A stretch of DNA of 64,000 nucleotides, from the NCBI RefSeq assembly GCF_030010235.1, contig NZ_JASCRS010000001.1, forward strand, positions 620,001-684,000, written 5' to 3'. Numbering within the stretch: position 1 is the stretch's first letter; each line of letters begins with the position of its first letter. A program made the translations under genes and the position numbers. Positions 1 through 64,000 of this stretch are shown in pieces. A model generated the notes under the pieces. That model did not search any database. It worked only from the letters and a program-made list of their open reading frames with translations, and was not told the DNA's origin. Source of the DNA: Leucobacter sp. UT-8R-CII-1-4 (lineage in GTDB: Bacteria; Actinomycetota; Actinomycetes; Actinomycetales; Microbacteriaceae).

Positions 1-495
1 GGCCGCGGCAATGATTCGACCGGCCAAGCCGCCAATCGTGTTGCCAGCGATAAACGCCCCGACAGCGCCGCCGAGCGCCATCGGCGTGACCGTCTCGGCG
101 AGCGCCGTCACACTGATCGCCGGCAACCCAGCGAGAAACAAACCCTCGACGAAACGCAGCGCAACAAGACTCTCAAACGTCGGCATGAACGGCGTGATCA
201 GACCAACCGAAACTGCCAACAAAATTGCCCAGCGCATCGCCCGCACACGTCCGATTCGATCGCTCAATCGACCCCACGGCAGCATGCCGATAGCAAGCCC
301 AATCGTCGTGGCACCGATTGCGAGCGACGATGAACTCTCGTTCATACCAAAGTCGCGCGCAATTTCGGGCAAGACCGCTTGCGGGGAGTACACCTGCGCA
401 AAGGTCGCAAGCCCCGCACAAAATAGTGCAATGAGCGCACGCCGATAGCGCGGGCTTCCTGCGGGAGCTCGCGGATCCTCTACTGCTTCGGACAC
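1..495 (-). CDS. MFS transporter, N-terminal part (cut by window edge)
   Basis: The reverse strand reads from a GTG at 495 to base 1 without a stop, giving 165 codons of an incomplete protein. After a short hydrophilic start it shows major-facilitator features: a first membrane segment (ALIALFCAGLATFAQVYS), a second starting near SSLAIGATTIGLAIG, and the family loop 2-3 signature read as GRLSDRIGR. The arrangement resembles YnfM/arabinose-efflux-type proton-driven exporters, but the substrate cannot be read from it. No clear Shine-Dalgarno sequence precedes the GTG, which lies 31 bases after the lysS stop, so co-transcription with lysS is likely. Other Micrococcales often have lsr2 or clpC downstream of lysS, so this transporter may be a local replacement (inference). 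Confidence 0.8.
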   Translation of the reverse strand, partial: MSEAVEDPRAPAGSPRYRRALIALFCAGLATFAQVYSPQAVLPEIARDFGMNESSSSLAIGATTIGLAIGMLPWGRLSDRIGRVRAMRWAILLAVSVGLITPFMPTFESLVALRFVEGLFLAGLPAISVTALAETVTPMALGGAVGAFIAGNTIGGLAGRIIAAA

Positions 496-526
496 GCGAA
501 TACTGCGTTTAACGCGGCTGTTGCGG

Positions 527-2071
527 TTACTTTACGAGCGGGAACAGAATGGTCTCGCGAATGCCGAGGCCAGTGAGGGCCATCAGCAGACGATCCATGC
601 CCATTCCCATGCCACCGGTCGGCGGCATCGCGTGCTCAAGCGCGCGCAGGAACTCTTCGTCAACGTTCATCGCCTCAACGTCACCGCGGGCTGCTTCTGC
701 CGCTTGCTGCACAAAACGCTCACGCTGCACAACTGGGTCGATCAACTCGGAGTAGCCGGTGGCTAGTTCGAAGCCGCGAATGTAGAGATCCCACTTCTCA
801 ACCACACCGGGGATACTGCGGTGGTGGCGGGTGAGCGGGCTCGTCTCAACCGGGAAGTCCATTACGAAGGTTGGCTTGGTGAGCGAGTCGATCACAAAGT
901 GCTCCCAGAGCTCTTCGACCAGCTTGCCGTGGTTTGGCAGCTTCACCTCGACACCCTCGGCGTCGGCAATAGCCTGCAGTTCTTCGACACTCGTCTCTGG
1001 CGTGATCTCGCGTCCGGCTGCCTCGCTGAGCGAACCGTACATCGAGATGCGATCCCACTCGCCACCGAGGTCGAAGAGTGTGCCGTCGGCCCACTCGACT
1101 ACGTGCGATCCCTCGCGCTCGGTGCCGATATTTGTCGCGAGTGCAGCGTTCTGCACGAGCGCCTGGGTGAGGTCGGCGATGCCGTTGTAGTCGGTGTATG
1201 CCTGGTAAGACTCAAGCATCGCGAACTCTGGGCTGTGCGTCGAGTCTGCACCCTCGTTGCGGAAGTTGCGGTTGATTTCAAAAACGCGCTCAAGTCCGCC
1301 GACAGCGGCGCGCTTGAGGTAAAGCTCGGGCGCAATACGAAGGTAAAGTTCCGTGTCGAACGCGTTCGAGTGCGTCACAAACGGGCGAGCGCTCGCGCCG
1401 CCGTGCATCGTCTGCAGCATCGGCGTCTCAACCTCGATGAAACCGCGCTCAGCGAAGGTCTGTCGCAGGCTTGCCATAGTTTTTGCGCGGGTGAGCACGT
1501 TGGTGCGTGCGCGCTCACGCTGAATGAGGTCGAGGTAACGCTGGCGAACTCGTGATTCTTCGTTCAGTTCGGCGTACATGTTTGGCAGCGGCGCAATCGC
1601 CTTTGCCGCGATGCTCCACTCGTTGACCATCACCGAAAGCTCACCGCGACGGCTCGAGATAACCTCACCGCTTACGAAGAGGTGATCGCCAAGGTCGACC
1701 AGTTCCTTGTAGAGCGCGAGTGATTCTTCACCCACGCTTGCAAGGCTGATCATGGCCTGAATACGGGTGCCGTCTCCGGCCTGCAGGCTCGCAAAGCAGA
1801 GCTTTCCGGTATTGCGCTGGAAGACAACGCGTCCGGCAATGCCGACTGTCTGGCCCGACTGGCTATCAGGTTCTGCCTCAAGGTGGCCCCAGGTAGCGCG
1901 CACCTCTGGGATCGTGCTGGTCACGGGAACTGCCACTGGGTAAGCGCCACCGCCCAGGTCATCACCGGCAAGCGCGTTGAGTTTGTCGCGCTTCTCCAGG
2001 CGCACCCGCTTCTGCTCGAAAACTTCTTCGTCGCTCAGTGGGGTCGTCTCGGGGGCGTGCTGGTCACTCAT
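527..2071 (-). CDS. lysS: Lysyl-tRNA synthetase, class II
   Basis: Charges tRNA-Lys with lysine in the cytoplasm. The 514-residue protein has the expected order: an N-terminal OB-fold anticodon-binding domain ([20 protein letters not shown] around residue 80), class II motif 2 ([15 protein letters not shown] near residue 270), and motif 3 at the C-terminus ([15 protein letters not shown], about residue 490), ending in ILFPLVK. Length and motifs match bacterial LysRS. The ATG at 2071 is preceded by an AAAAAGGA ribosome-binding site. A TAGACT -10 box lies at 2111-2116 (reverse strand), so transcription starts about 35 bases upstream of the ATG. panC, panD and coaX, which commonly neighbour this gene in relatives, are not present here. 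Confidence 0.97.
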
Positions 2072-2173
2072 GCTTGCGGCATCCTTTTTTGCGGTCTGAC
2101 GTACTGATCCAGTCTACCCAGTGTGCAAGGCGCTGCGAGCCGTCGGCCAACAATCGCAAAGGCGCCATGTATT

Positions 2174-3379
2174 GTGACGGGTATTGTGACCTCACGTTCT
2201 CCTCGCCTTACCCCGCTGCTGCTCGGGGTGCTTGGCTTTACCGGCGCGGTGAGCCCGTTCGCGACCGATATGTATCTCGCCTCTTTCGGCAGTATTCAAG
2301 CGGACCTCGGCACAACGGCCTCGCTCGTGCAGCTCACGATGTCGGTGTTTTTTCTCGGCAACGCTGTTGGGCAGCTGTTAATCGGGCCGCTCTCTGACAG
2401 TCTTGGCCGCAGACCGATGCTGCTCACGGCCCTCACCATTTACTCAGCGCTTGGTATCGCACTGGTATTCACCCCTTCGATTGAGGTGTTTATTGGGTTG
2501 CGTTTGCTGCTCGGTTTCACCGGATCTGCAGGCATCGTGCTGGCCCGCGCGATTGCGGCAGACCTCAGCGAGGGGGCTACCGCGGTGAAGGCTCTCAGCG
2601 TGATCGCGATGGTGGGTGGCCTCGGGCCGATCTTGGCACCACCTATCGGTGGCCTCACTCACGAGCTTTGGGGGTGGCGCGGAACGCTCGCAACACTGGC
2701 GGTGATTTCGCTTGTGATGCTCGCGCTCGCTTGGATCTTCATTCCCGAGTCGCTCCCGCCAGAGTCCCGGCGCCCGGCACGTATCGGCCAGACCATCGCA
2801 ACATTTGCTTCACTGGTGCGCGCGCCAAAATACATCGGCTTTGTGCTCGCGTTTGTCTTTGGTTTCAGCGCCATGATCATCTATATTTCGGCCTCGCCGT
2901 TTGTCGGGCAGGACGTGCTCGGCATGCCTCCGCTGCTTTACGCTTTTGGGTTTTCAGCGGGCGGCGCAGCTCTTGTGATGAGCAATATTGTGAACGCGAG
3001 GATCGCTGAGCGAGTCGGCCCGGTACGCATGCTGGGCTACGGCGTCGCCGTGCTCAGTCTTGGCGGGGCGGCGATGCTTGCGCTCAGTCTGAGTGGCGCG
3101 CTTTCGCCCTGGAATTTCATCGCGAGCGCATTCGTGCTCACGGCGGGCGCTGGTTTCACCATGTCGAATGCGAGTGCGCTCGCCCTCGCCGAGGCGTCTC
3201 ACGCACGGGGTGCTGGTGCGGCGCTGATGGGCTGCCTGCAGTTCACCTTCGGCGGTTTGCTCGCTCCGCTGGCCGGCGCCTGGGGGCCTGACACTGCCGT
3301 TCCGATGGCCGTGCTGATCAGCGGCTGCGCGATCCTCGCGGCCTGCTTTGCAGCCTTCGCTGCGCGTGCCCGAGCATAA
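2174..3379 (+). CDS. Bcr/CflA-family MFS multidrug exporter
   Basis: About 400 residues with twelve predicted membrane segments. The N-terminal region SPFATDMYLASF, followed by VFFLGNAVGQLLIGPLSDSLGRRP, is the hallmark of the Bcr/CflA drug-resistance transporters (proton-coupled export of small drugs). The start is uncertain: in-frame GTGs occur at 2123, 2174 and 2186. I chose 2174 because AAAGG lies 11 bases upstream and because the first membrane helix begins a few residues later. It is divergent from lysS, and the intergenic region is only about 100 bp. It faces the minus-strand DUF2520 gene across a long inverted repeat at 3423-3467. The true substrate is unknown. Confidence 0.88.
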   Translation: MTGIVTSRSPRLTPLLLGVLGFTGAVSPFATDMYLASFGSIQADLGTTASLVQLTMSVFFLGNAVGQLLIGPLSDSLGRRPMLLTALTIYSALGIALVFTPSIEVFIGLRLLLGFTGSAGIVLARAIAADLSEGATAVKALSVIAMVGGLGPILAPPIGGLTHELWGWRGTLATLAVISLVMLALAWIFIPESLPPESRRPARIGQTIATFASLVRAPKYIGFVLAFVFGFSAMIIYISASPFVGQDVLGMPPLLYAFGFSAGGAALVMSNIVNARIAERVGPVRMLGYGVAVLSLGGAAMLALSLSGALSPWNFIASAFVLTAGAGFTMSNASALALAEASHARGAGAALMGCLQFTFGGLLAPLAGAWGPDTAVPMAVLISGCAILAACFAAFAARARA

Positions 3380-3422
3380 CCCGCGCTGTCAACGCTCTTC
3401 TCCACCGAGTTCGCCTGGTTTC

Positions 3423-3467
3423 ACCGAGATACACTCTTTTTTCGGCGAAATTTGAGTGTATCTCGGT
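3423..3467. repeat. Long perfect inverted repeat between convergent genes
   Basis: Arms at 3423-3436 (ACCGAGATACACTC) and 3454-3467 are exact reverse complements (14 bp), with a 17-base spacer that can itself pair partly (TTT and AAA around CGGCG). It lies between the ends of the MFS gene and the DUF2520 gene. Neither strand has a T-run after the hairpin, so it is not a classical intrinsic terminator, although it may still act as a bidirectional one. Confidence 0.8.
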
Positions 3468-3512
3468 ACAAAGAGTGTGTTTCGATGAAGGGGTTGCGGG
3501 CGGCGCGTGGGA

Positions 3513-4226
3513 TCAGACGTCGAGATCAGGGGCCTGGCCTGCTGCGGCTCTCAATTCTTCTTCGAGTGCGGCGCGCACAATGCCGCCGAGCAGTCGATCC
3601 GGCCTGTCGACACCAATCTCACGCAGTGAATCAACACCCTGTTTGACGACAGCGCGAGAAAACTCGGTCGCCGCGGAGATGGCTTCGGCGTAAGCCGGCC
3701 GGTCTGCTTCTGCAACAACCACAGGCTCGGCGCCCATCTCGACTGCCAGCGCCTGCCCAATCGGCAGAACGGGCGCGGGAGCTGTGACCGCGATACTGGC
3801 ACCGACGAGTCGACCAAGGTCGAGACTCGTTCCAGTGAAAATGAGTGCTGGGTGCAGCGCGAGCGGAATCACCCCGGCAGCAAGCGCAGGGGTAAAAACT
3901 CCGTAACCGTGTTCTGGCGAGGTGTGCAACGCAATCTGCCCTGGCTGCCACGACTCCGTTTCGGTGAGACCGCGTACAAGCTGAGGCAGTTCGGCACCGG
4001 GAATCGCGAAAATCACCAGTTCGCTTCGGCGCACCACCTCTTGCACGTCGAGCACGGGCACACCAGGCAACAGCGTTTCGGCACGCTCTCGGCTTGCCTC
4101 ACTGATAGCACTGATTCCGGTGATCGCGTGGCCCGCCCCGGCGAGGGCGAGGGCGAGCACCGGACCAACATTTCCAGCGCCAACAATGCCGATGCCGAGG
4201 CGGCCTTCACGCTGCTGCGTAGCCAC
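3513..4226 (-). CDS. Rossmann-fold DUF2520 oxidoreductase-like protein
   Basis: 237 residues. The N-terminus GIGIVGAGNVGPVLALALAG is a dinucleotide-binding loop of the NADP-oxidoreductase/ketopantoate-reductase type. The C-terminal half (HPALIFTGTSLDLGRLVGAS and an all-helical end) matches the DUF2520 family. In many Actinobacteria this gene sits directly upstream of panC, which led to suggestions of a role linked to pantothenate. The activity is not established, and panC is absent here. The GTG start overlaps the stop of the preceding PH-domain gene by one base, so the two are translationally coupled. Confidence 0.85.
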   Translation of the reverse strand: MATQQREGRLGIGIVGAGNVGPVLALALAGAGHAITGISAISEASRERAETLLPGVPVLDVQEVVRRSELVIFAIPGAELPQLVRGLTETESWQPGQIALHTSPEHGYGVFTPALAAGVIPLALHPALIFTGTSLDLGRLVGASIAVTAPAPVLPIGQALAVEMGAEPVVVAEADRPAYAEAISAATEFSRAVVKQGVDSLREIGVDRPDRLLGGIVRAALEEELRAAAGQAPDLDV

Positions 4227-6136
4227 TACTGCTCCGGGTTCAGTGGGTCAGGCTGCGCCGTTGGAGCTTGCGGATCAATCGGTTGTTGCACCGGCGGCAG
4301 GTACTGCACCGGTGGCTGCTGCGGCTGCACTGGCTGCACTGGCTGCTGAGCGTACTGTGTCGCTGGCGCGTTCGGAGCGTCATAAACAGGTGCCGCGTGG
4401 GCAGGCGCCGCATGAGCAGGTGCGCTCTGCACGGCAACACGACTCGTCGCATCAAGACCCTGCACGTAGACAACGTTTGCAGCGAGAGCATCAAAAAATC
4501 GCTGTGCTTCGTTTAGCTCAAGCCCGCGCATCTGCATGCGCACCGGTCCAAGCACAGTGTGCGCCTTCACTGAGGCGAGCCCCAACAGATAGTGCCCAAG
4601 TGAGCGGGTCAACTGCACCGACTGGGCACGAACGATCGGCATCACCGAGAGCGAGCGAGTGAGCCAGCCACGACGAACGCGCAAGCTTGCACTTGGGTCG
4701 TAAGGCTGATCAATCTGCACACCCGCACGGCGTACGCCAAACCAAAGCAACCACGCGCCGCGGCGGCCAGCCTTGATATAGCCATCGCCAGCGCCAACCA
4801 GTGCATCACGAAGTGTGGCGTGGCGATCCTCGTACCCGGGACCACCCTCATGCAGCAGCGTTTCGAATACGCGCACAACATCTTCGAGCTGGCCGACTGG
4901 CAACACGGTGTTCTGCATCTTGTTTTGACCCGCATCGGCGGCAGAGTGCCCCGCTGTCGTGATGCGAACCTTCCACCAACCGAATGGCCGCCAGCCCAAG
5001 GGCTGCAACGCCTCGACAGCGTGTACTCGACCAAATGGAATCGTCTCTGTAGAGGTCGCAGTAAGGCCAGCCCCAATTCGCACGCCATCTTCTGCGCGCG
5101 AGAGCACAAAGTTGAAACCCTTGTTGAACTGAGCAATCAGCACACCGACCATGACGATGCCAAACGGGAAAATTGCGGCAAGCATGAATGGTGAAGCAAA
5201 AATGCTGCCGATGATAATCGCGGCAACTACACCGAGCATCACGATCATTTCGGAGCTCAGCAAGATGCTGCCGATCAGTCGACCGACCGGCACCTTGATC
5301 ATCATGCCCGAAGCGCGTGCGCTCGGATCGATGTCGAAATCTGCGATGTCGCGGAGCCTGCTGTCGATCGCTCCCGCGGCCACCGTGTACGGCTGGCCCG
5401 CGAAGTCAACAGCGATTGGGCCCTGCGGTGTCTGCGCAACTGGTGCCGCCGGGTAGGGCAGACCGGTCGCCGGGTCAATTGCTACCGGCGCATCGGCGAT
5501 AGGAGCTCCTGGCATGCCTGGCACGGTTGGCGTACCGTACGCAGCCGCATCGGGTGCCACAGCGACCCCGGCTGCCCCAGCCTTGCTCACGCGAGCTGCA
5601 AGCAGAATCTGCTCACGCACGATCTTCGCATCATTGTGCCCGAGGAACTGCAGAGCAACCTTGCCACCCTGCCCGGCAGTTTGCACGTCAACCTGAGTCA
5701 GTCCAAGAATGCGAGCGAGCAGCGAACGCTGCAGGTTCACACTCTGAATTCGCTCAAGCGGGGCACGACGGTGCTGTCGAAACAGCACACCGTGCTTTAC
5801 TTCCACTGCTTCCGAGGTAATACGGTAGGTGCTGAAGCGCCAGCTGAACCACGCGATGCCAATGATGAGCAGCACGACAACGGCAACACCGAGCAGTGCC
5901 CACACGAGCAGGCTCCTGCCCGCGAGATAGTCGATGATGTCACCCTCGTTTGGACCCATTGCGTCAACGACGCCTCGAGCTAGAAACAGCTCGATGAATC
6001 GGTCTCGAAGGTTCGCGATGACAATACCTGCCACCACGATAAGCACCAGTCCACCGCGCAAAAGCGGTGAGAGGGGGTGCAGTCTGCGCCACTCGGTTTC
6101 TAGCACCGGTGGCTGGGGTGTCGGTTCGCCGCTCAC
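4226..6136 (-). CDS. YdbT-like membrane protein with PH (bPH2) domains
   Basis: 636 residues. Two membrane helices near the N-terminus (residues about 25-45 and 75-98) are followed by a bacterial PH domain beginning FSTYRITSEAVEVKHGVLFRQ. A second helix pair lies around 290-335, with two further PH-like modules (FNFVLSRAEDGVRIGAGL and SASLRVRRGWLTRSLSVMP). The C-terminal 70 residues are rich in Pro, Gln and Ala and are probably disordered. The layout matches Bacillus YdbT. With the YdbS-like gene directly upstream it forms the usual YdbS/YdbT pair, which in Bacillus confers resistance to heterologous antimicrobial peptides; the role here is inferred. The GTG start overlaps the upstream stop as GTGA. 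Confidence 0.88.
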   Translation of the reverse strand: MSGEPTPQPPVLETEWRRLHPLSPLLRGGLVLIVVAGIVIANLRDRFIELFLARGVVDAMGPNEGDIIDYLAGRSLLVWALLGVAVVVLLIIGIAWFSWRFSTYRITSEAVEVKHGVLFRQHRRAPLERIQSVNLQRSLLARILGLTQVDVQTAGQGGKVALQFLGHNDAKIVREQILLAARVSKAGAAGVAVAPDAAAYGTPTVPGMPGAPIADAPVAIDPATGLPYPAAPVAQTPQGPIAVDFAGQPYTVAAGAIDSRLRDIADFDIDPSARASGMMIKVPVGRLIGSILLSSEMIVMLGVVAAIIIGSIFASPFMLAAIFPFGIVMVGVLIAQFNKGFNFVLSRAEDGVRIGAGLTATSTETIPFGRVHAVEALQPLGWRPFGWWKVRITTAGHSAADAGQNKMQNTVLPVGQLEDVVRVFETLLHEGGPGYEDRHATLRDALVGAGDGYIKAGRRGAWLLWFGVRRAGVQIDQPYDPSASLRVRRGWLTRSLSVMPIVRAQSVQLTRSLGHYLLGLASVKAHTVLGPVRMQMRGLELNEAQRFFDALAANVVYVQGLDATSRVAVQSAPAHAAPAHAAPVYDAPNAPATQYAQQPVQPVQPQQPPVQYLPPVQQPIDPQAPTAQPDPLNPEQ

Positions 6137-6633
6137 AGCCCCGACCGCCTCGTCTCAGCGAGTTCAACCAGTCGGTCACGAAGCGCTTCTGCTTCGGCCA
6201 TTGGCAGGCCTGGCAGGTTGACGCCGGTTGCTGCACTGGCGGTAACAAACTTCAGGTTCGCGAGGCCGAGCATTCGCAGCAGTGGGCCGCGAGTGACGTC
6301 GACCAGTTGCAGACGTCCGTAAGGTACCGCGATGACACGCTCGAACATGATTCCGCGACGGAACAGCAGGTCGTCTTCGCGCAATTGATAGCCGATCGCG
6401 CGCACACGACGGAACGCCAAGATCGAATTCACGAAGAGCACGATCAGAAGAATCACCACGATGAGGTGCACCATAAACGGTGGTTTTTCTTCGGAGATGA
6501 CCGAAACCACAAAAAAGTAGCCGACTCCGATCAGGAACACCCAAATCAGATTAAAGATGAGATCTACCCAGGCGTATCTCGGTGAGACTCGCTGCCAGGT
6601 GTTGCTGTGGGTTGGCCCCTCGGTATTGGTCAT
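6133..6633 (-). CDS. YdbS-like membrane protein with PH domain
   Basis: 166 residues. Two adjacent membrane helices (residues about 22-65, LIFNLIWVFLIGVGYFFVV and a following hydrophobic stretch) are followed by a PH domain with the family pattern IGYQLREDDLLFRRGIMFERVIAVPYGRLQLVDV. It partners the larger PH protein downstream (GTGA overlap). The ATG has no Shine-Dalgarno sequence. A TAGGCT box on the same strand ends exactly six bases before it, indicating a leaderless mRNA and the head of a PH-PH-DUF2520 transcription unit. Confidence 0.88.
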   Translation of the reverse strand: MTNTEGPTHSNTWQRVSPRYAWVDLIFNLIWVFLIGVGYFFVVSVISEEKPPFMVHLIVVILLIVLFVNSILAFRRVRAIGYQLREDDLLFRRGIMFERVIAVPYGRLQLVDVTRGPLLRMLGLANLKFVTASAATGVNLPGLPMAEAEALRDRLVELAETRRSGL

Positions 6634-6639
6634 ACGACA

Positions 6640-6645
6640 AGCCTA
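6640..6645 (-). promoter_or_regulatory. -10 box of leaderless promoter for the PH-domain operon
   Basis: TAGGCT on the minus strand with six bases to the ATG at 6633 and no ribosome-binding site between them. The same hexamer at the same spacing precedes purD, purL and the sterol-carrier-like gene. Confidence 0.7.
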
Positions 6646-6689
6646 CTGGCGACTGTTCTGCACGGTGCACCAAAATTCCTGCGATCGGG

Positions 6690-7184
6690 CTAGGCTGCGC
6701 CTGGCTCTGCCTCTGTGCCGTCGGTTCGTGGCCCATCAGCATCGTCTGCGCCAGGCGGCACACGGCAAAGCGATTCGGCGATAACACCGCACACCACCAA
6801 GGCGACTCCCCCGCCGAAGACGCACAGCATCGGCACCCAGCTTGCCGCCGGCGGCATCACGCTGCGCGAGAGCAATTGCAGTGCAAGCCCGGCCCCGAAT
6901 CCGCCAATCAATGCGCCAACGAATTGACCAGCCCGAGCGCCGGCAAGTAAACGCACCGCGTGAAACGGGTTCACTGCTTTGCCCGACTTGTTCGTCACAG
7001 CTCGTCGAAGGGAAATACCGAGCGTCACCAGCACTCCGCCAAGCACCAATTCAGTCAGCGCAAGCGAAATTGGCGGCACGAGCGGCGCCATGCCTGCGTT
7101 TGACCGCACAAGCTGAAGCAAAAGCCCGATGCCGATACCGACCACCCCAAAGGTGGCCACCGTGAGCGGAGAGGTGCGCTGCAT
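6690..7184 (-). CDS. DUF3180 membrane protein
   Basis: 164 residues with four hydrophobic segments (VATFGVVGIGIGLLLQLV, a second near ALTELVLGGVLVTLGI, a third around FVGALIGGFGAGLALQLL, a fourth around MLCVFGGGVALVVCGVIA). It matches the actinobacterial DUF3180 family, almost always found just after folK; its function is unknown. I chose the ATG at 7184 because it follows the folK stop by a single base, a typical coupled start, although the reading frame stays open further upstream inside folK. The C-terminal tail is hydrophilic. Confidence 0.85.
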   Translation of the reverse strand: MQRTSPLTVATFGVVGIGIGLLLQLVRSNAGMAPLVPPISLALTELVLGGVLVTLGISLRRAVTNKSGKAVNPFHAVRLLAGARAGQFVGALIGGFGAGLALQLLSRSVMPPAASWVPMLCVFGGGVALVVCGVIAESLCRVPPGADDADGPRTDGTEAEPGAA

Positions 7185-7185
7185 T

Positions 7186-7746
7186 TCAGGCCCTTTCTCC
7201 GAGATGCCCAGCATTTTCGCTCGGTGAAGTTTCGCCGGGCAGCGTCTCGTCGAGCGCACTTGTGGTGTCGCCGATCCTCGCCAAAAGCTCTTCGACGCGG
7301 CCGTGCCCAAGCAATACCGCGTTCGGATCGAGCGCAAGCCACGGCGAGAGCACAAAGTCCCGTTCGTGCGCTCTTGGGTGCGGCACGGTGAGCCGGTCGT
7401 CTTTGATGACGCGGCCGCCATACAGGATCAGGTCGATATCGAGGGTGCGATCGCCCCATCGCCTATCGCGAACACGCCCGTACTTGTGTTCTACTGCCTG
7501 CAGCAGATCAAGCAGTTCGTGCGGCGAGAGTGTCGTCTGCGCTGCGGCTACACCGTTCAAATAGCGTGGAGCATCCGGGTCTGGCCCAGTTGGCGTAAGC
7601 GCGATCGTTTCGCGCAACGGCGAGGCCCGAAAGCCCTCGATCCCGGCAGCTGTTGCAATCTCGTCTTGCGCTGCGACGATGGTCTCGCCTCGGTCGCCAA
7701 GGTTGGCGCCAAAGGCTAACAGCACTGGCACGAGCTGCGTAATCAC
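7186..7746 (-). CDS. folK: 6-hydroxymethyl-7,8-dihydropterin pyrophosphokinase
   Basis: Transfers pyrophosphate from ATP to 6-hydroxymethyl-dihydropterin in folate synthesis. The 186-residue sequence shows the HPPK features: AFGANLGDRGET near the N-terminus, then the signature RDRRWGDRTLDIDLILYGG with its metal-binding aspartates, and VPHPRAHERDFVLSPW. The GTG start overlaps the end of the folP-folB fusion (GTGA). The C-terminal 25 residues extend past the usual domain end. Confidence 0.96.
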   Translation of the reverse strand: MITQLVPVLLAFGANLGDRGETIVAAQDEIATAAGIEGFRASPLRETIALTPTGPDPDAPRYLNGVAAAQTTLSPHELLDLLQAVEHKYGRVRDRRWGDRTLDIDLILYGGRVIKDDRLTVPHPRAHERDFVLSPWLALDPNAVLLGHGRVEELLARIGDTTSALDETLPGETSPSENAGHLGERA

Positions 7747-9011
7747 CGAGCATCACCCCTTCGTCGCACAATTGTCACAGAAACATCTGCAAATTTCGCG
7801 TCAATCGGGGCGTCAGGTTTGTGCACGGTAATACGCGCTTCGCGCACAGCTGCATAGCTCAGAGCTACTTGCGCGACACGTTCGGCGAGAGTTTCGATGA
7901 GGTCGACCGGGTCTCGTTTTACGGCGGCGAGGATCGCATCCGCGAGTTCACCGTAGTGAACGGTCGCGGCGAGTTCGTCGCCTGCGGCCGCCGCTCTTAG
8001 GTCTACCGAGATGTCGGCGTCGATGAAGAAGCTCTGCCCTTGTTCACGCTCGAAGTCGAACACGCCGTGGTGCGCGAATACTTCGAGCCCGGTGAGCGTG
8101 ATCCGATCCTGCGTAAAACCATCACTTTGCGTTGCTGCTGACGCAACGGCCTCTGTCGAGTTCGACACGGGAGTTTTCGCTGCGCCAGTTTGCAGCGCTG
8201 CCGCAATCGCGATCGCGTCGGCGCTCGCGCGGACGGCGTGCACCCGAACCCCCCAGACGCCTGCCATGAACGCACTCACTGTGGCTGTGGCTCCGTCGAG
8301 CCGCGCAAGATCGAGTGGATCGCTTGCGCTCTCCGGCAGAGTTTCTCGCAGCATACGTTTGCGTGAAATCCCGATGAGCAGCGGGTAACCAAGCGAGGCA
8401 ATCTGATCTATCTGACCGAGCAGCTGCCAGCCCTGTGCAGCGGTCTTGTCGAAGCCGAGGCCCGGGTCGAGAATGATCTTGTCGGGCTGCACCCCTGCCG
8501 CAATGGCTGAGCCGGCGAGGGCAGCGAGCTCTGCCCGCACCTCGCTGACAACATCGTGGTACCCAGATTTATTGTGTTGTGGGTCGGGAATACCGCGCCA
8601 GTGCATCAGCACCAGGGTCGCCCCGGTCTCTGCTGCTACCCGAAGCATTTCTGGGTCGGCTGTTCCGCCAGAAACATCGTTGATGACGCTTGCACCGGCG
8701 GCCACGGCGAGCTTTGCGGTACTCGCGTTCACGGTGTCGATCGAGACTGCAATGCCCTCGGCAGTGAGAGCAGCAATCACCGGCAGCACTCTGCTCTGTT
8801 CTTCGTCAGGGTGTACCCGATCGGCGCCGGGCCGCGTTGATTCTCCGCCAACGTCAATGATCGTCGCGCCCTGCGAGACCAGTTCGCGGGCGTGCGCGAG
8901 AGCTGTCTCAGGATTGAAGTATTTTCCGCCGTCACTAAACGAGTCTGGGGTGACGTTCAGCACACCCATGATGTTTGTGTTCATTGTTGTGGGGCGAGAA
9001 TCGGAACTCAT
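7743..9011 (-). CDS. folP-folB: Dihydropteroate synthase fused to dihydroneopterin aldolase
   Basis: 422 residues with two domains. Residues about 10-275 are dihydropteroate synthase: MGVLNVTPDSFSDGG, DVGGESTRPGA, SIDTVNA, NDVSGG and the C-terminal GISRKRML plus VRVHAVRA. After a roughly 25-residue Ser/Thr/Ala linker, residues from about 300 form a dihydroneopterin aldolase (ITLTGLEVFAHHGVFDFERE, then ETLAERVAQVAL and ITVHKPDAPI). The two enzymes act on either side of FolK, whose gene follows with a 4-bp overlap. Separate folP and folB genes are the usual actinobacterial arrangement. No stop codon interrupts the linker, so one polypeptide is expected. Confidence 0.95.
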   Translation of the reverse strand: MSSDSRPTTMNTNIMGVLNVTPDSFSDGGKYFNPETALAHARELVSQGATIIDVGGESTRPGADRVHPDEEQSRVLPVIAALTAEGIAVSIDTVNASTAKLAVAAGASVINDVSGGTADPEMLRVAAETGATLVLMHWRGIPDPQHNKSGYHDVVSEVRAELAALAGSAIAAGVQPDKIILDPGLGFDKTAAQGWQLLGQIDQIASLGYPLLIGISRKRMLRETLPESASDPLDLARLDGATATVSAFMAGVWGVRVHAVRASADAIAIAAALQTGAAKTPVSNSTEAVASAATQSDGFTQDRITLTGLEVFAHHGVFDFEREQGQSFFIDADISVDLRAAAAGDELAATVHYGELADAILAAVKRDPVDLIETLAERVAQVALSYAAVREARITVHKPDAPIDAKFADVSVTIVRRRGDAR

Positions 9012-9586
9012 CGCGATGAGGCGCCAATCAGTGCGAGTATTTCGGCGCGCATGCCCGGCTGTGAGAGCGTGCCGCGGGCAGCGATTGTGACAGCGGTCGC
9101 CTCGACTTGCTTCACTCCTCGGTCTGCAACGCAGCCGTGTGATGCTTCGAGCACGACGAGGACTCCTTCGGGAGCGAGCCCTTCGACCATTGCGTCTGCG
9201 ATTTGCTCGCCGAGACGCTCCTGCATTTGAGGTCTAGCCGCAAGGGTCTCGACTACCCGTGGCAGCGCCCCGAGCCCAACGACTTTCTCGCCGGGCCGGT
9301 AGGCGATGTGCGCTCTCCCGCGAAATGGCAGCAGGTGGTGCTCGCACATCGAACGCAGCGTAATGTCGCGTACGAGCACCAGTTCACCGGTGTCTTCGCC
9401 GACCGGCACCGCATCAGCGAGCAGCGCGACCGGGTCTACACCGACTCCGCTAAAGAACTCGGTGTAGGCCTCGGCCACTCGATTTGGTGTGCTCGCAAGC
9501 TCCGCACTGTCGGGGTTCTCGCCAATCGCGATCAGCAATTCCCGCACGGCCTGTGCGACGCGGTCGCGGTCGACGGTTCCGCTCAC
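9008..9586 (-). CDS. folE: GTP cyclohydrolase I
   Basis: First step of folate synthesis: GTP to 7,8-dihydroneopterin triphosphate. The 192-residue protein contains the zinc and active-site block [18 protein letters not shown] (Cys about 79, His-His), then [15 protein letters not shown] and [11 protein letters not shown] with the second zinc cysteine near residue 149. Length is normal for the short bacterial type I enzyme. The start overlaps the ftsH stop by four bases, and the stop overlaps the next gene, so ftsH-folE-folPB-folK-DUF3180 form one tightly coupled unit. Confidence 0.96.
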
Positions 9587-11616
9587 TTCGCTTGGTCGCC
9601 TTGCTCGTTCGAAGAATCTGTTGCGTCTGCCGGTGTTTCGGTGGCCTGCTCGCTGGCGTTGTTTGCTGCGATTGGCTCGTCTGCCCGGGCGCTCTCAGGA
9701 ATTTCGATCGGTGGCTGATCGCTCACCGGACGATCATTGCTTGACAGCCAGAGGCCGCGTTGCGGAACCTTCACGACGTCTTCAAAGATCTCTGCGATCT
9801 GAATGTGGTCAAGGGTTTCCTTTTCCATCAGTTCGCGTGCGAGGCGGTCAAGGACAGCCCGGTTTGTGGTCAGCGCGACATACGCCTCGTTGTGTGCTTG
9901 CTCAATGATTGCGCGCACCTCAGCGTCAACCGAGACTGCAACGCCTTCACTGTAGTCACGCGCAGAACCGAATTCGCCAAGGTAAGGCGAGGCCTGAGCC
10001 TGGCCGAGCTTGACTGGGCCGAGTGAGGCAGACATGCCGTAGTCGGTCACCATGCGGCGAGCGGTTGCGGTTGCCTTCTCAATGTCGTTACCGGCCCCGG
10101 TGGTCGGATCGTGGAATACAAGTTCTTCAGCAACGCGGCCACCCAGTGCGTAGGCAATCTGGTCCTGCAGCTCATTGCGGGTAACCGAGAATTTGTCTTC
10201 AAGTGGGATCACCATGGTGTACCCGAGCGCACGCCCACGGGGAAGAATCGTAATCTTGGTGACCGGGTCGGAGTGGTTCATTGCCGCAGCAACCAGGGCA
10301 TGGCCGCCCTCGTGGTAGGCGGTCATCAACTTCTCTTGGTCTTTCATCACGCGAGTACGGCGCTGTGGGCCTGCAATCACTCGGTCGATGGCCTCATCGA
10401 GAGCACGGTCGTCAATGAGCTGCGCGTTCGAGCGAGCGGTCAGCAGGGCTGCTTCGTTCAAGACGTTCGCGAGGTCGGCACCAGAGAATCCCGGAGTCTT
10501 ACGGGCAACCACGTCGAGGTCGACATTCTTCGAGAGCGGCTTGCCCTTGGCATGCACGTCAAGGATCGCTCGGCGACCCTTCATGTCGGGTGCGTCAACG
10601 CCGATCTGACGGTCGAATCGGCCTGGGCGAAGCAGCGCCGGGTCGAGCATATCTGCGCGGTTTGTAGCTGCAATCACGATCACGTTTGCGCGCTCGTCGA
10701 AACCGTCCATCTCGACCAGCAGCTGGTTCAGGGTCTGCTCGCGCTCGTCATGGCCGCCGCCCATTCCCTGGCCGCGACGCTGACCTACTGCGTCAATCTC
10801 GTCGACAAAGATGATGGCTGGCGCGTTTGTCTTGGCTTCTTTAAAGAGATCGCGAACGCGACTTGCGCCGACACCGACGAACATCTCGACAAAGTCTGAG
10901 CCTGAGATTGAGTAGAACGGTACGCCAGCTTCGCCTGCGACAGCGCGCGCGAGCAGGGTCTTACCGGTACCCGGAGGGCCGTAGAGCAGTACGCCGCGAG
11001 GAATACGTGCGCCCACAGCTTGGAAACGGGTTGCGTCGGTAAGGAAGTCTTTGATCTCGTGCAGTTCTTCGACGGCTTCTTCAGCACCGGCGACGTCTGC
11101 GAAGGTGACCTGGGGGGTGTCCTTTGAAATCAGCTTGGCCTTTGACTTGCCAAACTGCATGACCTTATTGCCACCGCCCTGCATTGAAGACAGGATCCAC
11201 CAGAAGAACAGACCGATCAGCAGGAGCGGCAAGATGAAGGTCATCAGTGACCAGAATGCGCTCGGCTTTGGTACCTGGTCTGTGAAGCCGTCCTTTGGCG
11301 AGGCCTCGTTGACGGCTGCGACCACATCGCTGCCGCGCTGCATGACGTAGTAGAAGTAGACGTCGGTTGCGCCGGTCTTCTTGTCGGCCTTTTCGAGCGT
11401 CAGGTTTACGCGCTGATCACCATCGATGATTTCAGCTTTGGTCACCTGTCCCTTATCGAGCAGCTCGAGACCGCGCTCGGTCGTAACCTCACGCACGCCA
11501 GCGCCAGAGAGCAGCGACCAGCCAAGGAGCACGATGATTGGTGCCAGGATCAGGTAAACCAGTGGTCCCTTGAAGATCTTCTTCATCCGGGAACCACCGG
11601 GTGCAGTCTCAGCCAA
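9583..11616 (-). CDS. ftsH: ATP-dependent zinc metalloprotease FtsH
   Basis: Membrane-anchored AAA+ protease that degrades membrane and regulatory proteins. 677 residues: a membrane helix near the N-terminus ([20 protein letters not shown]), a periplasmic segment, a second helix ([20 protein letters not shown]), an AAA+ domain with Walker A GPPGTGKT (about 212), Walker B IIFVDEID and the second region of homology, and the M41 protease domain with zinc motif HEGGH (about 433). The C-terminal 60 residues are acidic and variable. I kept the TTG at 11616 because AAAGG lies seven bases upstream; an ATG ten codons later (11586) has no good ribosome-binding site. Confidence 0.95.
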
Positions 11617-11700
11617 AGCGCGGCCTTTCTATTCAAACTGCCATAAGCGTAGCCGCCACCGGCGACATTGCATCTGGGGATTCGCCCAGCGCGGAAACAA

Positions 11701-11731
11701 TTTGGGCCGGAGCGCTCGGCTCCAGCCCAAA
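11701..11731 (-). terminator. Probable terminator of hpt, between hpt and ftsH
   Basis: Hairpin with outer arms TTTGGGC and GCCCAAA, one mismatch, then GGAGC and GCTCC around a five-base loop. It lies downstream of hpt and upstream of ftsH. On the minus strand the tail is only weakly T-rich. Confidence 0.6.
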
Positions 11732-11753
11732 CTAATTAGTCAAAGTACAGCGT

Positions 11754-11776
11754 ATTACTCGCTGTAAACGTGCGCG
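11754..11776 (-). repeat. Partial duplicate of the hpt 3' end
   Basis: The reverse strand here repeats the last codons of hpt (reading AHVYSE then TAA), about 120 bases past the genuine hpt end at 11878. The Glu codon is GAG rather than GAA. Similarity stops upstream of those codons. Confidence 0.6.
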
Positions 11777-11877
11777 CTGAAGCCACAAGCGAAGGCCATT
11801 TCTGGGCTTCGCCGCGACGCCAGCGCCGAGACCCTCTGGGACTCGGCCCGCGGCACCTCGCACCGGTTGAGTTTGCC

Positions 11878-12435
11878 TTATTCGCTGTAAACGTGCGGCG
11901 CGAGCACCGCCACGTCGCGCAGGTTGCGGTAGTTCTCTGCGTAGTCGAGACCGTAGCCGACAACAAACTCAACCGGAATATCAAAGCCGACATAGGCGAC
12001 GTCGACCTCGACTTTGAGTGCTTCTGGCTTGCGCAGCATGGTGCAGATACGCACCGAGCGCGCGCCACGGCTCTCCAGGTTTTCCTTGAGCCATGAGAGG
12101 GTCAGTCCCGAGTCAATGATGTCTTCAACGATCAGCACATCACGATCAGTGAGGTCTGCGTCAAGGTCCTTCAGAATACGAACTACGCCACTCGACTTGG
12201 TGCCGGTGCCGTACGACGACACAGCCATCCAGTCCATCTGTGCGTGAAAACGCAGTTCGCGAGCAAGGTCGGCCATAACCATGACAGCACCCTTCAGCAC
12301 ACCAACCAGCAGCGGCGGGTTCTCCGCGCTGTAGTCGGCTTCAATCTCGCGAGCCATCTCGGCAAGACGTGCGTGCAGTTCGGCCTCGGTGTACAGCACC
12401 TTGGTAAGTTCGTTACCCAGTTCGGTTGCATCCAT
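11878..12435 (-). CDS. hpt: Hypoxanthine-guanine phosphoribosyltransferase
   Basis: Salvages hypoxanthine and guanine with PRPP. The 185-residue protein carries LLVGVLKGAVMVMADLAREL, the PRPP-binding signature VLIVEDIIDSGLTLSWL (near residue 100), and the C-terminal base-binding segment VEFVVGYGLDYAENYRNL. It lies ten bases after tilS, the standard tilS-hpt-ftsH order. A TAAAGT box within the end of tilS ends six bases before the ATG, so an extra internal leaderless promoter is possible. Confidence 0.95.
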   Translation of the reverse strand: MDATELGNELTKVLYTEAELHARLAEMAREIEADYSAENPPLLVGVLKGAVMVMADLARELRFHAQMDWMAVSSYGTGTKSSGVVRILKDLDADLTDRDVLIVEDIIDSGLTLSWLKENLESRGARSVRICTMLRKPEALKVEVDVAYVGFDIPVEFVVGYGLDYAENYRNLRDVAVLAPHVYSE

Positions 12436-12444
12436 GCAAATACT

Positions 12445-13512
12445 TTAGCGCGCGAAAATGACCAAATCTCCAGCTTCGCGCTTGGCCACAATTCCGGGCG
12501 CGTGGATCGGCCCTTGCCCTCGCCATGCGGTAACTAATGAGGCAATGGCAAGTGTGTGCTCCCGGGTGAGCTGCGTGGCAAAGTAGTGTTCGGCGATCCG
12601 CCGGATTACACGGTTTCGAAGCGCTGCACTCATTTGGCTGAGCGCGTTCACGGGGCAGCACACTCGACTCGCTAGTTGTGCGTTATTCGCCGAGAATTCA
12701 ACTCTGACGAGTTCTGCGAGTTTCTGATCCGCAATCAGGTCAAGCGCATCGGCATCTTCACGGGCAAGGTCGGCGCTGCGCGCCAGTGCTGCGGCGAACC
12801 CCGGGCCTAGCGCGTCTTCTAGCACCGGCAGTACTTCGGTACGCACCCTGACTCGCAGATACGAGGGGTCTGTGTTGTGCGGGTCGTGCCAGGGATCGAG
12901 TCCGACTTCAGCACACGAGGTTTCCGTAATTTCGCGGGTAACTCCGGCACGTTCATTGAGTAGCGGGCGCACGATACTCACTCCCTCGGCAAGCTCACGT
13001 TCCGGCGGAATACCGGCGATGCTTCTCGTGCCAGACCCTCGAGCGAGTGCAAGTAGCACTTGTTCGGCTTGGTCATCTCGAGTGTGTGCGGTCAGCACAG
13101 TGTGGCATTCAAGTTCTTTGGCGACCTCAGCGATTACCCGATAGCGAGCGGATCGCGCGGCCGCTTCCGGCCCCCCGGTCGAGGCCGCTGGGCCTGTGGC
13201 CACCCGAACTCGGCGCACTACTACAGGCGAGAGACCAAGCCCTCTGGCTTGGTCAGCAGCACGATCTGCAATTTCGGTGGAGCCTTCCTGCAGACCGTGG
13301 TCAATGATGACGGCACCGACTCGGCAGCCGAGCCCCGAGCTCTCGGCTGCAACAGCTGCGGCGAGCGCGAGCGAATCGGCGCCACCAGAGAGCGCGACGA
13401 GCACGAGCGGCTGGCGATCCAACGCAGAAGACGCGGCAATGTGCCGGCTCAGTGTGTCACGAACGGCCAGGCGCACTCGCATGCTGGCCGGGGTGTGTGG
13501 ATGGCTTGCCAT
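12445..13512 (-). CDS. tilS: tRNA(Ile)-lysidine synthase
   Basis: Modifies C34 of the CAU-anticodon tRNA-Ile to lysidine so that it reads AUA. The ATP-pyrophosphatase P-loop [16 protein letters not shown] lies near residue 45, with the family segments [13 protein letters not shown] and RPLLNE plus [25 protein letters not shown] downstream. At about 355 residues it is the shorter actinobacterial form. I chose the ATG at 13512; a TAGCGT box ends eight bases upstream and there is no ribosome-binding site, suggesting a leaderless mRNA. GTG 13518 and TTG 13521 are in-frame alternatives. Confidence 0.93.
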
Positions 13513-13520
13513 ACTCACCA

Positions 13521-13526
13521 ACGCTA
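13521..13526 (-). promoter_or_regulatory. Candidate -10 box for tilS
   Basis: TAGCGT on the minus strand, eight bases before the ATG at 13512, with no Shine-Dalgarno sequence. It fits the TANNNT pattern of leaderless genes elsewhere in the window. Confidence 0.5.
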
Positions 13527-13557
13527 CCGCCCGCGATGGACAATATTTCGCGTAATC

Positions 13558-13575
13558 TTAGAGTTGCACCTCTAA
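13558..13575. promoter_or_regulatory. Palindrome in the tilS/ppa divergent region
   Basis: TTAGAG and CTCTAA arms flank six bases; 16 of 18 positions are symmetric. It lies about 65 bases upstream of the ppa start, a plausible position for a transcription-factor operator. No cognate regulator is encoded nearby. Confidence 0.45.
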
Positions 13576-13640
13576 AAATGGAAGTGCCTCGCGCATACGC
13601 GCGCGAAAAATCGCGAATTTACTACGCAGAAGGAGCGCGA

Positions 13641-14135
13641 ATGACCGCCGCATTCGATGCCGTCATCGAGATCCCCAAGGGCAGCCGCAACAAGTACGAA
13701 ATTGATCACGAGACCGGTCGCGTTTACCTCGACCGCGTGCTCTACACCGGTTTCGTTTACCCAACCGACTACGGTTTCTTCGAAGAAACCCTCGGTGAAG
13801 ATGGCGATCCGCTCGATGTGCTCGTACTGCTCGATTACCCGGTTTACCCCGGCGTGGGAATTAAAGTGCGCCCCGTCGGTGTGCTCAAGATGAGCGACGA
13901 AGCTGGTGGCGATGACAAGGTCATTGCTGTGCAGCACAAGGATCCACGTTGGTCGCACATCCAGGACGTCGCAGACATTCCTGAGTACACCCGTAAAGAG
14001 ATCGAGCACTTCTTCGAACGCTACAAGGATCTTGAGCCAGGCAAGTGGGTCAAGGTTGACGCGTGGGGTTCAGCCGCAGATGCCGAGAAACTCATTGTTG
14101 AAGCGCAGCAGCGCCTCGCAGAACAGGAACACTAG
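13641..14135 (+). CDS. ppa: Inorganic pyrophosphatase, family I
   Basis: Hydrolyses pyrophosphate to phosphate in the cytoplasm, pulling biosynthetic reactions forward. The 164-residue protein has the family I active-site residues: [13 protein letters not shown], the signature [10 protein letters not shown] with its metal-binding aspartates, and VKVDAWG near the C-terminus. The ATG at 13641 is preceded by AGAAGGAG at good spacing; the longer open frame upstream is not supported. ppk2 follows 12 bases after the stop. Confidence 0.97.
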
Positions 14136-14147
14136 GAGAAACTGCTT

Positions 14148-15152
14148 ATGCAACACGATCACCTCAACGGTGAGGGCGCCGGCACCGGCGAAGAAAGTGT
14201 CGTGACGGCCGCGGGAGAGGAATTTCTCGCGGCCGCCCCTGGGCAAGTCGATGTCACTCCTGAGATCGACGAGATCGGCGAACTCACTCGCAAACTTGCA
14301 CGAGGCAAGAGCAAGAAGGCGAAGAACGACGGTCCAGATGCCCCTTGGCGTCAGGGTTATCCCTACGACAAGAAGATCGGCACCGCCGAGTACGAGCGCC
14401 AAAAACGCAAGCTGCAGATTGAGCTGATCAAGCTGCAAGCTTGGGCCAAAGAGCAGGGCGAGCGGATCGTCATTATCTTTGAAGGTCGCGATGCTGCCGG
14501 TAAGGGCGGCGCGATCAAGCGCTTCATGGAGCACATGAATCCTCGTGGTGCCCGTATTGTTGCGCTTGAAATCCCAACTCCGCGCGAAAGCAGCCAGTGG
14601 TACTTTCAGCGTTACGTTGCGCATCTTCCCGCCGGCGGCGAGATCGTGCTCTTCGATCGCTCTTGGTACAACCGTGCCGGTGTTGAGCGTGTGATGGGTT
14701 ACTGCACACCGCAGCAGTACCTTGAGTTCACCCGCACCACCCCTGATTTTGAGGGCATGCTCGTGAACTCGGGCATCCACCTGATCAAGTTCTGGTTCTC
14801 GGTGGGCAAAGCTGAACAGCACGCACGCTTTACCGCGCGCAGCAACGACGAGGTGAAGCAGTGGAAGCTCTCACCTACCGACCTCGCCTCGCTTGATAAG
14901 TGGGATGACTACACCAAGGCGAAAGAGGCGATGTTCTTCTACACCGACACGCCACAGGCTCCTTGGACCGTAGTGAAGTCGAACGACAAGAAGCGTGCCC
15001 GGCTTGAAGCCATGCGTTGGGTGCTCTCACGTTTCGACTACCCCGGCAAGGATTACAAACTGGTCGGCACTCCTGATTCGAACATCATTGGCTCGCCAGC
15101 TGATGTCTACGATGAGGGCGAACAGCCGTCGGGTTCGTTCCCGGTCGTCTAA
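14148..15152 (+). CDS. ppk2: Polyphosphate kinase 2
   Basis: PPK2-family phosphotransferase that moves phosphate between polyphosphate and nucleotides. 334 residues with Walker A EGRDAAGKGG (about 113-122), the lid/Walker B region FDRSWYNRAGVERVMGY (about 169), and FWFSVGKAEQHARF. It is a single PPK2 domain with a roughly 60-residue hydrophilic, acidic N-terminal extension. Direction of catalysis (NDP or NMP as acceptor) cannot be decided from this reading. It lies directly behind ppa with an AGGAGA ribosome-binding site, so pyrophosphate and polyphosphate turnover are probably co-transcribed. Confidence 0.95.
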   Translation: MQHDHLNGEGAGTGEESVVTAAGEEFLAAAPGQVDVTPEIDEIGELTRKLARGKSKKAKNDGPDAPWRQGYPYDKKIGTAEYERQKRKLQIELIKLQAWAKEQGERIVIIFEGRDAAGKGGAIKRFMEHMNPRGARIVALEIPTPRESSQWYFQRYVAHLPAGGEIVLFDRSWYNRAGVERVMGYCTPQQYLEFTRTTPDFEGMLVNSGIHLIKFWFSVGKAEQHARFTARSNDEVKQWKLSPTDLASLDKWDDYTKAKEAMFFYTDTPQAPWTVVKSNDKKRARLEAMRWVLSRFDYPGKDYKLVGTPDSNIIGSPADVYDEGEQPSGSFPVV

Positions 15153-15218
15153 GCGCCAAGCGAGGGTCGCAGTGTCGGGCAGATGCCCCATCGGCGCTGC
15201 GATCCTTCCCCCCCCTTC

Positions 15219-15251
15219 AGGCGTTGCGCTTCATTTCGCGCAACGCCTTTT
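15219..15251 (+). terminator. Rho-independent terminator after ppk2
   Basis: Perfect 11-bp stem (AGGCGTTGCGC with its complement), an eight-base loop and a TTTT tail, 66 bases after the ppk2 stop. Confidence 0.85.
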
Positions 15252-15342
15252 GTGTACCTGCTTGGACGGCACCAAACCTTCACTGTGACGCGATGTGACC
15301 CCGGCCCTGTGCCCCGAGCTTTTTCCAGTGCACAATAAATAC

Positions 15343-16596
15343 ATGACTGACGGAGCTGACTGTTTTTCACAGGCCATTGGAGCTGGTGTAGATCCATCGG
15401 GTTTGCCCTGGCATGAACTTGATCCAGCGTTGCTGCGCGAGAAACGCAACAGCATTAAATGGACCCGCTACCCAGCCGACGTGCTGCCGCTCTTTGTCGC
15501 CGAGATGGATTTTGCCGTCGCCCCCGAAATTCAGCGCGCGATCATTCGCGCTGTCGAAGCGAGTGACACCGGATACCTCGCTGAGCCGGGCCCGCTTGCC
15601 GATGCAATCGCCTCGTTCGCTCAAGATAGTTGGGGCTGGCAGATTCGCAATGAACACGTGCACCTCGCAACCGATGTCGCGACCGGACTGGTTGAAGCGT
15701 TTCGTGTGTTCCGCCCAGCTGGTGGCAGGCTCGCGCTGCCGACACCCTGTTACCCGGGATTTTTTGAGATTCTGCTTGAACTGAATTTCGAGATTGTTGA
15801 GATTCCGCTGCTGCCTGGAGTTGCAGCTGGCAGCGATGGCAGCGAATTCGGTAGCGCTGGATCGCTCGACCTCGCGGCGATTGAGCAGGCCTTCGCGAGC
15901 GAAGATGGCATCGATGCGTTCTTGCTGTGCAACCCGCATAACCCGCACGGCATCCCATTTACCAGCGTTGAGCTCTCCAAGCTTGCCGAACTTGCAGCGA
16001 AACACGACGTGTTCGTGGCGAGCGATGAAATTCACGCGCCGCTCACTCACTCGCACGCCACATTTACTCCATTCGCGCCAATCGCCGCGAAGGCGGGCGC
16101 GCACTCGGTCACCACAACTTCGGCAAGCAAAGGCTGGAACCTCGCTGGCTCCAAGTGTTCGGTCATTGTCGCGGCTGATGACCGCGCAAACGAGCTCTTG
16201 CAGACGTTACCGCCTGAGGTTGCCACCCGCACGAGCATCCTCGGACTTCACGCGAATGTGGCTGCGTTCAATGACGCTCGCGAGTGGCTTGGCCGCACAG
16301 TTTCGCAGATCGAGGCAAATCAACGCCTGCTCATTTCGCTTTTGAACGATCGTCTGCCTGCCGTCCGCTACGTGCCCGGCAGCACGGGCTATCTCGCTTG
16401 GATTGACCTGAATGGGCTTGGCCTCGGCGATGAACCGGTTGAGCGGGTGCTGCAAGAAGCCCGCGTTGCGCTCAACAATGGCAGCGATTTTGGCCTCGGC
16501 GGTGCCGGTTTCGCCAGATTGAATATGGCGGCTTCACCGCACACGATTGTGCAGGCGATCGATCGGATTGCCGAGCTAGTGAGCGCGCGGCGATGA
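15343..16596 (+). CDS. PatB/MalY-type PLP enzyme (cystathionine beta-lyase-like)
   Basis: 417 residues of fold-type I aminotransferase superfamily. The N-terminus (RYPADVLPLFVAEMDFAVAP) is the MalY/PatB signature, and the PLP lysine lies in TTSASKGWNLAG near residue 260. SDEIHAPL and the C-terminal GGAGFARLNMA also match. Family members cleave cystathionine or cysteine C-S bonds. I chose the ATG at 15343, which has no ribosome-binding site; a GTG at 15295 is in frame but gives a non-homologous extension. The stop overlaps the next gene (ATGA), itself an enzyme of homocysteine synthesis, which supports a role in methionine/cysteine metabolism. Confidence 0.88.
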   Translation: MTDGADCFSQAIGAGVDPSGLPWHELDPALLREKRNSIKWTRYPADVLPLFVAEMDFAVAPEIQRAIIRAVEASDTGYLAEPGPLADAIASFAQDSWGWQIRNEHVHLATDVATGLVEAFRVFRPAGGRLALPTPCYPGFFEILLELNFEIVEIPLLPGVAAGSDGSEFGSAGSLDLAAIEQAFASEDGIDAFLLCNPHNPHGIPFTSVELSKLAELAAKHDVFVASDEIHAPLTHSHATFTPFAPIAAKAGAHSVTTTSASKGWNLAGSKCSVIVAADDRANELLQTLPPEVATRTSILGLHANVAAFNDAREWLGRTVSQIEANQRLLISLLNDRLPAVRYVPGSTGYLAWIDLNGLGLGDEPVERVLQEARVALNNGSDFGLGGAGFARLNMAASPHTIVQAIDRIAELVSARR

Positions 16597-18005
16597 GTCC
16601 GCACACCGTGCCGCCCGTTGTCTCACGACCGGCGGCGAAACCTGTCGACGCTTGGGACAGCTTTGGCTTTGATACCAGGCAGGTGCACGCTGGCGAATTT
16701 GCTGATTTGAACAGCGGGCTTCGAGTGCCACCGATTGCACTTTCAGCCGGCTATGTTTTTGATGATTTCGACGATCAAGTGAATCGTTTCGCCGGTGTTC
16801 CTGCCGGTGCAAGTGGGCGTTTTGTTGGCTCGGCAGAGGCGTCGCCCGGGGCGATCTACTCTCGCCAGGGAAACCCCACCAATGCGGTCGCTGAGCAGCG
16901 CCTCACCTCTCTGGAGGGTGGCGTAGATGCTGTCGCTGTTGCCAGTGGGCAAGCGGCGATCAGTGCAGCCCTGTTCACACTTGCGCAGCACGGCGATCAC
17001 ATCGTGTCGACGGCATCGATCTATGGCGGCACTCGAATCTTGTTCGGCCGCAGTTTCAAACGATTCGGCATCGAAGTTGACTATGTTTGGGACGCCGAAG
17101 ACGACGCTGCGTGGGATCGTGCGATCACACCCCAGACCAAGGCTATTTACACCGAGACGATCCCAAACCCCCGTAACGATGTCACTGATCTCGCCCGAGT
17201 CGCTGCGGTCGCGAGGCGCCACAATCTGCCGCTCGTAGTCGATAACACGATCGGCACTCCGGCGCTGATTCGAGCGTTCGAACACGGCGCAAACATTGTG
17301 GTGCACTCAACCACCAAGTTTTTGACCGGACACGGCTCAGCCATCGGCGGCGCTGTGGTCGACGGCGGCAATTTCGATTGGGAGGCGGCCGAGCTATCAG
17401 GGCGTTCGTATCCGCTGATTACGGCAGCGCCTCGGCCCGGCGCTGCCTCGATGCTCGACCGGTTTGGCGCGGCGGCCTACGCTCGTGCGGTGCGCGAAGC
17501 AGTTGTGAACGATATTGGGCCGACGCTCTCACCGTTCAACGGATTCTTGCTGCATCAGGGCATGGAAACACTTTCGCTTCGGATGGATCGCCATGTCGAC
17601 TCGTCGATCGCACTCGCGAGCTGGCTCGAAGAACAGGCCGAGGTCGAAGCGGTTGATTACGCGGGCTTGCCCTCACACCCGCTGTTCGCACTCGCCGCGC
17701 GCGATTACGGCGTGAATGCGCAGGGCACGCACGCTCGCACCGGTTCTGTGTTTGGAGTTCGGGTGCGCGGAGGGATCGACGGCGCACGTGAGTTTGTGAA
17801 CGGCCTGCGCATTTTCTCTCGCATGACCGGCATCGGCGATACCCGCTCGATGGTGATTCACCCGCTCACCTCAACCCACGCGAGTTTTACGGCCGAGTTG
17901 AACGACCGGCTCGGTATCACTCCGGGCCTGTTGCGCCTCTCGATCGGGCTTGAGAGCGTCGCCGACCTCAGCTGTGATTTGCGCGCGGCTCTCGACCGCG
18001 TCTAG
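16593..18005 (+). CDS. O-acetylhomoserine sulfhydrylase-like (Cys/Met metabolism PLP enzyme)
   Basis: 470 residues of the Cys/Met-metabolism PLP family. Features: GFDTRQVHAGE, YSRQGNPTNAVAEQRLTSLE, VASGQAAISAALFTL, and the PLP lysine in VHSTTKFLTGHGSAIGG (about 240). The C-terminal MVIHPLTSTHASFTAE with LRLSIGLE is typical of the O-acetylhomoserine aminocarboxypropyltransferase (MetY) branch, which makes homocysteine from O-acetylhomoserine and sulfide. Length fits MetY (about 430) with an N-terminal extension of about 20 residues. Overlaps the beta-lyase-like gene by four bases, and together they suggest both direct sulfhydrylation and C-S cleavage. Confidence 0.9.
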   Translation: MSPHTVPPVVSRPAAKPVDAWDSFGFDTRQVHAGEFADLNSGLRVPPIALSAGYVFDDFDDQVNRFAGVPAGASGRFVGSAEASPGAIYSRQGNPTNAVAEQRLTSLEGGVDAVAVASGQAAISAALFTLAQHGDHIVSTASIYGGTRILFGRSFKRFGIEVDYVWDAEDDAAWDRAITPQTKAIYTETIPNPRNDVTDLARVAAVARRHNLPLVVDNTIGTPALIRAFEHGANIVVHSTTKFLTGHGSAIGGAVVDGGNFDWEAAELSGRSYPLITAAPRPGAASMLDRFGAAAYARAVREAVVNDIGPTLSPFNGFLLHQGMETLSLRMDRHVDSSIALASWLEEQAEVEAVDYAGLPSHPLFALAARDYGVNAQGTHARTGSVFGVRVRGGIDGAREFVNGLRIFSRMTGIGDTRSMVIHPLTSTHASFTAELNDRLGITPGLLRLSIGLESVADLSCDLRAALDRV

Positions 18006-19507
18006 CGCTTGCTAGTGATCTCTGGCAGATAGTCCTCGAACACCTCGGGTTCAAACCCGAGCGCTTCGAACAGTTCTCGGGTGCGTTTTTGTCGGGTGCG
18101 CGGGATCACGGTAATCACGCTGCCAGCTCGACCCACGCGGCCAGTGCGTCCAGCTCGGTGCACGTAAGCCTTGGGGTCGTCTGGTGGATCAGCTTGCAGC
18201 ACCAGATCAATATCGTCAACGTGAATACCGCGGGCTGCCACATCGGTTGCGACGAGAACTTCGGCCTTGCCCTGAGTGAATTTCTCGAGGTTACGCTCAC
18301 GACGGGCCTGGCTCAGGTCGCCGTGCAGGGCGATAGCGTTTAGGCCGGCTTGGCCGAGCATCTCGGTCACCATCTCGGCGTAGGCACGCGTGCGGCAAAA
18401 CACCACGGCGCGACCACGGCGTTTGCCTCGAGTACCGCTGCCGGGCGCTCCTGCGGCGGCTGATCCAGCGTTGCGAACGAGTTCGACTAATGCGGCGTCT
18501 TTGTGTTCTCTGAGCACAATGTAGACCCGGTGAGAGACATTTGTTTGCGGCTTCCAGTCGCCGGGCAAGTCTGAGTTGCCCGACTCGCTGCCGTCTGAAA
18601 TCTCGTGGATGGCTGGCTGAGGCATGAACTCACGCACCAAGCCGTCAACACCGCGATCCAGCGTTGCCGAGAAGAGCAGCCGCTGGCCGCCCTTTCGAGT
18701 CTGCCGCAGAATTCGCTGCACCGGTTCGATGAACCCGAGTTCGGCCATGTGGTCGGCCTCATCGATAACTGTCACCGCAATCTGCCCGAGTGATAGATGC
18801 CCGCGTTTTGCGAGATCTTCGATGCGGCCAGGGGTGCCGATGGCGATATCGACACCGCGTTTGAGCGCGTGCAATTGCGGCTCAAACGGCTGACCACCCA
18901 CGAACTGGCCGGTGAATAGCCCCACCGAACGCGCGATTGGCTGCACTGTGCGATCAATCTGTAGCGCGAGTTCGCGAGTCGGCGCGAGAATCAGTGCCTT
19001 TGGTGCGCGAGCGCTGTGCTTGTCTGGTCGGGCGCTGCGCTCACCACGCTTCGCCTTCTCTTTTGGCTTCTCGTTCGGAAACGCCCCCTCCGCTTTCAGC
19101 AGCATCAGTCGCTCGACAAGGGCTGCACCGAAGGCGATGGTTTTCCCAGAGCCTGTGCGGGCGCGACCGAGCAGGTGGTGGCCCGCAATCACGTCTGGAA
19201 TCGTTGCCGCTTGAATCGCGAAGGGACGATCTGCGCCAAGTTCAGCGAGGGCTCGCACGATGTTTCCGCCGAGACCAAGATCGGCGAAACTCAGCTTTGC
19301 GACGTCTTCGGGTCGGGTGCGAGTCGCGTTGAGCGAAGCGGGAAGGGTGTTTAGGGCAGGTAGCTGCGGTTGCGGTTCGCGCGCTTGCTGCCGCCCTTCA
19401 CGCTGCGTGGCCGGTGAATCACTCTGCCGGGTGTTGCCCGGTTTGTTCTTCTTGCCCCTGCGCGGGTCGTAATTGCTCGGTGCTTTGAAGCCCCGTCGGC
19501 CTGCCAT
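18002..19507 (-). CDS. DEAD-box RNA helicase
   Basis: 501 residues. After a basic N-terminal tail (GRRGFKAPSNYDPRRGKKNK) come the Q-motif (FADLGLGGNIVRAL), motif I ARTGSGKT (about 118), PTRELALQI, the VIDEADHM box (about 247), SAT, and the C-terminal helicase motifs VATDVAARGIHVDDIDLV and YVHRAGRTGRVGRAG. These show an ATP-dependent RNA-unwinding enzyme of the RhlE/CshA type, likely in ribosome biogenesis or RNA decay. I chose ATG 19507 because GAAGGGG lies upstream. This start lies within the end of the RND gene, an 89-bp same-strand overlap. Its own stop overlaps the convergent sulfhydrylase gene's stop by four bases. Confidence 0.93.
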   Translation of the reverse strand: MAGRRGFKAPSNYDPRRGKKNKPGNTRQSDSPATQREGRQQAREPQPQLPALNTLPASLNATRTRPEDVAKLSFADLGLGGNIVRALAELGADRPFAIQAATIPDVIAGHHLLGRARTGSGKTIAFGAALVERLMLLKAEGAFPNEKPKEKAKRGERSARPDKHSARAPKALILAPTRELALQIDRTVQPIARSVGLFTGQFVGGQPFEPQLHALKRGVDIAIGTPGRIEDLAKRGHLSLGQIAVTVIDEADHMAELGFIEPVQRILRQTRKGGQRLLFSATLDRGVDGLVREFMPQPAIHEISDGSESGNSDLPGDWKPQTNVSHRVYIVLREHKDAALVELVRNAGSAAAGAPGSGTRGKRRGRAVVFCRTRAYAEMVTEMLGQAGLNAIALHGDLSQARRERNLEKFTQGKAEVLVATDVAARGIHVDDIDLVLQADPPDDPKAYVHRAGRTGRVGRAGSVITVIPRTRQKRTRELFEALGFEPEVFEDYLPEITSKR

Positions 19508-22500
19508 CTGTGTGTTCCCCTTCTGCGTGAGTCGCGGCCTTGTGGGCCCGTTTCGCAGCGCGATGTTCGCGCGCACGTTCTCTACGGCTCTCAACTGCAT
19601 AGTAGAGGGTCGGCAGCACAATCAGGGTCAGCACCGTCGAGGAGAGCAAACCTCCGATCACCACAACGGCGAGCGGTTGTGAAATAAAACCGCCGGATCC
19701 GGTGATCCCGATTCCCATCGGCGTGAGGGCAAGGATCGTCGCAAGCGCTGTCATCACGATTGGTCGGAGTCGGAGCGACGAGCCGCTAATCACTGCATCG
19801 AGCAGCGCTTTACCACGTTCTCGCTGTTGATTCACGAGGTCGATCAGCACAATCGCGTTCGTCACCACAATGCCAACAAGCATCAGCACACCGATCAACG
19901 AGGCGACACCGAGCGGCATACCGGTAGCGATCAAAAGAATCAGCGCACCGGTGGCAGCGAATGGCACCGAAACCAGCAGGAGCAGCGGTTGCAGCAGACT
20001 CTTGAAGGTGGCGACCATCACGACGTAAACGATCAGGATTGCCGCAAGCAGTGCCAGTCCGAGCTGTTCGAAAGCTTCACTCTGCTGCGACATGACGCCG
20101 CCAACGCTCGCGCTGGCCCCAGCGGGCAGCTTCGTGCTTTCAAGGGCCGCATTCACTTCGGTGCTTGCGGCCCGCAGGTCGTTGCCTGCTGGCAGTGCAG
20201 TCACTGTGACGGTTCGATTGGTGTCTTGGGTGCGGATCGTCACCGGGCCATCGGCGACTTCAACCGTCGCCAGTTCGTCGAGGCGCCTTTCTCCGGCGGC
20301 CGTTTGAATGGTGAGAGCTGCGACACTGGCCTGATCATTGGGTGCCACGCCCTGCGAGAGATAAATACTCACGCTCGTATTGTCGAGTACGATCTGACCG
20401 ATCTGGCGCGGCTGCATCTGCTGCGACACCATACTGGCTACCGCGACCTCGCTGAGGCCCACTTCAGATGCTTTTGCTCGATCAACCACAATAGCGAGGT
20501 ACGGCCGAGATGCAGCAAGGTCACTCTCGACTTGCTTCAGGCCTTCTTGCTTGTCGAGAGCGGCAACCACTTGGTCGCTCGCTTCGGCAAGAGTTTCTTG
20601 GTCTGGCGCGGTTACGACAACCTCGATGGAACTCGACATGGTGACTCCACCGCCTGATGATCCGACGGAGAATTCCCCCGCGTCCTCAAGCTTCGCTACT
20701 GTCGTCCGGATCTGATCCTGCACCTCGCTCTGCACTGCATCTGGATCGGTCGTGATTGAGTAGCTCACCACGCCATCTCCGCCGGCACCGAAGATGGCGC
20801 CCATGCCGCTGCCTGAACTGCCGATGGTCACCTGCACTGTCTGTACTGCACTGAGGCTGTCGAGGGCAGCTTCAACTCGCTCAACCTGTTCAAGTTGTGC
20901 ATCAAGACTCGTGCCCGGGGCGAGCGTTTGGGTGAGGCCGACGGAGTTCTGTTCGTCTGAGCCCATAAAGTTGGTTTTCATCAGCGGGGTTGCCGCGAGG
21001 GTGCCGCCGAATACGACTACGGCGACGAGCAGCGTCACTGCTGGGTGTTTCAGTGTCCACTTGACGATCGGCAAATACCCTCGCTGCATCGCGGTCGCGT
21101 GTTCTTCTTCGTGAATGTGCTCTTTTTTGGTCGAGTTGCGCAGGAACCAGTAGGCAAGAACCGGCACAATCGTGAGCGCGACAAGCAGCGATGCTGCGAG
21201 CGCAATGGTCACCGTGAACGCGAAGGGTCTGAACAGTTCGCCCACCATGCCCGAAACAAAGGCCATTGGCAAGAAGACCGCGACGGTCGTGATGGTTGAG
21301 GCGGTAATCGCCCCTGCTACCTCTCGCACCGCTGTGACAATCGTTGCTGCGCGGTCTGCATCGGGCGCGGCGTCGCTCAGGTGTCGCTTAATGTTTTCGA
21401 TTACCACGATCGAGTCGTCTACGACGCGACCGATGGAGATTGTGAGCGCACCTAGCGTGAGCATGTTGAGTGTGTAGTCAGCGAAGTTTAGGCCAACGAA
21501 GGTGAGCAACACTGATACTGGGATCGAGATGGCCGTCACAATGGTCGCGCGCACCGACATCAAGAACACCAAAATCACAATCACCGCGAAGAGCAGACCA
21601 AGCAGCCCCTCGGTGGTGAGTGTTTCAATCGATCGTTCAACGTAGGGTGCCTGATCGAATACGACGCTCAATTTTGCGCCATCAAGGGCTGGCTCAATAT
21701 CGGCGAGGGCCGTACGCACTGTGTGCGAAACGTCAACGGTGTTTGCCGCTGAAGCTTTCGTTACCGCGATCGTGAGTGCAGGCTCACCGTTCACTCGTGA
21801 GATGCTGCGCTGTGGGTTCGCTTCGAGGGTCACCTCGGCGACTTCGCCGAGCGTGATCACCGGCATCGCTTCGGTTTCGGGGGCCGCCTGTGTTTCGAGC
21901 GACTCGTTGACTGCGCTGGATCGCCCAGCGCCTGCGGCTGCGGCTTGAGCGGCAGCCTGTTCTGCGGCAGCCTTCGCCTGCAGCATGCCGGGGTCGCGTA
22001 CCAGCGGCAGCGCCCGAATCTCGTCGACCGAGCTGAGTTTCGAACCGGCCTGCACGGCAAGTGTGCGACCTTCTTCGGTGATGCTGCCGGCAGCGACCAG
22101 TGCACCGCTTTGTTGAAGCGCATCGGTGATGGATTGTTTCGTCAAGTACTCGTCGTTGAGTCTTGTCGTGTCTGGTGTGATCGTTACCCGATCGCCTCGG
22201 GCACCCTGCAATTGGGCCTCACGCACCCCGCTCAGGTCATTGAGTTCAGGAATCGCGATCCGCTCAACCAATCTGGCCGTTTCTTCTGGGTCGCCTCCCT
22301 TTGGCGGAGTGACCGATATCTGCACAATTGGCATGTCATCGAGCGAGCCGGACATCACCTGCGGGTCAACACTCTCTGGCAAGAGGCTCGAGATGCGGGC
22401 GACAGCGCGCTCGACCTTTTGCTCAGTTACCGCAAGATCCACCCCATAGGTGAACTGGGCGAGCACCATTGATGCGCCAGTGGTTGAGGTTGCTGTGGTT

Positions 22501-22739
22501 TGTTCGAGCCCGGGCACACCGCGCAGGGCTGTTTCGATTGGCCCAGAAACATCGTTTTTCACAACCTCTGGCGATGCGCCAGCGTATGAGGAAACCACAA
22601 CAATGGCGGGAAACTGCACTGAGGGCATCAGTTCCTGCTTCAGCGAGCTGACACCGATCAGACCGAATACCGAAGCAACGATGGTCACCAGTGCAATCAA
22701 CGCACGGTTTTTCAGACTTAACTTCGCAAGCAAGTGCAT
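19419..22739 (-). CDS. RND-family multidrug efflux permease (AcrB/SwrC-like)
   Basis: 1106 residues in the classic RND layout: an N-terminal helix (NRALIALVTIVASVFGLIG), a large extracytoplasmic domain, six helices with the HAE motif GRVVDDSIVVIENIKRHL, a second large domain and a closing helix bundle (MLVGIVVTNAIVLIDLVNQQRERG). The hydrophobic-efflux (HAE) family includes Gram-positive members such as Bacillus SwrC; the substrate is unknown. No membrane-fusion protein is adjacent. The 75-residue cytoplasmic tail is rich in His, Glu, Gln and Arg. A 10-bp palindrome (22772-22781) lies just upstream. Confidence 0.93.
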   Translation of the reverse strand: MHLLAKLSLKNRALIALVTIVASVFGLIGVSSLKQELMPSVQFPAIVVVSSYAGASPEVVKNDVSGPIETALRGVPGLEQTTATSTTGASMVLAQFTYGVDLAVTEQKVERAVARISSLLPESVDPQVMSGSLDDMPIVQISVTPPKGGDPEETARLVERIAIPELNDLSGVREAQLQGARGDRVTITPDTTRLNDEYLTKQSITDALQQSGALVAAGSITEEGRTLAVQAGSKLSSVDEIRALPLVRDPGMLQAKAAAEQAAAQAAAAGAGRSSAVNESLETQAAPETEAMPVITLGEVAEVTLEANPQRSISRVNGEPALTIAVTKASAANTVDVSHTVRTALADIEPALDGAKLSVVFDQAPYVERSIETLTTEGLLGLLFAVIVILVFLMSVRATIVTAISIPVSVLLTFVGLNFADYTLNMLTLGALTISIGRVVDDSIVVIENIKRHLSDAAPDADRAATIVTAVREVAGAITASTITTVAVFLPMAFVSGMVGELFRPFAFTVTIALAASLLVALTIVPVLAYWFLRNSTKKEHIHEEEHATAMQRGYLPIVKWTLKHPAVTLLVAVVVFGGTLAATPLMKTNFMGSDEQNSVGLTQTLAPGTSLDAQLEQVERVEAALDSLSAVQTVQVTIGSSGSGMGAIFGAGGDGVVSYSITTDPDAVQSEVQDQIRTTVAKLEDAGEFSVGSSGGGVTMSSSIEVVVTAPDQETLAEASDQVVAALDKQEGLKQVESDLAASRPYLAIVVDRAKASEVGLSEVAVASMVSQQMQPRQIGQIVLDNTSVSIYLSQGVAPNDQASVAALTIQTAAGERRLDELATVEVADGPVTIRTQDTNRTVTVTALPAGNDLRAASTEVNAALESTKLPAGASASVGGVMSQQSEAFEQLGLALLAAILIVYVVMVATFKSLLQPLLLLVSVPFAATGALILLIATGMPLGVASLIGVLMLVGIVVTNAIVLIDLVNQQRERGKALLDAVISGSSLRLRPIVMTALATILALTPMGIGITGSGGFISQPLAVVVIGGLLSSTVLTLIVLPTLYYAVESRRERAREHRAAKRAHKAATHAEGEHTDGRPTGLQSTEQLRPAQGQEEQTGQHPAE

Positions 22740-22771
22740 ACGCGAATTCTGTCACGAACAGCGAGCAATGA

Positions 22772-22781
22772 TGGTATACCA
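22772..22781. promoter_or_regulatory. Palindrome in the RND/DUF445 divergent region
   Basis: Perfect 10-bp palindrome TGGTATACCA, 33-42 bases upstream of the RND start. It overlaps a TANNNT box (TACCAT, minus strand), so it could be a repressor site. The evidence is sequence symmetry only. Confidence 0.35.
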
Positions 22782-22833
22782 AAACAATTTTCGCGTGTCT
22801 TGGACAGGTGATCCGAGGATCAGCCGAACGGGG

Positions 22834-22839
22834 CATAAT
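22834..22839 (+). promoter_or_regulatory. -10 box of leaderless promoter for the DUF445 gene
   Basis: CATAAT ends seven bases before the GTG at 22847, which has no ribosome-binding site. Transcription is expected to begin at or next to the start codon. Confidence 0.65.
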
Positions 22840-22846
22840 CATTAGA

Positions 22847-24139
22847 GTGATCACTTCGAGAAAGCGCACGCTCGGTGCCGTCACTCCTGACGATTTTGAG
22901 CGCCTCGCACAGTTGCGAAAAATGCAGGGCATCGCGCTCGGCTTGCTGCTGTTTATGGCCGTGGTGTTTGTGGTGAGTTTTGCTCTCCAGCAGCACTTCC
23001 CTTGGCTTGGCTACGTTCGCGCTGCCGCCGAAGGCGGCATGGTTGGCGCGCTCGCCGATTGGTTTGCGGTGACCGCGATCTTCAGGCACCCGCTCGGACT
23101 ACCGATTCCACATACCAATCTGATCTCAAACAAGAAAGATGAGATTGGTGACGGGCTCGGCTCGTTTATCGAGCAAAACTTCCTCGCCGACGAGGTGGTG
23201 CACGAGAAGCTGAGCGAAATCAGTGGCGCTCGCATGGCAGGCGATTGGCTCGCTCAGCCAGCCAACGCCGAACGTGCCGCCGACATGGTGGCAAACGCAG
23301 GGCTCGGCGCCCTCACCGTGCTCAATGACAGTGACGTGCAAGACCTCTTTGAGGCCCTCGTGCGCAAACATGTGGTTGATCCACCGTGGGGCCCACTTAC
23401 CGGGCGCGCACTCGAGTCTTTTGTGCAGGGCGAACACCATGAGGCGCTGCTTGATATTGCTGCCAGCCGCCTCGAAGAGTGGCTCGTGAATCACCCCGAA
23501 GCTTTTGACCGCATGGTTTCTTCACGGTTGCCCTCTTGGTTGCCAAGCATCGCTCAACGTTTTGTAGACGACCGCATGCACGCTGAGGCCGTGAAGTTTG
23601 TGCAGGCCGTGCGCGATGACCACTCGCATCCGTTCCGCATTGCGGTGAGTGAGTTTCTGTGCGATCTGGCCCGCGACCTTGGCGAGAAGCCAGAGTTGCA
23701 GGCACAACTTGAATCGTTCAAGCACGAGGTCTTTGACAGCCCCCGCATTCGCGCGGTTGCCGAAAGCACCTGGGCCAATGCGCGCGCCGCCCTTGTCACA
23801 ATGCTTGAGGAACCGCAGAGTGAATTGCGCACGAGATTGCGCGCCGCTCTGCAAGACTTCGGTCAGCGCCTACGTAGGGATAGCACCCTGCAGTACAAGA
23901 TCGACGTCTGGGTTATGCAGGTTGTTGAGCATTTGGTGCGCAATTACCGGCACGATCTGGCTCGCGTCGTGTCAGACACCGTGCGCCGCTGGGACGCCCG
24001 CGAGGCAGCCGAAAAGATTGAGCTTCAGGTTGGTAAAGACTTGCAGTTCATTCGCATCAACGGCACGGTCGTTGGTTCTCTTGCCGGGCTGCTCATTTTT
24101 GCTTTTGCGACCCTGGTGATTACGCCACTGGTTTCCTAG
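22847..24139 (+). CDS. DUF445 membrane protein
   Basis: 430 residues matching DUF445: an N-terminal helix (GIALGLLLFMAVVFVVSFAL), the signature AAAEGGMVGALADWFAVTAIFRHP, a long helical soluble region, and a C-terminal helix (TVVGSLAGLLIFAFATLVIT). Function is unknown; family members are conserved membrane proteins. I chose the GTG at 22847, not the upstream in-frame GTG at 22808, because a CATAAT box sits seven bases before it, implying a leaderless message. It is divergent from the RND pump. Confidence 0.88.
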   Translation: MITSRKRTLGAVTPDDFERLAQLRKMQGIALGLLLFMAVVFVVSFALQQHFPWLGYVRAAAEGGMVGALADWFAVTAIFRHPLGLPIPHTNLISNKKDEIGDGLGSFIEQNFLADEVVHEKLSEISGARMAGDWLAQPANAERAADMVANAGLGALTVLNDSDVQDLFEALVRKHVVDPPWGPLTGRALESFVQGEHHEALLDIAASRLEEWLVNHPEAFDRMVSSRLPSWLPSIAQRFVDDRMHAEAVKFVQAVRDDHSHPFRIAVSEFLCDLARDLGEKPELQAQLESFKHEVFDSPRIRAVAESTWANARAALVTMLEEPQSELRTRLRAALQDFGQRLRRDSTLQYKIDVWVMQVVEHLVRNYRHDLARVVSDTVRRWDAREAAEKIELQVGKDLQFIRINGTVVGSLAGLLIFAFATLVITPLVS

Positions 24140-24444
24140 CTCTCGTCGTCGACAGCCGGGGTGCGCGACCACTTCACAGCGAACCTGCGTGCGCGTAGCG
24201 AATCACGGACCGCACTCACCCTGAAGCTTCGGTGGATCCTGCGACTCATCTCCGTTCGGGCCAAACAGCACAGAAGCTGTCTAAGTATCCAGCCAAAGCT
24301 ACCTATTTCTCTTCTTCTGGCCACTCCGGTATTCCCCACTCCCCCTAGCGAAGAGGCAAGAGAGTGATGCCTAACATAAGGTTTCTTCGGATAACCGCCC
24401 ACACACGCCCCCCAATATCTCTTGTCTCATTTTGGAGGGGAACT
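24140..24444. other. Intergenic region with duplicated leader
   Basis: No gene seen. From about 24186 the DNA is nearly identical to 28856 onward (leader of the third paralog). It contains a degenerate form of the GCTGTCTAA hairpin, the shared CTACCTATT stretch, and the leader with a TAACAT box around 24369 that could be a -10 element. The reading frame open across it on the plus strand is rejected as part of the protein (see the start choice of the next gene). Confidence 0.7.
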
Positions 24445-24525
24445 GTGTCCCACGCGTCAACTGAAACCATCGCGCCACGGAAACGGCGATCACGCTGGAT
24501 CGCCGCACTTGTCGCCCTTTGCCTC
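24186..24525 (+). repeat. Leader/signal-peptide repeat, copy 1
   Basis: About 340 bp repeated at 28856-29195 with a constant offset of 4670 bases. It covers the intergenic palindromes, the leader, the ribosome-binding site and the signal-peptide codons. The last 160 bp are nearly base-identical, pointing to recent duplication or gene conversion. Confidence 0.85.
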
Positions 24526-26442
24526 ACCGCGGCAGGTGTCGTGGTGTACACGGCCGCAGCAAACGCTGCAACAGAACTTACGACCTTTGTGTCGAGCCAA
24601 GACGGAGAAACCGACCAAGTTGATGCCACGGTGCTCACTTCGAGTACGCTCACGCTCACAGATGATTGGTACGTCTGCGACTCAACCACGGCAATCAATG
24701 CTCCAGTCTCTGTCGCCAACGGTGCCAGCGTCGGCATCATTCTGGGCGATAGCTGCAGTCTCAGTCTCAATTCGTCCAGCATCGGCATCAAGGTGCCCGT
24801 GAACAGCAGCCTTGACGTGTACTCGCAGGTGAAAAACACAGGCAGGGCCGTGATCATCGCCCAAGAAGGACCTGGCATCGGGACGATCAATGAGGATCAC
24901 GGCTTGATTCGTATCTATGGGGGCCACATTGCTACGCAGGGCATGAGTGCCGTGGGGCACGCCTACCCTGGGATCGGTGTTTCCGGCGGCAGTGGGCTGT
25001 TATCTCCCTATGCGATCTCCGTCCGGTGGAACGCAAGCGTATACGCGATCGGATCAAGCGGAACTAGCTCTACTCCATCTGGGCCTGGTCTCGGCTCAGC
25101 CGCTTACACTCCCACAATAAGTTCACCCAACCCGGGCATAGTCGCGATCAGCACCAGTGGGGTAGTGCAGGCATTCTCCGGCACAGCGGGGAACTTCTCC
25201 GCGTCTCCCAACATTGGTAGAGGCACTTGGGCATCAGGCAGTTACAGCCCACTCATTGACACTTATAGTGTCGCTCGAGACCTGAGTGGCCCCGGCACGA
25301 TGCAGATTCGAGATTGGGCCGGCGTTATCACGAACTTAGCCGATCTAAGCAGTGTCGCGTTCGGCAGCAGTGTGACATTTGTCGCAACCCCGAACAGTGG
25401 CGCGAAGATCCGCACCGTAGATTCCGGTCTCAACTTCGTCTCTACCGACGGTGTCTCATCAACTTACCGCCTTCCCGTTACCGGGTCTGTCTCGAAGGCC
25501 GCACACTTCTGGCACCCCACCACCCCGACCGTGACCACCACCCCAGCAGGCAGTCAGACCTTCCCCGGCAACGTCACCATCAACGGAACCGTCACGCAAG
25601 ACTCCACCAGCGCGCGGATTGGTACCTTCGGGCAAGCGCAACTCTGGATCAACGGTGTGCTCGCGCAGACCCAGAATGTTATCGCAGGCAGAGTAGCTTT
25701 CACCCACACCGCGCCACCCATCGGCACCTACAGCTACCAAATCAAATACTTGGGCGTGACTGATTCCCCGTTCCTCGCAACGTCTGAATCGGCGCCACTC
25801 ACCGGGTTCGAGGTGTTGAGCACAGATCAGAACCCCCTCGCCATAAACGGGATCAGCCCCAGCGGCTACACCTATGGAGATGCCCCCGCACCCATTACCG
25901 TGACCGGCGGTTCAGGAACCGGTGCATTCGACCTCACCTCTTCAAACCCTGCCGTCGCATCATTTGGCACAATCACCGCTGGTACTAGCCCCCTCACGAT
26001 CAACCAGGCAGGCACCTTCACCGTCACCGGCACAAGAGCGGGCGACACAAACTATGCCGAAGCGACCCTCACCAGCCCGCCAATCACCGTCACAGCAGCC
26101 ACCCCGGTAGCGACCCTCACCCGCACCGGCGGCGACACGCAAACCACGCCAGTTGATGTCACGATGACCGTGAACGCACGCGGCACCGGCACCACCCCGC
26201 AAGGGTACGTACAGTTCAGCCTGAACAACCAAGCCCTTGGCGCCCCACTCCCGCTCGTAGACAACGGCGATGGCACCGCAAGTGTCTCCCTCACCGGGAT
26301 CCCACTCACGAAAAACCAGTCACAATCAATCCAGGCCAACTACCTTGGCCAGACCGGGAAATACGCGACCGTCACAAAAACGAGCACCTGGTACCTCGGC
26401 GCAGACGGATTCTGCCTCGCAGAAACACTACCAACACCATAG
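24445..26442 (+). CDS. Secreted beta-helix/Ig-like protein, paralog 1 of 3
   Basis: 665 residues; cellular role unknown. A basic segment (PRKRRSRW) and hydrophobic core end at ANA (about 39-41), a Sec signal peptide. Residues about 42-355 resemble surface-protein beta-helix domains: a conserved Cys pair (WYVCDST and LGDSC), SLDVYSQ, and repeated Gly-Ile-Gly with I-x-I-x-GG turns (GPGIG, IRIYGGHI). Then come three beta-sandwich modules: Ig-like (about 358-457), YDG/MBG-like starting GYTYGDAP (about 465-550), and Ig-like type 3 (about 553-645), closing with WYLGADGFC and a PTP terminus. There is no LPXTG signal or membrane anchor. The GTG at 24445 is chosen for its GGAGGGG site and because the signal peptide begins there. 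Confidence 0.85.
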   Translation: MSHASTETIAPRKRRSRWIAALVALCLTAAGVVVYTAAANAATELTTFVSSQDGETDQVDATVLTSSTLTLTDDWYVCDSTTAINAPVSVANGASVGIILGDSCSLSLNSSSIGIKVPVNSSLDVYSQVKNTGRAVIIAQEGPGIGTINEDHGLIRIYGGHIATQGMSAVGHAYPGIGVSGGSGLLSPYAISVRWNASVYAIGSSGTSSTPSGPGLGSAAYTPTISSPNPGIVAISTSGVVQAFSGTAGNFSASPNIGRGTWASGSYSPLIDTYSVARDLSGPGTMQIRDWAGVITNLADLSSVAFGSSVTFVATPNSGAKIRTVDSGLNFVSTDGVSSTYRLPVTGSVSKAAHFWHPTTPTVTTTPAGSQTFPGNVTINGTVTQDSTSARIGTFGQAQLWINGVLAQTQNVIAGRVAFTHTAPPIGTYSYQIKYLGVTDSPFLATSESAPLTGFEVLSTDQNPLAINGISPSGYTYGDAPAPITVTGGSGTGAFDLTSSNPAVASFGTITAGTSPLTINQAGTFTVTGTRAGDTNYAEATLTSPPITVTAATPVATLTRTGGDTQTTPVDVTMTVNARGTGTTPQGYVQFSLNNQALGAPLPLVDNGDGTASVSLTGIPLTKNQSQSIQANYLGQTGKYATVTKTSTWYLGADGFCLAETLPTP

Positions 26443-26710
26443 GTAGCAGGATTAAGCCCCTGCGAATCAGGCACGCGGCATGAGTGTTTGGTACGACGCA
26501 AGCATTGAACACTCGATGGCAAAGCAAATCGCCTAAGTACTCAGCCAAACCTACCTATTACTCTTCTTCCGACTACTTCGATATTCCCCTTCCCTCTGAG
26601 CGTGAGGGGACCCCGAAGCATACTGATTTCTTTAGCGACTCAGTTCGGTCTATTACTCACGCTCAACGCACCGAACGAATCAAGCATTGAACTATCTCTT
26701 GGGGAGAACC
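26443..26710. other. Spacer between paralogs 1 and 2
   Basis: No gene. Its first 58 bases match the 3' flank of paralog 2 (28736 onward). Bases 26532-26605 match the CTACCTATT leader seen before paralogs 1 and 3, followed by a hairpin of CCCTC and GAGGG. A CAAGCATTGAAC string occurs twice (about 26500 and 26677). Confidence 0.7.
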
Positions 26711-28735
26711 GTGGCCGACGCATCCATACAAACGAACGCACCGCGAAAGCGGCAACACCGCTGGATCGCGGCGCTCGTTGCCCTCGGTCTCACCGCCACC
26801 GGCGCGCTCGTGTATACCGCCGCAGCTCACGCCGCAACCGAACTCACCACCTACGTGTCCGACGCGAACGGCGGCACCTCGCAGGTGAATGCGACAGTGC
26901 TCACCTCAAGCACCACCACTTTGACGACCGGCTTCTACGTCTGCAACACGACCCTGTCGATCACTTCACAAGTTGTGGTGAGCAACGGTGCTAACGTCCG
27001 AATCATTTTGGGTGATAAATGCTACCTCCAAATCAACGGAACCTATGCAGGAATCCGAGTACCAAAGGGCAGCCGACTCGAATTTTACGGACAGACAAAC
27101 AACACTGGTGCGGCAAAAATCGCGAGCGCCGATGGCCCCGGTATCGGCGAGGGCACCAGCAACGCTGGCTTCACCAGCGCAAACGGTACGATTCTCTTTT
27201 TTGGTGGCCACGTGTGGGCATACGCAAGAAAGCCCGGGCCGGGCAATGGACGATCGTTCCCCGGCATCGGCACCACCGGCACGACTGCATCAGGCATTCC
27301 GGACCCAATCGGCGTCTATTGGAACGCGAGCGTATATGCGATGGGCACAAATGGTAGCACCTCTGAGGCTGCTGCCCCTGGCATCGGCACAGGCTTCAGC
27401 AATAGCCAACAATCACCCCCTACGCCTGGCTCGATCTCGATCAACACCACGGGGCTAGTACAAGGGGTTCCGGGTACCAAGGGCAGTTTCTTCTATGCTG
27501 TCGGTATCGGCCAGGGTCCCTGGAATGTCGGCGGTGGCGGCCAATCAGTTTACACTTCCAGCATTAGTACTACCGCTACCGGGCCCGGCAAGTTGTACCT
27601 CAAAGACTGGCAAGGCGATATCACAAGTGAATCGATTCTCAATTATGTCGCTACTGGCAGCAATGTGACCTTCGTTCCGAGCCCAAACAGTGGCGCAAAA
27701 CTCCGCACCATAGACACCGGGCTCACCCTTGTCTCCGAAGGCTCCTCGCTAACCTACCGCTTACCCGCCACCGGGAGTGTCTCGAAGGCCGCCTCTTTCT
27801 GGTACCCCACCACCTCAACGGTTACGACCACCCAGGCAGGCAGTCAAACCTTCCCTGGCAATGTCACGATCAACGGATCCATCACCCAAAACTCCACCGG
27901 CGCACTGATCGGCGCTGCCGGGCAAGCGCAACTCTGGATCAATGGCGCCCTCGCCGGGACCCAGAACGTCAACGCCCTAGGGAGAGTTGCTTTCACCCAT
28001 ACCGCGCCACCCATCGGCACCTACAGCTACCAAATCAAATACTTGGGCGTGACCACTTCCCCGTTCCTCGAACCGTCTGAATCGACACCACTCACCGGGT
28101 TCGAAGTGCTGGCGAACCCGCAAAACCCGCTCACCCTCACCGGTCTCGACAGCACAAGCTACACCTACGGTGACGCCCCCATACCGGTCACCGTAACCGG
28201 CGGGTCAGGCACCGGCGTGTTTAATCTGACCTCTTCAAACCCTGCCGTCGCATCGTTTGGCACAATCACCGCTGGCACTAGCTCCCTCACCATCAACCAG
28301 GCAGGCACCTTCACCGTTACCGGCACAAGAGCGGGCGACACAAACTATGGCGAAGCCACACTCACCGCCCCCACCATCACAGTGTCAGCAGCTACCCCGG
28401 CAGCGACCCTCACCCGCACCGGGGGTGATACCGCTTTCACACCGGTAGATCTCACCATGACCGTTCACTCACGTGGCACCGGCACCACCCCACAAGGACT
28501 CGTGCAGTTCAGCCTGAAAAACAAGAAACTGGGCGACCCGCTCCCACTCGTAGACAACGGCGACGGCACCGCGAGCGTTTCCCTTACCGGGATCCCACTC
28601 GCGAACACCCAGTCACAATCAGTCGAAGCGGTCTATCTCGGCCAAACAGGCAAATACTCGACCGTCACGAAAACTGATTTCTGGTATCTCGGCGCAGACG
28701 GGTTCTGCGTTGTAGAAACACCGCCAACACCATAA
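26711..28735 (+). CDS. Secreted beta-helix/Ig-like protein, paralog 2 of 3
   Basis: 674 residues with the same plan as paralog 1: signal peptide (PRKRQHRWIAALVALGLTAT to AHA), Cys pair in FYVCNTT and LGDKC, RLEFYGQ, the Gly-Ile-Gly helix repeats, then Ig-like, YDG/MBG-like and Ig-like type 3 modules, ending WYLGADGFCVVETPPTP. Its YDG/MBG-like module is close to paralog 1, while its last module is almost identical to paralog 3. The GTG at 26711 has GGGGAG four bases upstream; a TTG at 26687 is in frame but less likely. The helix region has diverged strongly from its siblings, which is the pattern expected of a ligand- or host-facing surface. Confidence 0.85.
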   Translation: MADASIQTNAPRKRQHRWIAALVALGLTATGALVYTAAAHAATELTTYVSDANGGTSQVNATVLTSSTTTLTTGFYVCNTTLSITSQVVVSNGANVRIILGDKCYLQINGTYAGIRVPKGSRLEFYGQTNNTGAAKIASADGPGIGEGTSNAGFTSANGTILFFGGHVWAYARKPGPGNGRSFPGIGTTGTTASGIPDPIGVYWNASVYAMGTNGSTSEAAAPGIGTGFSNSQQSPPTPGSISINTTGLVQGVPGTKGSFFYAVGIGQGPWNVGGGGQSVYTSSISTTATGPGKLYLKDWQGDITSESILNYVATGSNVTFVPSPNSGAKLRTIDTGLTLVSEGSSLTYRLPATGSVSKAASFWYPTTSTVTTTQAGSQTFPGNVTINGSITQNSTGALIGAAGQAQLWINGALAGTQNVNALGRVAFTHTAPPIGTYSYQIKYLGVTTSPFLEPSESTPLTGFEVLANPQNPLTLTGLDSTSYTYGDAPIPVTVTGGSGTGVFNLTSSNPAVASFGTITAGTSSLTINQAGTFTVTGTRAGDTNYGEATLTAPTITVSAATPAATLTRTGGDTAFTPVDLTMTVHSRGTGTTPQGLVQFSLKNKKLGDPLPLVDNGDGTASVSLTGIPLANTQSQSVEAVYLGQTGKYSTVTKTDFWYLGADGFCVVETPPTP

Positions 28736-29114
28736 GCAGCAATATCAAGCCGCTGCGAATCAGGCACGTGGCATGAGTGTATGGTACGACGCAGCCCGCT
28801 GCCTGTGCTCGCTCTCCGTGTTGCTGCGTTCGGGCAGGCAGCTTCCCCGTCATCCTGCGTTCGCGTGGCGAATCACGGACCGCGCTCACCTTGAAGCTTC
28901 GGTGAGTCCCGCGGCTCACTCCGTTCGGGGTTAGACAGCACAGAAGCTGTCTAAGTACCCAGCCAAACCTACCTATTTCTCATCCTCTGGCCACTCCGAT
29001 ATTCCCCGCTCCCCTTAGCGAAGAGGCAAGGGGGTGATGCCTAACATAAGGTTTCTTTGGATAACCGCCCACACACGCCCCCCAATATCTCTTGTCTCAT
29101 TTTGGAGGGGAACT
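28736..29114. other. Spacer between paralogs 2 and 3
   Basis: 379 bases without a gene. It holds the shared 3' flank (28736-28795) and, from 28856, the second copy of the 340-bp leader repeat. Within it are a perfect hairpin at 28931-28954 and, near 29008-29030, a CCCCTT/AAGGGG hairpin. An open minus-strand frame across it looks non-coding. Confidence 0.7.
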
Positions 29115-29195
29115 GTGTCCCACGCGTCAACTGAAACCATCGCGCCGCGGAAACGGCGATCACGCTGGATCGCCGCACTTGTCGCCCTCGGTCTC
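28856..29195 (+). repeat. Leader/signal-peptide repeat, copy 2
   Basis: Second copy of the repeat at 24186-24525, including the TAACAT box, GGAGGGG site and signal-peptide codons. Differences are scattered in the first half and rare in the second. Confidence 0.85.
28931..28954. repeat. Perfect hairpin within the leader repeat
   Basis: TTAGACAGC and GCTGTCTAA (9 bp) around ACAGAA. The matching site before paralog 1 (24261-24284) has lost the outer pairs on the left arm. Confidence 0.75.
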
Positions 29196-31085
29196 ACTAC
29201 TACCGGGGTGGTCGCATCTACAGTCGCGGCGAACGCCGCAACCCTACTCGCCACATTTGTGTCAGACGCGAACGGTGGCACCTCATATGTGACTGCGACA
29301 GTGCTCACCTCAAGCTCAACCAATCTTTCTGGCGGTTGGTACGTCTGCAACTCGACCCTGACGATCAATTCATCGGTCGCAATAAGCTCTGCAACCAATC
29401 TCATTTTGGCTGATAATTGCACCCTTACTATCAACGGAAGCGCCTACGGGATCCGTGTACCGTCGAACACCACACTCAGCTTTTACGGGCAGGTAAAAAA
29501 CTCAGGTCAGGCAGTCATCAGAGCTTCTAATGGTGTCGCCATCGGAGATACTTTCCTCCAGCACGGTGCAATTAATTTTCAGGGTGGCCATGTGGCGGCA
29601 ACCTCAGTCTCGACGGGAACCCCAGCGTTCCCCGGCATTGGCACTTCCGGCACAGATGCACTGGGAAGTTCAAGCCCAATCAGCATTTCATGGAATGCGA
29701 GCGTTTACGCAAAAGGCTCAGACGGATCAACCAGCTCAGCCGCGGCTCCAGGTATCGGCACAGGCATCAGTTTCCCCAGGCTGTTTGCAAGCCCGCCTGT
29801 TGGCAAAATCACCGTGAACACCACTGGGCTGGTAACTGCCATTCCAGGAACACCCGGCAGCACTTTCGCCTCGTCCCCTGGCGTTGGCAGAGGAGGCTGG
29901 GAGTCGAGCAACAGCTATGCAGCGACAGTGAATAGTTATGCAATTGGCAGTAGTCAAACTGGTCCGGGCACGATGCGCATGCTTAATTGGGCCGGCAGCG
30001 TTGTATCCGCCACAAGCCAAACCAACGTCGTGGCCGGGAGCAATGTGACGTTCGTTGCGACTCCGAATAGTGGCGCGAAGCTCCGAGCCGTAGACACCGG
30101 GCTCCCGTTCGTTTCGACCGATGGCGTCTCGACAACCTACCGCCTGCCTGTCACCGGGGCAGCTACGAAGGCTGCATACTTCTGGTACTCCACCACGCCG
30201 ACCGTAGCCACCACCCCGGCGGGCAGGCAAACGTTCCCCGGCAACGTCACCATCAACGGATCCATCACCCAAAACTCCACCAGTTCGCTGATTGGCAGCA
30301 ATGGGCAAGCACAACTCTGGATCAACGGCGCCCTCGCGCAAACCCAGAACGTCGCCTCAGGCAAAGTGACCTTCACTCACACCGCGCCACCCATCGGCAC
30401 CTACAGCTACCAAATCAAATACATGGGCGTGACCGCTTCACCATTCCTCGCGCCGTCTGAATCGGCTCCACTCACCGGGTTCGAAGTGTCAGCTGCTGAA
30501 CCAATCTCACCCTCCATTGCCGACATCAGCGCCACCGGCTACACCTATGGTGACGCACCGGTGTCTCTTTCGGTCAACGGCGCGTACGCCATCGTCTCAT
30601 CAGACCCCGCTGTTGCATCGATTGGCCCCTTCACCAGCGAGACAGGTGTCTTAACAATCAACCAGGCCGGCACCATCATCATCACCATCACCGGGACAGA
30701 CGGCACAACGATCTCTACCCCGCTCATCACCGTGTCAGCAGCCACCCCGGCAGCGACCCTCACCCGCACCGGAGGAGACACCGCCGACACGCCAGCCAAC
30801 CTCACCATGACCGTGAAAGCACGCGGCACCGGCACCACCCCACAAGGACTCGTGCAATTCAGCCTGAAAAACAAGAAACTGGGCGACCCGCTCCCACTCG
30901 TAGACAACGGCGACGGCACCGCAAGCGTCTCACTCACCGGGATCCCACTCGCGAACACCCAGTCACAATCAGTCGAAGCGGTCTACCTCGGCGAAACAGG
31001 GAAATACACGAGCGTCACAAAAACTGATCTCTGGTACCTCGGCGCAGACGGGTACTGCATCGTAGAAACACCACCAACACCATAA
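29115..31085 (+). CDS. Secreted beta-helix/Ig-like protein, paralog 3 of 3
   Basis: 656 residues. The leader and first half of the signal peptide are nearly base-identical to paralog 1, while the mature start (ATFVSDANGGTS) resembles paralog 2. Cys pair in WYVCNST and ADNC, then TLSFYGQ, beta-helix-like repeats, Ig-like module, a divergent YDG/MBG-like module (GYTYGDAPVSLSVNG), and an Ig-like type 3 module almost the same as paralog 2, ending WYLGADGYCIVETPPTP. The GTG at 29115 follows GGAGGGG. The upstream in-frame ATG at 29034 would place about 27 non-signal residues before the signal peptide and is rejected. Function unknown. Confidence 0.85.
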   Translation: MSHASTETIAPRKRRSRWIAALVALGLTTTGVVASTVAANAATLLATFVSDANGGTSYVTATVLTSSSTNLSGGWYVCNSTLTINSSVAISSATNLILADNCTLTINGSAYGIRVPSNTTLSFYGQVKNSGQAVIRASNGVAIGDTFLQHGAINFQGGHVAATSVSTGTPAFPGIGTSGTDALGSSSPISISWNASVYAKGSDGSTSSAAAPGIGTGISFPRLFASPPVGKITVNTTGLVTAIPGTPGSTFASSPGVGRGGWESSNSYAATVNSYAIGSSQTGPGTMRMLNWAGSVVSATSQTNVVAGSNVTFVATPNSGAKLRAVDTGLPFVSTDGVSTTYRLPVTGAATKAAYFWYSTTPTVATTPAGRQTFPGNVTINGSITQNSTSSLIGSNGQAQLWINGALAQTQNVASGKVTFTHTAPPIGTYSYQIKYMGVTASPFLAPSESAPLTGFEVSAAEPISPSIADISATGYTYGDAPVSLSVNGAYAIVSSDPAVASIGPFTSETGVLTINQAGTIIITITGTDGTTISTPLITVSAATPAATLTRTGGDTADTPANLTMTVKARGTGTTPQGLVQFSLKNKKLGDPLPLVDNGDGTASVSLTGIPLANTQSQSVEAVYLGETGKYTSVTKTDLWYLGADGYCIVETPPTP

Positions 31086-31130
31086 GCAGCAATATCAAGC
31101 CGCTGCGAACCAGCACAGAACACACGAAAA

Positions 31131-31171
31131 GGGCCCGCGTTGACCCCGAACAGTTCAGTAAACGAGGGCCC
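31131..31171. terminator. Probable bidirectional terminator after paralog 3
   Basis: GGGCCC arms with one mismatch and CGTT/AACG inside, between convergent genes. On the minus strand it is followed by TTTT. Confidence 0.55.
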
Positions 31172-31242
31172 GCTTGCTGCCTATAAAGTCCAGCAAGTTC
31201 ATTTCGAGCTTGCGGCCCCTGACCGCCATCCCGAGGATGCGT

Positions 31243-31890
31243 CTAGCCGAATTTCACCGGCAACATCATGTCCTGCACCCGATCAGTTGCGGCCGTGTGG
31301 TCCGCCCGTGTCGTTACAGCGCACTGCTGCACGGTGCAGTCAAGACCCTCCTGCGAAGCAGGCGGAACCATGAGGTGCACAACAAACTCGCCCTTTTCAG
31401 GGTCGTCATAGTTCTTATTCGCGAAAGCCTTCCAAGCCCAATCCCCGGTGATCCAGAAACTCGACATCGGCTTCTCAGAGCCAGCAGCTTCGCCCTCCAT
31501 TGCACCCTCAGGCAAACCGCCGAGGCACGGCGAAGGCTTCTCACCCGCCGCTTCAGGCACCTTACAAATCGAAACATAAATGCCGATCTTCGGGTCGTAA
31601 CCGGTGCCACGCACAGCAATCACCTGACCAGGCTCAAGCTTCTGCATATCAACATCTTCACCGTCGAGAGTTTCGACGCTCAGCGTACGGGTGCGACCGT
31701 CAGCACCCTTTGCTTCAGACTGCGAAACAAAACCTGACGGCAACTGCTGCCCCGACCCGCCAGCGCTCTGGTGGGTGAGAATTGGCACGAGAACTACCGC
31801 TGCCATCGCAAGCAAGAGCACCACCGCGCTGCCGAGCAAAACATACAGCAGACGCCGTGACGGCTTGCGTTTAGGGGCTTGAGCGCTCAT
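31243..31890 (-). CDS. Membrane-anchored neocarzinostatin-like protein
   Basis: 215 residues. A basic N-terminus (PKRKPSRRLLYV) precedes a membrane helix (LLGSAVVLLLAMAAVVLVPIL), so it is either anchored or secreted. The extracytoplasmic part resembles the Ig-like neocarzinostatin fold: VIAVRGTGYDPKIGIYVSICK early, a middle ending in WAWKAFANK, and LDCTVQQCAVTTRADHTAA with a likely disulfide near the end. Apo-neocarzinostatin family proteins bind small ligands, but similar folds occur in many actinobacterial secreted proteins, so no ligand is claimed. I chose the ATG at 31890; a TACGAT box ends six bases before it, a leaderless arrangement. Convergent with paralog 3. Confidence 0.75.
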   Translation of the reverse strand: MSAQAPKRKPSRRLLYVLLGSAVVLLLAMAAVVLVPILTHQSAGGSGQQLPSGFVSQSEAKGADGRTRTLSVETLDGEDVDMQKLEPGQVIAVRGTGYDPKIGIYVSICKVPEAAGEKPSPCLGGLPEGAMEGEAAGSEKPMSSFWITGDWAWKAFANKNYDDPEKGEFVVHLMVPPASQEGLDCTVQQCAVTTRADHTAATDRVQDMMLPVKFG

Positions 31891-32114
31891 GCACTCATCG
31901 TAGCCCTGTGCCCGTGTTGAGCGGCACACTTTTGTCTGGGCTGCTGCTGCACATGCCCTGGCAAGCATGTGTCTTGGCCGTGCATTCGCTGCAAGAGCAT
32001 TTTGAGCATCAGAAGAGTGCTAAGATCGCATCTATACGTCTATTTTCGTTATTTTGAGCAGCGCCACGTGGATACAGCCCATTCACGAGGCCCGAATGTG
32101 TAAGGGGGTCACGC

Positions 32115-32300
32115 GTGGGGCGCGGCCGTCAAAAAGCAAAGCACACCAAAGTCGCTCGGGAGCTGAAGTACTTCAGCCCGAACACTGATCTTTCGCAACT
32201 TCAGCGCGAGCTGGGGTCTACAAACGCGAACGAAGATCAGTGGGCTGAATATGCCGACAAGTACAACGATGATGAGGATGACTACGACGACGACGAGTAG
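32115..32300 (+). CDS. DUF3073 small acidic-tailed protein
   Basis: 61 residues, matching the actinobacterial DUF3073 family: a basic N-terminus (GRGRQKAKHTKVARELKYFS), a middle containing TDLSQLQREL, and an extremely acidic end (DDEDDYDDDE). Function unknown. It is commonly found near purM/purF, as here. The GTG has AAGGGGG seven bases upstream. Confidence 0.9.
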   Translation: MGRGRQKAKHTKVARELKYFSPNTDLSQLQRELGSTNANEDQWAEYADKYNDDEDDYDDDE

Positions 32301-32363
32301 CCCTCGTCACTCGTAAGCTTCGTCGCGCCGTGCACACCGCACGGTGATACGTTTCGTGTGCCT

Positions 32364-32395
32364 ACCGAGTGTGTACCTGCGGGTGCACGCTCGGT
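32364..32395 (+). terminator. Terminator of the DUF3073 gene
   Basis: 14-bp stem (ACCGAGTGTGTACC with its partner, two G-U pairs) and a four-base loop, followed by TTTG, 64 bases after the stop. Confidence 0.7.
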
Positions 32396-32469
32396 TTGAC
32401 ATACCCGCGCGCGGCTTCTTCGACCGCGTTGGCACTCGCGCTGGATCGCCCACACCATGCACCCACCAA

Positions 32470-32534
32470 AAACGGCTTTGCCCGTTATTTGGCAGCATCT
32501 CGCGAGAATAGCCAAATAACGGGCAAAGCCGTTT
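32470..32534 (-). terminator. Very long terminator hairpin of purM
   Basis: 24-bp perfect stem (arms 32470-32493 and 32511-32534) with a 17-base loop that holds the palindrome TCTCGCGAGA. It starts 28 bases after the purM stop and is followed on the minus strand by a T run. It probably blocks transcription from both sides. Confidence 0.8.
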
Positions 32535-32562
32535 CAGCGCAGTTTGCGCTCATAACGTGTGT

Positions 32563-33675
32563 TTAGTTGGCGTAGTCGCCGACGAGGCGCACAGCGCCGC
32601 CGTTCACGCCCTTAGCGCCCTGCTCGAAACCAGCGAAGTCACGTGCGCTCGTGCTGATCACGCCAGCCTGCCAAACCTTCAAGCCCTCAGCCGCAAGCGC
32701 TGCAGATACTGAAGCAGCGCGCTCGGCCTCAACAACGGCAAACATGCCGACGCCAAGATTCCAGGCACCCTCAAGGCTTTCAAGCGTGTGACCACCGAGA
32801 TCGGCAAGGTGGCGGAACACCGGCAGTGGCGACCAGGTCTGGCGATCCAACTCGACCCATGAACCGACCGGCAGCACGCGGGCCAGGTTCGCCGCAATGC
32901 CGCCACCGGTGACGTGGCTGAGCGAATGAATCGCACCAGCCAGTTCTGGGTTTTCGAGAACCCGCAGCAGTGGGCCGGTGTAAAGCGCTGTCGGCTCAAG
33001 CAGAGCCTCACCGTAGCTCGCGCCAAGGTCAGCGCTGTGATCGGTGTAAAGAATGTCGCGGCCAGCAAGAATGTGACGCACGAGCGAGAAACCGTTTGAG
33101 TGCAGGCCCGAAGCGCCCATAGCGATCACAATGTCACCATCGCGCACGCGGTCTGGGCTGAGCAGATCGTCAGCCTCGACCACACCAACAGCCGCACCGG
33201 CGACGTCGTAGTCGTCCGGGCCAAGCAGACCAGGGTGCTCGGCAGTTTCACCACCGACGAGTGCGGTGCCGGTAGCTTCACAAGCTTCGGCGATACCGCG
33301 CACAATCGAGGCGATGCGTTCTGGCACGACCTTGCCGCAGGCAATGTAGTCGGTCATTACGAGTGGCTTTGCGCCAACCACAACAATGTCGTCGACCACC
33401 ATCGCGACGAGGTCTTGACCGATGGTGTCGTGTTTGTCGATCGCCTGAGCAATAGCGACCTTGGTGCCGACGCCGTCGGTCGAACTGGCCAGCAGCGGGC
33501 GCTTGTAGCTCAACAGAGCACTCGCGTCGAAGAGTCCGGCGAATCCGCCAACCCCACCAATCACTTCTGGTCCGTGCGTGCGGGCTACCGCCGACTTCAT
33601 CAGTTCGACGGCGAGGTCTCCCGCCGCGGTATCAACTCCGGCCTGCGCGTATGCGTTGCTCTGATGTTCGCTCAC
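32563..33675 (-). CDS. purM: Phosphoribosylformylglycinamidine cyclo-ligase
   Basis: ATP-dependent ring closure making aminoimidazole ribotide, step 5 of purine synthesis. 370 residues with the PurM-family features: YAQAGVDTAAGD, the segment SSTDGVGTKVAIAQ, DLVAMVVDDIVVVGAKPLVMTDY, and HVTGGGIAANLARVLP. The GTG at 33675 has no ribosome-binding site, and TAGGCT ends seven bases upstream. It is divergent from purF. Confidence 0.96.
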   Translation of the reverse strand: MSEHQSNAYAQAGVDTAAGDLAVELMKSAVARTHGPEVIGGVGGFAGLFDASALLSYKRPLLASSTDGVGTKVAIAQAIDKHDTIGQDLVAMVVDDIVVVGAKPLVMTDYIACGKVVPERIASIVRGIAEACEATGTALVGGETAEHPGLLGPDDYDVAGAAVGVVEADDLLSPDRVRDGDIVIAMGASGLHSNGFSLVRHILAGRDILYTDHSADLGASYGEALLEPTALYTGPLLRVLENPELAGAIHSLSHVTGGGIAANLARVLPVGSWVELDRQTWSPLPVFRHLADLGGHTLESLEGAWNLGVGMFAVVEAERAASVSAALAAEGLKVWQAGVISTSARDFAGFEQGAKGVNGGAVRLVGDYAN

Positions 33676-33682
33676 CTGATCT

Positions 33683-33688
33683 AGCCTA
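33683..33688 (-). promoter_or_regulatory. -10 box of leaderless purM promoter
   Basis: TAGGCT on the minus strand, seven bases before the GTG. The two bases preceding it (AGG context) match those before the purL box. Confidence 0.7.
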
Positions 33689-33751
33689 CCTGGCTATTCG
33701 AGTGAAACTGCACGACCGCAGACAGATGCGCGAAGCATAGGTGAGAGGCGG

Positions 33752-33757
33752 GTAGAC
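33752..33757 (+). promoter_or_regulatory. -10 box and leader of purF
   Basis: TAGACT, with expected transcription start near 33764. A GCCGCG/CGCGGC hairpin follows at 33766-33780, so it would form the very 5' end of the leader. The purF ribosome-binding site (CAGGAG) lies unusually far, about 14 bases, from the ATG. Confidence 0.5.
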
Positions 33758-33812
33758 TATTTGAGCCGCGGAACGCGGCACTTCGCCAATCGCAGGAGCA
33801 TCGCGAAATCAT

Positions 33813-35273
33813 ATGTGCGGCATCGTAGGCATCGTCTCTCACGAACCTGTCAACCAGCAGATCTATGACAGTCTGCTCCTACTGCAGCACCGCGGTCAGG
33901 ACTCGACCGGCATCGCTACCGCAGACGGTAGCCAGCTGCACATGGTGAAGGCCCGCGGCCAAGTGCGCGAGGCGTACCGCACCCGCGACATGCGTTCACT
34001 GCTTGGCAACGTTGGTCTCGGCCACGTTCGCTATGCAACAAGCGGATCAGCCGGCCGCGAAGAAGAGGCACAACCCTTCTACGTGAACGCACCGTACGGT
34101 CTGATCCTTGTACACAACGGCAATCTGACGAATACGCGTGAGCTCAATGCTGAGCTGCACACGATCGATCGCCGCCACCTCAACACACACTCAGACACTG
34201 AACTGCTTTTGAACGTGCTCGCCAATGAGTTGCAGCATGTGACCGACGACTCATCGCTTGATGCTGATGAGGTGTTCCAGGCAGTGACCCGCGTGCATCA
34301 GCGCGTGGAGGGTTCGTACGCAGCGATCGCGCTGATTGCCGGGCAGGGCCTGCTCGCTTTCCGCGATCCATTCGGCATTCGCCCACTGGTGCTCGGTCGC
34401 CGAGAGGCTGTTGGCGGCCGCTCAGAGTGGGTTGTCGCGAGCGAGTCTCTCGTACTTGAGTCCGGCGGCTACGAAATCGTACGCGATGTCGAGCCGGGCG
34501 AAGCAATTCTGATCACCCCCGACGGAGAAATGCATTCACGCCAGTGCGCCGCAAACCCTCGTTTGCTGCCATGCTCGTTTGAGTACATTTACTTGGCTCG
34601 CCCCGACTCGGTACTGAGCGGCATCTCGGTGTACGACGCACGCCTCCGCCTCGGCGATGTGCTCGCAGAGCAGGTCACCGCAGAGGTGCCCTCTGGCGAC
34701 ATTGATGTAGTGATGCCCATTCCTGATTCGGGTCGCCCGAGCGCTATGCAGCTCGCGCAGCGTCTTGGTGTTGAGTACCGCGAGGGCTTCTTCAAGAACC
34801 GCTACGTCGGCCGCACCTTCATCATGCCCGGCCAGTCTGTTCGCAAGAAGAGCGTACGTCAGAAGCTGAACGCTATGAGCACGGAGTTCAAGGGCAAGAA
34901 CGTTCTCCTCGTTGACGACTCGATTGTGCGTGGCACCACTTCTGGCCAGATCGTCGAAATGGCGCGGGCCGCGGGCGCAGCTTCAGTAACATTTGCTTCG
35001 GCGGCTCCCCCAGTACTGTTCCCACACGTCTACGGCATCAACATGCCTACCCGTAAAGAATTGATCGCGCACGGCCGCAGCAACGACGAGATTGCGGCAA
35101 CCATGGGCGCCGACCATCTGGTCTATCAGACTGTCGAGGGCATGAACCGCGCGATTCTCGCTGGCCAAGACAAAGTTACGGCGCTCGAAGAAAGCTGCTT
35201 CACCGGCGAATATCTTGCCGGGAATGTCACAGACGAATACCTCGCTTGGCTTGAGGCAACCCAGGTCAGCTAA
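33813..35273 (+). CDS. purF: Amidophosphoribosyltransferase
   Basis: First committed step of purine synthesis: PRPP plus glutamine to phosphoribosylamine. 486 residues. Cys2 of MCGIVGIVS is the Ntn glutaminase nucleophile, exposed directly after Met removal with no propeptide. LLQHRGQDSTGIA and LGHVRYATSG follow. The PRPP site VLLVDDSIVRGTTS lies near residue 368 in the C-terminal phosphoribosyltransferase domain. Divergent from purM; terminated by the hairpin at 35295-35341. Confidence 0.97.
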   Translation: MCGIVGIVSHEPVNQQIYDSLLLLQHRGQDSTGIATADGSQLHMVKARGQVREAYRTRDMRSLLGNVGLGHVRYATSGSAGREEEAQPFYVNAPYGLILVHNGNLTNTRELNAELHTIDRRHLNTHSDTELLLNVLANELQHVTDDSSLDADEVFQAVTRVHQRVEGSYAAIALIAGQGLLAFRDPFGIRPLVLGRREAVGGRSEWVVASESLVLESGGYEIVRDVEPGEAILITPDGEMHSRQCAANPRLLPCSFEYIYLARPDSVLSGISVYDARLRLGDVLAEQVTAEVPSGDIDVVMPIPDSGRPSAMQLAQRLGVEYREGFFKNRYVGRTFIMPGQSVRKKSVRQKLNAMSTEFKGKNVLLVDDSIVRGTTSGQIVEMARAAGAASVTFASAAPPVLFPHVYGINMPTRKELIAHGRSNDEIAATMGADHLVYQTVEGMNRAILAGQDKVTALEESCFTGEYLAGNVTDEYLAWLEATQVS

Positions 35274-35294
35274 CTTCGCTCGCTCAGCGACCGA

Positions 35295-35341
35295 ATAGCA
35301 AAGGGTCCGGCACCATCTGGTGGTGCCGGACCCTTTGCTAT
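35295..35341. terminator. Bidirectional terminator between purF and tatA
   Basis: Perfect 21-bp stem with a five-base loop. It lies between two convergent genes; T-rich bases occur within the outer stem on both sides. Confidence 0.85.
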
Positions 35342-35347
35342 CTTGGC

Positions 35348-35671
35348 TTAGTTTTCGCTCTTGCCCTCTGCGCGCTGCTGTGCTGCGGCTCGAAGCGCCT
35401 CTGCTTCTGCCTTTGCTGCGGCGGCCTCTGCCTTAGCTTTTGCAAGCTCGTCTTCGACGGCTGGTGCAGTCGGCTCAGCGACGGTTGCTGCTGGCTCGGC
35501 GTTCGCCGCTTCAGCTTTCTTCTCGTCTTCTGGCGTCGAGACTTCCTTTTTCAGGATCTTCATCGACTGACCGAGGCTCTTCGCCAGGGCTGGCAGCTTA
35601 GGTGCACCAAACAAGAGGAGCACGACGAAAAGCAGAATAAACGGCGTCGGCCCGTGAAATAGGTTTCCCAT
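35348..35671 (-). CDS. tatA: Sec-independent protein translocase subunit TatA
   Basis: 107 residues: one N-terminal membrane helix (FILLFVVLLLFGAPKLPAL), the FG-hinge and amphipathic helix (KLPALAKSLGQSMKILKKE), then an Ala/Glu/Lys-rich cytoplasmic tail. The TatA family forms the pore for folded twin-arginine substrates. TatB and TatC genes are not in the window. The ATG has GGAG at about 11 bases. It ends close to the purF terminator hairpin. Confidence 0.93.
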   Translation of the reverse strand: MGNLFHGPTPFILLFVVLLLFGAPKLPALAKSLGQSMKILKKEVSTPEDEKKAEAANAEPAATVAEPTAPAVEDELAKAKAEAAAAKAEAEALRAAAQQRAEGKSEN

Positions 35672-35704
35672 AACTGAAACAGCTCCGATCGGTTGAATAT
35701 GGCC

Positions 35705-36067
35705 TTATCTTACGTCAGTCTGCACCGCGATTGCTGAACCGCGTTTGCGGTTTGCAATGAGACCGAGCAGCAATGACAGCAGCGCGCCAACGACGAGGCC
35801 AATCGCGCCACCGACCACAGCCATCAGCCCAGCGACCTGACCGAGCTCGTAGTTTGCACCCTCGAGCACCGGAAAGAACAGGCTCGCGACGATGCCGACA
35901 ACAATGCCAATCACGATAGTGCTCGTGATGATGCGACCGTAGCGTACCGAGCGTCGCAGCTCTACCTCAACAGGCTGGTGTGCGTTCTCCACGACCTCGG
36001 GCGCGTTCTCAGCAGCTTCTTGCGCGTTCTCCACTGCCTCTTCTGGCGTGGTTTCTTCGTTGGACAT
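35705..36067 (-). CDS. Small two-helix membrane protein
   Basis: 120 residues. An acidic N-terminal part with a repeated AENAPE/VENA pattern (about 1-30), then two membrane helices (IITSTIVIGIVVGIVASLFF and LMAVVGGAIGLVVGALLSLL) and a short basic end (ANRKRGS). I do not recognise a characterised family. It lies between tatA and the sterol-carrier-like gene in the same direction, and similar small membrane proteins occur near purF in relatives (from memory, uncertain). Confidence 0.7.
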   Translation of the reverse strand: MSNEETTPEEAVENAQEAAENAPEVVENAHQPVEVELRRSVRYGRIITSTIVIGIVVGIVASLFFPVLEGANYELGQVAGLMAVVGGAIGLVVGALLSLLLGLIANRKRGSAIAVQTDVR

Positions 36068-36146
36068 ACTTCTATTCTCTCAGGCTCCGCGGACTGTTCG
36101 AGCATCGGGGTGCAGCGAACACCCAGGAGCCACGCGTGGGATCCGG

Positions 36147-36518
36147 CTAGCGCGCCCAGGACGGCCGCACGAGCGGCACAAGCCCCTCAAGGTTGGCACG
36201 CGTTCCCGAAGCGCTGATCCTCGCCGAAGCGAGAGCCTCTTCCCATGAAAGCGACCCTGTAGCCAGTTCAATCCAGGTAGCAGGATCGCACTCCACCACA
36301 TTCGGTGGGGTGCCTCGCGTGTGCCGCGGGCCAGCAACGCACTGGGTCGCACCAAATGGCGGTACGCGCACCTCAAGCGAGTTGCCTGGGGCCCGTTCAG
36401 CCAGTTCCTCAAGCAAAAACCGTACAGCCGTCGCGATCTGCAGACGCTCCGAGTTACCGCCAAGGACCGCCTGTAGCGCAGCCATACCATCGCCCTGGGA
36501 GATGCGCCGTTTTGCCAT
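36147..36518 (-). CDS. Sterol-carrier-like (SCP2-type) protein
   Basis: 123 residues matching an actinobacterial sterol-carrier family: VRFLLEELAERAPGNSLEVR, the strongly conserved VPPFGATQCVAGPRHTRG with TPPNVVECDPATW, and ISASGTRANLEGLVPL. It probably binds a hydrophobic ligand; the ligand is unknown. The ATG has no ribosome-binding site, and TAGGCT ends six bases before it. Confidence 0.85.
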   Translation of the reverse strand: MAKRRISQGDGMAALQAVLGGNSERLQIATAVRFLLEELAERAPGNSLEVRVPPFGATQCVAGPRHTRGTPPNVVECDPATWIELATGSLSWEEALASARISASGTRANLEGLVPLVRPSWAR

Positions 36519-36524
36519 GAACCA

Positions 36525-36530
36525 AGCCTA
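36525..36530 (-). promoter_or_regulatory. -10 box of leaderless promoter for the sterol-carrier-like gene
   Basis: TAGGCT on the minus strand, six bases before the ATG at 36518. Confidence 0.7.
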
Positions 36531-36549
36531 TCCGCCGGCACCGACTAAA

Positions 36550-36616
36550 GCGGGGCAGCCACCCGGAAGGTGCCTGCCCCGCCGGGTGACCGCACGAACA
36601 AGCCGCACGGTCACCC
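36550..36616 (-). terminator. Tandem terminator hairpins after the M28 peptidase
   Basis: Two hairpins: 36550-36582 (9-bp GCGGGGCAG stem plus CACC/GGTG) and 36584-36616 (9-bp GGGTGACCG stem). They directly follow the peptidase stop on the minus strand, ending in GCTTTAG. Confidence 0.75.
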
Positions 36617-36632
36617 CTCATCGCATAACGAA

Positions 36633-39083
36633 TTATGCGTCTTCGTTTACCTGCTGTGCACGGTTGCGGCGAACCATGAGCATTGCTCCGCCACCGAGCA
36701 GCACGAGAGCTGCAGCCGCGATAGCAAACATGGCCGCTGGCTCAGCACCGGTGTTCGATAGCGAACCGGTTGGAGCGCCGGCAGCAATCTTGATTGAGCC
36801 AACCTTGCTTGTGTTGCCAGCAGTATCCAGTGCGCGGAATTCAACCGTGGTTGCTTCCTTGCCGAGGTCGAGCTGAGTAGCGAACTTCGCTGCCTCAATC
36901 ACCTGTGGCGCCATCGCACGAGCCTGTGGAGCGTTTTCGGCCTCGGGCTGTTCCAGCTTCAGGTCAGTCCATGCGCCGTTACCGACATGATACTGGACTG
37001 AGGCAACACCCGAGGTAGCGTCAAGCGCGGTACCGCTCACTGCGCCACGCTTTGCCGCGTCAGCGACCACGGCGAGGCTTGGTGCAGTCGAGTCAAGGTT
37101 CACTGGCACACTCGAAGGAACAACGTTGCCCTGGGCATCAGTTGCGCGAACGAATAGCTCGTAGCGACCATCTTCTTCGAAGGTGGTGCCGTCGGTGCCC
37201 GAAACCCAGTTCTGACCATCGATCGACTGTTCAACGGTCAATTCATCACCGAAGTTGTTCGATGCGTCAGCTGCCACGGTTACCGGAGCGTTCAGGTACC
37301 AGCCGGTAGCCGAAGGAGCCTGGCCAGCCTCAAGCGCGAACACAGGTGCACTAGCCTTCTGCATCTGCATTGGCACAGCTGCGCCACCAGCAGCGAGCGC
37401 GGTGTCGGCTACGAACGCACGTGAGCCGTCAGCAGCAAGTGCGACGAAGTCGCAGCTCGTGTTTGGCGTGAACACGGTGAGCTTGCCATCAGCGTCGGTA
37501 CTGCCACCGTCGCGCCAGCCTTCGTCACCCTCACAGCTCATTGCAACACGAGCGTTCGCAACCACTGCTTCATCAGCATCAACGACATCAAGCTTTGCCT
37601 GGTTCATCGCCGCACGGAATGCGCCACCGCCGAGAATGCGAGCAGCGTGTGCCATCCGCTCTGCCGAAACAAACTCAAGCGTGTCTGTGGTCTGGTGGTA
37701 TGCCGGTTCAAGCACAATGTTGGTCCCACCTGCGTAGAACATCCAGCTGAAGACCGCAGCCTTGATTCCCACGTCGTGGAATGGCTGGTGATCGCTTCGG
37801 CTCACAGTACCAATCGGCAGGTTGCCCTGCTCAGCAATCAGTGAGACCTGGTTCGAGAAGTCAAGCACTGGGCTCTCGTGAGGCTCGAGCGGCGGACGAG
37901 TGGTGTCTGCGGTCAACGCCCAGAAGCTGAATGGCTGGCCAGGGTTACCTTCGTATGAAGTGCCCGCCATGTCCATGTTCCAAGCGCCGAGCGTGCGTGC
38001 CTGCTCAGCTGCAGTCATCACGGTCTTTACGTGGTAGTTCGAACCCTTGTAGCCGATTTCTTCAGCACCCCAGACACCGAAACGAATCTCAGCGTCGTAC
38101 TTGTGCTGGCTCATGATGCGTGCGATCTCAACGAGGATACTGACGCCAGAACCGTTGTCGCTAGCGCCTGGGCTACCTGGCACCGAGTCAATGTGAGCAC
38201 CAAGGTAGATGATTGGCGCATCTGGGTTGCCGCTAGCAGCTGGCAGCACGCCGATTGCGTTGTGGCTGGTTGTGCTACTGATCTTGGTGGTTGCCTCGAT
38301 CGAAAGAGGACCATCAGCGAGCAAGGTACGCATACGCTTGCCCTGGTTCACTGCTGAGCCAAGTACGACCATGCCAGCCTCTTCGGAGGCAAGGTTGCCA
38401 ACGCTTGGCAGTGACTCCGGCGCCGACTGACCGGCGACCTTGGCGAAGATCACGCCTGCGACGCCAGCGGTGCGCAGATCCTTGAGCATAGTGTTGCGAG
38501 TTCCGGCAACGGTGTTCCAGTCAGCGAGCACCATCTTGCCAGCAAGGTCGGTGCGCTCTGCGAGGCCGGTGGTCTGGCTCGCGATATCAACTACATCGCC
38601 CGAAACGGTCGTGAGTGGGCCGTTCGCAGAGTGGCTGAACTGCCAGCTCGCGTATTCATCGGTCTTGCGGTTGGGGGTGATGTCCGCGAAGCGTGCCTGA
38701 GTCACTTCGAAGGCTTCAACCTCAGTCTCAAGTCCGTAACCGCGGAACTGTTCAGCGATCCAGTTCACAGCCTCGGTCTCTGCTTCTGAACCACGAACGC
38801 GTGGACCAATCTCGTGCGAGAGCTTGACGTCGGTGTTCCAAATGTTTTCCTTGACTACCTGTGAGAGGTATTCGTTCTGGAAATCGGGCAGCAGGTTGCC
38901 GCTCGTGATTGCCGAGATCGCCTCAGCTGGCGGAGCCGGCAGTGGCTCCGGTGCAGCGGTCTGCGCGAACGCGGTAACCGAGGATGAGAAGGCCAACGGC
39001 ACGGCAAGTGCTGCTGCTCCCATCGCGTATAGGGTGTTCCGCCCGCGAGACGAGGCTCGCGACCGGGTGTGCTTAGGAAGCAT
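36633..39083 (-). CDS. Secreted, wall-anchored M28 aminopeptidase with PA domain
   Basis: 816 residues. Signal peptide (LYAMGAAALAVPLAF to TAFAQ). A protease-associated domain (about 130-260) is inserted before or within the M28 zinc-peptidase domain. Metal and catalytic residues are visible: YLGAHIDSVPGSPG, ASDNGSG, GAEEIG with the catalytic Glu, NMDMAG, and SDHQPFHDVG. Then Ig-like segments (SLAVVADAAKRGAVSGTALD) and a C-terminal sorting-like signal: LSNTG, a hydrophobic stretch (AMFAIAAAALVLLGGGAML) and a basic tail (VRRNRAQ). The SNTG core deviates from LPXTG. It likely trims peptides outside the cell. I chose the ATG at 39083; AGAGAGG is about 12 bases upstream. Confidence 0.87.
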   Translation of the reverse strand: MLPKHTRSRASSRGRNTLYAMGAAALAVPLAFSSSVTAFAQTAAPEPLPAPPAEAISAITSGNLLPDFQNEYLSQVVKENIWNTDVKLSHEIGPRVRGSEAETEAVNWIAEQFRGYGLETEVEAFEVTQARFADITPNRKTDEYASWQFSHSANGPLTTVSGDVVDIASQTTGLAERTDLAGKMVLADWNTVAGTRNTMLKDLRTAGVAGVIFAKVAGQSAPESLPSVGNLASEEAGMVVLGSAVNQGKRMRTLLADGPLSIEATTKISSTTSHNAIGVLPAASGNPDAPIIYLGAHIDSVPGSPGASDNGSGVSILVEIARIMSQHKYDAEIRFGVWGAEEIGYKGSNYHVKTVMTAAEQARTLGAWNMDMAGTSYEGNPGQPFSFWALTADTTRPPLEPHESPVLDFSNQVSLIAEQGNLPIGTVSRSDHQPFHDVGIKAAVFSWMFYAGGTNIVLEPAYHQTTDTLEFVSAERMAHAARILGGGAFRAAMNQAKLDVVDADEAVVANARVAMSCEGDEGWRDGGSTDADGKLTVFTPNTSCDFVALAADGSRAFVADTALAAGGAAVPMQMQKASAPVFALEAGQAPSATGWYLNAPVTVAADASNNFGDELTVEQSIDGQNWVSGTDGTTFEEDGRYELFVRATDAQGNVVPSSVPVNLDSTAPSLAVVADAAKRGAVSGTALDATSGVASVQYHVGNGAWTDLKLEQPEAENAPQARAMAPQVIEAAKFATQLDLGKEATTVEFRALDTAGNTSKVGSIKIAAGAPTGSLSNTGAEPAAMFAIAAAALVLLGGGAMLMVRRNRAQQVNEDA

Positions 39084-39438
39084 GAATATGTGTGTCCTCT
39101 CTGACAACGGCACGCCTGATCAACCCTGACCGTGGCCAAGACTGTGTTCCCCGTGCCGAGACGCGTACTGCATCTCCGGCTCAACCGTACCGACGCACAC
39201 CAGTGGATGTTGCGCGATATAGCAGTCTGTCAGGCCAGGCCCGACAGACTGACCAGATTATCGGGCTTTTCGTACGCCTGGAGGCCGTAGACTGGAGACG
39301 AATTGTCCTGAGGCGACAGTTTGTTTCCGTATATGGCAAATCGGGATCGAACTGTCGGAATGTATCTCAGAAGGGTGATCGAATCTTCGATAACCTGCAA
39401 CAATCACCAGACAAGCGGATTTTTCCGCGCATTTTTCA
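39084..39438. other. Divergent regulatory region between the M28 peptidase and lrp-type gene
   Basis: 355 bases without a gene. It holds a 9-bp inverted repeat (39223-39231 and 39243-39251, CAGTCTGTC) and a second, spaced pair (CGACAGTT at 39314-39321 and AACTGTCG at 39350-39357). CGACAG recurs in both, which may mark binding sites for the adjacent Lrp-type regulator. Confidence 0.5.
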
Positions 39439-39924
39439 ATGGGGAATAACAAAGAGTCAATGGATCTCGACGACATCGATCTAGCAATTTTGAACGTGCT
39501 CTCGGCCGACGCCAGAGTCTCAATGACGCAGCTCGCAGATGCAGTGCATATTTCGCGAGCAAGCGCGCACGCACGCTTTAAACGTCTCATCGACAATCAG
39601 GTCATCACCGGGTTCACCGTGCAGCTCGACCCCGTTCGCGCGGGCCAGCACGCCTCTGCCTACGTCACGCTCGCCGTGGAACAGCCGCAGTGGCAAGAAG
39701 TGAAGAACCGCCTTGTCGCGATCCCCGAGGTGCATCACATTGCGCTCATCGGTGGCGAGTTTGACGTTATCGTGCTGGTGCGTGCACGAGACAATCGAGA
39801 CCTGCGTCGAGTGGTTCTTGAAGAGATTCAATCGATTCCAGCAGTGCGCGGATCGCGCACGCAGCTGATCTTCGAAGACACTCAGGTCGCGACGGGTGGC
39901 CGCTCATTGAGCAAGGCAAAGTAG
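39439..39924 (+). CDS. Lrp/AsnC-family transcriptional regulator
   Basis: 161 residues. N-terminal winged HTH (LDDIDLAILNVLSADARVSMT followed by HISRASAHARFKRL) and a C-terminal RAM ligand-binding domain (HASAYVTLAVEQPQWQEV, IALIGGEFDVIVLVRARD). Lrp-family proteins bind amino acids and often control amino-acid metabolism or transport; the ABC importer and aminotransferase nearby are candidate targets (inference). ATG 39439 and ATG 39460 are both possible; neither has a strong ribosome-binding site. Confidence 0.9.
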   Translation: MGNNKESMDLDDIDLAILNVLSADARVSMTQLADAVHISRASAHARFKRLIDNQVITGFTVQLDPVRAGQHASAYVTLAVEQPQWQEVKNRLVAIPEVHHIALIGGEFDVIVLVRARDNRDLRRVVLEEIQSIPAVRGSRTQLIFEDTQVATGGRSLSKAK

Positions 39925-40038
39925 CCTCGCCCGTTCACCGACCCGTTCAGAGTAATCCCCCGTCCCAATAGCGCTCAGCAGCCCGCGCCCAGCAGCCTGC
40001 GCCCAGCACTGAACTACTCAGCGCTGAACCGCTCTACC

Positions 40039-40089
40039 AAACACAAAGCCCCGCTCCTCGACAGTGCCGAGGAACGGGGCTTTGTGTTT
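40039..40089. terminator. Bidirectional terminator between lrp-type gene and ABC operon
   Basis: 15-bp outer stem (AAACACAAAGCCCCG) plus an inner CCTCG/CGAGG stem. T-rich right arm. It separates convergent transcription units. Confidence 0.85.
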
Positions 40090-40106
40090 TGCTTCAGCTG
40101 ATTGAG

Positions 40107-40898
40107 TTACGCCAGCAGTGCGCGGTCGTCGAACGACGCACCCTTGATCTTCGAGAACTCCTCAAGCAGACGCGGCACAGTAAGGGTCTTCTTTTCTTCT
40201 TCCGAAGCTTGGAAGACGATACGGCCCTCATGCATCATGATCAGGCGGTTGCCAAGACGCAGCGCCTGCTCCATGTTGTGCGTCACCATCAGCGTGGTGA
40301 GGCCACCCTGCTGAACAATACGCTCGGTGAGATCGGTCACCAGCGCAGCACGCTGCGGGTCAAGAGCCGCGGTGTGCTCATCGAGCAGCAGAATACTTGG
40401 GTGAGTGAAGCCCGACATCAGCAACGAAAGCGCCTGACGCTGACCGCCCGAAAGCAGACCAACCTTTGCTGGTAGGCGATCCTCGAGGCCAAGCTCAAGT
40501 GACTTCAACTCTTCACGGAAGCGTTCCCGCTGCTTTGCCCCAAGTGCCATGCCAAGCCCGCGACGCTGGCCGCGACGCAGCGCAAGCGCCAGGTTCTGCT
40601 CAATCGTCAGGTTCGGCGCGGTGCCTGCCATCGGATCCTGGAACACGCGACCGACATACTTCGCCCGCTGAAATTCCTGCAGTTTGTTCACGCGGCGACC
40701 ATCGATCTCGATGAGACCAGAGTCAACAAAGTAACGACCAGCGATCGCGTTCAGCAGCGTCGACTTGCCCGCACCGTTTGAGCCAATGATGGTAACAAAG
40801 TCACCCTCGGCAAGCTCGAGGTCAAGATCGACAAGAGCCTTACGCTCGTTGACGGTTCCGGCGAAGAATGTCTTTGAAATCTTTTCGATTTTCAGCAT
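40107..40898 (-). CDS. ABC transporter ATP-binding protein (Trp-type importer)
   Basis: 263 residues. Walker A GSNGAGKSTLL (about 40), Q-loop VFQDPMAG, signature LLSGGQRQALSLLM, Walker B ILLLDEHTAALDP, and switch His in VTHNMEQAL. The Q-loop context and neighbouring genes place it with the ABC_sub_bind importers. Last gene of the three-gene operon; three bases separate it from the permease gene. Confidence 0.93.
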   Translation of the reverse strand: MLKIEKISKTFFAGTVNERKALVDLDLELAEGDFVTIIGSNGAGKSTLLNAIAGRYFVDSGLIEIDGRRVNKLQEFQRAKYVGRVFQDPMAGTAPNLTIEQNLALALRRGQRRGLGMALGAKQRERFREELKSLELGLEDRLPAKVGLLSGGQRQALSLLMSGFTHPSILLLDEHTAALDPQRAALVTDLTERIVQQGGLTTLMVTHNMEQALRLGNRLIMMHEGRIVFQASEEEKKTLTVPRLLEEFSKIKGASFDDRALLA

Positions 40899-40901
40899 GA
40901 T

Positions 40902-41888
40902 TTATTCCTTACCCGCCTTGGCACCGGCAGCTTCTTCAGCGTCGATGACCCCGACTCCGGCAGTGAGCGCAACAGCTGGTTCAGCTGATTTCGGTTCACG
41001 CGGTTGCACACGACCACCGCGACCGCGCAGCGAAGGCAGCTTCTTCAAGAAACCCCAACGCGGCAACAGCAGCGCGAGAATCACGAGGGCTGCAGTGATC
41101 ATCTTCATGTCGTTCGGGTTCAGACCCACCTTCAGCGCACCGAAAATAATGAGGCGGTAAAGCAGTGCACCGAAGATTACTGCCAAGGTTGCCACCCAGA
41201 TGTAACGCTGACCGAAGACCGCCTGACCGAGAATCACCGAAGCGAGACCAACCAGAATCAGACCAACACCCATCGAAATATCTGCGAAGCCCTGGTACTG
41301 AGCAACAAGCGCACCACAGAGTGCAACAAGACCGTTCGAAAGGCCGAGGGTCAGAATCGCGGTGAAGTCAGTCGAAACGCCGAACGAACGAATCATTGGA
41401 CCGTTATCGCCGGTTGCTTGAATCGAAAGGCCAAGGTTCGTTGAGAGGAACCAGTCGACCACGAACTTCAGCACAAGCAGGGCCACAAAGAGAATGCCTA
41501 CGCCTACCCAGGTGCCGAGCATCGACGATTCCTTGAGTGGGGTGAACACAGTCTCAGAACGCAATAGTGGGAAGTTTGCCTTACCCATAATGCGCAAGTT
41601 AATTGACCAGAGCGCGATCATGGTCAAGATGCCTGCGAGCAGGCCGTCGATCCGCCCCTTGGTGTAGAGCAGACCGGTAATAATGCCGGCGATCACCCCG
41701 GCCGCGCCACCCGCGAGGGTGGCGAGGACGGGGTTCACACCGGAACCGATTAGCGTCGCGGCTGTGGCTGCTCCGGTAGTAAAGCTTCCGTCAACAGTCA
41801 GATCTGGAAAGTTGAGCACGCGGAAGGTCAGGTAGACCCCGAGTGCCATCACACCGTAAATGAGCCCAAGCTCGAGTGCGCCAATCAT
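40902..41888 (-). CDS. ABC transporter permease (Trp-type importer)
   Basis: 328 residues with about eight to nine membrane helices (LELGLIYGVMALGVYLTFRV, FTTGAATAATLIGSG, LAGGAAGVIAGIITGLLY and onward). It is of the branched-chain/Trp-type permease class that works with PF04392-type binding proteins. A hydrophilic, Ala/Glu-rich end of about 35 residues follows. The order binding protein, permease, ATPase is that of TrpXYZ-like systems in other bacteria. Confidence 0.9.
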   Translation of the reverse strand: MIGALELGLIYGVMALGVYLTFRVLNFPDLTVDGSFTTGAATAATLIGSGVNPVLATLAGGAAGVIAGIITGLLYTKGRIDGLLAGILTMIALWSINLRIMGKANFPLLRSETVFTPLKESSMLGTWVGVGILFVALLVLKFVVDWFLSTNLGLSIQATGDNGPMIRSFGVSTDFTAILTLGLSNGLVALCGALVAQYQGFADISMGVGLILVGLASVILGQAVFGQRYIWVATLAVIFGALLYRLIIFGALKVGLNPNDMKMITAALVILALLLPRWGFLKKLPSLRGRGGRVQPREPKSAEPAVALTAGVGVIDAEEAAGAKAGKE

Positions 41889-41942
41889 GTGTATTCCTTA
41901 GTAACTAGTACTCAATCGAACGTAAAAACGTGCGAGGGAGAT

Positions 41943-42923
41943 TTACTCGACGGTCTCGGCCTGGTCGAGGATGTCAGCCGGGATAGTTACGCCCATGCGC
42001 TCTGCAGCACCTGGGTTCACCACGTACGAGAAGGTCTTCGATACCTCTACGGCCATGGTTGCTGGATCGCCACCATCCTTGAGGATCTTGATTGCCATCT
42101 CACCGGTCTGGTAACCGAGCTGGAAGTAGTCGATACCGAGAGTTGCAACAGCGCCACCCTCAACGGTGCCCGACTCAGCGCCGATCACAGGGATCTTCTT
42201 TGCTTCCGCAACCTGCACGAGCGACGAGATACCCGAAACAACCATGTTGTCGGTAGGTACGTAGATCGCGTCAACATCGCCAAGAGCCTCAGCAGCCTGC
42301 TGGATGTCGTTTGCGGTGGTCACGGTCGTTGACACGATTTCGAGGCCGAGTGCTGGTGCTGCCTCGGTTGCTGCATCAACCTGAACCTGCGAGTTAACCT
42401 CGCCCGATGCGTACACAATGCCGACCTTCTTGGCATCTGGCACGATCTGCTTGAGGAGCTTCAGCTGCTCGTCAATTGGCGCCATGTCGCTGGTGCCGGT
42501 GACGTTTGCGCCTGGCTTCTCGTTCGAGTCAACGAGCTCAGCAGCAACAGCGTCGGTCACTGCGGTGAAGAGCACTGGCTTGTCGGTGATGGCCTGAGCC
42601 ATTGCCTGCGCAGCTGGGGTTGCAACTGCGAGCACCAGATCGAGATCCTGCGAAGCGAAGGTCTGCGCGATGGTGACCGCGGTGCCCTGCTCGCCGTTTG
42701 CGTTCTGGATGTCGAACTTCGCGTTGATGCCTGCATCTTCGAAAGCCTTCTGGAAGCCCTCGGTTGCCGCATCCAACGCTGGGTGCTGAACGAGCTGCGA
42801 AATACCGATGTTGTAGTCAGCTGCCGATGCATCGTTGCCATCGGTTGAGCCGTTGCTGCATCCTGCGAGTGCCAGAGCGCTCGCAGCTGCGAGTGCGATA
42901 CCCGCGATTACTTTGCGTTTCAT
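41943..42923 (-). CDS. ABC substrate-binding lipoprotein (ABC_sub_bind, Trp-type)
   Basis: 326 residues. Lipobox LALAGCS after a short signal peptide gives an acylated Cys about 20-22. The body fits PF04392: NIGISQLVQHPALDAATEGFQKAF, DLVLAVATPAAQAMA, VKLL-like segments and GIVYASGEVNSQVQVDA, AIYVPTDNMVVSGI, LGIDYFQLGYQTGEMA. Family members bind tryptophan or other aromatic or small organic ligands; the ligand here is inferred. I chose ATG 42923 because AAGGA lies eight bases upstream; ATG 42929 is too close to it. Confidence 0.9.
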   Translation of the reverse strand: MKRKVIAGIALAAASALALAGCSNGSTDGNDASAADYNIGISQLVQHPALDAATEGFQKAFEDAGINAKFDIQNANGEQGTAVTIAQTFASQDLDLVLAVATPAAQAMAQAITDKPVLFTAVTDAVAAELVDSNEKPGANVTGTSDMAPIDEQLKLLKQIVPDAKKVGIVYASGEVNSQVQVDAATEAAPALGLEIVSTTVTTANDIQQAAEALGDVDAIYVPTDNMVVSGISSLVQVAEAKKIPVIGAESGTVEGGAVATLGIDYFQLGYQTGEMAIKILKDGGDPATMAVEVSKTFSYVVNPGAAERMGVTIPADILDQAETVE

Positions 42924-43021
42924 TTTCATGATCCTTAACTCATTGTGAGGTGGGGGGTAAATCTCGAAAACACGAGAAGTTTTGTATTGCACGCACCCGC
43001 GCTGCGGGCACGCACTAAGAG

Positions 43022-44083
43022 CTAGTCTGCCGAAATAGGTGCCACTGGCGCGATAGCCGCCAGGAAACGGTCATTCATTTCTGGCGAACCAACCGAGATT
43101 CGGATGCCATCAGTGCCGTAAGCACGCGCAATTACTGCGCTCTCACGAAGTGCGACATCAATTTCAGACGTGCGCTCTCCGGTGCGAATCCAGACGAAGT
43201 TTCCGAGCGAGTCGAGCACAGGCCAGCCAAGGCGGCGCAGCTCTTCGGTCATCCGGGCACGTTCCGCAACGAGCACCTGTACTCGCTCGTCAAGCTCTGC
43301 CTCGGCGTCGAGCGACGCAATCGCGGCCTGTTGAGCGAGAGCGCTCACACCAAACGGCACTGCCACCTTGCGTAGGTTGTCGGCAACCTGCTCGCGGGCG
43401 ATCGCGTAGCCAATGCGCAGACCTGCAAGGCCGTATGCCTTTGAGAAGGTGTGCAGCACGGCAACGTTCTCGTAGCGGCGGAAGAAGTCGATACCGTCGG
43501 CTGATTCCGGATCGTTGTTGAAGTGCACGTATGCCTCGTCAACGACGACAAGCACGTCGCTCGGCACAGCTTTCATGAACTCATCGAGTTCGGCGGTGGA
43601 GACGCCCGCGCCGGTTGGGTTGTTTGGGTTGCAGACCAGCACGAGACGGGTGCGCTCCGTGATCGCAGCAGCCATAGCTGGCAGGTCATGGCGATCGTCG
43701 GCGGTAAGCGGCACAGCTACGGGAGTTGCGCCAGCAATCTGAACAAGAATCGGGTAGGCCTCGAACGAACGCCAGGCAAATACGACCTCGTCGCCTTCGC
43801 CGGCAGCAGCCGAAATCAGCTGGTTTGCTACCTCGACCGAACCTGCACCAACGGCAACTTCTTCAGGGCGAACTTCAAAACGCTCAGCGATGCGGGCCCG
43901 GATGGCAACGGCACCCATGTCTGGGTAAAGCTGGATCGAGCCAGCCTGGTCACGAACGACCTGCGCTACAGACTCAAGCGGAGGATACGGGTTCTCGTTC
44001 GAAGAGAGCTTGATCGCTCCGGGGATCGACTTGCCTTGAATGTACGTGGGCAATTGCTCAACGCGTTCGCGCTGCTTAACCAT
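43022..44083 (-). CDS. Aromatic / histidinol-phosphate aminotransferase
   Basis: 353 residues of fold-type I PLP enzyme, HisC/Pat branch: IKLSSNENPYPPLESV at the start, NPNNPTG, the PLP lysine in HTFSKAYGLAGLRIGYAI (about 215), and NFVWIRTGER. In Actinobacteria very similar enzymes are assigned either to histidinol-phosphate or to phenylpyruvate transamination; the sequence alone does not settle it. No other his gene is in the window, and the adjacent Trp-type importer favours the aromatic role (inference). Divergent from purD. Confidence 0.88.
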   Translation of the reverse strand: MVKQRERVEQLPTYIQGKSIPGAIKLSSNENPYPPLESVAQVVRDQAGSIQLYPDMGAVAIRARIAERFEVRPEEVAVGAGSVEVANQLISAAAGEGDEVVFAWRSFEAYPILVQIAGATPVAVPLTADDRHDLPAMAAAITERTRLVLVCNPNNPTGAGVSTAELDEFMKAVPSDVLVVVDEAYVHFNNDPESADGIDFFRRYENVAVLHTFSKAYGLAGLRIGYAIAREQVADNLRKVAVPFGVSALAQQAAIASLDAEAELDERVQVLVAERARMTEELRRLGWPVLDSLGNFVWIRTGERTSEIDVALRESAVIARAYGTDGIRISVGSPEMNDRFLAAIAPVAPISAD

Positions 44084-44326
44084 TCTTCCTCGAATTCGTT
44101 ACTTGACCTGCATCTGCACAGCATCGTGTCTAGATGTACAGAAGCTTAGGAGATGTGAATTTGAACGTCCGACAAAATGAGAGGTATCTGACAATCTGTA
44201 AAGCGATTGAAAGAATTTGCTACATTCCGTCCAGTGGAAGCGCGGCGATTCGGGGTGCTGGCCCAGTGTGCCGCGCTACAAACCACCTTAGCGACCCCAA
44301 GCGGCGACTCGCCCGCCGAAGACAGT

Positions 44327-44332
44327 TAGGCT
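44327..44332 (+). promoter_or_regulatory. -10 box of leaderless purD promoter
   Basis: TAGGCT, six bases before the GTG at 44339. Confidence 0.7.
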
Positions 44333-44338
44333 TGAGAG

Positions 44339-45604
44339 GTGAAAATTCTCGTGCTGGGGCCGGGCGCCCGCGAACACGCCATTGTCAAAGCTCTTCTCAG
44401 TGAAGCCACCGCACATGAGGTTGTGTGTGCACCAGGCAACGCTGGTATCGCAGCCGCCGGAGTAGAAACTCCAGCGCTCGATTACACCGACCCAGCAGCA
44501 GTGCTCGAGTTTGTCTCAGAGCGCGGTTTCGATCTGGTTGTGATCGGCCCAGAGGCGCCGCTTGTCGCCGGCGTAGCCGATCCGCTTCGGGCAGCTGGCA
44601 TTCCGGTCTTCGGTCCGGGCGAGGCAGCAGCACAGCTCGAGGGGTCAAAAGCTTTTGCAAAGCGCATCATGGCCGAAGCAAATGTGCCGACCGGTCGTGC
44701 AAGCAAGGTATCGAACGAGGCAGAGGCAGCCAGTGTGCTCGACGAGTTCGGCGCGCCATACGTGGTGAAGGCCGACGGTCTCGCGGCAGGCAAGGGTGTG
44801 CTGGTCACCGAGGATCGCGACGCAGCAATTGCGCACGTTGCCACGTGGGCGCCACACGGCGAGGTGCTCATCGAAGAGTTTCTTGACGGCCAAGAGGTGT
44901 CGCTCTTCTTCTTCGCCGATGGCCACAACGTTCGCCCGCTCAGCCCAGCGCAAGATTACAAGCGCATTTTTGACGGCGACGAGGGGCCAAACACTGGCGG
45001 AATGGGTGCGTATTCGCCGCTGCCCTGGGTTGCTGATGACTTCGTTCAGCAGATCACCGATCAGGTCGCACTACCAACGGTACGACAGCTTGAAGCTGAG
45101 GGCACCCCGTTTATCGGCCTGCTCTACTGCGGTTTGATTGTGACCGCAGCCGGCACCAGGGTTATCGAGTTCAATGCCCGATTCGGCGATCCGGAGACCC
45201 AGGTGGTACTGCCTCGTATGACCTCGGCGCTCAGCGAGTATCTGCTCGCCTCGGCCGAAGGTCGCCTCGATACGCTCGGCGATCCAACGTTTAGTGATGA
45301 TGTCGCTGTTGTGGTTGTGGTCGCGAGCGAGGGCTACCCGGCAGAGGTCACGACCGGGCGCGAGGTTTCCGGTATCGCCGCGAGCGGCGAGCTTGCCGAT
45401 GCGATCGAGAACGCGCACTTGGTGCACGCGGCGACCAAGCTTGACGAAGAGGGACGCTGGATCGCAACCGGCGGTCGTGTGCTCGGCGTTGTGGCTCGTG
45501 GTGCCGACTTCGGCGCGGCCCGCGCAATCGCGTACCAGGGCGTTTCGCAGCTTTCACTTGAGGGCGGCCAGCATCGCACCGATATTGCGGAGCGCGTCGC
45601 GTGA
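44339..45604 (+). CDS. purD: Phosphoribosylamine-glycine ligase
   Basis: Joins glycine to phosphoribosylamine, step 2 of purine synthesis. 421 residues with the ATP-grasp layout: MKILVLGPGAREHAI, VVIGPEAPLVAGVAD, KADGLAAGKGVLVTED, and EFNARFGDPETQVVLPRM with the metal/ATP ligands. The GTG start has TAGGCT six bases upstream and only a weak GAGAG before it, so it is probably leaderless. The stop overlaps purC (GTGA). Confidence 0.97.
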   Translation: MKILVLGPGAREHAIVKALLSEATAHEVVCAPGNAGIAAAGVETPALDYTDPAAVLEFVSERGFDLVVIGPEAPLVAGVADPLRAAGIPVFGPGEAAAQLEGSKAFAKRIMAEANVPTGRASKVSNEAEAASVLDEFGAPYVVKADGLAAGKGVLVTEDRDAAIAHVATWAPHGEVLIEEFLDGQEVSLFFFADGHNVRPLSPAQDYKRIFDGDEGPNTGGMGAYSPLPWVADDFVQQITDQVALPTVRQLEAEGTPFIGLLYCGLIVTAAGTRVIEFNARFGDPETQVVLPRMTSALSEYLLASAEGRLDTLGDPTFSDDVAVVVVVASEGYPAEVTTGREVSGIAASGELADAIENAHLVHAATKLDEEGRWIATGGRVLGVVARGADFGAARAIAYQGVSQLSLEGGQHRTDIAERVA

Positions 45605-46506
45605 GCCAGGGGTTGGAAACCGAGACCCTAGAACTTCCTGGTTGGCAGCACGTCTACTCGGGCAAGGTTCGCGATCTATACATTCCTGCGGACGCCGCAG
45701 GAATTGAGTCGAGCGATTACCTGCTGGTGGTTGCGAGCGACCGGATCAGCGCGTTCGATTTTGTGCTGAACCCGCCGATCACCGGCAAGGGCGCGGTACT
45801 CACGGCGCTTTCCAATTGGTGGTTTGAGCAGCTTGAGGTGCCCAATCATCTAGTCGTTGGTGCAGAAGTGGCAGGCGCACCTGAAGTTCCTGCCGCCGTT
45901 GCCGATCGCGCGATGCTGACCAAACGACTCGATATGTACCCGATTGAGTGTGTCGTGCGTGGTGCGCTGACCGGTAGCGGATACGCAGAATATCTTCGCA
46001 CTGGCGAGGTTTGCGGCATTGCGCTGCCCGCTGGCATGAACGACGGCGATCTGCTCGACCAGCCGATCTACACCCCGGCGTATAAGGCTCCGTTCGGCGA
46101 GCACGACGAGAACATCACGTTCGAGCAGAGCGCTGAAATTGTGGGACTTGAAGCGGCAACGGCACTTCGTGACGTCTCGCTTTCGATCTTTGCGAAGGCC
46201 CGCGAGCTTGCGGCTTCTCGCGGTGTGCTTTTGGCCGATACCAAGTTCGAGTTTGGGCGGGATCCGCAGAGCGGTGAACTTACGCTCGCCGACGAAGTAC
46301 TCACGAGTGATTCGTCACGCTACTGGGATGCCACGCTTTACGCGGCGGGGGGCGCGGATCGCCTGTCGAGCTTCGATAAGCAGATTGTGCGCAACTGGCT
46401 CTCTGCGAACTGGGACAAGCAAGGCGAGCCGCCCGTGCTGCCAGATGAAATCGTCGCGCAGACGCTCGACCGTTACCGCGAGCTCTTCACCCGCATCGCG
46501 GGCTGA
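45601..46506 (+). CDS. purC: SAICAR synthetase
   Basis: Condenses carboxyaminoimidazole ribotide with aspartate. 301 residues: YSGKVRDLYIP, ASDRISAFDFVLNPPI, ECVVRGALTGSGYAEYL, and LADTKFEFGRDPQSGELTLADEVLTSDSSRYWD. The length fits the yeast-like bacterial class. Overlaps purD by four bases. The last codons are followed by a short direct repeat (GTCCCGGGCTGAC, two copies) and then a long imperfect inverted repeat. Confidence 0.97.
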   Translation: MSQGLETETLELPGWQHVYSGKVRDLYIPADAAGIESSDYLLVVASDRISAFDFVLNPPITGKGAVLTALSNWWFEQLEVPNHLVVGAEVAGAPEVPAAVADRAMLTKRLDMYPIECVVRGALTGSGYAEYLRTGEVCGIALPAGMNDGDLLDQPIYTPAYKAPFGEHDENITFEQSAEIVGLEAATALRDVSLSIFAKARELAASRGVLLADTKFEFGRDPQSGELTLADEVLTSDSSRYWDATLYAAGGADRLSSFDKQIVRNWLSANWDKQGEPPVLPDEIVAQTLDRYRELFTRIAG

Positions 46507-46551
46507 CCGTCCCGGGCTGACTGTCCCGGGCCCATCGCCCGCACCTGCGCC

Positions 46552-46628
46552 GAGTGGATACGTTGTGTTCGAGTGGATACCTTGGGCGCGGCGTCCCACG
46601 TATCCACTCGATGACAACGTATCCAGTC
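46552..46628. repeat. Long imperfect inverted repeat between purC and purS
   Basis: 29-base arms at 46552-46580 and 46600-46628 with three mismatches and a 19-base spacer. Each arm also contains a direct repeat of GAGTGGATAC/GTATCCACTC. No T-run follows on the plus strand. The genes on both sides run in the same direction, unlike the other long repeats. Confidence 0.75.
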
Positions 46629-46655
46629 ACGGAAAATTCATACTTTTTACCGGGG

Positions 46656-46661
46656 TAGACT
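46656..46661 (+). promoter_or_regulatory. -10 box for purS-purQ
   Basis: TAGACT in the GGTAGACT context also seen before lysS and purF. A leader of about 40 bases with GGAG precedes the purS GTG, so this transcript has a normal leader. Confidence 0.55.
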
Positions 46662-46703
46662 TGAATCGACGTTCCACCCCCAATACGCGAACACGGAGAA
46701 CAC

Positions 46704-46964
46704 GTGCCTACGATTGTTGTTGATGTGATGCCGAAGGCCGAGCTGCTTGACCCACAGGGTAAAGCGACCACGGGGGCGCTTGCTCGCCTCGGGCATGGCA
46801 AGTTTGAGAATGTACGGATCGGCAAGCGCTTTGAGCTGACCGTTGACGGCCCAATCACCGACGAGGTGAAAAAGGAAGTACGTGAACTCGCAGAGCAGGT
46901 GCTCTCGAACAGCGTGATCGAAGACGTCGTCGGCATCGACTTCGGCGACGGGTCGGCCGAATAA
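46704..46964 (+). CDS. purS: FGAM synthetase subunit PurS
   Basis: 86 residues: [29 protein letters not shown], and [15 protein letters not shown]. PurS bridges PurQ and the small PurL in the three-subunit formylglycinamidine ribonucleotide synthetase. GTG start with GGAG five bases upstream. The stop overlaps the purQ ATG by one base. Confidence 0.95.
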
Positions 46965-47665
46965 TGGCACGCATTGGCGTAGTCACTTTTCCCGGCTCAC
47001 TCGACGACCGCGATGCGCAGCGCGCAATTCGACTCGTCGGCGCAGAGCCAGTAGCACTCTGGCACGGCGACCACGATCTGCAGGACGTCGACGCGATCGT
47101 GCTTCCCGGCGGGTTCAGCTACGGCGATTACCTGCGCGCGGGTGCGATTGCCGCTGTCGCGCCAATCATGACTGAGGTTGTTGACGCAGCAAACAAGGGC
47201 ATGCCAGTGCTCGGCATTTGCAACGGCTTCCAGGTACTCGTTGAGGCACATCTGCTGCCAGGCGGCCTGATTCGCAACGCACACCAGCAGTTCATTCGCC
47301 GCGATCAGCGCCTCGTCGTTGAAAACGCATCGACCGCCTGGACCAACCAGTTCGAGGTCGGCGAAGAAATCACCATTCCGCTGAAGAACGCCGACGGCGG
47401 CTTCATCGCTGACGCAGAGACACTGAAGCGCCTTGAGGGCGAAGGCCAGGTGGCGTTCCGCTACCGCGGCGTGAACCCAAATGGCTCGCTCGACGACATC
47501 GCTGGGCTCACCAACGCCGCCGGCAATGTGGTCGGCCTGATGCCGCACCCTGAGCACGCGGTCGAGCCAGGCTTTGGCCCGAACAGCCCAGAAGCAATGC
47601 GCTCGGGCACCGACGGTCTACGTTTCTTCACGAGCGTTTTGGAGTCACTGACCGCTCGCGTCTAA
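46964..47665 (+). CDS. purQ: FGAM synthetase glutaminase subunit PurQ
   Basis: 233 residues of class I glutaminase: nucleophile Cys in [19 protein letters not shown], and the His-Glu pair in MPHPEHAVE. It delivers ammonia from glutamine to PurL, encoded 1.9 kb downstream. Coupled to purS. Followed by a long hairpin at 47698-47750. Confidence 0.96.
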
Positions 47666-47697
47666 CGCAGCCAGAGCTTTCGGCTATCACGCTGGAT

Positions 47698-47750
47698 CAA
47701 CTGAGCCGCAGGCTCTCGCCCAATCGGGTTGAGAGCCTGCGGCTCAGTTG
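47698..47750 (+). terminator. Long terminator hairpin after purQ
   Basis: Perfect 20-bp stem (arms 47698-47717 and 47731-47750), 13-base loop with inner CCC/GGG pairing, then TTTG. A second hairpin (ATCCTGCGG and CCGCAGGAT) lies just beyond at about 47764-47795. Confidence 0.85.
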
Positions 47751-47828
47751 TTTGCACTTGAAGATCCTGCGGCCTGCCACACGTCCGCAGGATGACTGCG
47801 AGGCCGCAGCAGGAAGACGGGCGCGCGG

Positions 47829-48341
47829 TTAGAGCACCATTCCGTAAACGTGCACGGGGTACCAAATGTTTGGTGGGTAGGGAAAATCGTCTTCGATGTC
47901 GCTGAGGCGCGCGAATCCCATGCTTGTGTACAGGCCAACAGCGAGGTGCATTTCGGCGTTCGTGTGTAGCACCAAGCGGCTCGCGCCCCGTTCTCGTGCA
48001 AGCTGCGCGCAGTGCTTGACGAGGGCCTTCCCCACTCCCCTACCGCGCGCTGCTGGAGTTGTTGCGAGTAGCCGGAAATCCATGTCGCCGGGCTGCGGGT
48101 AATCGTTCAAGAACTCACCGGGTAGCGGCGTCGAGACAGTGCCGAGCAGTTCATCGGTCTGAGCATCACGCGCGACCCAGACCTGCTGCTTCGAAACTCG
48201 CTCGGCCACCTGCCCAAGTTCAGTGCGGTATCGATCGTTAATCTCATATGCAGAGGTGTACGACTCAACAGTCAGAGTGCTCACCGCCTCGATCTCGTCG
48301 TCTTGAATTAAACGAATCACTAGAGAAGCGGGAATACTCAC
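47829..48341 (-). CDS. GNAT-family acetyltransferase
   Basis: 170 residues. Acetyl-CoA binding pattern RLLATTPAARGRGVGKALVKH (the RGRGVG loop), then LYTSMGFARL. The substrate is unknown. GTG 48341 has TAGAAT ending six bases upstream and no ribosome-binding site (leaderless); an in-frame TTG one codon earlier is rejected. It lies inside the purine locus on the opposite strand. Confidence 0.87.
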   Translation of the reverse strand: MSIPASLVIRLIQDDEIEAVSTLTVESYTSAYEINDRYRTELGQVAERVSKQQVWVARDAQTDELLGTVSTPLPGEFLNDYPQPGDMDFRLLATTPAARGRGVGKALVKHCAQLARERGASRLVLHTNAEMHLAVGLYTSMGFARLSDIEDDFPYPPNIWYPVHVYGMVL

Positions 48342-48363
48342 CAAGCGATTCTAGGGCAGCGAA

Positions 48364-48399
48364 AGAGCCCCAAGCTGCACGGTGGCTGCTTGGGGCTCT
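48364..48399 (-). terminator. Terminator of the membrane-protein gene
   Basis: 12-bp stem (AGAGCCCCAAGC) with a 12-base loop, then TTT on the minus strand. Confidence 0.75.
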
Positions 48400-48464
48400 G
48401 AGCGATCACGCTGCCCAACGCGTCGAACACATTCGTGCGGTTGACGCGCTTACAAGATGCTGAT

Positions 48465-49445
48465 TTAGCGGTTCAACGCCGAGAAATCGGGCTGGCCGTC
48501 TGCGCCAACTGGCAGTGGCGTGCCGTCGGCGAAAGTAGGCCACGGCAGAAGCTGCTGTTCTGGGGTCGCTGCGGGAGCAGGCACCTCTGGCAGCACTGGC
48601 GCTGCTGGGGCGGCTGGCGCGACAAACGCTGCCGGTTCTGCGTGCGGAGCCACTGGCATCGCAGGCAGCTGAGCTGGCGTGTCCCGGTACGGTGCTGCCG
48701 GGTTCGGGTAGTTCTGCACTGCGGCAAGGCGCTCGGCCTCACGCATGCGTCGAGCTTCTTCACGCTCCCCGCTGCCATACGACCAGCGCAGCAACAGCGA
48801 AATCGACAGGCTCAGGCCGGTCAGCAAGAGCGCGGCAACAGCGAAGCGCCAGTAGATATCTGGAATCTCAACGTTGAAGACATCGATTGCGATGGGTGCG
48901 GTGAAGAGAATGCCGGTCACGGTAGCCAGAAGGCTCGTGATCATGGCAAATACGCCAAGTGGCTTTGGCTTGCCTTCAGCCAAGAAGAGCAGCAGCTGTG
49001 CGCAACCGACCACTGCTCGCGTTGCCACGATCACGATCAAGCTCTTCCAGAAAATGTCGAAGACGAGCGACCAGCCTGAGGGGGTCATCCAGACCACGAT
49101 CAGCAGCAGAGCAAGAATGTACGAGTTTGCGAGCAAGGCAACCGGTGGATACCACTCGTTGCGCATGCCACGACGAGTATCGAATGCGGTCAACGCAACA
49201 AACACTGCGAAGGCGATAAAGGTCGAGAAGACCCGCTCAAATTTGCCCTCGAAATCACCAATAAACAGCAGCGAGATAGCTGCAATCGAGAGTGCCGCGA
49301 GCAGCACAATACTGATCTTCAAAAAGGTTGGCACTTTTTTACCCGGAGTCTCAGGCGCCGCCTTCTTGGCTGCCGGGACAACGGGATTTGGCGCTGCGGT
49401 AGGCGCGCTTCCAGCGGGAAGCTGCGAGTCATTTTGAGTGCTCAT
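48465..49445 (-). CDS. Multi-helix membrane protein, unknown
   Basis: 326 residues. After a Pro/Ala/Lys-rich cytoplasmic N-terminus (about 1-38) come six or so membrane helices (FLKISIVLLAALSIAAISLL, a second around FIAFAVFVALTAF, further ones to LLLTGLSLSISLLLRW). The C-terminal 100 residues are rich in Pro and Ala with short charged stretches. I do not recognise a family. The ATG at 49445 has no ribosome-binding site, and CAAACT ends six bases upstream, a possible leaderless start. An earlier in-frame start (49481) is less likely. Divergent from purL. Confidence 0.75.
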   Translation of the reverse strand: MSTQNDSQLPAGSAPTAAPNPVVPAAKKAAPETPGKKVPTFLKISIVLLAALSIAAISLLFIGDFEGKFERVFSTFIAFAVFVALTAFDTRRGMRNEWYPPVALLANSYILALLLIVVWMTPSGWSLVFDIFWKSLIVIVATRAVVGCAQLLLFLAEGKPKPLGVFAMITSLLATVTGILFTAPIAIDVFNVEIPDIYWRFAVAALLLTGLSLSISLLLRWSYGSGEREEARRMREAERLAAVQNYPNPAAPYRDTPAQLPAMPVAPHAEPAAFVAPAAPAAPVLPEVPAPAATPEQQLLPWPTFADGTPLPVGADGQPDFSALNR

Positions 49446-49535
49446 AGATACAGTTTGGCGCGCCTGGCTGAGAATCGCCACCGTTCACCAAGATTGCGCC
49501 AAGGCCGGGCGATCCAACGCACCCAAAAGCAAAGG

Positions 49536-49541
49536 TAGGCT
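49536..49541 (+). promoter_or_regulatory. -10 box of leaderless purL promoter
   Basis: TAGGCT, six bases before the GTG at 49548. Confidence 0.7.
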
Positions 49542-49547
49542 TAGAGG

Positions 49548-51965
49548 GTGACCGAGACGCATGCAGCTGCCACCGAACCCCGCCCCGATACCGTTGCCGA
49601 CGCAATCGCGACGCCAGAACGAGAGCAGCCCTTTGCTGCTCTTGGTCTGAAGGCTGACGAATATGCCAAGATTCGTGAGATTCTTGGCCGCCGCCCAACC
49701 TCGGGCGAGCTCGCTATGTATTCCGTGATGTGGAGCGAACACTGCTCCTACAAGTCTTCAAAGATTTACCTGCGCCAGTTCGGCAAGAAGGTAAACGACA
49801 AGATGAAAGAGCGCCTGCTCGTTGGAATGGGCGAGAACGCGGGCGTCATCGACGTCGGCGAGGGCTGGGCGGTGACCTTTAAGGTCGAGAGCCACAACCA
49901 CCCCTCATACATCGAGCCTTTCCAGGGTGCTGCAACCGGTGTTGGCGGCATCATCCGCGACATCATCTCAATGGGTGCCCGTCCAGTTGCCGTGATGGAT
50001 CAGCTGCGCTTCGGTGCAATTGACGACCCAGACACCGCACGCGTGGTGCACGGCGTTGTTGCCGGCATCTCGTCATATGCGAACTGCCTCGGCCTGCCAA
50101 ACATCGGCGGCGAGACCGTCTTCGACAAGGTCTACCAGGCAAACCCACTCGTGAACGCACTCGGTGTTGGCGTGCTGCGCCACGAAGACCTGCACACCGC
50201 AAACGCTTCTGGCCTTGGCAACAAGGTGGTGCTCTTCGGTGCCCGCACCGGTGGCGATGGCATCGGCGGCGCGTCGATCCTCGCGTCCGACAGCTTCGAC
50301 GAGGGTGGCCCAACTAAGCGCCCAGCCGTCCAGGTCGGCGACCCCTTCGCGGAAAAGGTACTCATCGAGTGCTGCCTCGAACTGTTCCAGGGCGAGCTGG
50401 TTGAGGGCATTCAGGATCTCGGCGCTGCCGGTATCTCGTGCGCAACCAGTGAGCTGGCTGCAAACGGCGACGGTGGCATGTTCATCGAGCTCGATAGCGT
50501 GCTGCTTCGCGATCCTTCGCTCACCGCAGAAGAGATTCTGATGAGCGAAAGCCAGGAGCGCATGATGGCTATCGTGCAGCCATCGAAGCTTGACGAGTTC
50601 CTCGCGGTCACCGCGAAGTGGGATGTTGAGACAAGCGTGCTCGGCGAAGTTACCGACACAAACCGCCTGATCATCAACTGGCGCGGCGAAGAGATCGTGA
50701 ATGTCGATCCATCGACCGTTGCTGTTGACGGCCCTGTTTACGAGCGCCCCGTTGCTTACCCAAGCTGGATCGACTCGCTGCAAGCAGACTCGGTAAACGC
50801 TGCGGGTCTCGCGCGCAACAACAGCGGCGAGGATCTTCGCGCCCAGTTGCTCGCCGTCGCATCGTCACCAAACCAGGCATCAGCAGAGTGGATCACCAAC
50901 CAGTACGACTACTACGTGCTGGGTAACACCGCACTGTCGTTCCCAGATGCAGCGGGCATGATTCGTGTTTCGGAAGAGACCGGCCTCGGCGTCGCGATCT
51001 CGACCGACGCAAATGGCCGCTACTGCCAGCTCGATCCGTATGCCGGCGCGCAGCTCGCACTCGCTGAGGCATACCGCAACGTCGCCACCACTGGTGCCGT
51101 GCCGACCGCTGTCACCGACTGCCTGAACTTCGGTAGCCCCGAGAACCCAGAAGTCATGTGGCAGTTCTCGAAGGCTGTTGAGGGCCTGTCAGACGCTTGC
51201 CTATCACTTGAGGTGCCAGTGACCGGCGGTAACGTCTCGTTCTACAATCAGACCGGTGATACCCCGATTCACCCAACTCCAGTTGTTGGTGTGCTCGGCA
51301 TTATTGACGACGTAGCTCGTCGTGTGCCATCGGGCTGGCAGGATCAGGGCGAGCACCTTTACCTACTCGGCACCACCCGCGACGAGCTCGACGGCTCTGC
51401 CTGGGCTGAGGCAGTGCACGATCACCTCGGTGGTCTGCCACCTCAGGTTTCGCTCGACGACGAACGCGCGCTCGCTGAGCTGCTGCACGGCGCATCGCAA
51501 AGCGGTCTGCTTTCGGCTGCCGTTGACCTTGGCGAGGGTGGCCTGGCTCAGGCGCTCACCGATGGTGTGCTGCGTTTCGGTGTTGGCGCTCGCGTTTGGA
51601 TCGATGAAATCATGTCGCGTGACGGCGTTGACGCGGTTGCTGCACTCTTCTCGGAGTCGCAGGGGCGCGTGCTCGTCGCTGTGCCGCACGAGGAGGACGT
51701 GAAGTTCCGTGGCCTTTGCGAGGGTCGCGACTTCCCAGTGCTGCGAATCGGTGTCACCGACGTGCCTGGCCCAGACGCTGCCCTTGAGGTTCAGGACCGC
51801 TTCACGCTGCCGCTTGCCGAGCTGCGTGGTGCTTCACGTGAAACTCTCCCTGCTCGCTTTGGCGATGTTATTGAGCCAGACTTCAACACGGCACTGCCAA
51901 ACGCAGCAGCTGCCCGTTTTGAGCGCTCAATGCAGCAGCCGGCAGGCCCAGGCATCTCAGAGTAA
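49548..51965 (+). CDS. purL: FGAM synthetase large subunit, small-type PurL
   Basis: 805 residues, the short form that works with separate PurS and PurQ. Recognisable segments: [88 protein letters not shown], and [14 protein letters not shown]. It catalyses the ATP-dependent amidation of FGAR. The GTG has TAGGCT six bases upstream. Separated from purS-purQ by two minus-strand genes, so it must rely on its own promoter. Confidence 0.97.
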
Positions 51966-51991
51966 ACATCTGGGCTGAACAGCCCGCTACA

Positions 51992-52036
51992 ACACCCCCG
52001 CTGGGCCTTGCACAGGCATTGCCCAGGCGGGGGTGT
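51992..52036 (+). terminator. Terminator of purL
   Basis: 10+5-bp stem with one bulge (ACACCCCCGC, then TGGGC) and a 14-base loop, followed by CATGCTTTT. An outer pair, ACAGCCCGC (about 51980) and GCGGGCTGT (about 52048), can enclose it. Confidence 0.75.
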
Positions 52037-52066
52037 CATGCTTTTGGCGGGCTGTGAATCAAGCCC

Positions 52067-52105
52067 CGGGACGATAGACAAGTACCCCGTGTGCGACAAG
52101 ACTTG
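52067..52105 (+). promoter_or_regulatory. Guanidine-III riboswitch
   Basis: Matches the guanidine-III (ykkC-III) fold. P1: CGGG 52067-52070 with CCCG 52086-52089. ACGAT follows the 5' P1 strand. Pseudoknot P2: CAAG 52079-52082, immediately before TAC, with CTTG 52102-52105, immediately after the conserved GACAAGA (52095-52101). The order ACGA, P2 strand, TAC, P1 strand, GACAAGA, P2 strand is that of the characterised Thermobifida example. The gene downstream is an SMR exporter, the usual partner. P2 is only four pairs. CTTGC (52102-52106) can instead pair with GCAAG (52114-52118), looping out AAAGGA of the Shine-Dalgarno sequence. Confidence 0.82.
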
Positions 52106-52120
52106 CCAAAGGAGCAAGCC

Positions 52121-52459
52121 ATGTGGGCATGGATTATTCTGATCGTTTCAGGCATCTTCGAGGCCGTTTGGGCGACCGCTCTCGGTAAGTCCGAGGGCTT
52201 CACAAAGCTTTGGCCGACCGTCACCTTCTTTGGTGCACTCATCATCAGCATGGGCGGCCTGGCCTGGGCCCTGCGTGATATTCCGACAGGCACCGGCTAC
52301 GCGGTCTGGGTCGCCGTTGGCGCCTCGCTCGCAGTGATCTACGGCATGGTGACCGGCGCCGAGTCTGCGAGCCTGATTAAGGTGCTCTTACTGATCGGCA
52401 TTGTTGGCTGTGTGATCGGCCTCAAGATCGTGAGCGACCACGAGGCAGTGATGAGCTAA
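52121..52459 (+). CDS. gdx: Guanidinium exporter, SMR family
   Basis: 112 residues, four membrane helices, with the essential Glu in IVSGIFEAVWATALGKSEGF (Glu14). The SugE/Gdx branch signature at the start and the guanidine-III riboswitch just upstream both indicate a Gdx-type guanidinium/proton antiporter, working as an antiparallel dimer. The ATG at 52121 has AAAGGAG six bases upstream; the longer upstream frame runs through the riboswitch and is rejected. Convergent with tmk across the inverted repeat at 52498-52558. Confidence 0.92.
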   Translation: MWAWIILIVSGIFEAVWATALGKSEGFTKLWPTVTFFGALIISMGGLAWALRDIPTGTGYAVWVAVGASLAVIYGMVTGAESASLIKVLLLIGIVGCVIGLKIVSDHEAVMS

Positions 52460-52497
52460 TTGTTGGTGGCGATCATTTAGCCTTTGACGCCAGGTTT

Positions 52498-52558
52498 ACG
52501 CAAGAAGCGCGTTTCTGCGGAAGAATTTATAGATTCCGTAGAAACGCGCTTCTTGCGT
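52498..52558. repeat. Long inverted repeat between gdx and tmk
   Basis: 25-bp stem (52498-52522 with 52534-52558), one G-U pair, 11-base loop; GTTTA/TAAAC extend it after a two-base bulge. No T-run on either strand. It lies between convergent genes. Confidence 0.8.
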
Positions 52559-52580
52559 GTAAACGATGTCTCAGACTGGT

Positions 52581-53204
52581 TCAGTTACTGACAAGCGGCG
52601 CAACCCGTTCTACGATGGCGGCGTGCAGCTCTTCGATCGGCAACGCCGCGTCGAGCACCAGAAAACGCTCTGGCTCGGCGCGGGCAAGTTCGAGATACTC
52701 GGATCGAACTCGTTTATGGAACTCAGCCGCCTCACGTTCAAGTCGATCCGCTTTCTGACCGTCTTTGGCGCGACGCTCAACCGCAAGGCTCGGGTCAACG
52801 TCAAGCAGTACCGTCACGGCCGGCCAGAGGCCCTGTGCGGCCCAAACGTTCAAGTGGCGAATCTCGTCTTGAGGCAGCGGTCGTCCGGCGCCCTGGTAAG
52901 CAAGAGAAGAGTCAATGTAGCGGTCTTGCACCACGGCAGCACCGCGTTCAAGCGCAGGGCGCACCACCTCGGCGATATTCTGCGCACGATCCGCAGCATA
53001 AAGCAGCGCTTCAGCACGAGGCATCACGTGGCCACCGTGCAGCAACACGTTGCGCACCGAATCGCCAAGGCTTGATCCACCCGGTTCACGGGTGTGCACG
53101 ACCTCGTAGCCGCGCTTACTCAGCCATTTGGCCAGCAGTTCGGATTGGGTGGTTTTACCCGCACCGTCGCCGCCCTCAAATGTAATAAAGAGGCCAGTAG
53201 TCAT
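52581..53204 (-). CDS. tmk: Thymidylate kinase
   Basis: dTMP to dTDP. 207 residues: P-loop FEGGDGAGKTTQSELLAKWL near the N-terminus, the DR-x catalytic segment VQDRYIDSSLAYQGAGR (about 95), and a lid region rich in Arg (DRLEREAAEFHKRVR). The ATG lies two bases after the topA stop. In many relatives holB (DNA polymerase III delta') follows; here the gdx locus follows instead. Confidence 0.96.
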   Translation of the reverse strand: MTTGLFITFEGGDGAGKTTQSELLAKWLSKRGYEVVHTREPGGSSLGDSVRNVLLHGGHVMPRAEALLYAADRAQNIAEVVRPALERGAAVVQDRYIDSSLAYQGAGRPLPQDEIRHLNVWAAQGLWPAVTVLLDVDPSLAVERRAKDGQKADRLEREAAEFHKRVRSEYLELARAEPERFLVLDAALPIEELHAAIVERVAPLVSN

Positions 53205-53206
53205 GA

Positions 53207-56020
53207 TTACTCTGCCGCGGCGGCAGCCTCGGCCGCCTTCTTCGCAGCGCGGGTAGCTGCTGCCTTCTTTGCGGCCTCTGAACGCTTAGGGTCAACCGCC
53301 TTCTTCGCGCCGGTCGCCGTCTTCTTGGCGGCTGGTTTCTTGGCGGCAGGCTTTTTCGCTGCTGGCTTTTTCGCGGCGGTCTTGCGCTTGACTGGTCCCT
53401 TTGCGCGCTTAATCGCGAGCAATTCGGTGGCACGCTCGAAAGTAATGTCTTCAACGCTATCGCCACGTGGGATCGTCGCGTTCGTTTCGCCGTCGGTGAC
53501 GTATGGGCCGAATCGCCCGTCTTTCACTTTCACTGGCTTACCGCTCACTGGGTCCGCGTCAAACTCTTTCAGCGCACTCGACGCCTTGCGTGCACCGTAC
53601 TTTGGCTGCGCAAACAGCTCTTCGGCACCGGCAAGATCAATCGAGAAGATTGCGTCTTCGCTCGGCAGCGTACGAGTGTCGGTGCCCTTCTTCAGGTAGG
53701 CACCGTAGCGGCCGTTTTGCGCGGTGATTTCGGTGCCATCAGCGTCGGCACCAACCACGCGCGGCAAATCAAGCAGCGCAACAGCCGTGTCAAGCTCAAC
53801 AGTTGCCGGGTCCATGCTCTTGAATAGCGAAGCGGTGCGAGCTTTGTGGCCCTTTGGCAGTTCTTCGTCTTCGTCTGGCAGCTCGGTGACATATGGACCG
53901 AAGCGGCCATTCTTGGCCGCGATCCGCTTACCGGTTACCGGGTGCAGACCGACAATGCGGTCTTCGAGCGGTTCGGCGTCGGCAAGTTCGTGGGCACGGG
54001 CGGCGGTCAATTCATCGGGCGCGAGGCCGTCAGGAATGTTCACGCTGCGTGGCTTGAGCGCTCCGTCTTCGCCGACCTCGCACTTGTCGTCAAAGACTTC
54101 AAGGTAGGGGCCGTACTTGCCATTGCGCAGTGAAATCTCGTCGTCAATACGAATCGTATTAATCGCACGAGCGTCAATCTCACCGAGGTTATCAACCACT
54201 CCTCGCAGGCCGGGGTGGTTGTCGCTTCCGAAGTAGAAGTCGCGTAGCCAGGCTGCACGCTCGGCCTCACCCGCTGCGATGCGGTCGAGGTCGCCCTCCA
54301 TTTCAGCGGTGAAGTCGTAGTTCACGAGCTCTGAGAAGTGCTCTTCAAGTAGACGCACCACCGAGAACGCGATCCAGCTTGGAACAAGCGCCTGGCCCTT
54401 CTTGGTGACGTAGCCGCGATCAGTAATCGTGCCGATAATCGCCGCATAGGTCGATGGTCGGCCAATGCCGAGATCTTCGAGGCGCTTCGTCAAGCTGGCC
54501 TCAGTAAAGCGTGGTGGTGGGCTCGTTTCGTGGCCCTTTGCCTCTGGCTCAACGACAGCGAGACGCTGTCCCTTTGCAAGCTGCGGCAGGTCAACGCTCT
54601 GGTCTTTCGCGCCGCGCTTTTCGTCTTTGCCCTCTTCGTAGGCGAGCAAGAAGCCTGGGAAGGTAATCACGGTGCCACTAGCGGTGAATTCAGCCGCAGC
54701 TGTTCCGGTTTTTGCGGCAGCGTCGGCGACTGAGACGCCGAGGGTGACGGTATCGGTCGAGCCCTTTGCATCAGCCATCTGGCTTGCGACGGTGCGCTTC
54801 CAGATCAGCTCGTAGAGCGCATAGTCACCCTGAGTGAGCTTGCCCTTGAGTTCGGTCGGGCGGGCGAAGGTGTCGCCAGCCGGACGAATTGCCTCGTGCG
54901 CCTCCTGAGCGCCCTTTGCCTTACCCGTGTAGACGCGGGGTGCGTCTGGCAGAGTTTCGGCGCCGTAGAGGGCAGCAGCCTGCTTGCGCGCTGCCTCAAT
55001 CGCCTGCTTCGAGAGCGTTGGCGAGTCGGTACGCATATAAGTGATGTAGCCGTTCTCGTAGAGCGACTGTGCGTGCGACATGGTCTGACGCGAACTGTAG
55101 CGAAGTTTGCGCGAAGCTTCCTGCTGCAGGGTCGAGGTGGTGAACGGAGGTGCCGGACGCCTCGTGTGCGGTTTCGTCTCGACCGAGAGCACCTCGGCAT
55201 TTGCGCCGGTCAGCGCGGCGGCGAGCGCTTCGGCCCGGGTCTGCGGCAGCAGTACGACACCTGCCTGGCGTGACTTTTCTTTCAGCTCACCCAGGTCGTT
55301 GAAGTCAGCACCGGTTGCCAAGCGCTCACCATCGAGGCGAACCAGTTTCGCCTCAAATTGAGTTGGATCGCTCGCGTCGGCACCGGGGTTGAACTGTGCA
55401 GAGAGGTCCCAGTACTCGGCAGCGACGAACGCCATGCGCTCACGCTCACGATCGACAACAATACGGGTTGCAGCCGACTGCACACGGCCGGCCGAGAGCT
55501 TCGGTGCGACCTTGCGCCAGAGCACTGGCGAGATGTCGTACCCGTAGAGCCGGTCGAGGATACGACGGGTTTCTTGAGCGTCTACCAACGCAAAGTCGAT
55601 GTCACGCGTGTTTGCTTTCGCCTGCTCGATCGCTTCTTTGGTGATCTCGTGGAACACCATTCGGCGAACCGGAACCTTTGGCTTGAGCACTTCAAGCAGA
55701 TGCCACGCGATGGCTTCACCCTCGCGGTCCTCATCGGTTGCGAGCCACAGCTCGTCCGCATCTTTTAGCGCCCGCTTGAGCTCGGTGACAGTTTTCTTCT
55801 TGTTTGCGTTGACCACGTAGTACGGAGCGAAGTCCTGCTCAACGTCTACCGCGAACTTGCCAAACGGGCCCTTTTTCAGCTCCGCCGGGAGTTCTGAGGG
55901 TTCGGCGAGGTCTCGAATGTGTCCGACTGAAGCGATTACTTCATAGTCGTCGCCGAGGTACCCGCCGATGGTCTTCGCCTTCGTCGGGGACTCCACAATA
56001 ACGAGTTTCTTCGCGCCCAC
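53207..56020 (-). CDS. topA: DNA topoisomerase I
   Basis: 937 residues, type IA. Toprim domain from the start (KKLVIVESPTKAKTIGGYLG), DEDREGEAIAWHLLE, and the catalytic Tyr region GYITYMRTDSPTLS near residue 335. Then repeated C-terminal modules with the pattern NGRFGPYV / DGRFGPYV (at least four), and a lysine/alanine-rich tail (AAKKPAAKKPAAKK) typical of actinobacterial TopA and thought to help DNA binding. GTG 56020 has AAGGAG five bases upstream; the longer frame (56071) adds a non-homologous 17 residues. Confidence 0.96.
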   Translation of the reverse strand: MGAKKLVIVESPTKAKTIGGYLGDDYEVIASVGHIRDLAEPSELPAELKKGPFGKFAVDVEQDFAPYYVVNANKKKTVTELKRALKDADELWLATDEDREGEAIAWHLLEVLKPKVPVRRMVFHEITKEAIEQAKANTRDIDFALVDAQETRRILDRLYGYDISPVLWRKVAPKLSAGRVQSAATRIVVDRERERMAFVAAEYWDLSAQFNPGADASDPTQFEAKLVRLDGERLATGADFNDLGELKEKSRQAGVVLLPQTRAEALAAALTGANAEVLSVETKPHTRRPAPPFTTSTLQQEASRKLRYSSRQTMSHAQSLYENGYITYMRTDSPTLSKQAIEAARKQAAALYGAETLPDAPRVYTGKAKGAQEAHEAIRPAGDTFARPTELKGKLTQGDYALYELIWKRTVASQMADAKGSTDTVTLGVSVADAAAKTGTAAAEFTASGTVITFPGFLLAYEEGKDEKRGAKDQSVDLPQLAKGQRLAVVEPEAKGHETSPPPRFTEASLTKRLEDLGIGRPSTYAAIIGTITDRGYVTKKGQALVPSWIAFSVVRLLEEHFSELVNYDFTAEMEGDLDRIAAGEAERAAWLRDFYFGSDNHPGLRGVVDNLGEIDARAINTIRIDDEISLRNGKYGPYLEVFDDKCEVGEDGALKPRSVNIPDGLAPDELTAARAHELADAEPLEDRIVGLHPVTGKRIAAKNGRFGPYVTELPDEDEELPKGHKARTASLFKSMDPATVELDTAVALLDLPRVVGADADGTEITAQNGRYGAYLKKGTDTRTLPSEDAIFSIDLAGAEELFAQPKYGARKASSALKEFDADPVSGKPVKVKDGRFGPYVTDGETNATIPRGDSVEDITFERATELLAIKRAKGPVKRKTAAKKPAAKKPAAKKPAAKKTATGAKKAVDPKRSEAAKKAAATRAAKKAAEAAAAAE

Positions 56021-56197
56021 AGCGCTCCTTCTCAAGGTATATCTAAGTGTGATGCGGTCCTGGGGCACCACTCTATGTCAATGATGGCGCTGCGTGTGAA
56101 CGCTAGGCCTCTCTCTAAAACATAGTCTGCACGGTCAGGCTGATGCGAACCTGGCCGCGTCTCAGCTTCACTCCGCACGTGTCGAAAGCGAACAGAT

Positions 56198-57541
56198 CTA
56201 CGCCGCAGCCGCCGCTCTTGCCGCTGCTGGCAGCGCCTCGGCGATCCGGGCGATCGCTGTTTCGTTGTGGGCCGCACTCACAAACCAGGCTTCGAATGCA
56301 CTCGGCGGCAGGTTCACGCCACCGGCCAGCATTGCGTGGAAGAAAGCGCGGTGCTTCGCGGTGTCTTGTGTGAGCACTTGGTCGTAGTTTGCCGGTGCTA
56401 CCGGGAAGTCACCAAAGAGCACGCTCAGCAGAGTTCCGGCGCGTTGCACCCGGTGGGCCACCCCTGCTTCGCCAAGGGCGCGGGTCACTTCAATCTCTAG
56501 CGCATCGGCTGCCGCGGCAAGTCTCTCGTAGGCTGCTGTATCTGCACCGCGCAGGGTGGCAAGGCCCGCGGCGACGGCGATCGGGTTACCGGAGAGGGTG
56601 CCGCCCTGATAGACGGGACCGAGCGGGGCGAGCAGATCCATCAGTTCAGCGCGGCCACCGATCGCGGCCAATGGTAGGCCGCCGCCAACTACTTTGCCGA
56701 ACGTAAAAAGATCTGGGCGAACGTTCGCGGGAATCGTGTCGCGTTCGATTCCCCAATACCCTGAGGGGCCCGCCCGGAATCCGGTGAGAACTTCATCGGT
56801 AATCACGAGCGCACCATTGCGATGCGCGAGGGTGATGAGTCCCTCGGTGAATCCTGGGTCTGGCGGCAGTACGCCCATGTTCGCTGCGGCCGACTCGGTG
56901 ATCACCGCAGCGATCTGGCCCTCGTGCCGCGCGAAAGCGTCGGCGATCGCGACCAGGTTGTTGTAGGGCAGCACAAGCGTCTGCCCTGCGGTGGCTTCGG
57001 TGACGCCTGCCGATCCTGGCAGACTAAATGTGGCGAGCCCCGAGCCTGCAGCGGCAAGCAGGCCATCTGAGTGTCCGTGATAGTGACCGGCAAACTTAAT
57101 GATGAGCGGTCGCCCGGTCGCGCCTCTCGCGATTCGAATGGCAGTCATGGTTGCTTCGGTGCCGGTTGATACCATGCGCACCCGCTCTACTTCGGGCATT
57201 CGAGCAATAATCTCTTCGGCCAGTTCAGCTTCGGCGGGCACTGAAGCTCCGAAGCCGAGACCGTGCGCGGCTGCTTCTTGTACGGCGGCAACTACTGTCG
57301 GCTCGGCGTGACCGAGTAGCGCTGGCCCCCACTGTCCAACAAGGTCAACATAGTCATTGCCGTCGGCGTCGGTAACGGTGGCCCCTGATCCGCTGACAAA
57401 GAATCGTGGCGTGCCACCGACCGAGCCGTAGGCACGAACGGGCGAGTTTACGCCGCCGGGAATCACCCTGGTGGCGCGAGCCGCATACTCTGCAGAGCGC
57501 GGAGTGTGTTGCGCTTGAAACTTCATCTCATCAAAATTCAT
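56198..57541 (-). CDS. hemL: Glutamate-1-semialdehyde 2,1-aminomutase
   Basis: Makes 5-aminolevulinate from glutamate-1-semialdehyde, using PLP. 447 residues: [47 protein letters not shown], and the PLP lysine in [18 protein letters not shown] (about 280). The ATG at 57541 overlaps the hemB stop (ATGA); GTG 57550 is an alternative. With hemA at the other end of the cluster, the organism uses the glutamate (C5) route. Confidence 0.96.
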
Positions 57542-58527
57542 CGGATCCACCCCGCAAGTTCGGTAGCGAAGTAGCTCAGAATGGCATCTGCCCCTGCACG
57601 CTTAATACCGATCACAGATTCTTCAATGGCTCGCTGCCGGTCGATCCACCCGTTTGCTGCCGCTGCCTCGATCATGGCCGCTTCACCAGAAACCTGGTAC
57701 GCCCACACTGGCACAGAGCTTGTCTCAGAAACGTCTGCGAGCACGTCTAGGTAGCTCATTGCAGGTTTCACCATCACGACATCTGCGCCTTCGGCGATAT
57801 CTAGTTCCACCTCGCGTAGTCCCTCGCGTCGATTCGCTGGATCCATCTGGTAACCCCGGCGGTCACCTGTGAGCTGAGAATCAACTGCTTCACGAAACGG
57901 CCCATAAAACGCCGACGCATACTTAGCTGAATAGGCCAGCAGCGCGGTGTGACTAAACCCTTGCTCGTCGAGAGCCGCACGAACCGCCGCCACCTGGCCG
58001 TCCATCATGCCCGAAAGCCCCAGCAGCGCAGAGCCCGACTCGGCTTGCGCGAGTGCCATCGCCCGGTAGCGCTCTAACGTCGCATCATTGTCGACGCCCG
58101 CTACAGCACCGGGGGTGCGGGCATCAGCGAGCACTCCACAGTGCCCGTGGTCGGTAAATTCGTCAAGGCAGAGGTCGGTCTGCACCACGAGCGCGTCGCC
58201 AGCTTCGGCAACAACAGCCCTGGTCGCCACGTTCAGTATCCCGTTCGGATCATCGGCCGCGCTGCCCACTGCGTCACGCACCTCAGGAATGCCGAAAAGC
58301 ATCACTCCGCCTACGCCAGCCTCGGCTGCCTCAGCCACGGCACCACGCAGCGAATCAACTGTGTGCTGCACCACGCCAGGCATCGATGTGATTGGGCGCG
58401 GCTCAGTGATTCCCTCGCGCACGAACAGCGGCAATACGAGTTCGGCGGGATGCAAGCGAGTTTCGGCTGCGAGATTGCGCAGCGCGGGAGTCGCCCGCAA
58501 GCGGCGTGGACGGATGGTTGGAATCAT
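57538..58527 (-). CDS. hemB: Porphobilinogen synthase
   Basis: Condenses two 5-aminolevulinates. 329 residues: the two active-site lysines in [13 protein letters not shown] and [10 protein letters not shown]. The metal region reads [15 protein letters not shown]: Cys, Asp and Cys instead of three Cys, a hybrid of the zinc type and the Mg type that I recall as common in Actinobacteria. ATG 58527 has AAGGAA upstream; the frame start at 58551 is earlier but lacks a site. Coupled to hemL. Confidence 0.95.
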
Positions 58528-58633
58528 GATTGTTTCCTTGGGTTCAAGCATTAGAAGATTTGAAAATCACGAAGGATCGCCAGGCGTTTTCTGACAGACA
58601 ACCCCCGCTGGCTTCGTCAAGATTTGTAGCGGA

Positions 58634-59419
58634 TCAGGGCGATCCGGTGAGCCGCTCACAATAGGCAGCGAGTTCTTCGACCACGCCCTCGGCTGTGTGT
58701 TCAGTGGCGATCACATTGGGCGGCATCTTGAGGCCGGTCAAAATACGCGCGGTCGGCTGGCCGATCGCCGCGATAATCGTGCGTTCTGGGAGCGGCGCAA
58801 ACCGGGTCGCAAGCGCCCGTGCCCCAGAAGCGCTAAACACCAGAACCGCCTCAAGCTCACTCGCAAGCGCGGCATCGTTCAGGGGTTCTGCCGGAGCTGG
58901 AGCAGTGCAGTACGCGGTGACCCTGGTGGGCTGGTGGCCCGCATCAAACAGTGCGCGTTCAACCGTTGGCTCAGCAATTTCAGAGAGCGGCAACAGCACA
59001 CGAGCGCTGCCCCCGGGCACAGCATTTGCCCGCAGTTCTTCGGTCAGCGCCAAGCCAAGCGCCTCTCCCGTAAACTCGCACTCCGGGGTGAGGGCTACAC
59101 GGAAGCCCGCTTCGCTCAACGCTTTCGCCGTTGCCGGGCCAACTGCAGCGATTCGACCGATGTCTCGCCTCGCACCCGTCTCAAGCAGCACCTCGACTGT
59201 TCTGGCACTGGTCACAACCAGCCAATCAAAATAGCCACTGTTCCAGAGCGAGATGGCGTCGTGCAGCGCTGCAGCATCGCTCGGTTCTGCGTGTTTGATC
59301 AGGCGCACAAGCACTGGCGCACCGCCGCGCTCGCGCACAAGATCACCGATCTGTTCGCCTGAGGATCCATCGCGCGGCACCAACACGCGCATTCCGGCAA
59401 GCGGAACCGCCGCGCTCAT
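58634..59419 (-). CDS. hemD: Uroporphyrinogen-III synthase
   Basis: Closes the tetrapyrrole ring with inversion of ring D. 261 residues, low conservation as usual for the family: LAGMRVLVPRDGSS, FDWLVVTSARTVEVLLE (the VVTSARTV pattern), IAAVGPATAKALSEAGF, and VFSASGARAL with IAAIGQPTARIL. Overlaps hemC (ATGA). A 106-base gap separates it from hemB. Confidence 0.93.
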   Translation of the reverse strand: MSAAVPLAGMRVLVPRDGSSGEQIGDLVRERGGAPVLVRLIKHAEPSDAAALHDAISLWNSGYFDWLVVTSARTVEVLLETGARRDIGRIAAVGPATAKALSEAGFRVALTPECEFTGEALGLALTEELRANAVPGGSARVLLPLSEIAEPTVERALFDAGHQPTRVTAYCTAPAPAEPLNDAALASELEAVLVFSASGARALATRFAPLPERTIIAAIGQPTARILTGLKMPPNVIATEHTAEGVVEELAAYCERLTGSP

Positions 59420-60498
59420 CGGGTGCCTCGAAGTGGTGCAAGTTCTTCAGCGCCACGCTCAAGCAACGCCGCGGCAACTATACGACCAAGCTCAGCTGGA
59501 ATCTCAGCATCTGGCGCAGCTGCATCAAACGACAGCGAAGCGCTTGCGGTGAGCTGTTCACTACCGTCGAGTCGATACACCGAAGCACTCAGAGTCAGCA
59601 CCCCATCAGTGAGTGATGCGGTTGCGCCGATCGGTGCTGCACAACCGGCTTCAAGTGTGCCGAGCAAAAATCGTTCTGCGAGCGCTTCCGCCCGGGCCTT
59701 GGCCTCGTCGAGCGCCGCGAGCGCGGTGCGAAAAGGTTCGGCGGCGACATCGGCACTGCGCACTTCAATGGCGAGCGCACCCTGTCCGGGCGCAGGCGGA
59801 GCATCACTCAGTTCGAAGCGTTCAGCAATCGCGTCAGCTCTGCCGATTCGGTCAAGCCCGGCCGCAGCAAGCACGACCGCGTCGAGATCATTCCCGACGC
59901 GTCCGAGGCGGGTATCAACATTGCCTCGAAGATCAGAGACTTGAAGATCGGGGCGGCGCGCAAGAAGCTGCGCTGCCCTGCGGGGCGATCCAGTGCCAAC
60001 TTTCGCGGCGACCGGCAACGTTTCGAGTGTGAACCCATCGCGCGAGCAAAGTGCGTCCCGTGGATCCGCTCGCACCGGAACGGCACCGAGCGAAATCCCT
60101 TCGCAGGGACCGGTCGGCAGATCTTTGAGCGAGTGCACCGCCAGGTCGCACTCGCCACCGAGCAGAGCATCACGCAGCGCGCTGACAAACACACCGGTGC
60201 CGCCGAGCTGTGCTAGCGGAGCTCGCGAAACATCACCGTGTGTGGTGATGATCACCAACGCCACTTCGTATCCCGTAGCGAGAGCGATTTGTTCAGCGAC
60301 AGTTGTCGTCTGCGACACCGCAAGCGCGCTCCCCCGCGTGCCAATTCGGATCAGGCCCGGTTCGGCCGAAACCTCGCCGCTTGGCCTCGTGACTTTCCCA
60401 GCGTTGGGTCGGCCAGCGGCGGGATGGCCCTCGGGAAGCGGTGCGGGTGTCGCCGACGAATGCGCGATAGGCGCAGAATGGGCGGACTTCATGGTCAT
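59416..60498 (-). CDS. hemC: Porphobilinogen deaminase
   Basis: Polymerises four porphobilinogens. 360 residues: LIRIGTRGSALAVSQT, VHSLKDLPT, VGTGSPRRAAQL, and the cofactor-bearing Cys in LEAGCAAPIGA (about 283). An N-terminal extension of about 47 residues, rich in Pro and Ala, precedes the domain; the ATG at 60498 overlaps the hemY stop, so the start is well supported. Coupled to hemD. Confidence 0.96.
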   Translation of the reverse strand: MTMKSAHSAPIAHSSATPAPLPEGHPAAGRPNAGKVTRPSGEVSAEPGLIRIGTRGSALAVSQTTTVAEQIALATGYEVALVIITTHGDVSRAPLAQLGGTGVFVSALRDALLGGECDLAVHSLKDLPTGPCEGISLGAVPVRADPRDALCSRDGFTLETLPVAAKVGTGSPRRAAQLLARRPDLQVSDLRGNVDTRLGRVGNDLDAVVLAAAGLDRIGRADAIAERFELSDAPPAPGQGALAIEVRSADVAAEPFRTALAALDEAKARAEALAERFLLGTLEAGCAAPIGATASLTDGVLTLSASVYRLDGSEQLTASASLSFDAAAPDAEIPAELGRIVAAALLERGAEELAPLRGTR

Positions 60499-62027
60499 TC
60501 TGGTCGAACTTCACTTTCGGGTTCGGAGTGGCAGGGATGCACGGGCTCAGCAATGAGCCATGCGAAGAGTTCTTGTGCAGCTTTGAGCGCACCTGGAATC
60601 ACAGAGGCAAGACCTGTGCCGTGCACCCAGTCGCCGCTGAGGGCAATGCCGGGTGGCGCCTCGACGTTCGGCCTGTTCTGCGAAGGCGCGGCGATGTGCC
60701 AACGCTGCCTGGCCCGGTCCACGACCTGTTCTGCAGCAATTGCAATACCAAGAATCTGCTCAGCGTCAACCCGGGCCCGCTCAAACGCGGCAGCGTCTGA
60801 GAGTTCCAACGTTTCAGGCCGGATTCCCGCCCGACCGTACGAGAGTCGCAATACGTGCTGCCCGGAAGGGCGTGCGGCAGCCCGATCAGGCCATTTCGCG
60901 GTGACATGGGTGAGAGCTTTCGCGAGAATCAGATTCTCTTTTGCCACATTGCCAGATGCCTGGTCGGCTGGCTGATCCAGCGCAGCAGAATCTTCGCGCT
61001 GCCCACGCGCGCCCACTGAACCAGCGGCAATCAGCACACCGGTACCGCGGGGAGCAGTATCAAGGCGAGAGTTCTCGACCGCTAGAGCGATCACCTCAAC
61101 CTCGTCGTGTTCGGGAGCTTCCCCCGGCAGAGTGACAAGCCCGTGCGCAGCTGCCTCAGGCACCGCGAGCAACACCGCATCTGCCCGGGTGAGAACCGCA
61201 CCGTTTCGATCGCAAAGTTGCCAAGCGCCGTGATCGCGGCTGCGCAGCTCAGCAACTTCAACGCCTGGGTGAACCTCACAACCGAGCCGTCTGATTTCGG
61301 CTTCAAGTGCACGAATCAGCGGCGTCATTCCACCTGAAAGCGCCGCAACCGCACCGCCCGCAGCGCTACTTGCCTGGCGCAGTTTTTTAGCGGCTTTGAT
61401 CAGCGATCGCTCACGCTGATACGCGGCGTCAAGCCCCGGCACCGCCGAGAGCCGAAGCTTCTCCGGGTCGCTCGAGTAGACCCCGAGCGTGACCGGGCGC
61501 ACCAGTCGTTCGAGCACACGAGAGCCAAGCCGAGTAGAAACCAGGTCGGCAATGGTCGGATCTTCACCAAGTTTTGCTGAGCGCAGCGGCAGCCACGGTT
61601 CGATTGCGGCGCGCAGCGAGCCGCGAATCCCAAGGTGCCGCCGGGCTTCTTTCGACAGGGGTTGAGCTGGAATGCCAATGGCTCCCCCGCGCGGCAGCGG
61701 GAGTGCCTGGTCGCCGGCGAGCACCCAAGATCCGAGTGGAGCCGGGTACACAATGTCTTTCGCCAGCCCGAGCTCTGCGAGATAGCAGGCGACGGTGCCG
61801 CCCCGGCTCGCAAATGCCTCGGCCCCCATGTCGGCGGGCACCCCCGCGAGCTCAGTCGCGCGTATTCGGCCTCCGAGCGTCGGCTCTTGCTCCCAGATCG
61901 ACACCCGTACCCCGGTTTTAGCGAGTTCGCGCGCAGCTACCAGCCCAGAAATTCCGCCGCCGACCACGGCAATATGCCGGTTTGCGGGGTCGGTGAACCT
62001 CGCGACGGGGAGTTCTGAAGCTGGCAT
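60495..62027 (-). CDS. hemY: Coproporphyrinogen III / protoporphyrinogen oxidase
   Basis: 510 residues, FAD-dependent. N-terminal Rossmann loop IAVVGGGISGLVAARELAKTG, then GGRIRATEL, and the C-terminal FAD motif LSGDWVHGTGLASVIPGAL. In Gram-positives this enzyme (HemY/CgoX) oxidises coproporphyrinogen III to coproporphyrin III, feeding the coproporphyrin-dependent route. The stop overlaps hemC. hemE lies 14 bases upstream. Confidence 0.92.
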   Translation of the reverse strand: MPASELPVARFTDPANRHIAVVGGGISGLVAARELAKTGVRVSIWEQEPTLGGRIRATELAGVPADMGAEAFASRGGTVACYLAELGLAKDIVYPAPLGSWVLAGDQALPLPRGGAIGIPAQPLSKEARRHLGIRGSLRAAIEPWLPLRSAKLGEDPTIADLVSTRLGSRVLERLVRPVTLGVYSSDPEKLRLSAVPGLDAAYQRERSLIKAAKKLRQASSAAGGAVAALSGGMTPLIRALEAEIRRLGCEVHPGVEVAELRSRDHGAWQLCDRNGAVLTRADAVLLAVPEAAAHGLVTLPGEAPEHDEVEVIALAVENSRLDTAPRGTGVLIAAGSVGARGQREDSAALDQPADQASGNVAKENLILAKALTHVTAKWPDRAAARPSGQHVLRLSYGRAGIRPETLELSDAAAFERARVDAEQILGIAIAAEQVVDRARQRWHIAAPSQNRPNVEAPPGIALSGDWVHGTGLASVIPGALKAAQELFAWLIAEPVHPCHSEPESEVRPE

Positions 62028-62041
62028 AAGAAATCTTGTTG

Positions 62042-63160
62042 CTAGTACGCGTGTGCGAGTTCAACGATGCGGGTGAGTACCGTTGGATCGGTTTCTGGGG
62101 GCACGCCGTGGCCGAGGTTCAGGATGTGCGCTGGCGCGGCTTCACCCCGGCTCAGCACCTCGTTCAAGTGCGCTGCAAGCACCGGTTCAGGAGCGCTCAG
62201 GAACGCTGGATCGAGGTTGCCCTGCAGTGGGAATCTGTGGCCTAGGCGAGCACTTGCTTCGTCGAGCGGTGTTCGCCAGTCGACGCCGATTGCGTTCGGA
62301 TCGATGGCTGCAAGTTCTTCAAGCAGGTGGCCCGAACCGACCGCAAAGTGGATCACCGGAACCGATAGCGGCGCGTCTGCGTAGCCGTGCATTTCGGGGT
62401 GCCGGTAGCCAATGCCGCGCACGAGCGAGAGCGCACGCTCAGAGGCTGGCGCGACATGAGCTCGATAATCATTGACACTCAACGAACCGGCCCACGAATC
62501 AAAGAGTTGCACTGCGCTAGCGCCCGCCTCAACCTGCGCTTCGAGGAAGACAGCGCTCAGATCGGCGGCCCACTCGAGTAGTTCGCGCCAGGTGTCGGGG
62601 TCAGAGTGCATCAGTGCGCGTGCACGAAGGTGCTCACGTGACGGCCCGCCCTCGACGAGGTAGGCGGCGAGGGTAAACGGTGCCCCCGCGAATCCGATCA
62701 GCGGAGTGGCGCCTAGCTCTGCGACCGTGAGTGAGACGGCCTCACGGATCGGGCCGAGGGCAGCCCGGAGGCGTTCGGGCGTGAATTCAGCGCGGCAACG
62801 CGCAACATCTGCTGCCGTGCGAACCGGCTCAGCAAACACCGGACCACGTCCCGCGACGAGGTCTACGTTGACCCCGGCCAGCATCATCGGCACAACGATG
62901 TCGCTGAAAAAGACGGCGGCATCCACTCCATGTCTGCGCACCGGCTGAAGTGTGATTTCGGCTGCAAGCTCGGGATTCACACACGCGTCGAGCATGCGAT
63001 GCTCCGAGCGGAGCGCGCGGTACTCGGGTAGCGAGCGGCCTGCTTGCCGCATAAACCACACCGGCGTGGTCTCTGGTCGGTCGCCTCGAAGCGCGCGGAT
63101 CAGCGGGGCATCACTTGTTTGACCGGAAACAAGTGGGTGGGTGTCAGCAGAAAGTTTCAT
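62042..63160 (-). CDS. hemE: Uroporphyrinogen decarboxylase
   Basis: Removes four carboxylates from uroporphyrinogen III. 372 residues: the N-terminal signature PVWFMRQAGRSLPEYRALR, DAAVFFSDIVVPMMLAG, GFAGAPFTLAAYLVEGG, and GVDWRTPLDEA with NLGHGVPPETDP at the end. First gene of the minus-strand haem operon. TAACAT ends eight bases before the ATG, a possible leaderless start. Confidence 0.97.
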   Translation of the reverse strand: MKLSADTHPLVSGQTSDAPLIRALRGDRPETTPVWFMRQAGRSLPEYRALRSEHRMLDACVNPELAAEITLQPVRRHGVDAAVFFSDIVVPMMLAGVNVDLVAGRGPVFAEPVRTAADVARCRAEFTPERLRAALGPIREAVSLTVAELGATPLIGFAGAPFTLAAYLVEGGPSREHLRARALMHSDPDTWRELLEWAADLSAVFLEAQVEAGASAVQLFDSWAGSLSVNDYRAHVAPASERALSLVRGIGYRHPEMHGYADAPLSVPVIHFAVGSGHLLEELAAIDPNAIGVDWRTPLDEASARLGHRFPLQGNLDPAFLSAPEPVLAAHLNEVLSRGEAAPAHILNLGHGVPPETDPTVLTRIVELAHAY

Positions 63161-63294
63161 CGGACGAGATGTTAGCTCATAGATCTGATGTGTTAGATCA
63201 GATGTGCTCAGCTTAGGGTGATTTCCTTAACTATCCGAACACGAAACTCTCCGGTTCGGCAGCAGATTACCGCCAAAAACTTAAGAAAACTCGA

Positions 63295-64000
63295 ATGCTC
63301 CTTTCTTTTTCTTTTAGCATCGAACGCACCCCGTTCGAACTGCTTGAGCAACTTTCAAAACGCAGCGAAGACATCGCTGCGGCGCTCGACGACCCCACTC
63401 TCACCGCGGGTTCTGTCGTGGTAGCAACCTGCAACCGTTTTGAGGTGTACGCCGAAGCGGGCGCCTCTCGCAGCGACGCGGTACTCGCCCGCATCGCGGC
63501 TGCTTCGGGAATCGCTGAGCAACAATTGCGTAACAGCCTGCACTTTGGCACTGACCGAGAGACAGTCGAGCATCTTTTTTCGGTCGCAGCCGGCCTCAAA
63601 TCGGCGGTAGTGGGCGAAAGCGAAATCGCCGGCCAAGTTCGTCGAGCACACGATGACGCCCGCGAGCTTGGCACACTCACCCACAATCTTGAACACCTCT
63701 TTCGCACCGCAACCCGCACCTCACGAGAGGTCGGTCATCGCACCGACATTCGCTCGTCGGGCCGGTCACTCGTGCGGCTCGCGCTACGTATTTCCGAAGC
63801 CCGCATCCCCACTTGGGAGCAAGCAAAAGTGCTACTCATCGGCACTGGCGCATATTCTGGGGCGACGGTTTCGGCACTTCGCGCACGCGGCGTCGAAACG
63901 ATACACGTCTTCTCGCAATCGGGCCGGGCCGCAGAGTACGCAGCTCAGCACGAACTCACTCCGGTGCCAATTGGCGGCTTGGCTCACGCCCTCACCGAGG
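63295..64000 (+). CDS. hemA: Glutamyl-tRNA reductase, N-terminal part (cut by window edge)
   Basis: First step of the C5 route: glutamyl-tRNA to glutamate-1-semialdehyde. 235 codons present. LLSFSFSIERTPFELLEQLS at the N-terminus, nucleophile Cys in VVATCNRFEVYAEAG (about 45), SAVVGESEIAGQVR, and the start of the NADPH domain VLLIGTGAYSGATVSALRARG. The ATG at 63295 starts where family homology starts; the frame is open upstream but without another start codon nearby. Divergent from hemE. Confidence 0.93.
   Translation, partial: MLLSFSFSIERTPFELLEQLSKRSEDIAAALDDPTLTAGSVVVATCNRFEVYAEAGASRSDAVLARIAAASGIAEQQLRNSLHFGTDRETVEHLFSVAAGLKSAVVGESEIAGQVRRAHDDARELGTLTHNLEHLFRTATRTSREVGHRTDIRSSGRSLVRLALRISEARIPTWEQAKVLLIGTGAYSGATVSALRARGVETIHVFSQSGRAAEYAAQHELTPVPIGGLAHALTE

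Follow-up and report, generated by a model that had tools for sequence, protein, structure and literature searches.

Guanidine-III riboswitches form a known class of RNA switch that responds to guanidine, a toxic compound. The discovery, validation, and binding pocket of this class are treated in PMC2864571, PMC7266159, and PMC7736828, the validation reportedly being the work of Sherlock and Breaker (2017). The fold is described in PMC5696562, the accessible sections of which give a pocket of C6, G7, and G17, report that C6 and G7 (in ACGA) and G17 contact the ligand in the Thermobifida fusca structure, and propose that the ligand exposes the ribosome-binding site. PMC12186494 states that translational ON control had been predicted for guanidine-III and that the class also shields mRNA from RNase E. 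Translational ON control of guanidine-III has already been published in these two papers (PMC5696562, PMC12186494), where, in the portions available, translational switching was deduced from closeness to the ribosome-binding site; a start-codon helix in a fixed register is not described in those portions.

We analyzed a window of 64,000 nucleotides from Leucobacter sp. UT-8R-CII-1-4 (family Microbacteriaceae), in which a single gene for a small SMR exporter is located at 52121–52459, with purL (49548–51965) on its 5' side and tmk and topA downstream on the other strand. The exporter gene and the parts of the aptamer ahead of it are as follows.

52049–52066, + strand: P0, a 5-pair hairpin (52049–52053/52062–52066) that abuts P1, from pairing and also folded in prediction
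52067–52070, + strand: P1 5' strand CGGG, pairing with 52086–52089, from sequence and covariation
52071–52074, + strand: ACGA, equivalent to A5–A8 of the T. fusca structure, invariant in the family alignment
52075–52078, + strand: third (triplex) strand UAGA, from alignment with the T. fusca structure
52079–52083, + strand: P2 5' strand CAAGU, in which G82 is G17, from pairing and covariation
52086–52089, + strand: P1 3' strand CCCG, from sequence and covariation
52095–52101, + strand: conserved core strand GACAAGA (G29–A35), from sequence and alignment
52101–52105, + strand: P2 3' strand ACUUG (A35–G39 in this leader), from pairing and covariation
52121–52459, + strand: gdx, a Gdx-type SMR exporter gene of 112 amino acids, from homology searches and residue comparison

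The preliminary description had placed all core elements of the guanidine-III fold in this leader, and they were borne out base by base. The conserved core (ACGA, GUACC, and GACAAGA) is complete; CAAG (52079–52082) is followed by TAC (52083–52085), CTTG lies at 52102–52105, and the ATG is at 52121. The ligand-contact residues C6, G7, and G17 correspond to C52072, G52073, and G52082 by alignment to the structure described in the available part of PMC5696562. P0 had been overlooked in that description. Of 61 representatives, 60 have a P0 of at least four contiguous pairs (the mean is 6.1, compared with 3.6 when shuffled), and the gap between P0 and P1 is absent in 50 of the 60 representatives that bear it. 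Compared with the T. fusca RNA (5NWQ, RF01763; PMC5696562, available sections), ACGA, GUACC, GACAAGA, and a four-pair P1 are common to both, P2 starts with U18-A35 and G17-C36 in both, and both precede an exporter gene and are proposed to act as ON switches by making the ribosome-binding site accessible. The window RNA differs in its P2, which has 5 contiguous pairs and more A-U, whereas that of T. fusca has 7, and in its Rfam score, which falls under the gathering score.

On the 3' side of the gene, where gdx and tmk converge, the space between them contains a long near-perfect inverted repeat (52498–52558) that probably terminates transcription in both directions; elsewhere in the genome there is a diverged copy (77%; G000:C1:1122130-1122186). 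Rfam matches to mir-722 and mir-277 at 52482–52572 were rejected, being far under their own gathering scores, and are attributable to this repeat.

The window protein matched Pfam PF00893 with 60.1 bits (cut-off 23.7), and its best NCBIfam family was SugE, with 83.7 bits against an equivalog cut-off of 126. The nearest solved relative was 6wk5, the Gdx-Clo structure (E 9.7e-19), whereas the best EmrE entry reached 3.9e-8. Residues E13, W16, S42, Y59, and W62 of Gdx-Clo are all kept. According to the available text of PMC7695847, W16 separates Gdx from Qac, and E13, W16, S42, and W62 are important. On these comparisons, the window protein is a Gdx-like SMR protein and a predicted guanidinium exporter. 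At the search level used, one SMR gene was found in the window's species and nine relatives, and two adjacent SMR genes in the other 29 positive genomes, where the pair is perhaps a two-subunit exporter.

The match of the Rfam guanidine-III model (RF01763) to 52046–52110 scored 33.5 bits, with an E of 4.4e-5 when 901 bases were compared with 4227 families, and in the organism's own genome this was the sole match (E 3.5e-5). The score is significant, albeit under the RF01763 gathering score of 36, which is a threshold for automatic annotation and not a structural feature; a default Rfam scan of the window returns nothing. Part of the shortfall may arise from the family model laying the 5' hairpin out of register, with mismatches. 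An independent covariance model built from 45 aptamers, all from outside the genus, found 52067–52107 with 34.0 bits (E 2.7e-8), the next-best place in the genome scoring 18.1 bits. Of the 54 genomes of the genus, 39 contain a match to this model that scores 30.8 bits or higher, and the next match is at 23.8 bits. Relatives of the exporter (E up to 1e-15) were likewise found in 39 of the 54, and comparison of the two lists showed that the aptamer-positive and exporter-positive genomes are identical.

Covariation was assessed in 53 representative leaders whose exporters are less than 80% alike (52 canonical and one with GACAGGAC). All four P1 pairs formed in 53/53, with compensatory change in three of the four, and in P2, where 92.5% of cells were paired, compensatory change was seen at three of the five pairs. 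Over the nine pairs of P1 and P2, 38 cells were changed on both sides, compared with 9.3 in shuffles. Pair 15-38 is C-G in 48/53 and A-U in 5/53, the A-U of the window representing one compensatory change; pair 16-37 is A-U in 48, C-G in 4, and unpaired in 1 of the 53 leaders. The pairing of CTTG with CAAG, for which a check in related leaders had been suggested, covaries at both of these positions. Taken together, RF01763, the independent model, covariation, and the exporter association give good support to the earlier placement of a guanidine-III aptamer before gdx, and the RNA is well supported as a guanidine-III (ykkC-III) riboswitch ahead of a Gdx-type exporter, unremarkable within that known class.

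The P2 helix had been presented as four pairs long and among the smallest of its kind. P2 of the window has five pairs when U83-A101 is counted (U18-A35 in the crystal structure), and 4 or 5 contiguous pairs were found in 141/142 distinct canonical leaders of the bacterial family, a total that takes in 4 leaders with GACAGGAC. The helix is not exceptional within the family and is short only against other families, in whose 30 highest-scoring leaders P2 ranges from 4 to 10 pairs. The short P2 is, on these alignments, a trait of the bacterial family and not a record. Family leaders were drawn from the listed RF01763 matches (30 loci and 119 more), beyond which further matches exist. A core scan of 221 loci returned 7 without the core: L018, L028, L212, and L213 look like chance matches and were rejected, and L168, L198, and L199, family leaders before SMR genes, have GAAAAGAC instead of GACAAGAC. 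The leader counts leave out an extra chance match in L048, as well as L037, L124, L146, L161, and L194, which lack the SMR motif.

The 3' part of the aptamer can also pair with the sequence around the start codon, and the following features are involved.

52102–52106, + strand: 5' arm of the alternative hairpin, CUUGC, from the fold and the family register
52109–52114, + strand: Shine-Dalgarno-like AAGGAG, of which 52109–52113 lies within the alternative-hairpin loop; motif read from the sequence, start by rule
52114–52118, + strand: 3' arm of the alternative hairpin, GCAAG, from the fold and the family register; the fold extends via C120 and U122–U124 across the start codon

CTTGC and GCAAG enclose the loop CAAAGGA (52107–52113). 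In the minimum-energy fold of the window, the CUUGC/GCAAG hairpin continues via G100-C120 and then A96-C97-A98/U122-G123-U124, holding the start codon. Among 163 distinct leaders, the start codon, picked by rule, lies a median of 19 nt (range 15–48) beyond C36. The register recurring in the family is G29-C(+5), A30-U(+4), C31-G(+3), A32-U(+2), a mismatch at A33, G34-C(-1), A35-U(-2), and C36-G(-3), onward into P2. It forms 425 of 624 pairs in the 52 canonical representatives, compared with 184–255 in six slid registers, positions +2 and +3 being fixed by the start codon itself; the window forms 9 of 12 register pairs. GTC stands directly 5' of the start in 31/52 canonical representatives, 6/21 variant leaders, and 0/57 control starts (other genes in 19 loci and the window). 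Outside the family, the same register was still the best, with a smaller margin (129 versus 57–109 pairs), in the 18 of 30 leaders in which the start was placed.

In 115/138 canonical leaders, own pairing energy was better than the mean obtained with shuffled segments, and the mean own pairing energy of the 138 was better than all 2000 swapped sets; leader by leader, own pairing beat the mean swap in only 80/163. The swap test is uninformative in the window's sub-group because its 9 leaders have one P2 strand in common, and kinship in these comparative tests was handled only by thinning at 80% exporter identity. The start codon was less open than with shuffled flanks in 42/52 leaders. The local alternative hairpin itself folds no better than shuffles (z -0.18, 81/200 as good). 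Locking the aptamer strands changed the predicted Shine-Dalgarno accessibility from 0.60 to 0.64, with a gain in 55 and a loss in 37 of 137 leaders (the test covered 137/138 canonical and 20/21 variant leaders). Predicted start-codon accessibility in the family rose from 0.37 to 0.62 on locking, compared with 0.49 to 0.69 with shuffled flanks. In the locked window leader, the predicted accessibility of the Shine-Dalgarno stretch rises from 0.56 to 0.70, and that of the start codon drops from 0.36 to 0.15, a loss attributable to possible CCAUG/CAUGG pairing. For the alternative helix with its start-codon clamp in a fixed register, the comparative evidence is good and the thermodynamic evidence poor. 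The preliminary description had proposed translational ON control through mutually exclusive pairings; the family register and the other comparative results on the alternative helix speak for this proposal, and the hairpin energy and the mixed accessibilities speak against it. Neither the start-codon register nor the short core described below was reported in the titles and abstract openings searched.

Computation showed a covarying aptamer that goes together with the exporter, and a recurring register of the alternative helix. From these we infer that the guanidine-III riboswitch probably controls translation of the Gdx-type exporter and turns it ON with guanidinium, the ligand binding, the switch, its direction, and the form that prevails in the cell being part of that reading. 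When guanidinium is absent, the aptamer's 3' part (ACAAGACUUGC) would pair with the start-codon stretch GCAAGCC-AUG-U; the Shine-Dalgarno would lie in a loop and the AUG in a stem, and little exporter would be produced. Guanidinium would stabilize the P1/P2 pseudoknot, which would draw that strand into the pocket and P2 and leave the ribosome-binding site free. Pseudoknot switches of the SAM-II and preQ1-II type are OFF switches, in which the pseudoknot strand competes with or contains the ribosome-binding-site pairing. In this leader, the strand would likewise be tied to ribosome-binding-site pairing, but the pseudoknot should free the site.

Richards and Belasco reportedly found that guanidine-III protects mRNA from RNase E. 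That system involves the same aptamer class at an mRNA 5' end, with decay as the controlled step there and translation here. The gdx aptamer might instead act mainly on mRNA stability, with a bound pseudoknot at the extreme 5' end blocking an RNase E-like nuclease, and the start-codon hairpin might be incidental. P0 and the aptamer do lie near the likely 5' end, and the available part of PMC12186494 states that such protection has been reported for guanidine-III. We consider this explanation unlikely, since stability control has no need of the start-codon register that recurs across the family; the two mechanisms are also compatible with each other. That the aptamer is decaying, with guanidinium binding lost and the exporter expressed constitutively, is very improbable: its 33.5 bits do fall below the gathering score of 36, and the listed family matches reach at least 44 bits, but the conserved core is complete, P0, P1, and P2 are intact and covarying, the exporter is intact, and 9/9 distinct leaders of the window's sub-group retain the 5-pair P2. 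Transcriptional control is hardly credible, as a pairing that excludes the aptamer is indeed found in terminator switches and a pattern scan marks 52119–52132 as terminator-like (0.9 expected in shuffles), but no U run follows the alternative hairpin, which spans the ribosome-binding site and start codon, and its candidacy as a terminator was rejected on these grounds. For the window, the translational switch is plausible but unproven.

In 23 of the 39 switch-bearing genomes of the genus, the core strand is GACGAC, two bases shorter than GACAAGAC, at the following loci.

Short-core loci in the genus: L016, L017, L019, L020, L022–L027, L029, L030, L073, L075, L076, L084, L086–L088, L090, L211, L214, L215

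P1 and P2 are intact in these leaders (21 distinct leaders), and the genomes carry two SMR genes side by side. Anti-start pairing in the variant leaders was not above shuffles (-4.49 versus -4.49). A wider short-core scan examined 71 stretches, of which 14 are from Leucobacter, each with a 5-pair P2 and an exporter motif. Outside the genus, the short core precedes an SMR gene in Streptomyces sp. HNM0574 (L263), Agrococcus casei (L287), and Microbacterium sp. LCT-H2 (L288), as well as in Pseudonocardia oceani (L264) if P2, to which the script assigned 3 pairs, is read in a register chosen by eye. L226 and L272 are short-core-like and near a sequence end, and L233 proved to be canonical; the other 50 stretches, in which P2 or the exporter motif or both are missing, resemble chance matches. 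The short core may have arisen more than once, because the same form precedes SMR genes in other actinobacterial genera.

Upstream of the aptamer, a possible operator lies within a hairpin that trails purL.

51992–52036, + strand: probable purL terminator, a strong hairpin (fold -38.2 kcal/mol, z -5.14) with CATGCTTTT after it
52009–52026, + strand: tandem 11-bp element TGCACAG-GCAT-TGCCCAG (TGCACAGGCATTGCCCAG), possible operator, from motif recurrence upstream of leaders
52037–52042, + strand: weak -10 box candidate CATGCT, by eye, from its position before P0

The hairpin at 51992–52036 encloses the tandem element, and little space is left for a separate gdx promoter. TANNNT ends 7–8 nt 5' of P0 in 26/60 representatives; none is present at the -10 candidate place in the window, and a promoter scan found none there either. 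The pattern TGNNCA-N5-TGNNCA occurs upstream of 63/142 canonical leaders (shuffled 0.1) and 8/21 variant leaders (shuffled 0.005), most often 41–44 nt 5' of P1, and TGNNCA repeats with a spacing other than 5 were found in 0–2 leaders. A stricter tandem form was present in 12/52 and 3/8 representatives. In its own genome, TGCNCAGNNNNTGCNCAG was found once, at 52009–52026; with one mismatch allowed, the window gave a single match, 0.87 being expected by chance. A further 15 genomes, most of them selected for carrying the element in their leader, contained 11 tandem sites, 8 of which immediately precede a guanidine-III aptamer. What speaks for the element is its location and not its number, because a reversed control pattern gave 9 matches in the same genomes, compared with 11. 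The element was not seen at 33 aptamer places, 30 of them from other families. These results suggest that the element is possibly an operator of a transcription factor, located in a promoter.

A joint reading of these observations can be offered tentatively, and we would not be surprised to see it fail. In this bacterial family, the pocket strand (GACA-A-GACUG) would double as an antisense of the start-codon region, opposite CAGUC-A-UGUC in a single fixed register, TGNNCA-N5-TGNNCA would be the operator of a dedicated factor, and the GACGAC form, without the clamp, in most switch-bearing Leucobacter may differ in ligand or regulation.

An RF01763 match over the gathering score was obtained in 10 of 54 genomes of the genus, compared with the aptamer in 39. 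Default annotation undercounts guanidine-III in Leucobacter because 29 of the 39 aptamers, true members of the class, sit under that score. The window leader offers a concrete set of pairs for testing translational switching by guanidine-III, and its upstream element allows the question of whether gdx has its own transcription factor. The short-core relatives allow the question of whether two core bases are dispensable for the pocket. If the joint reading is true, the same nucleotides would form either the ligand pocket or the start-codon clamp.
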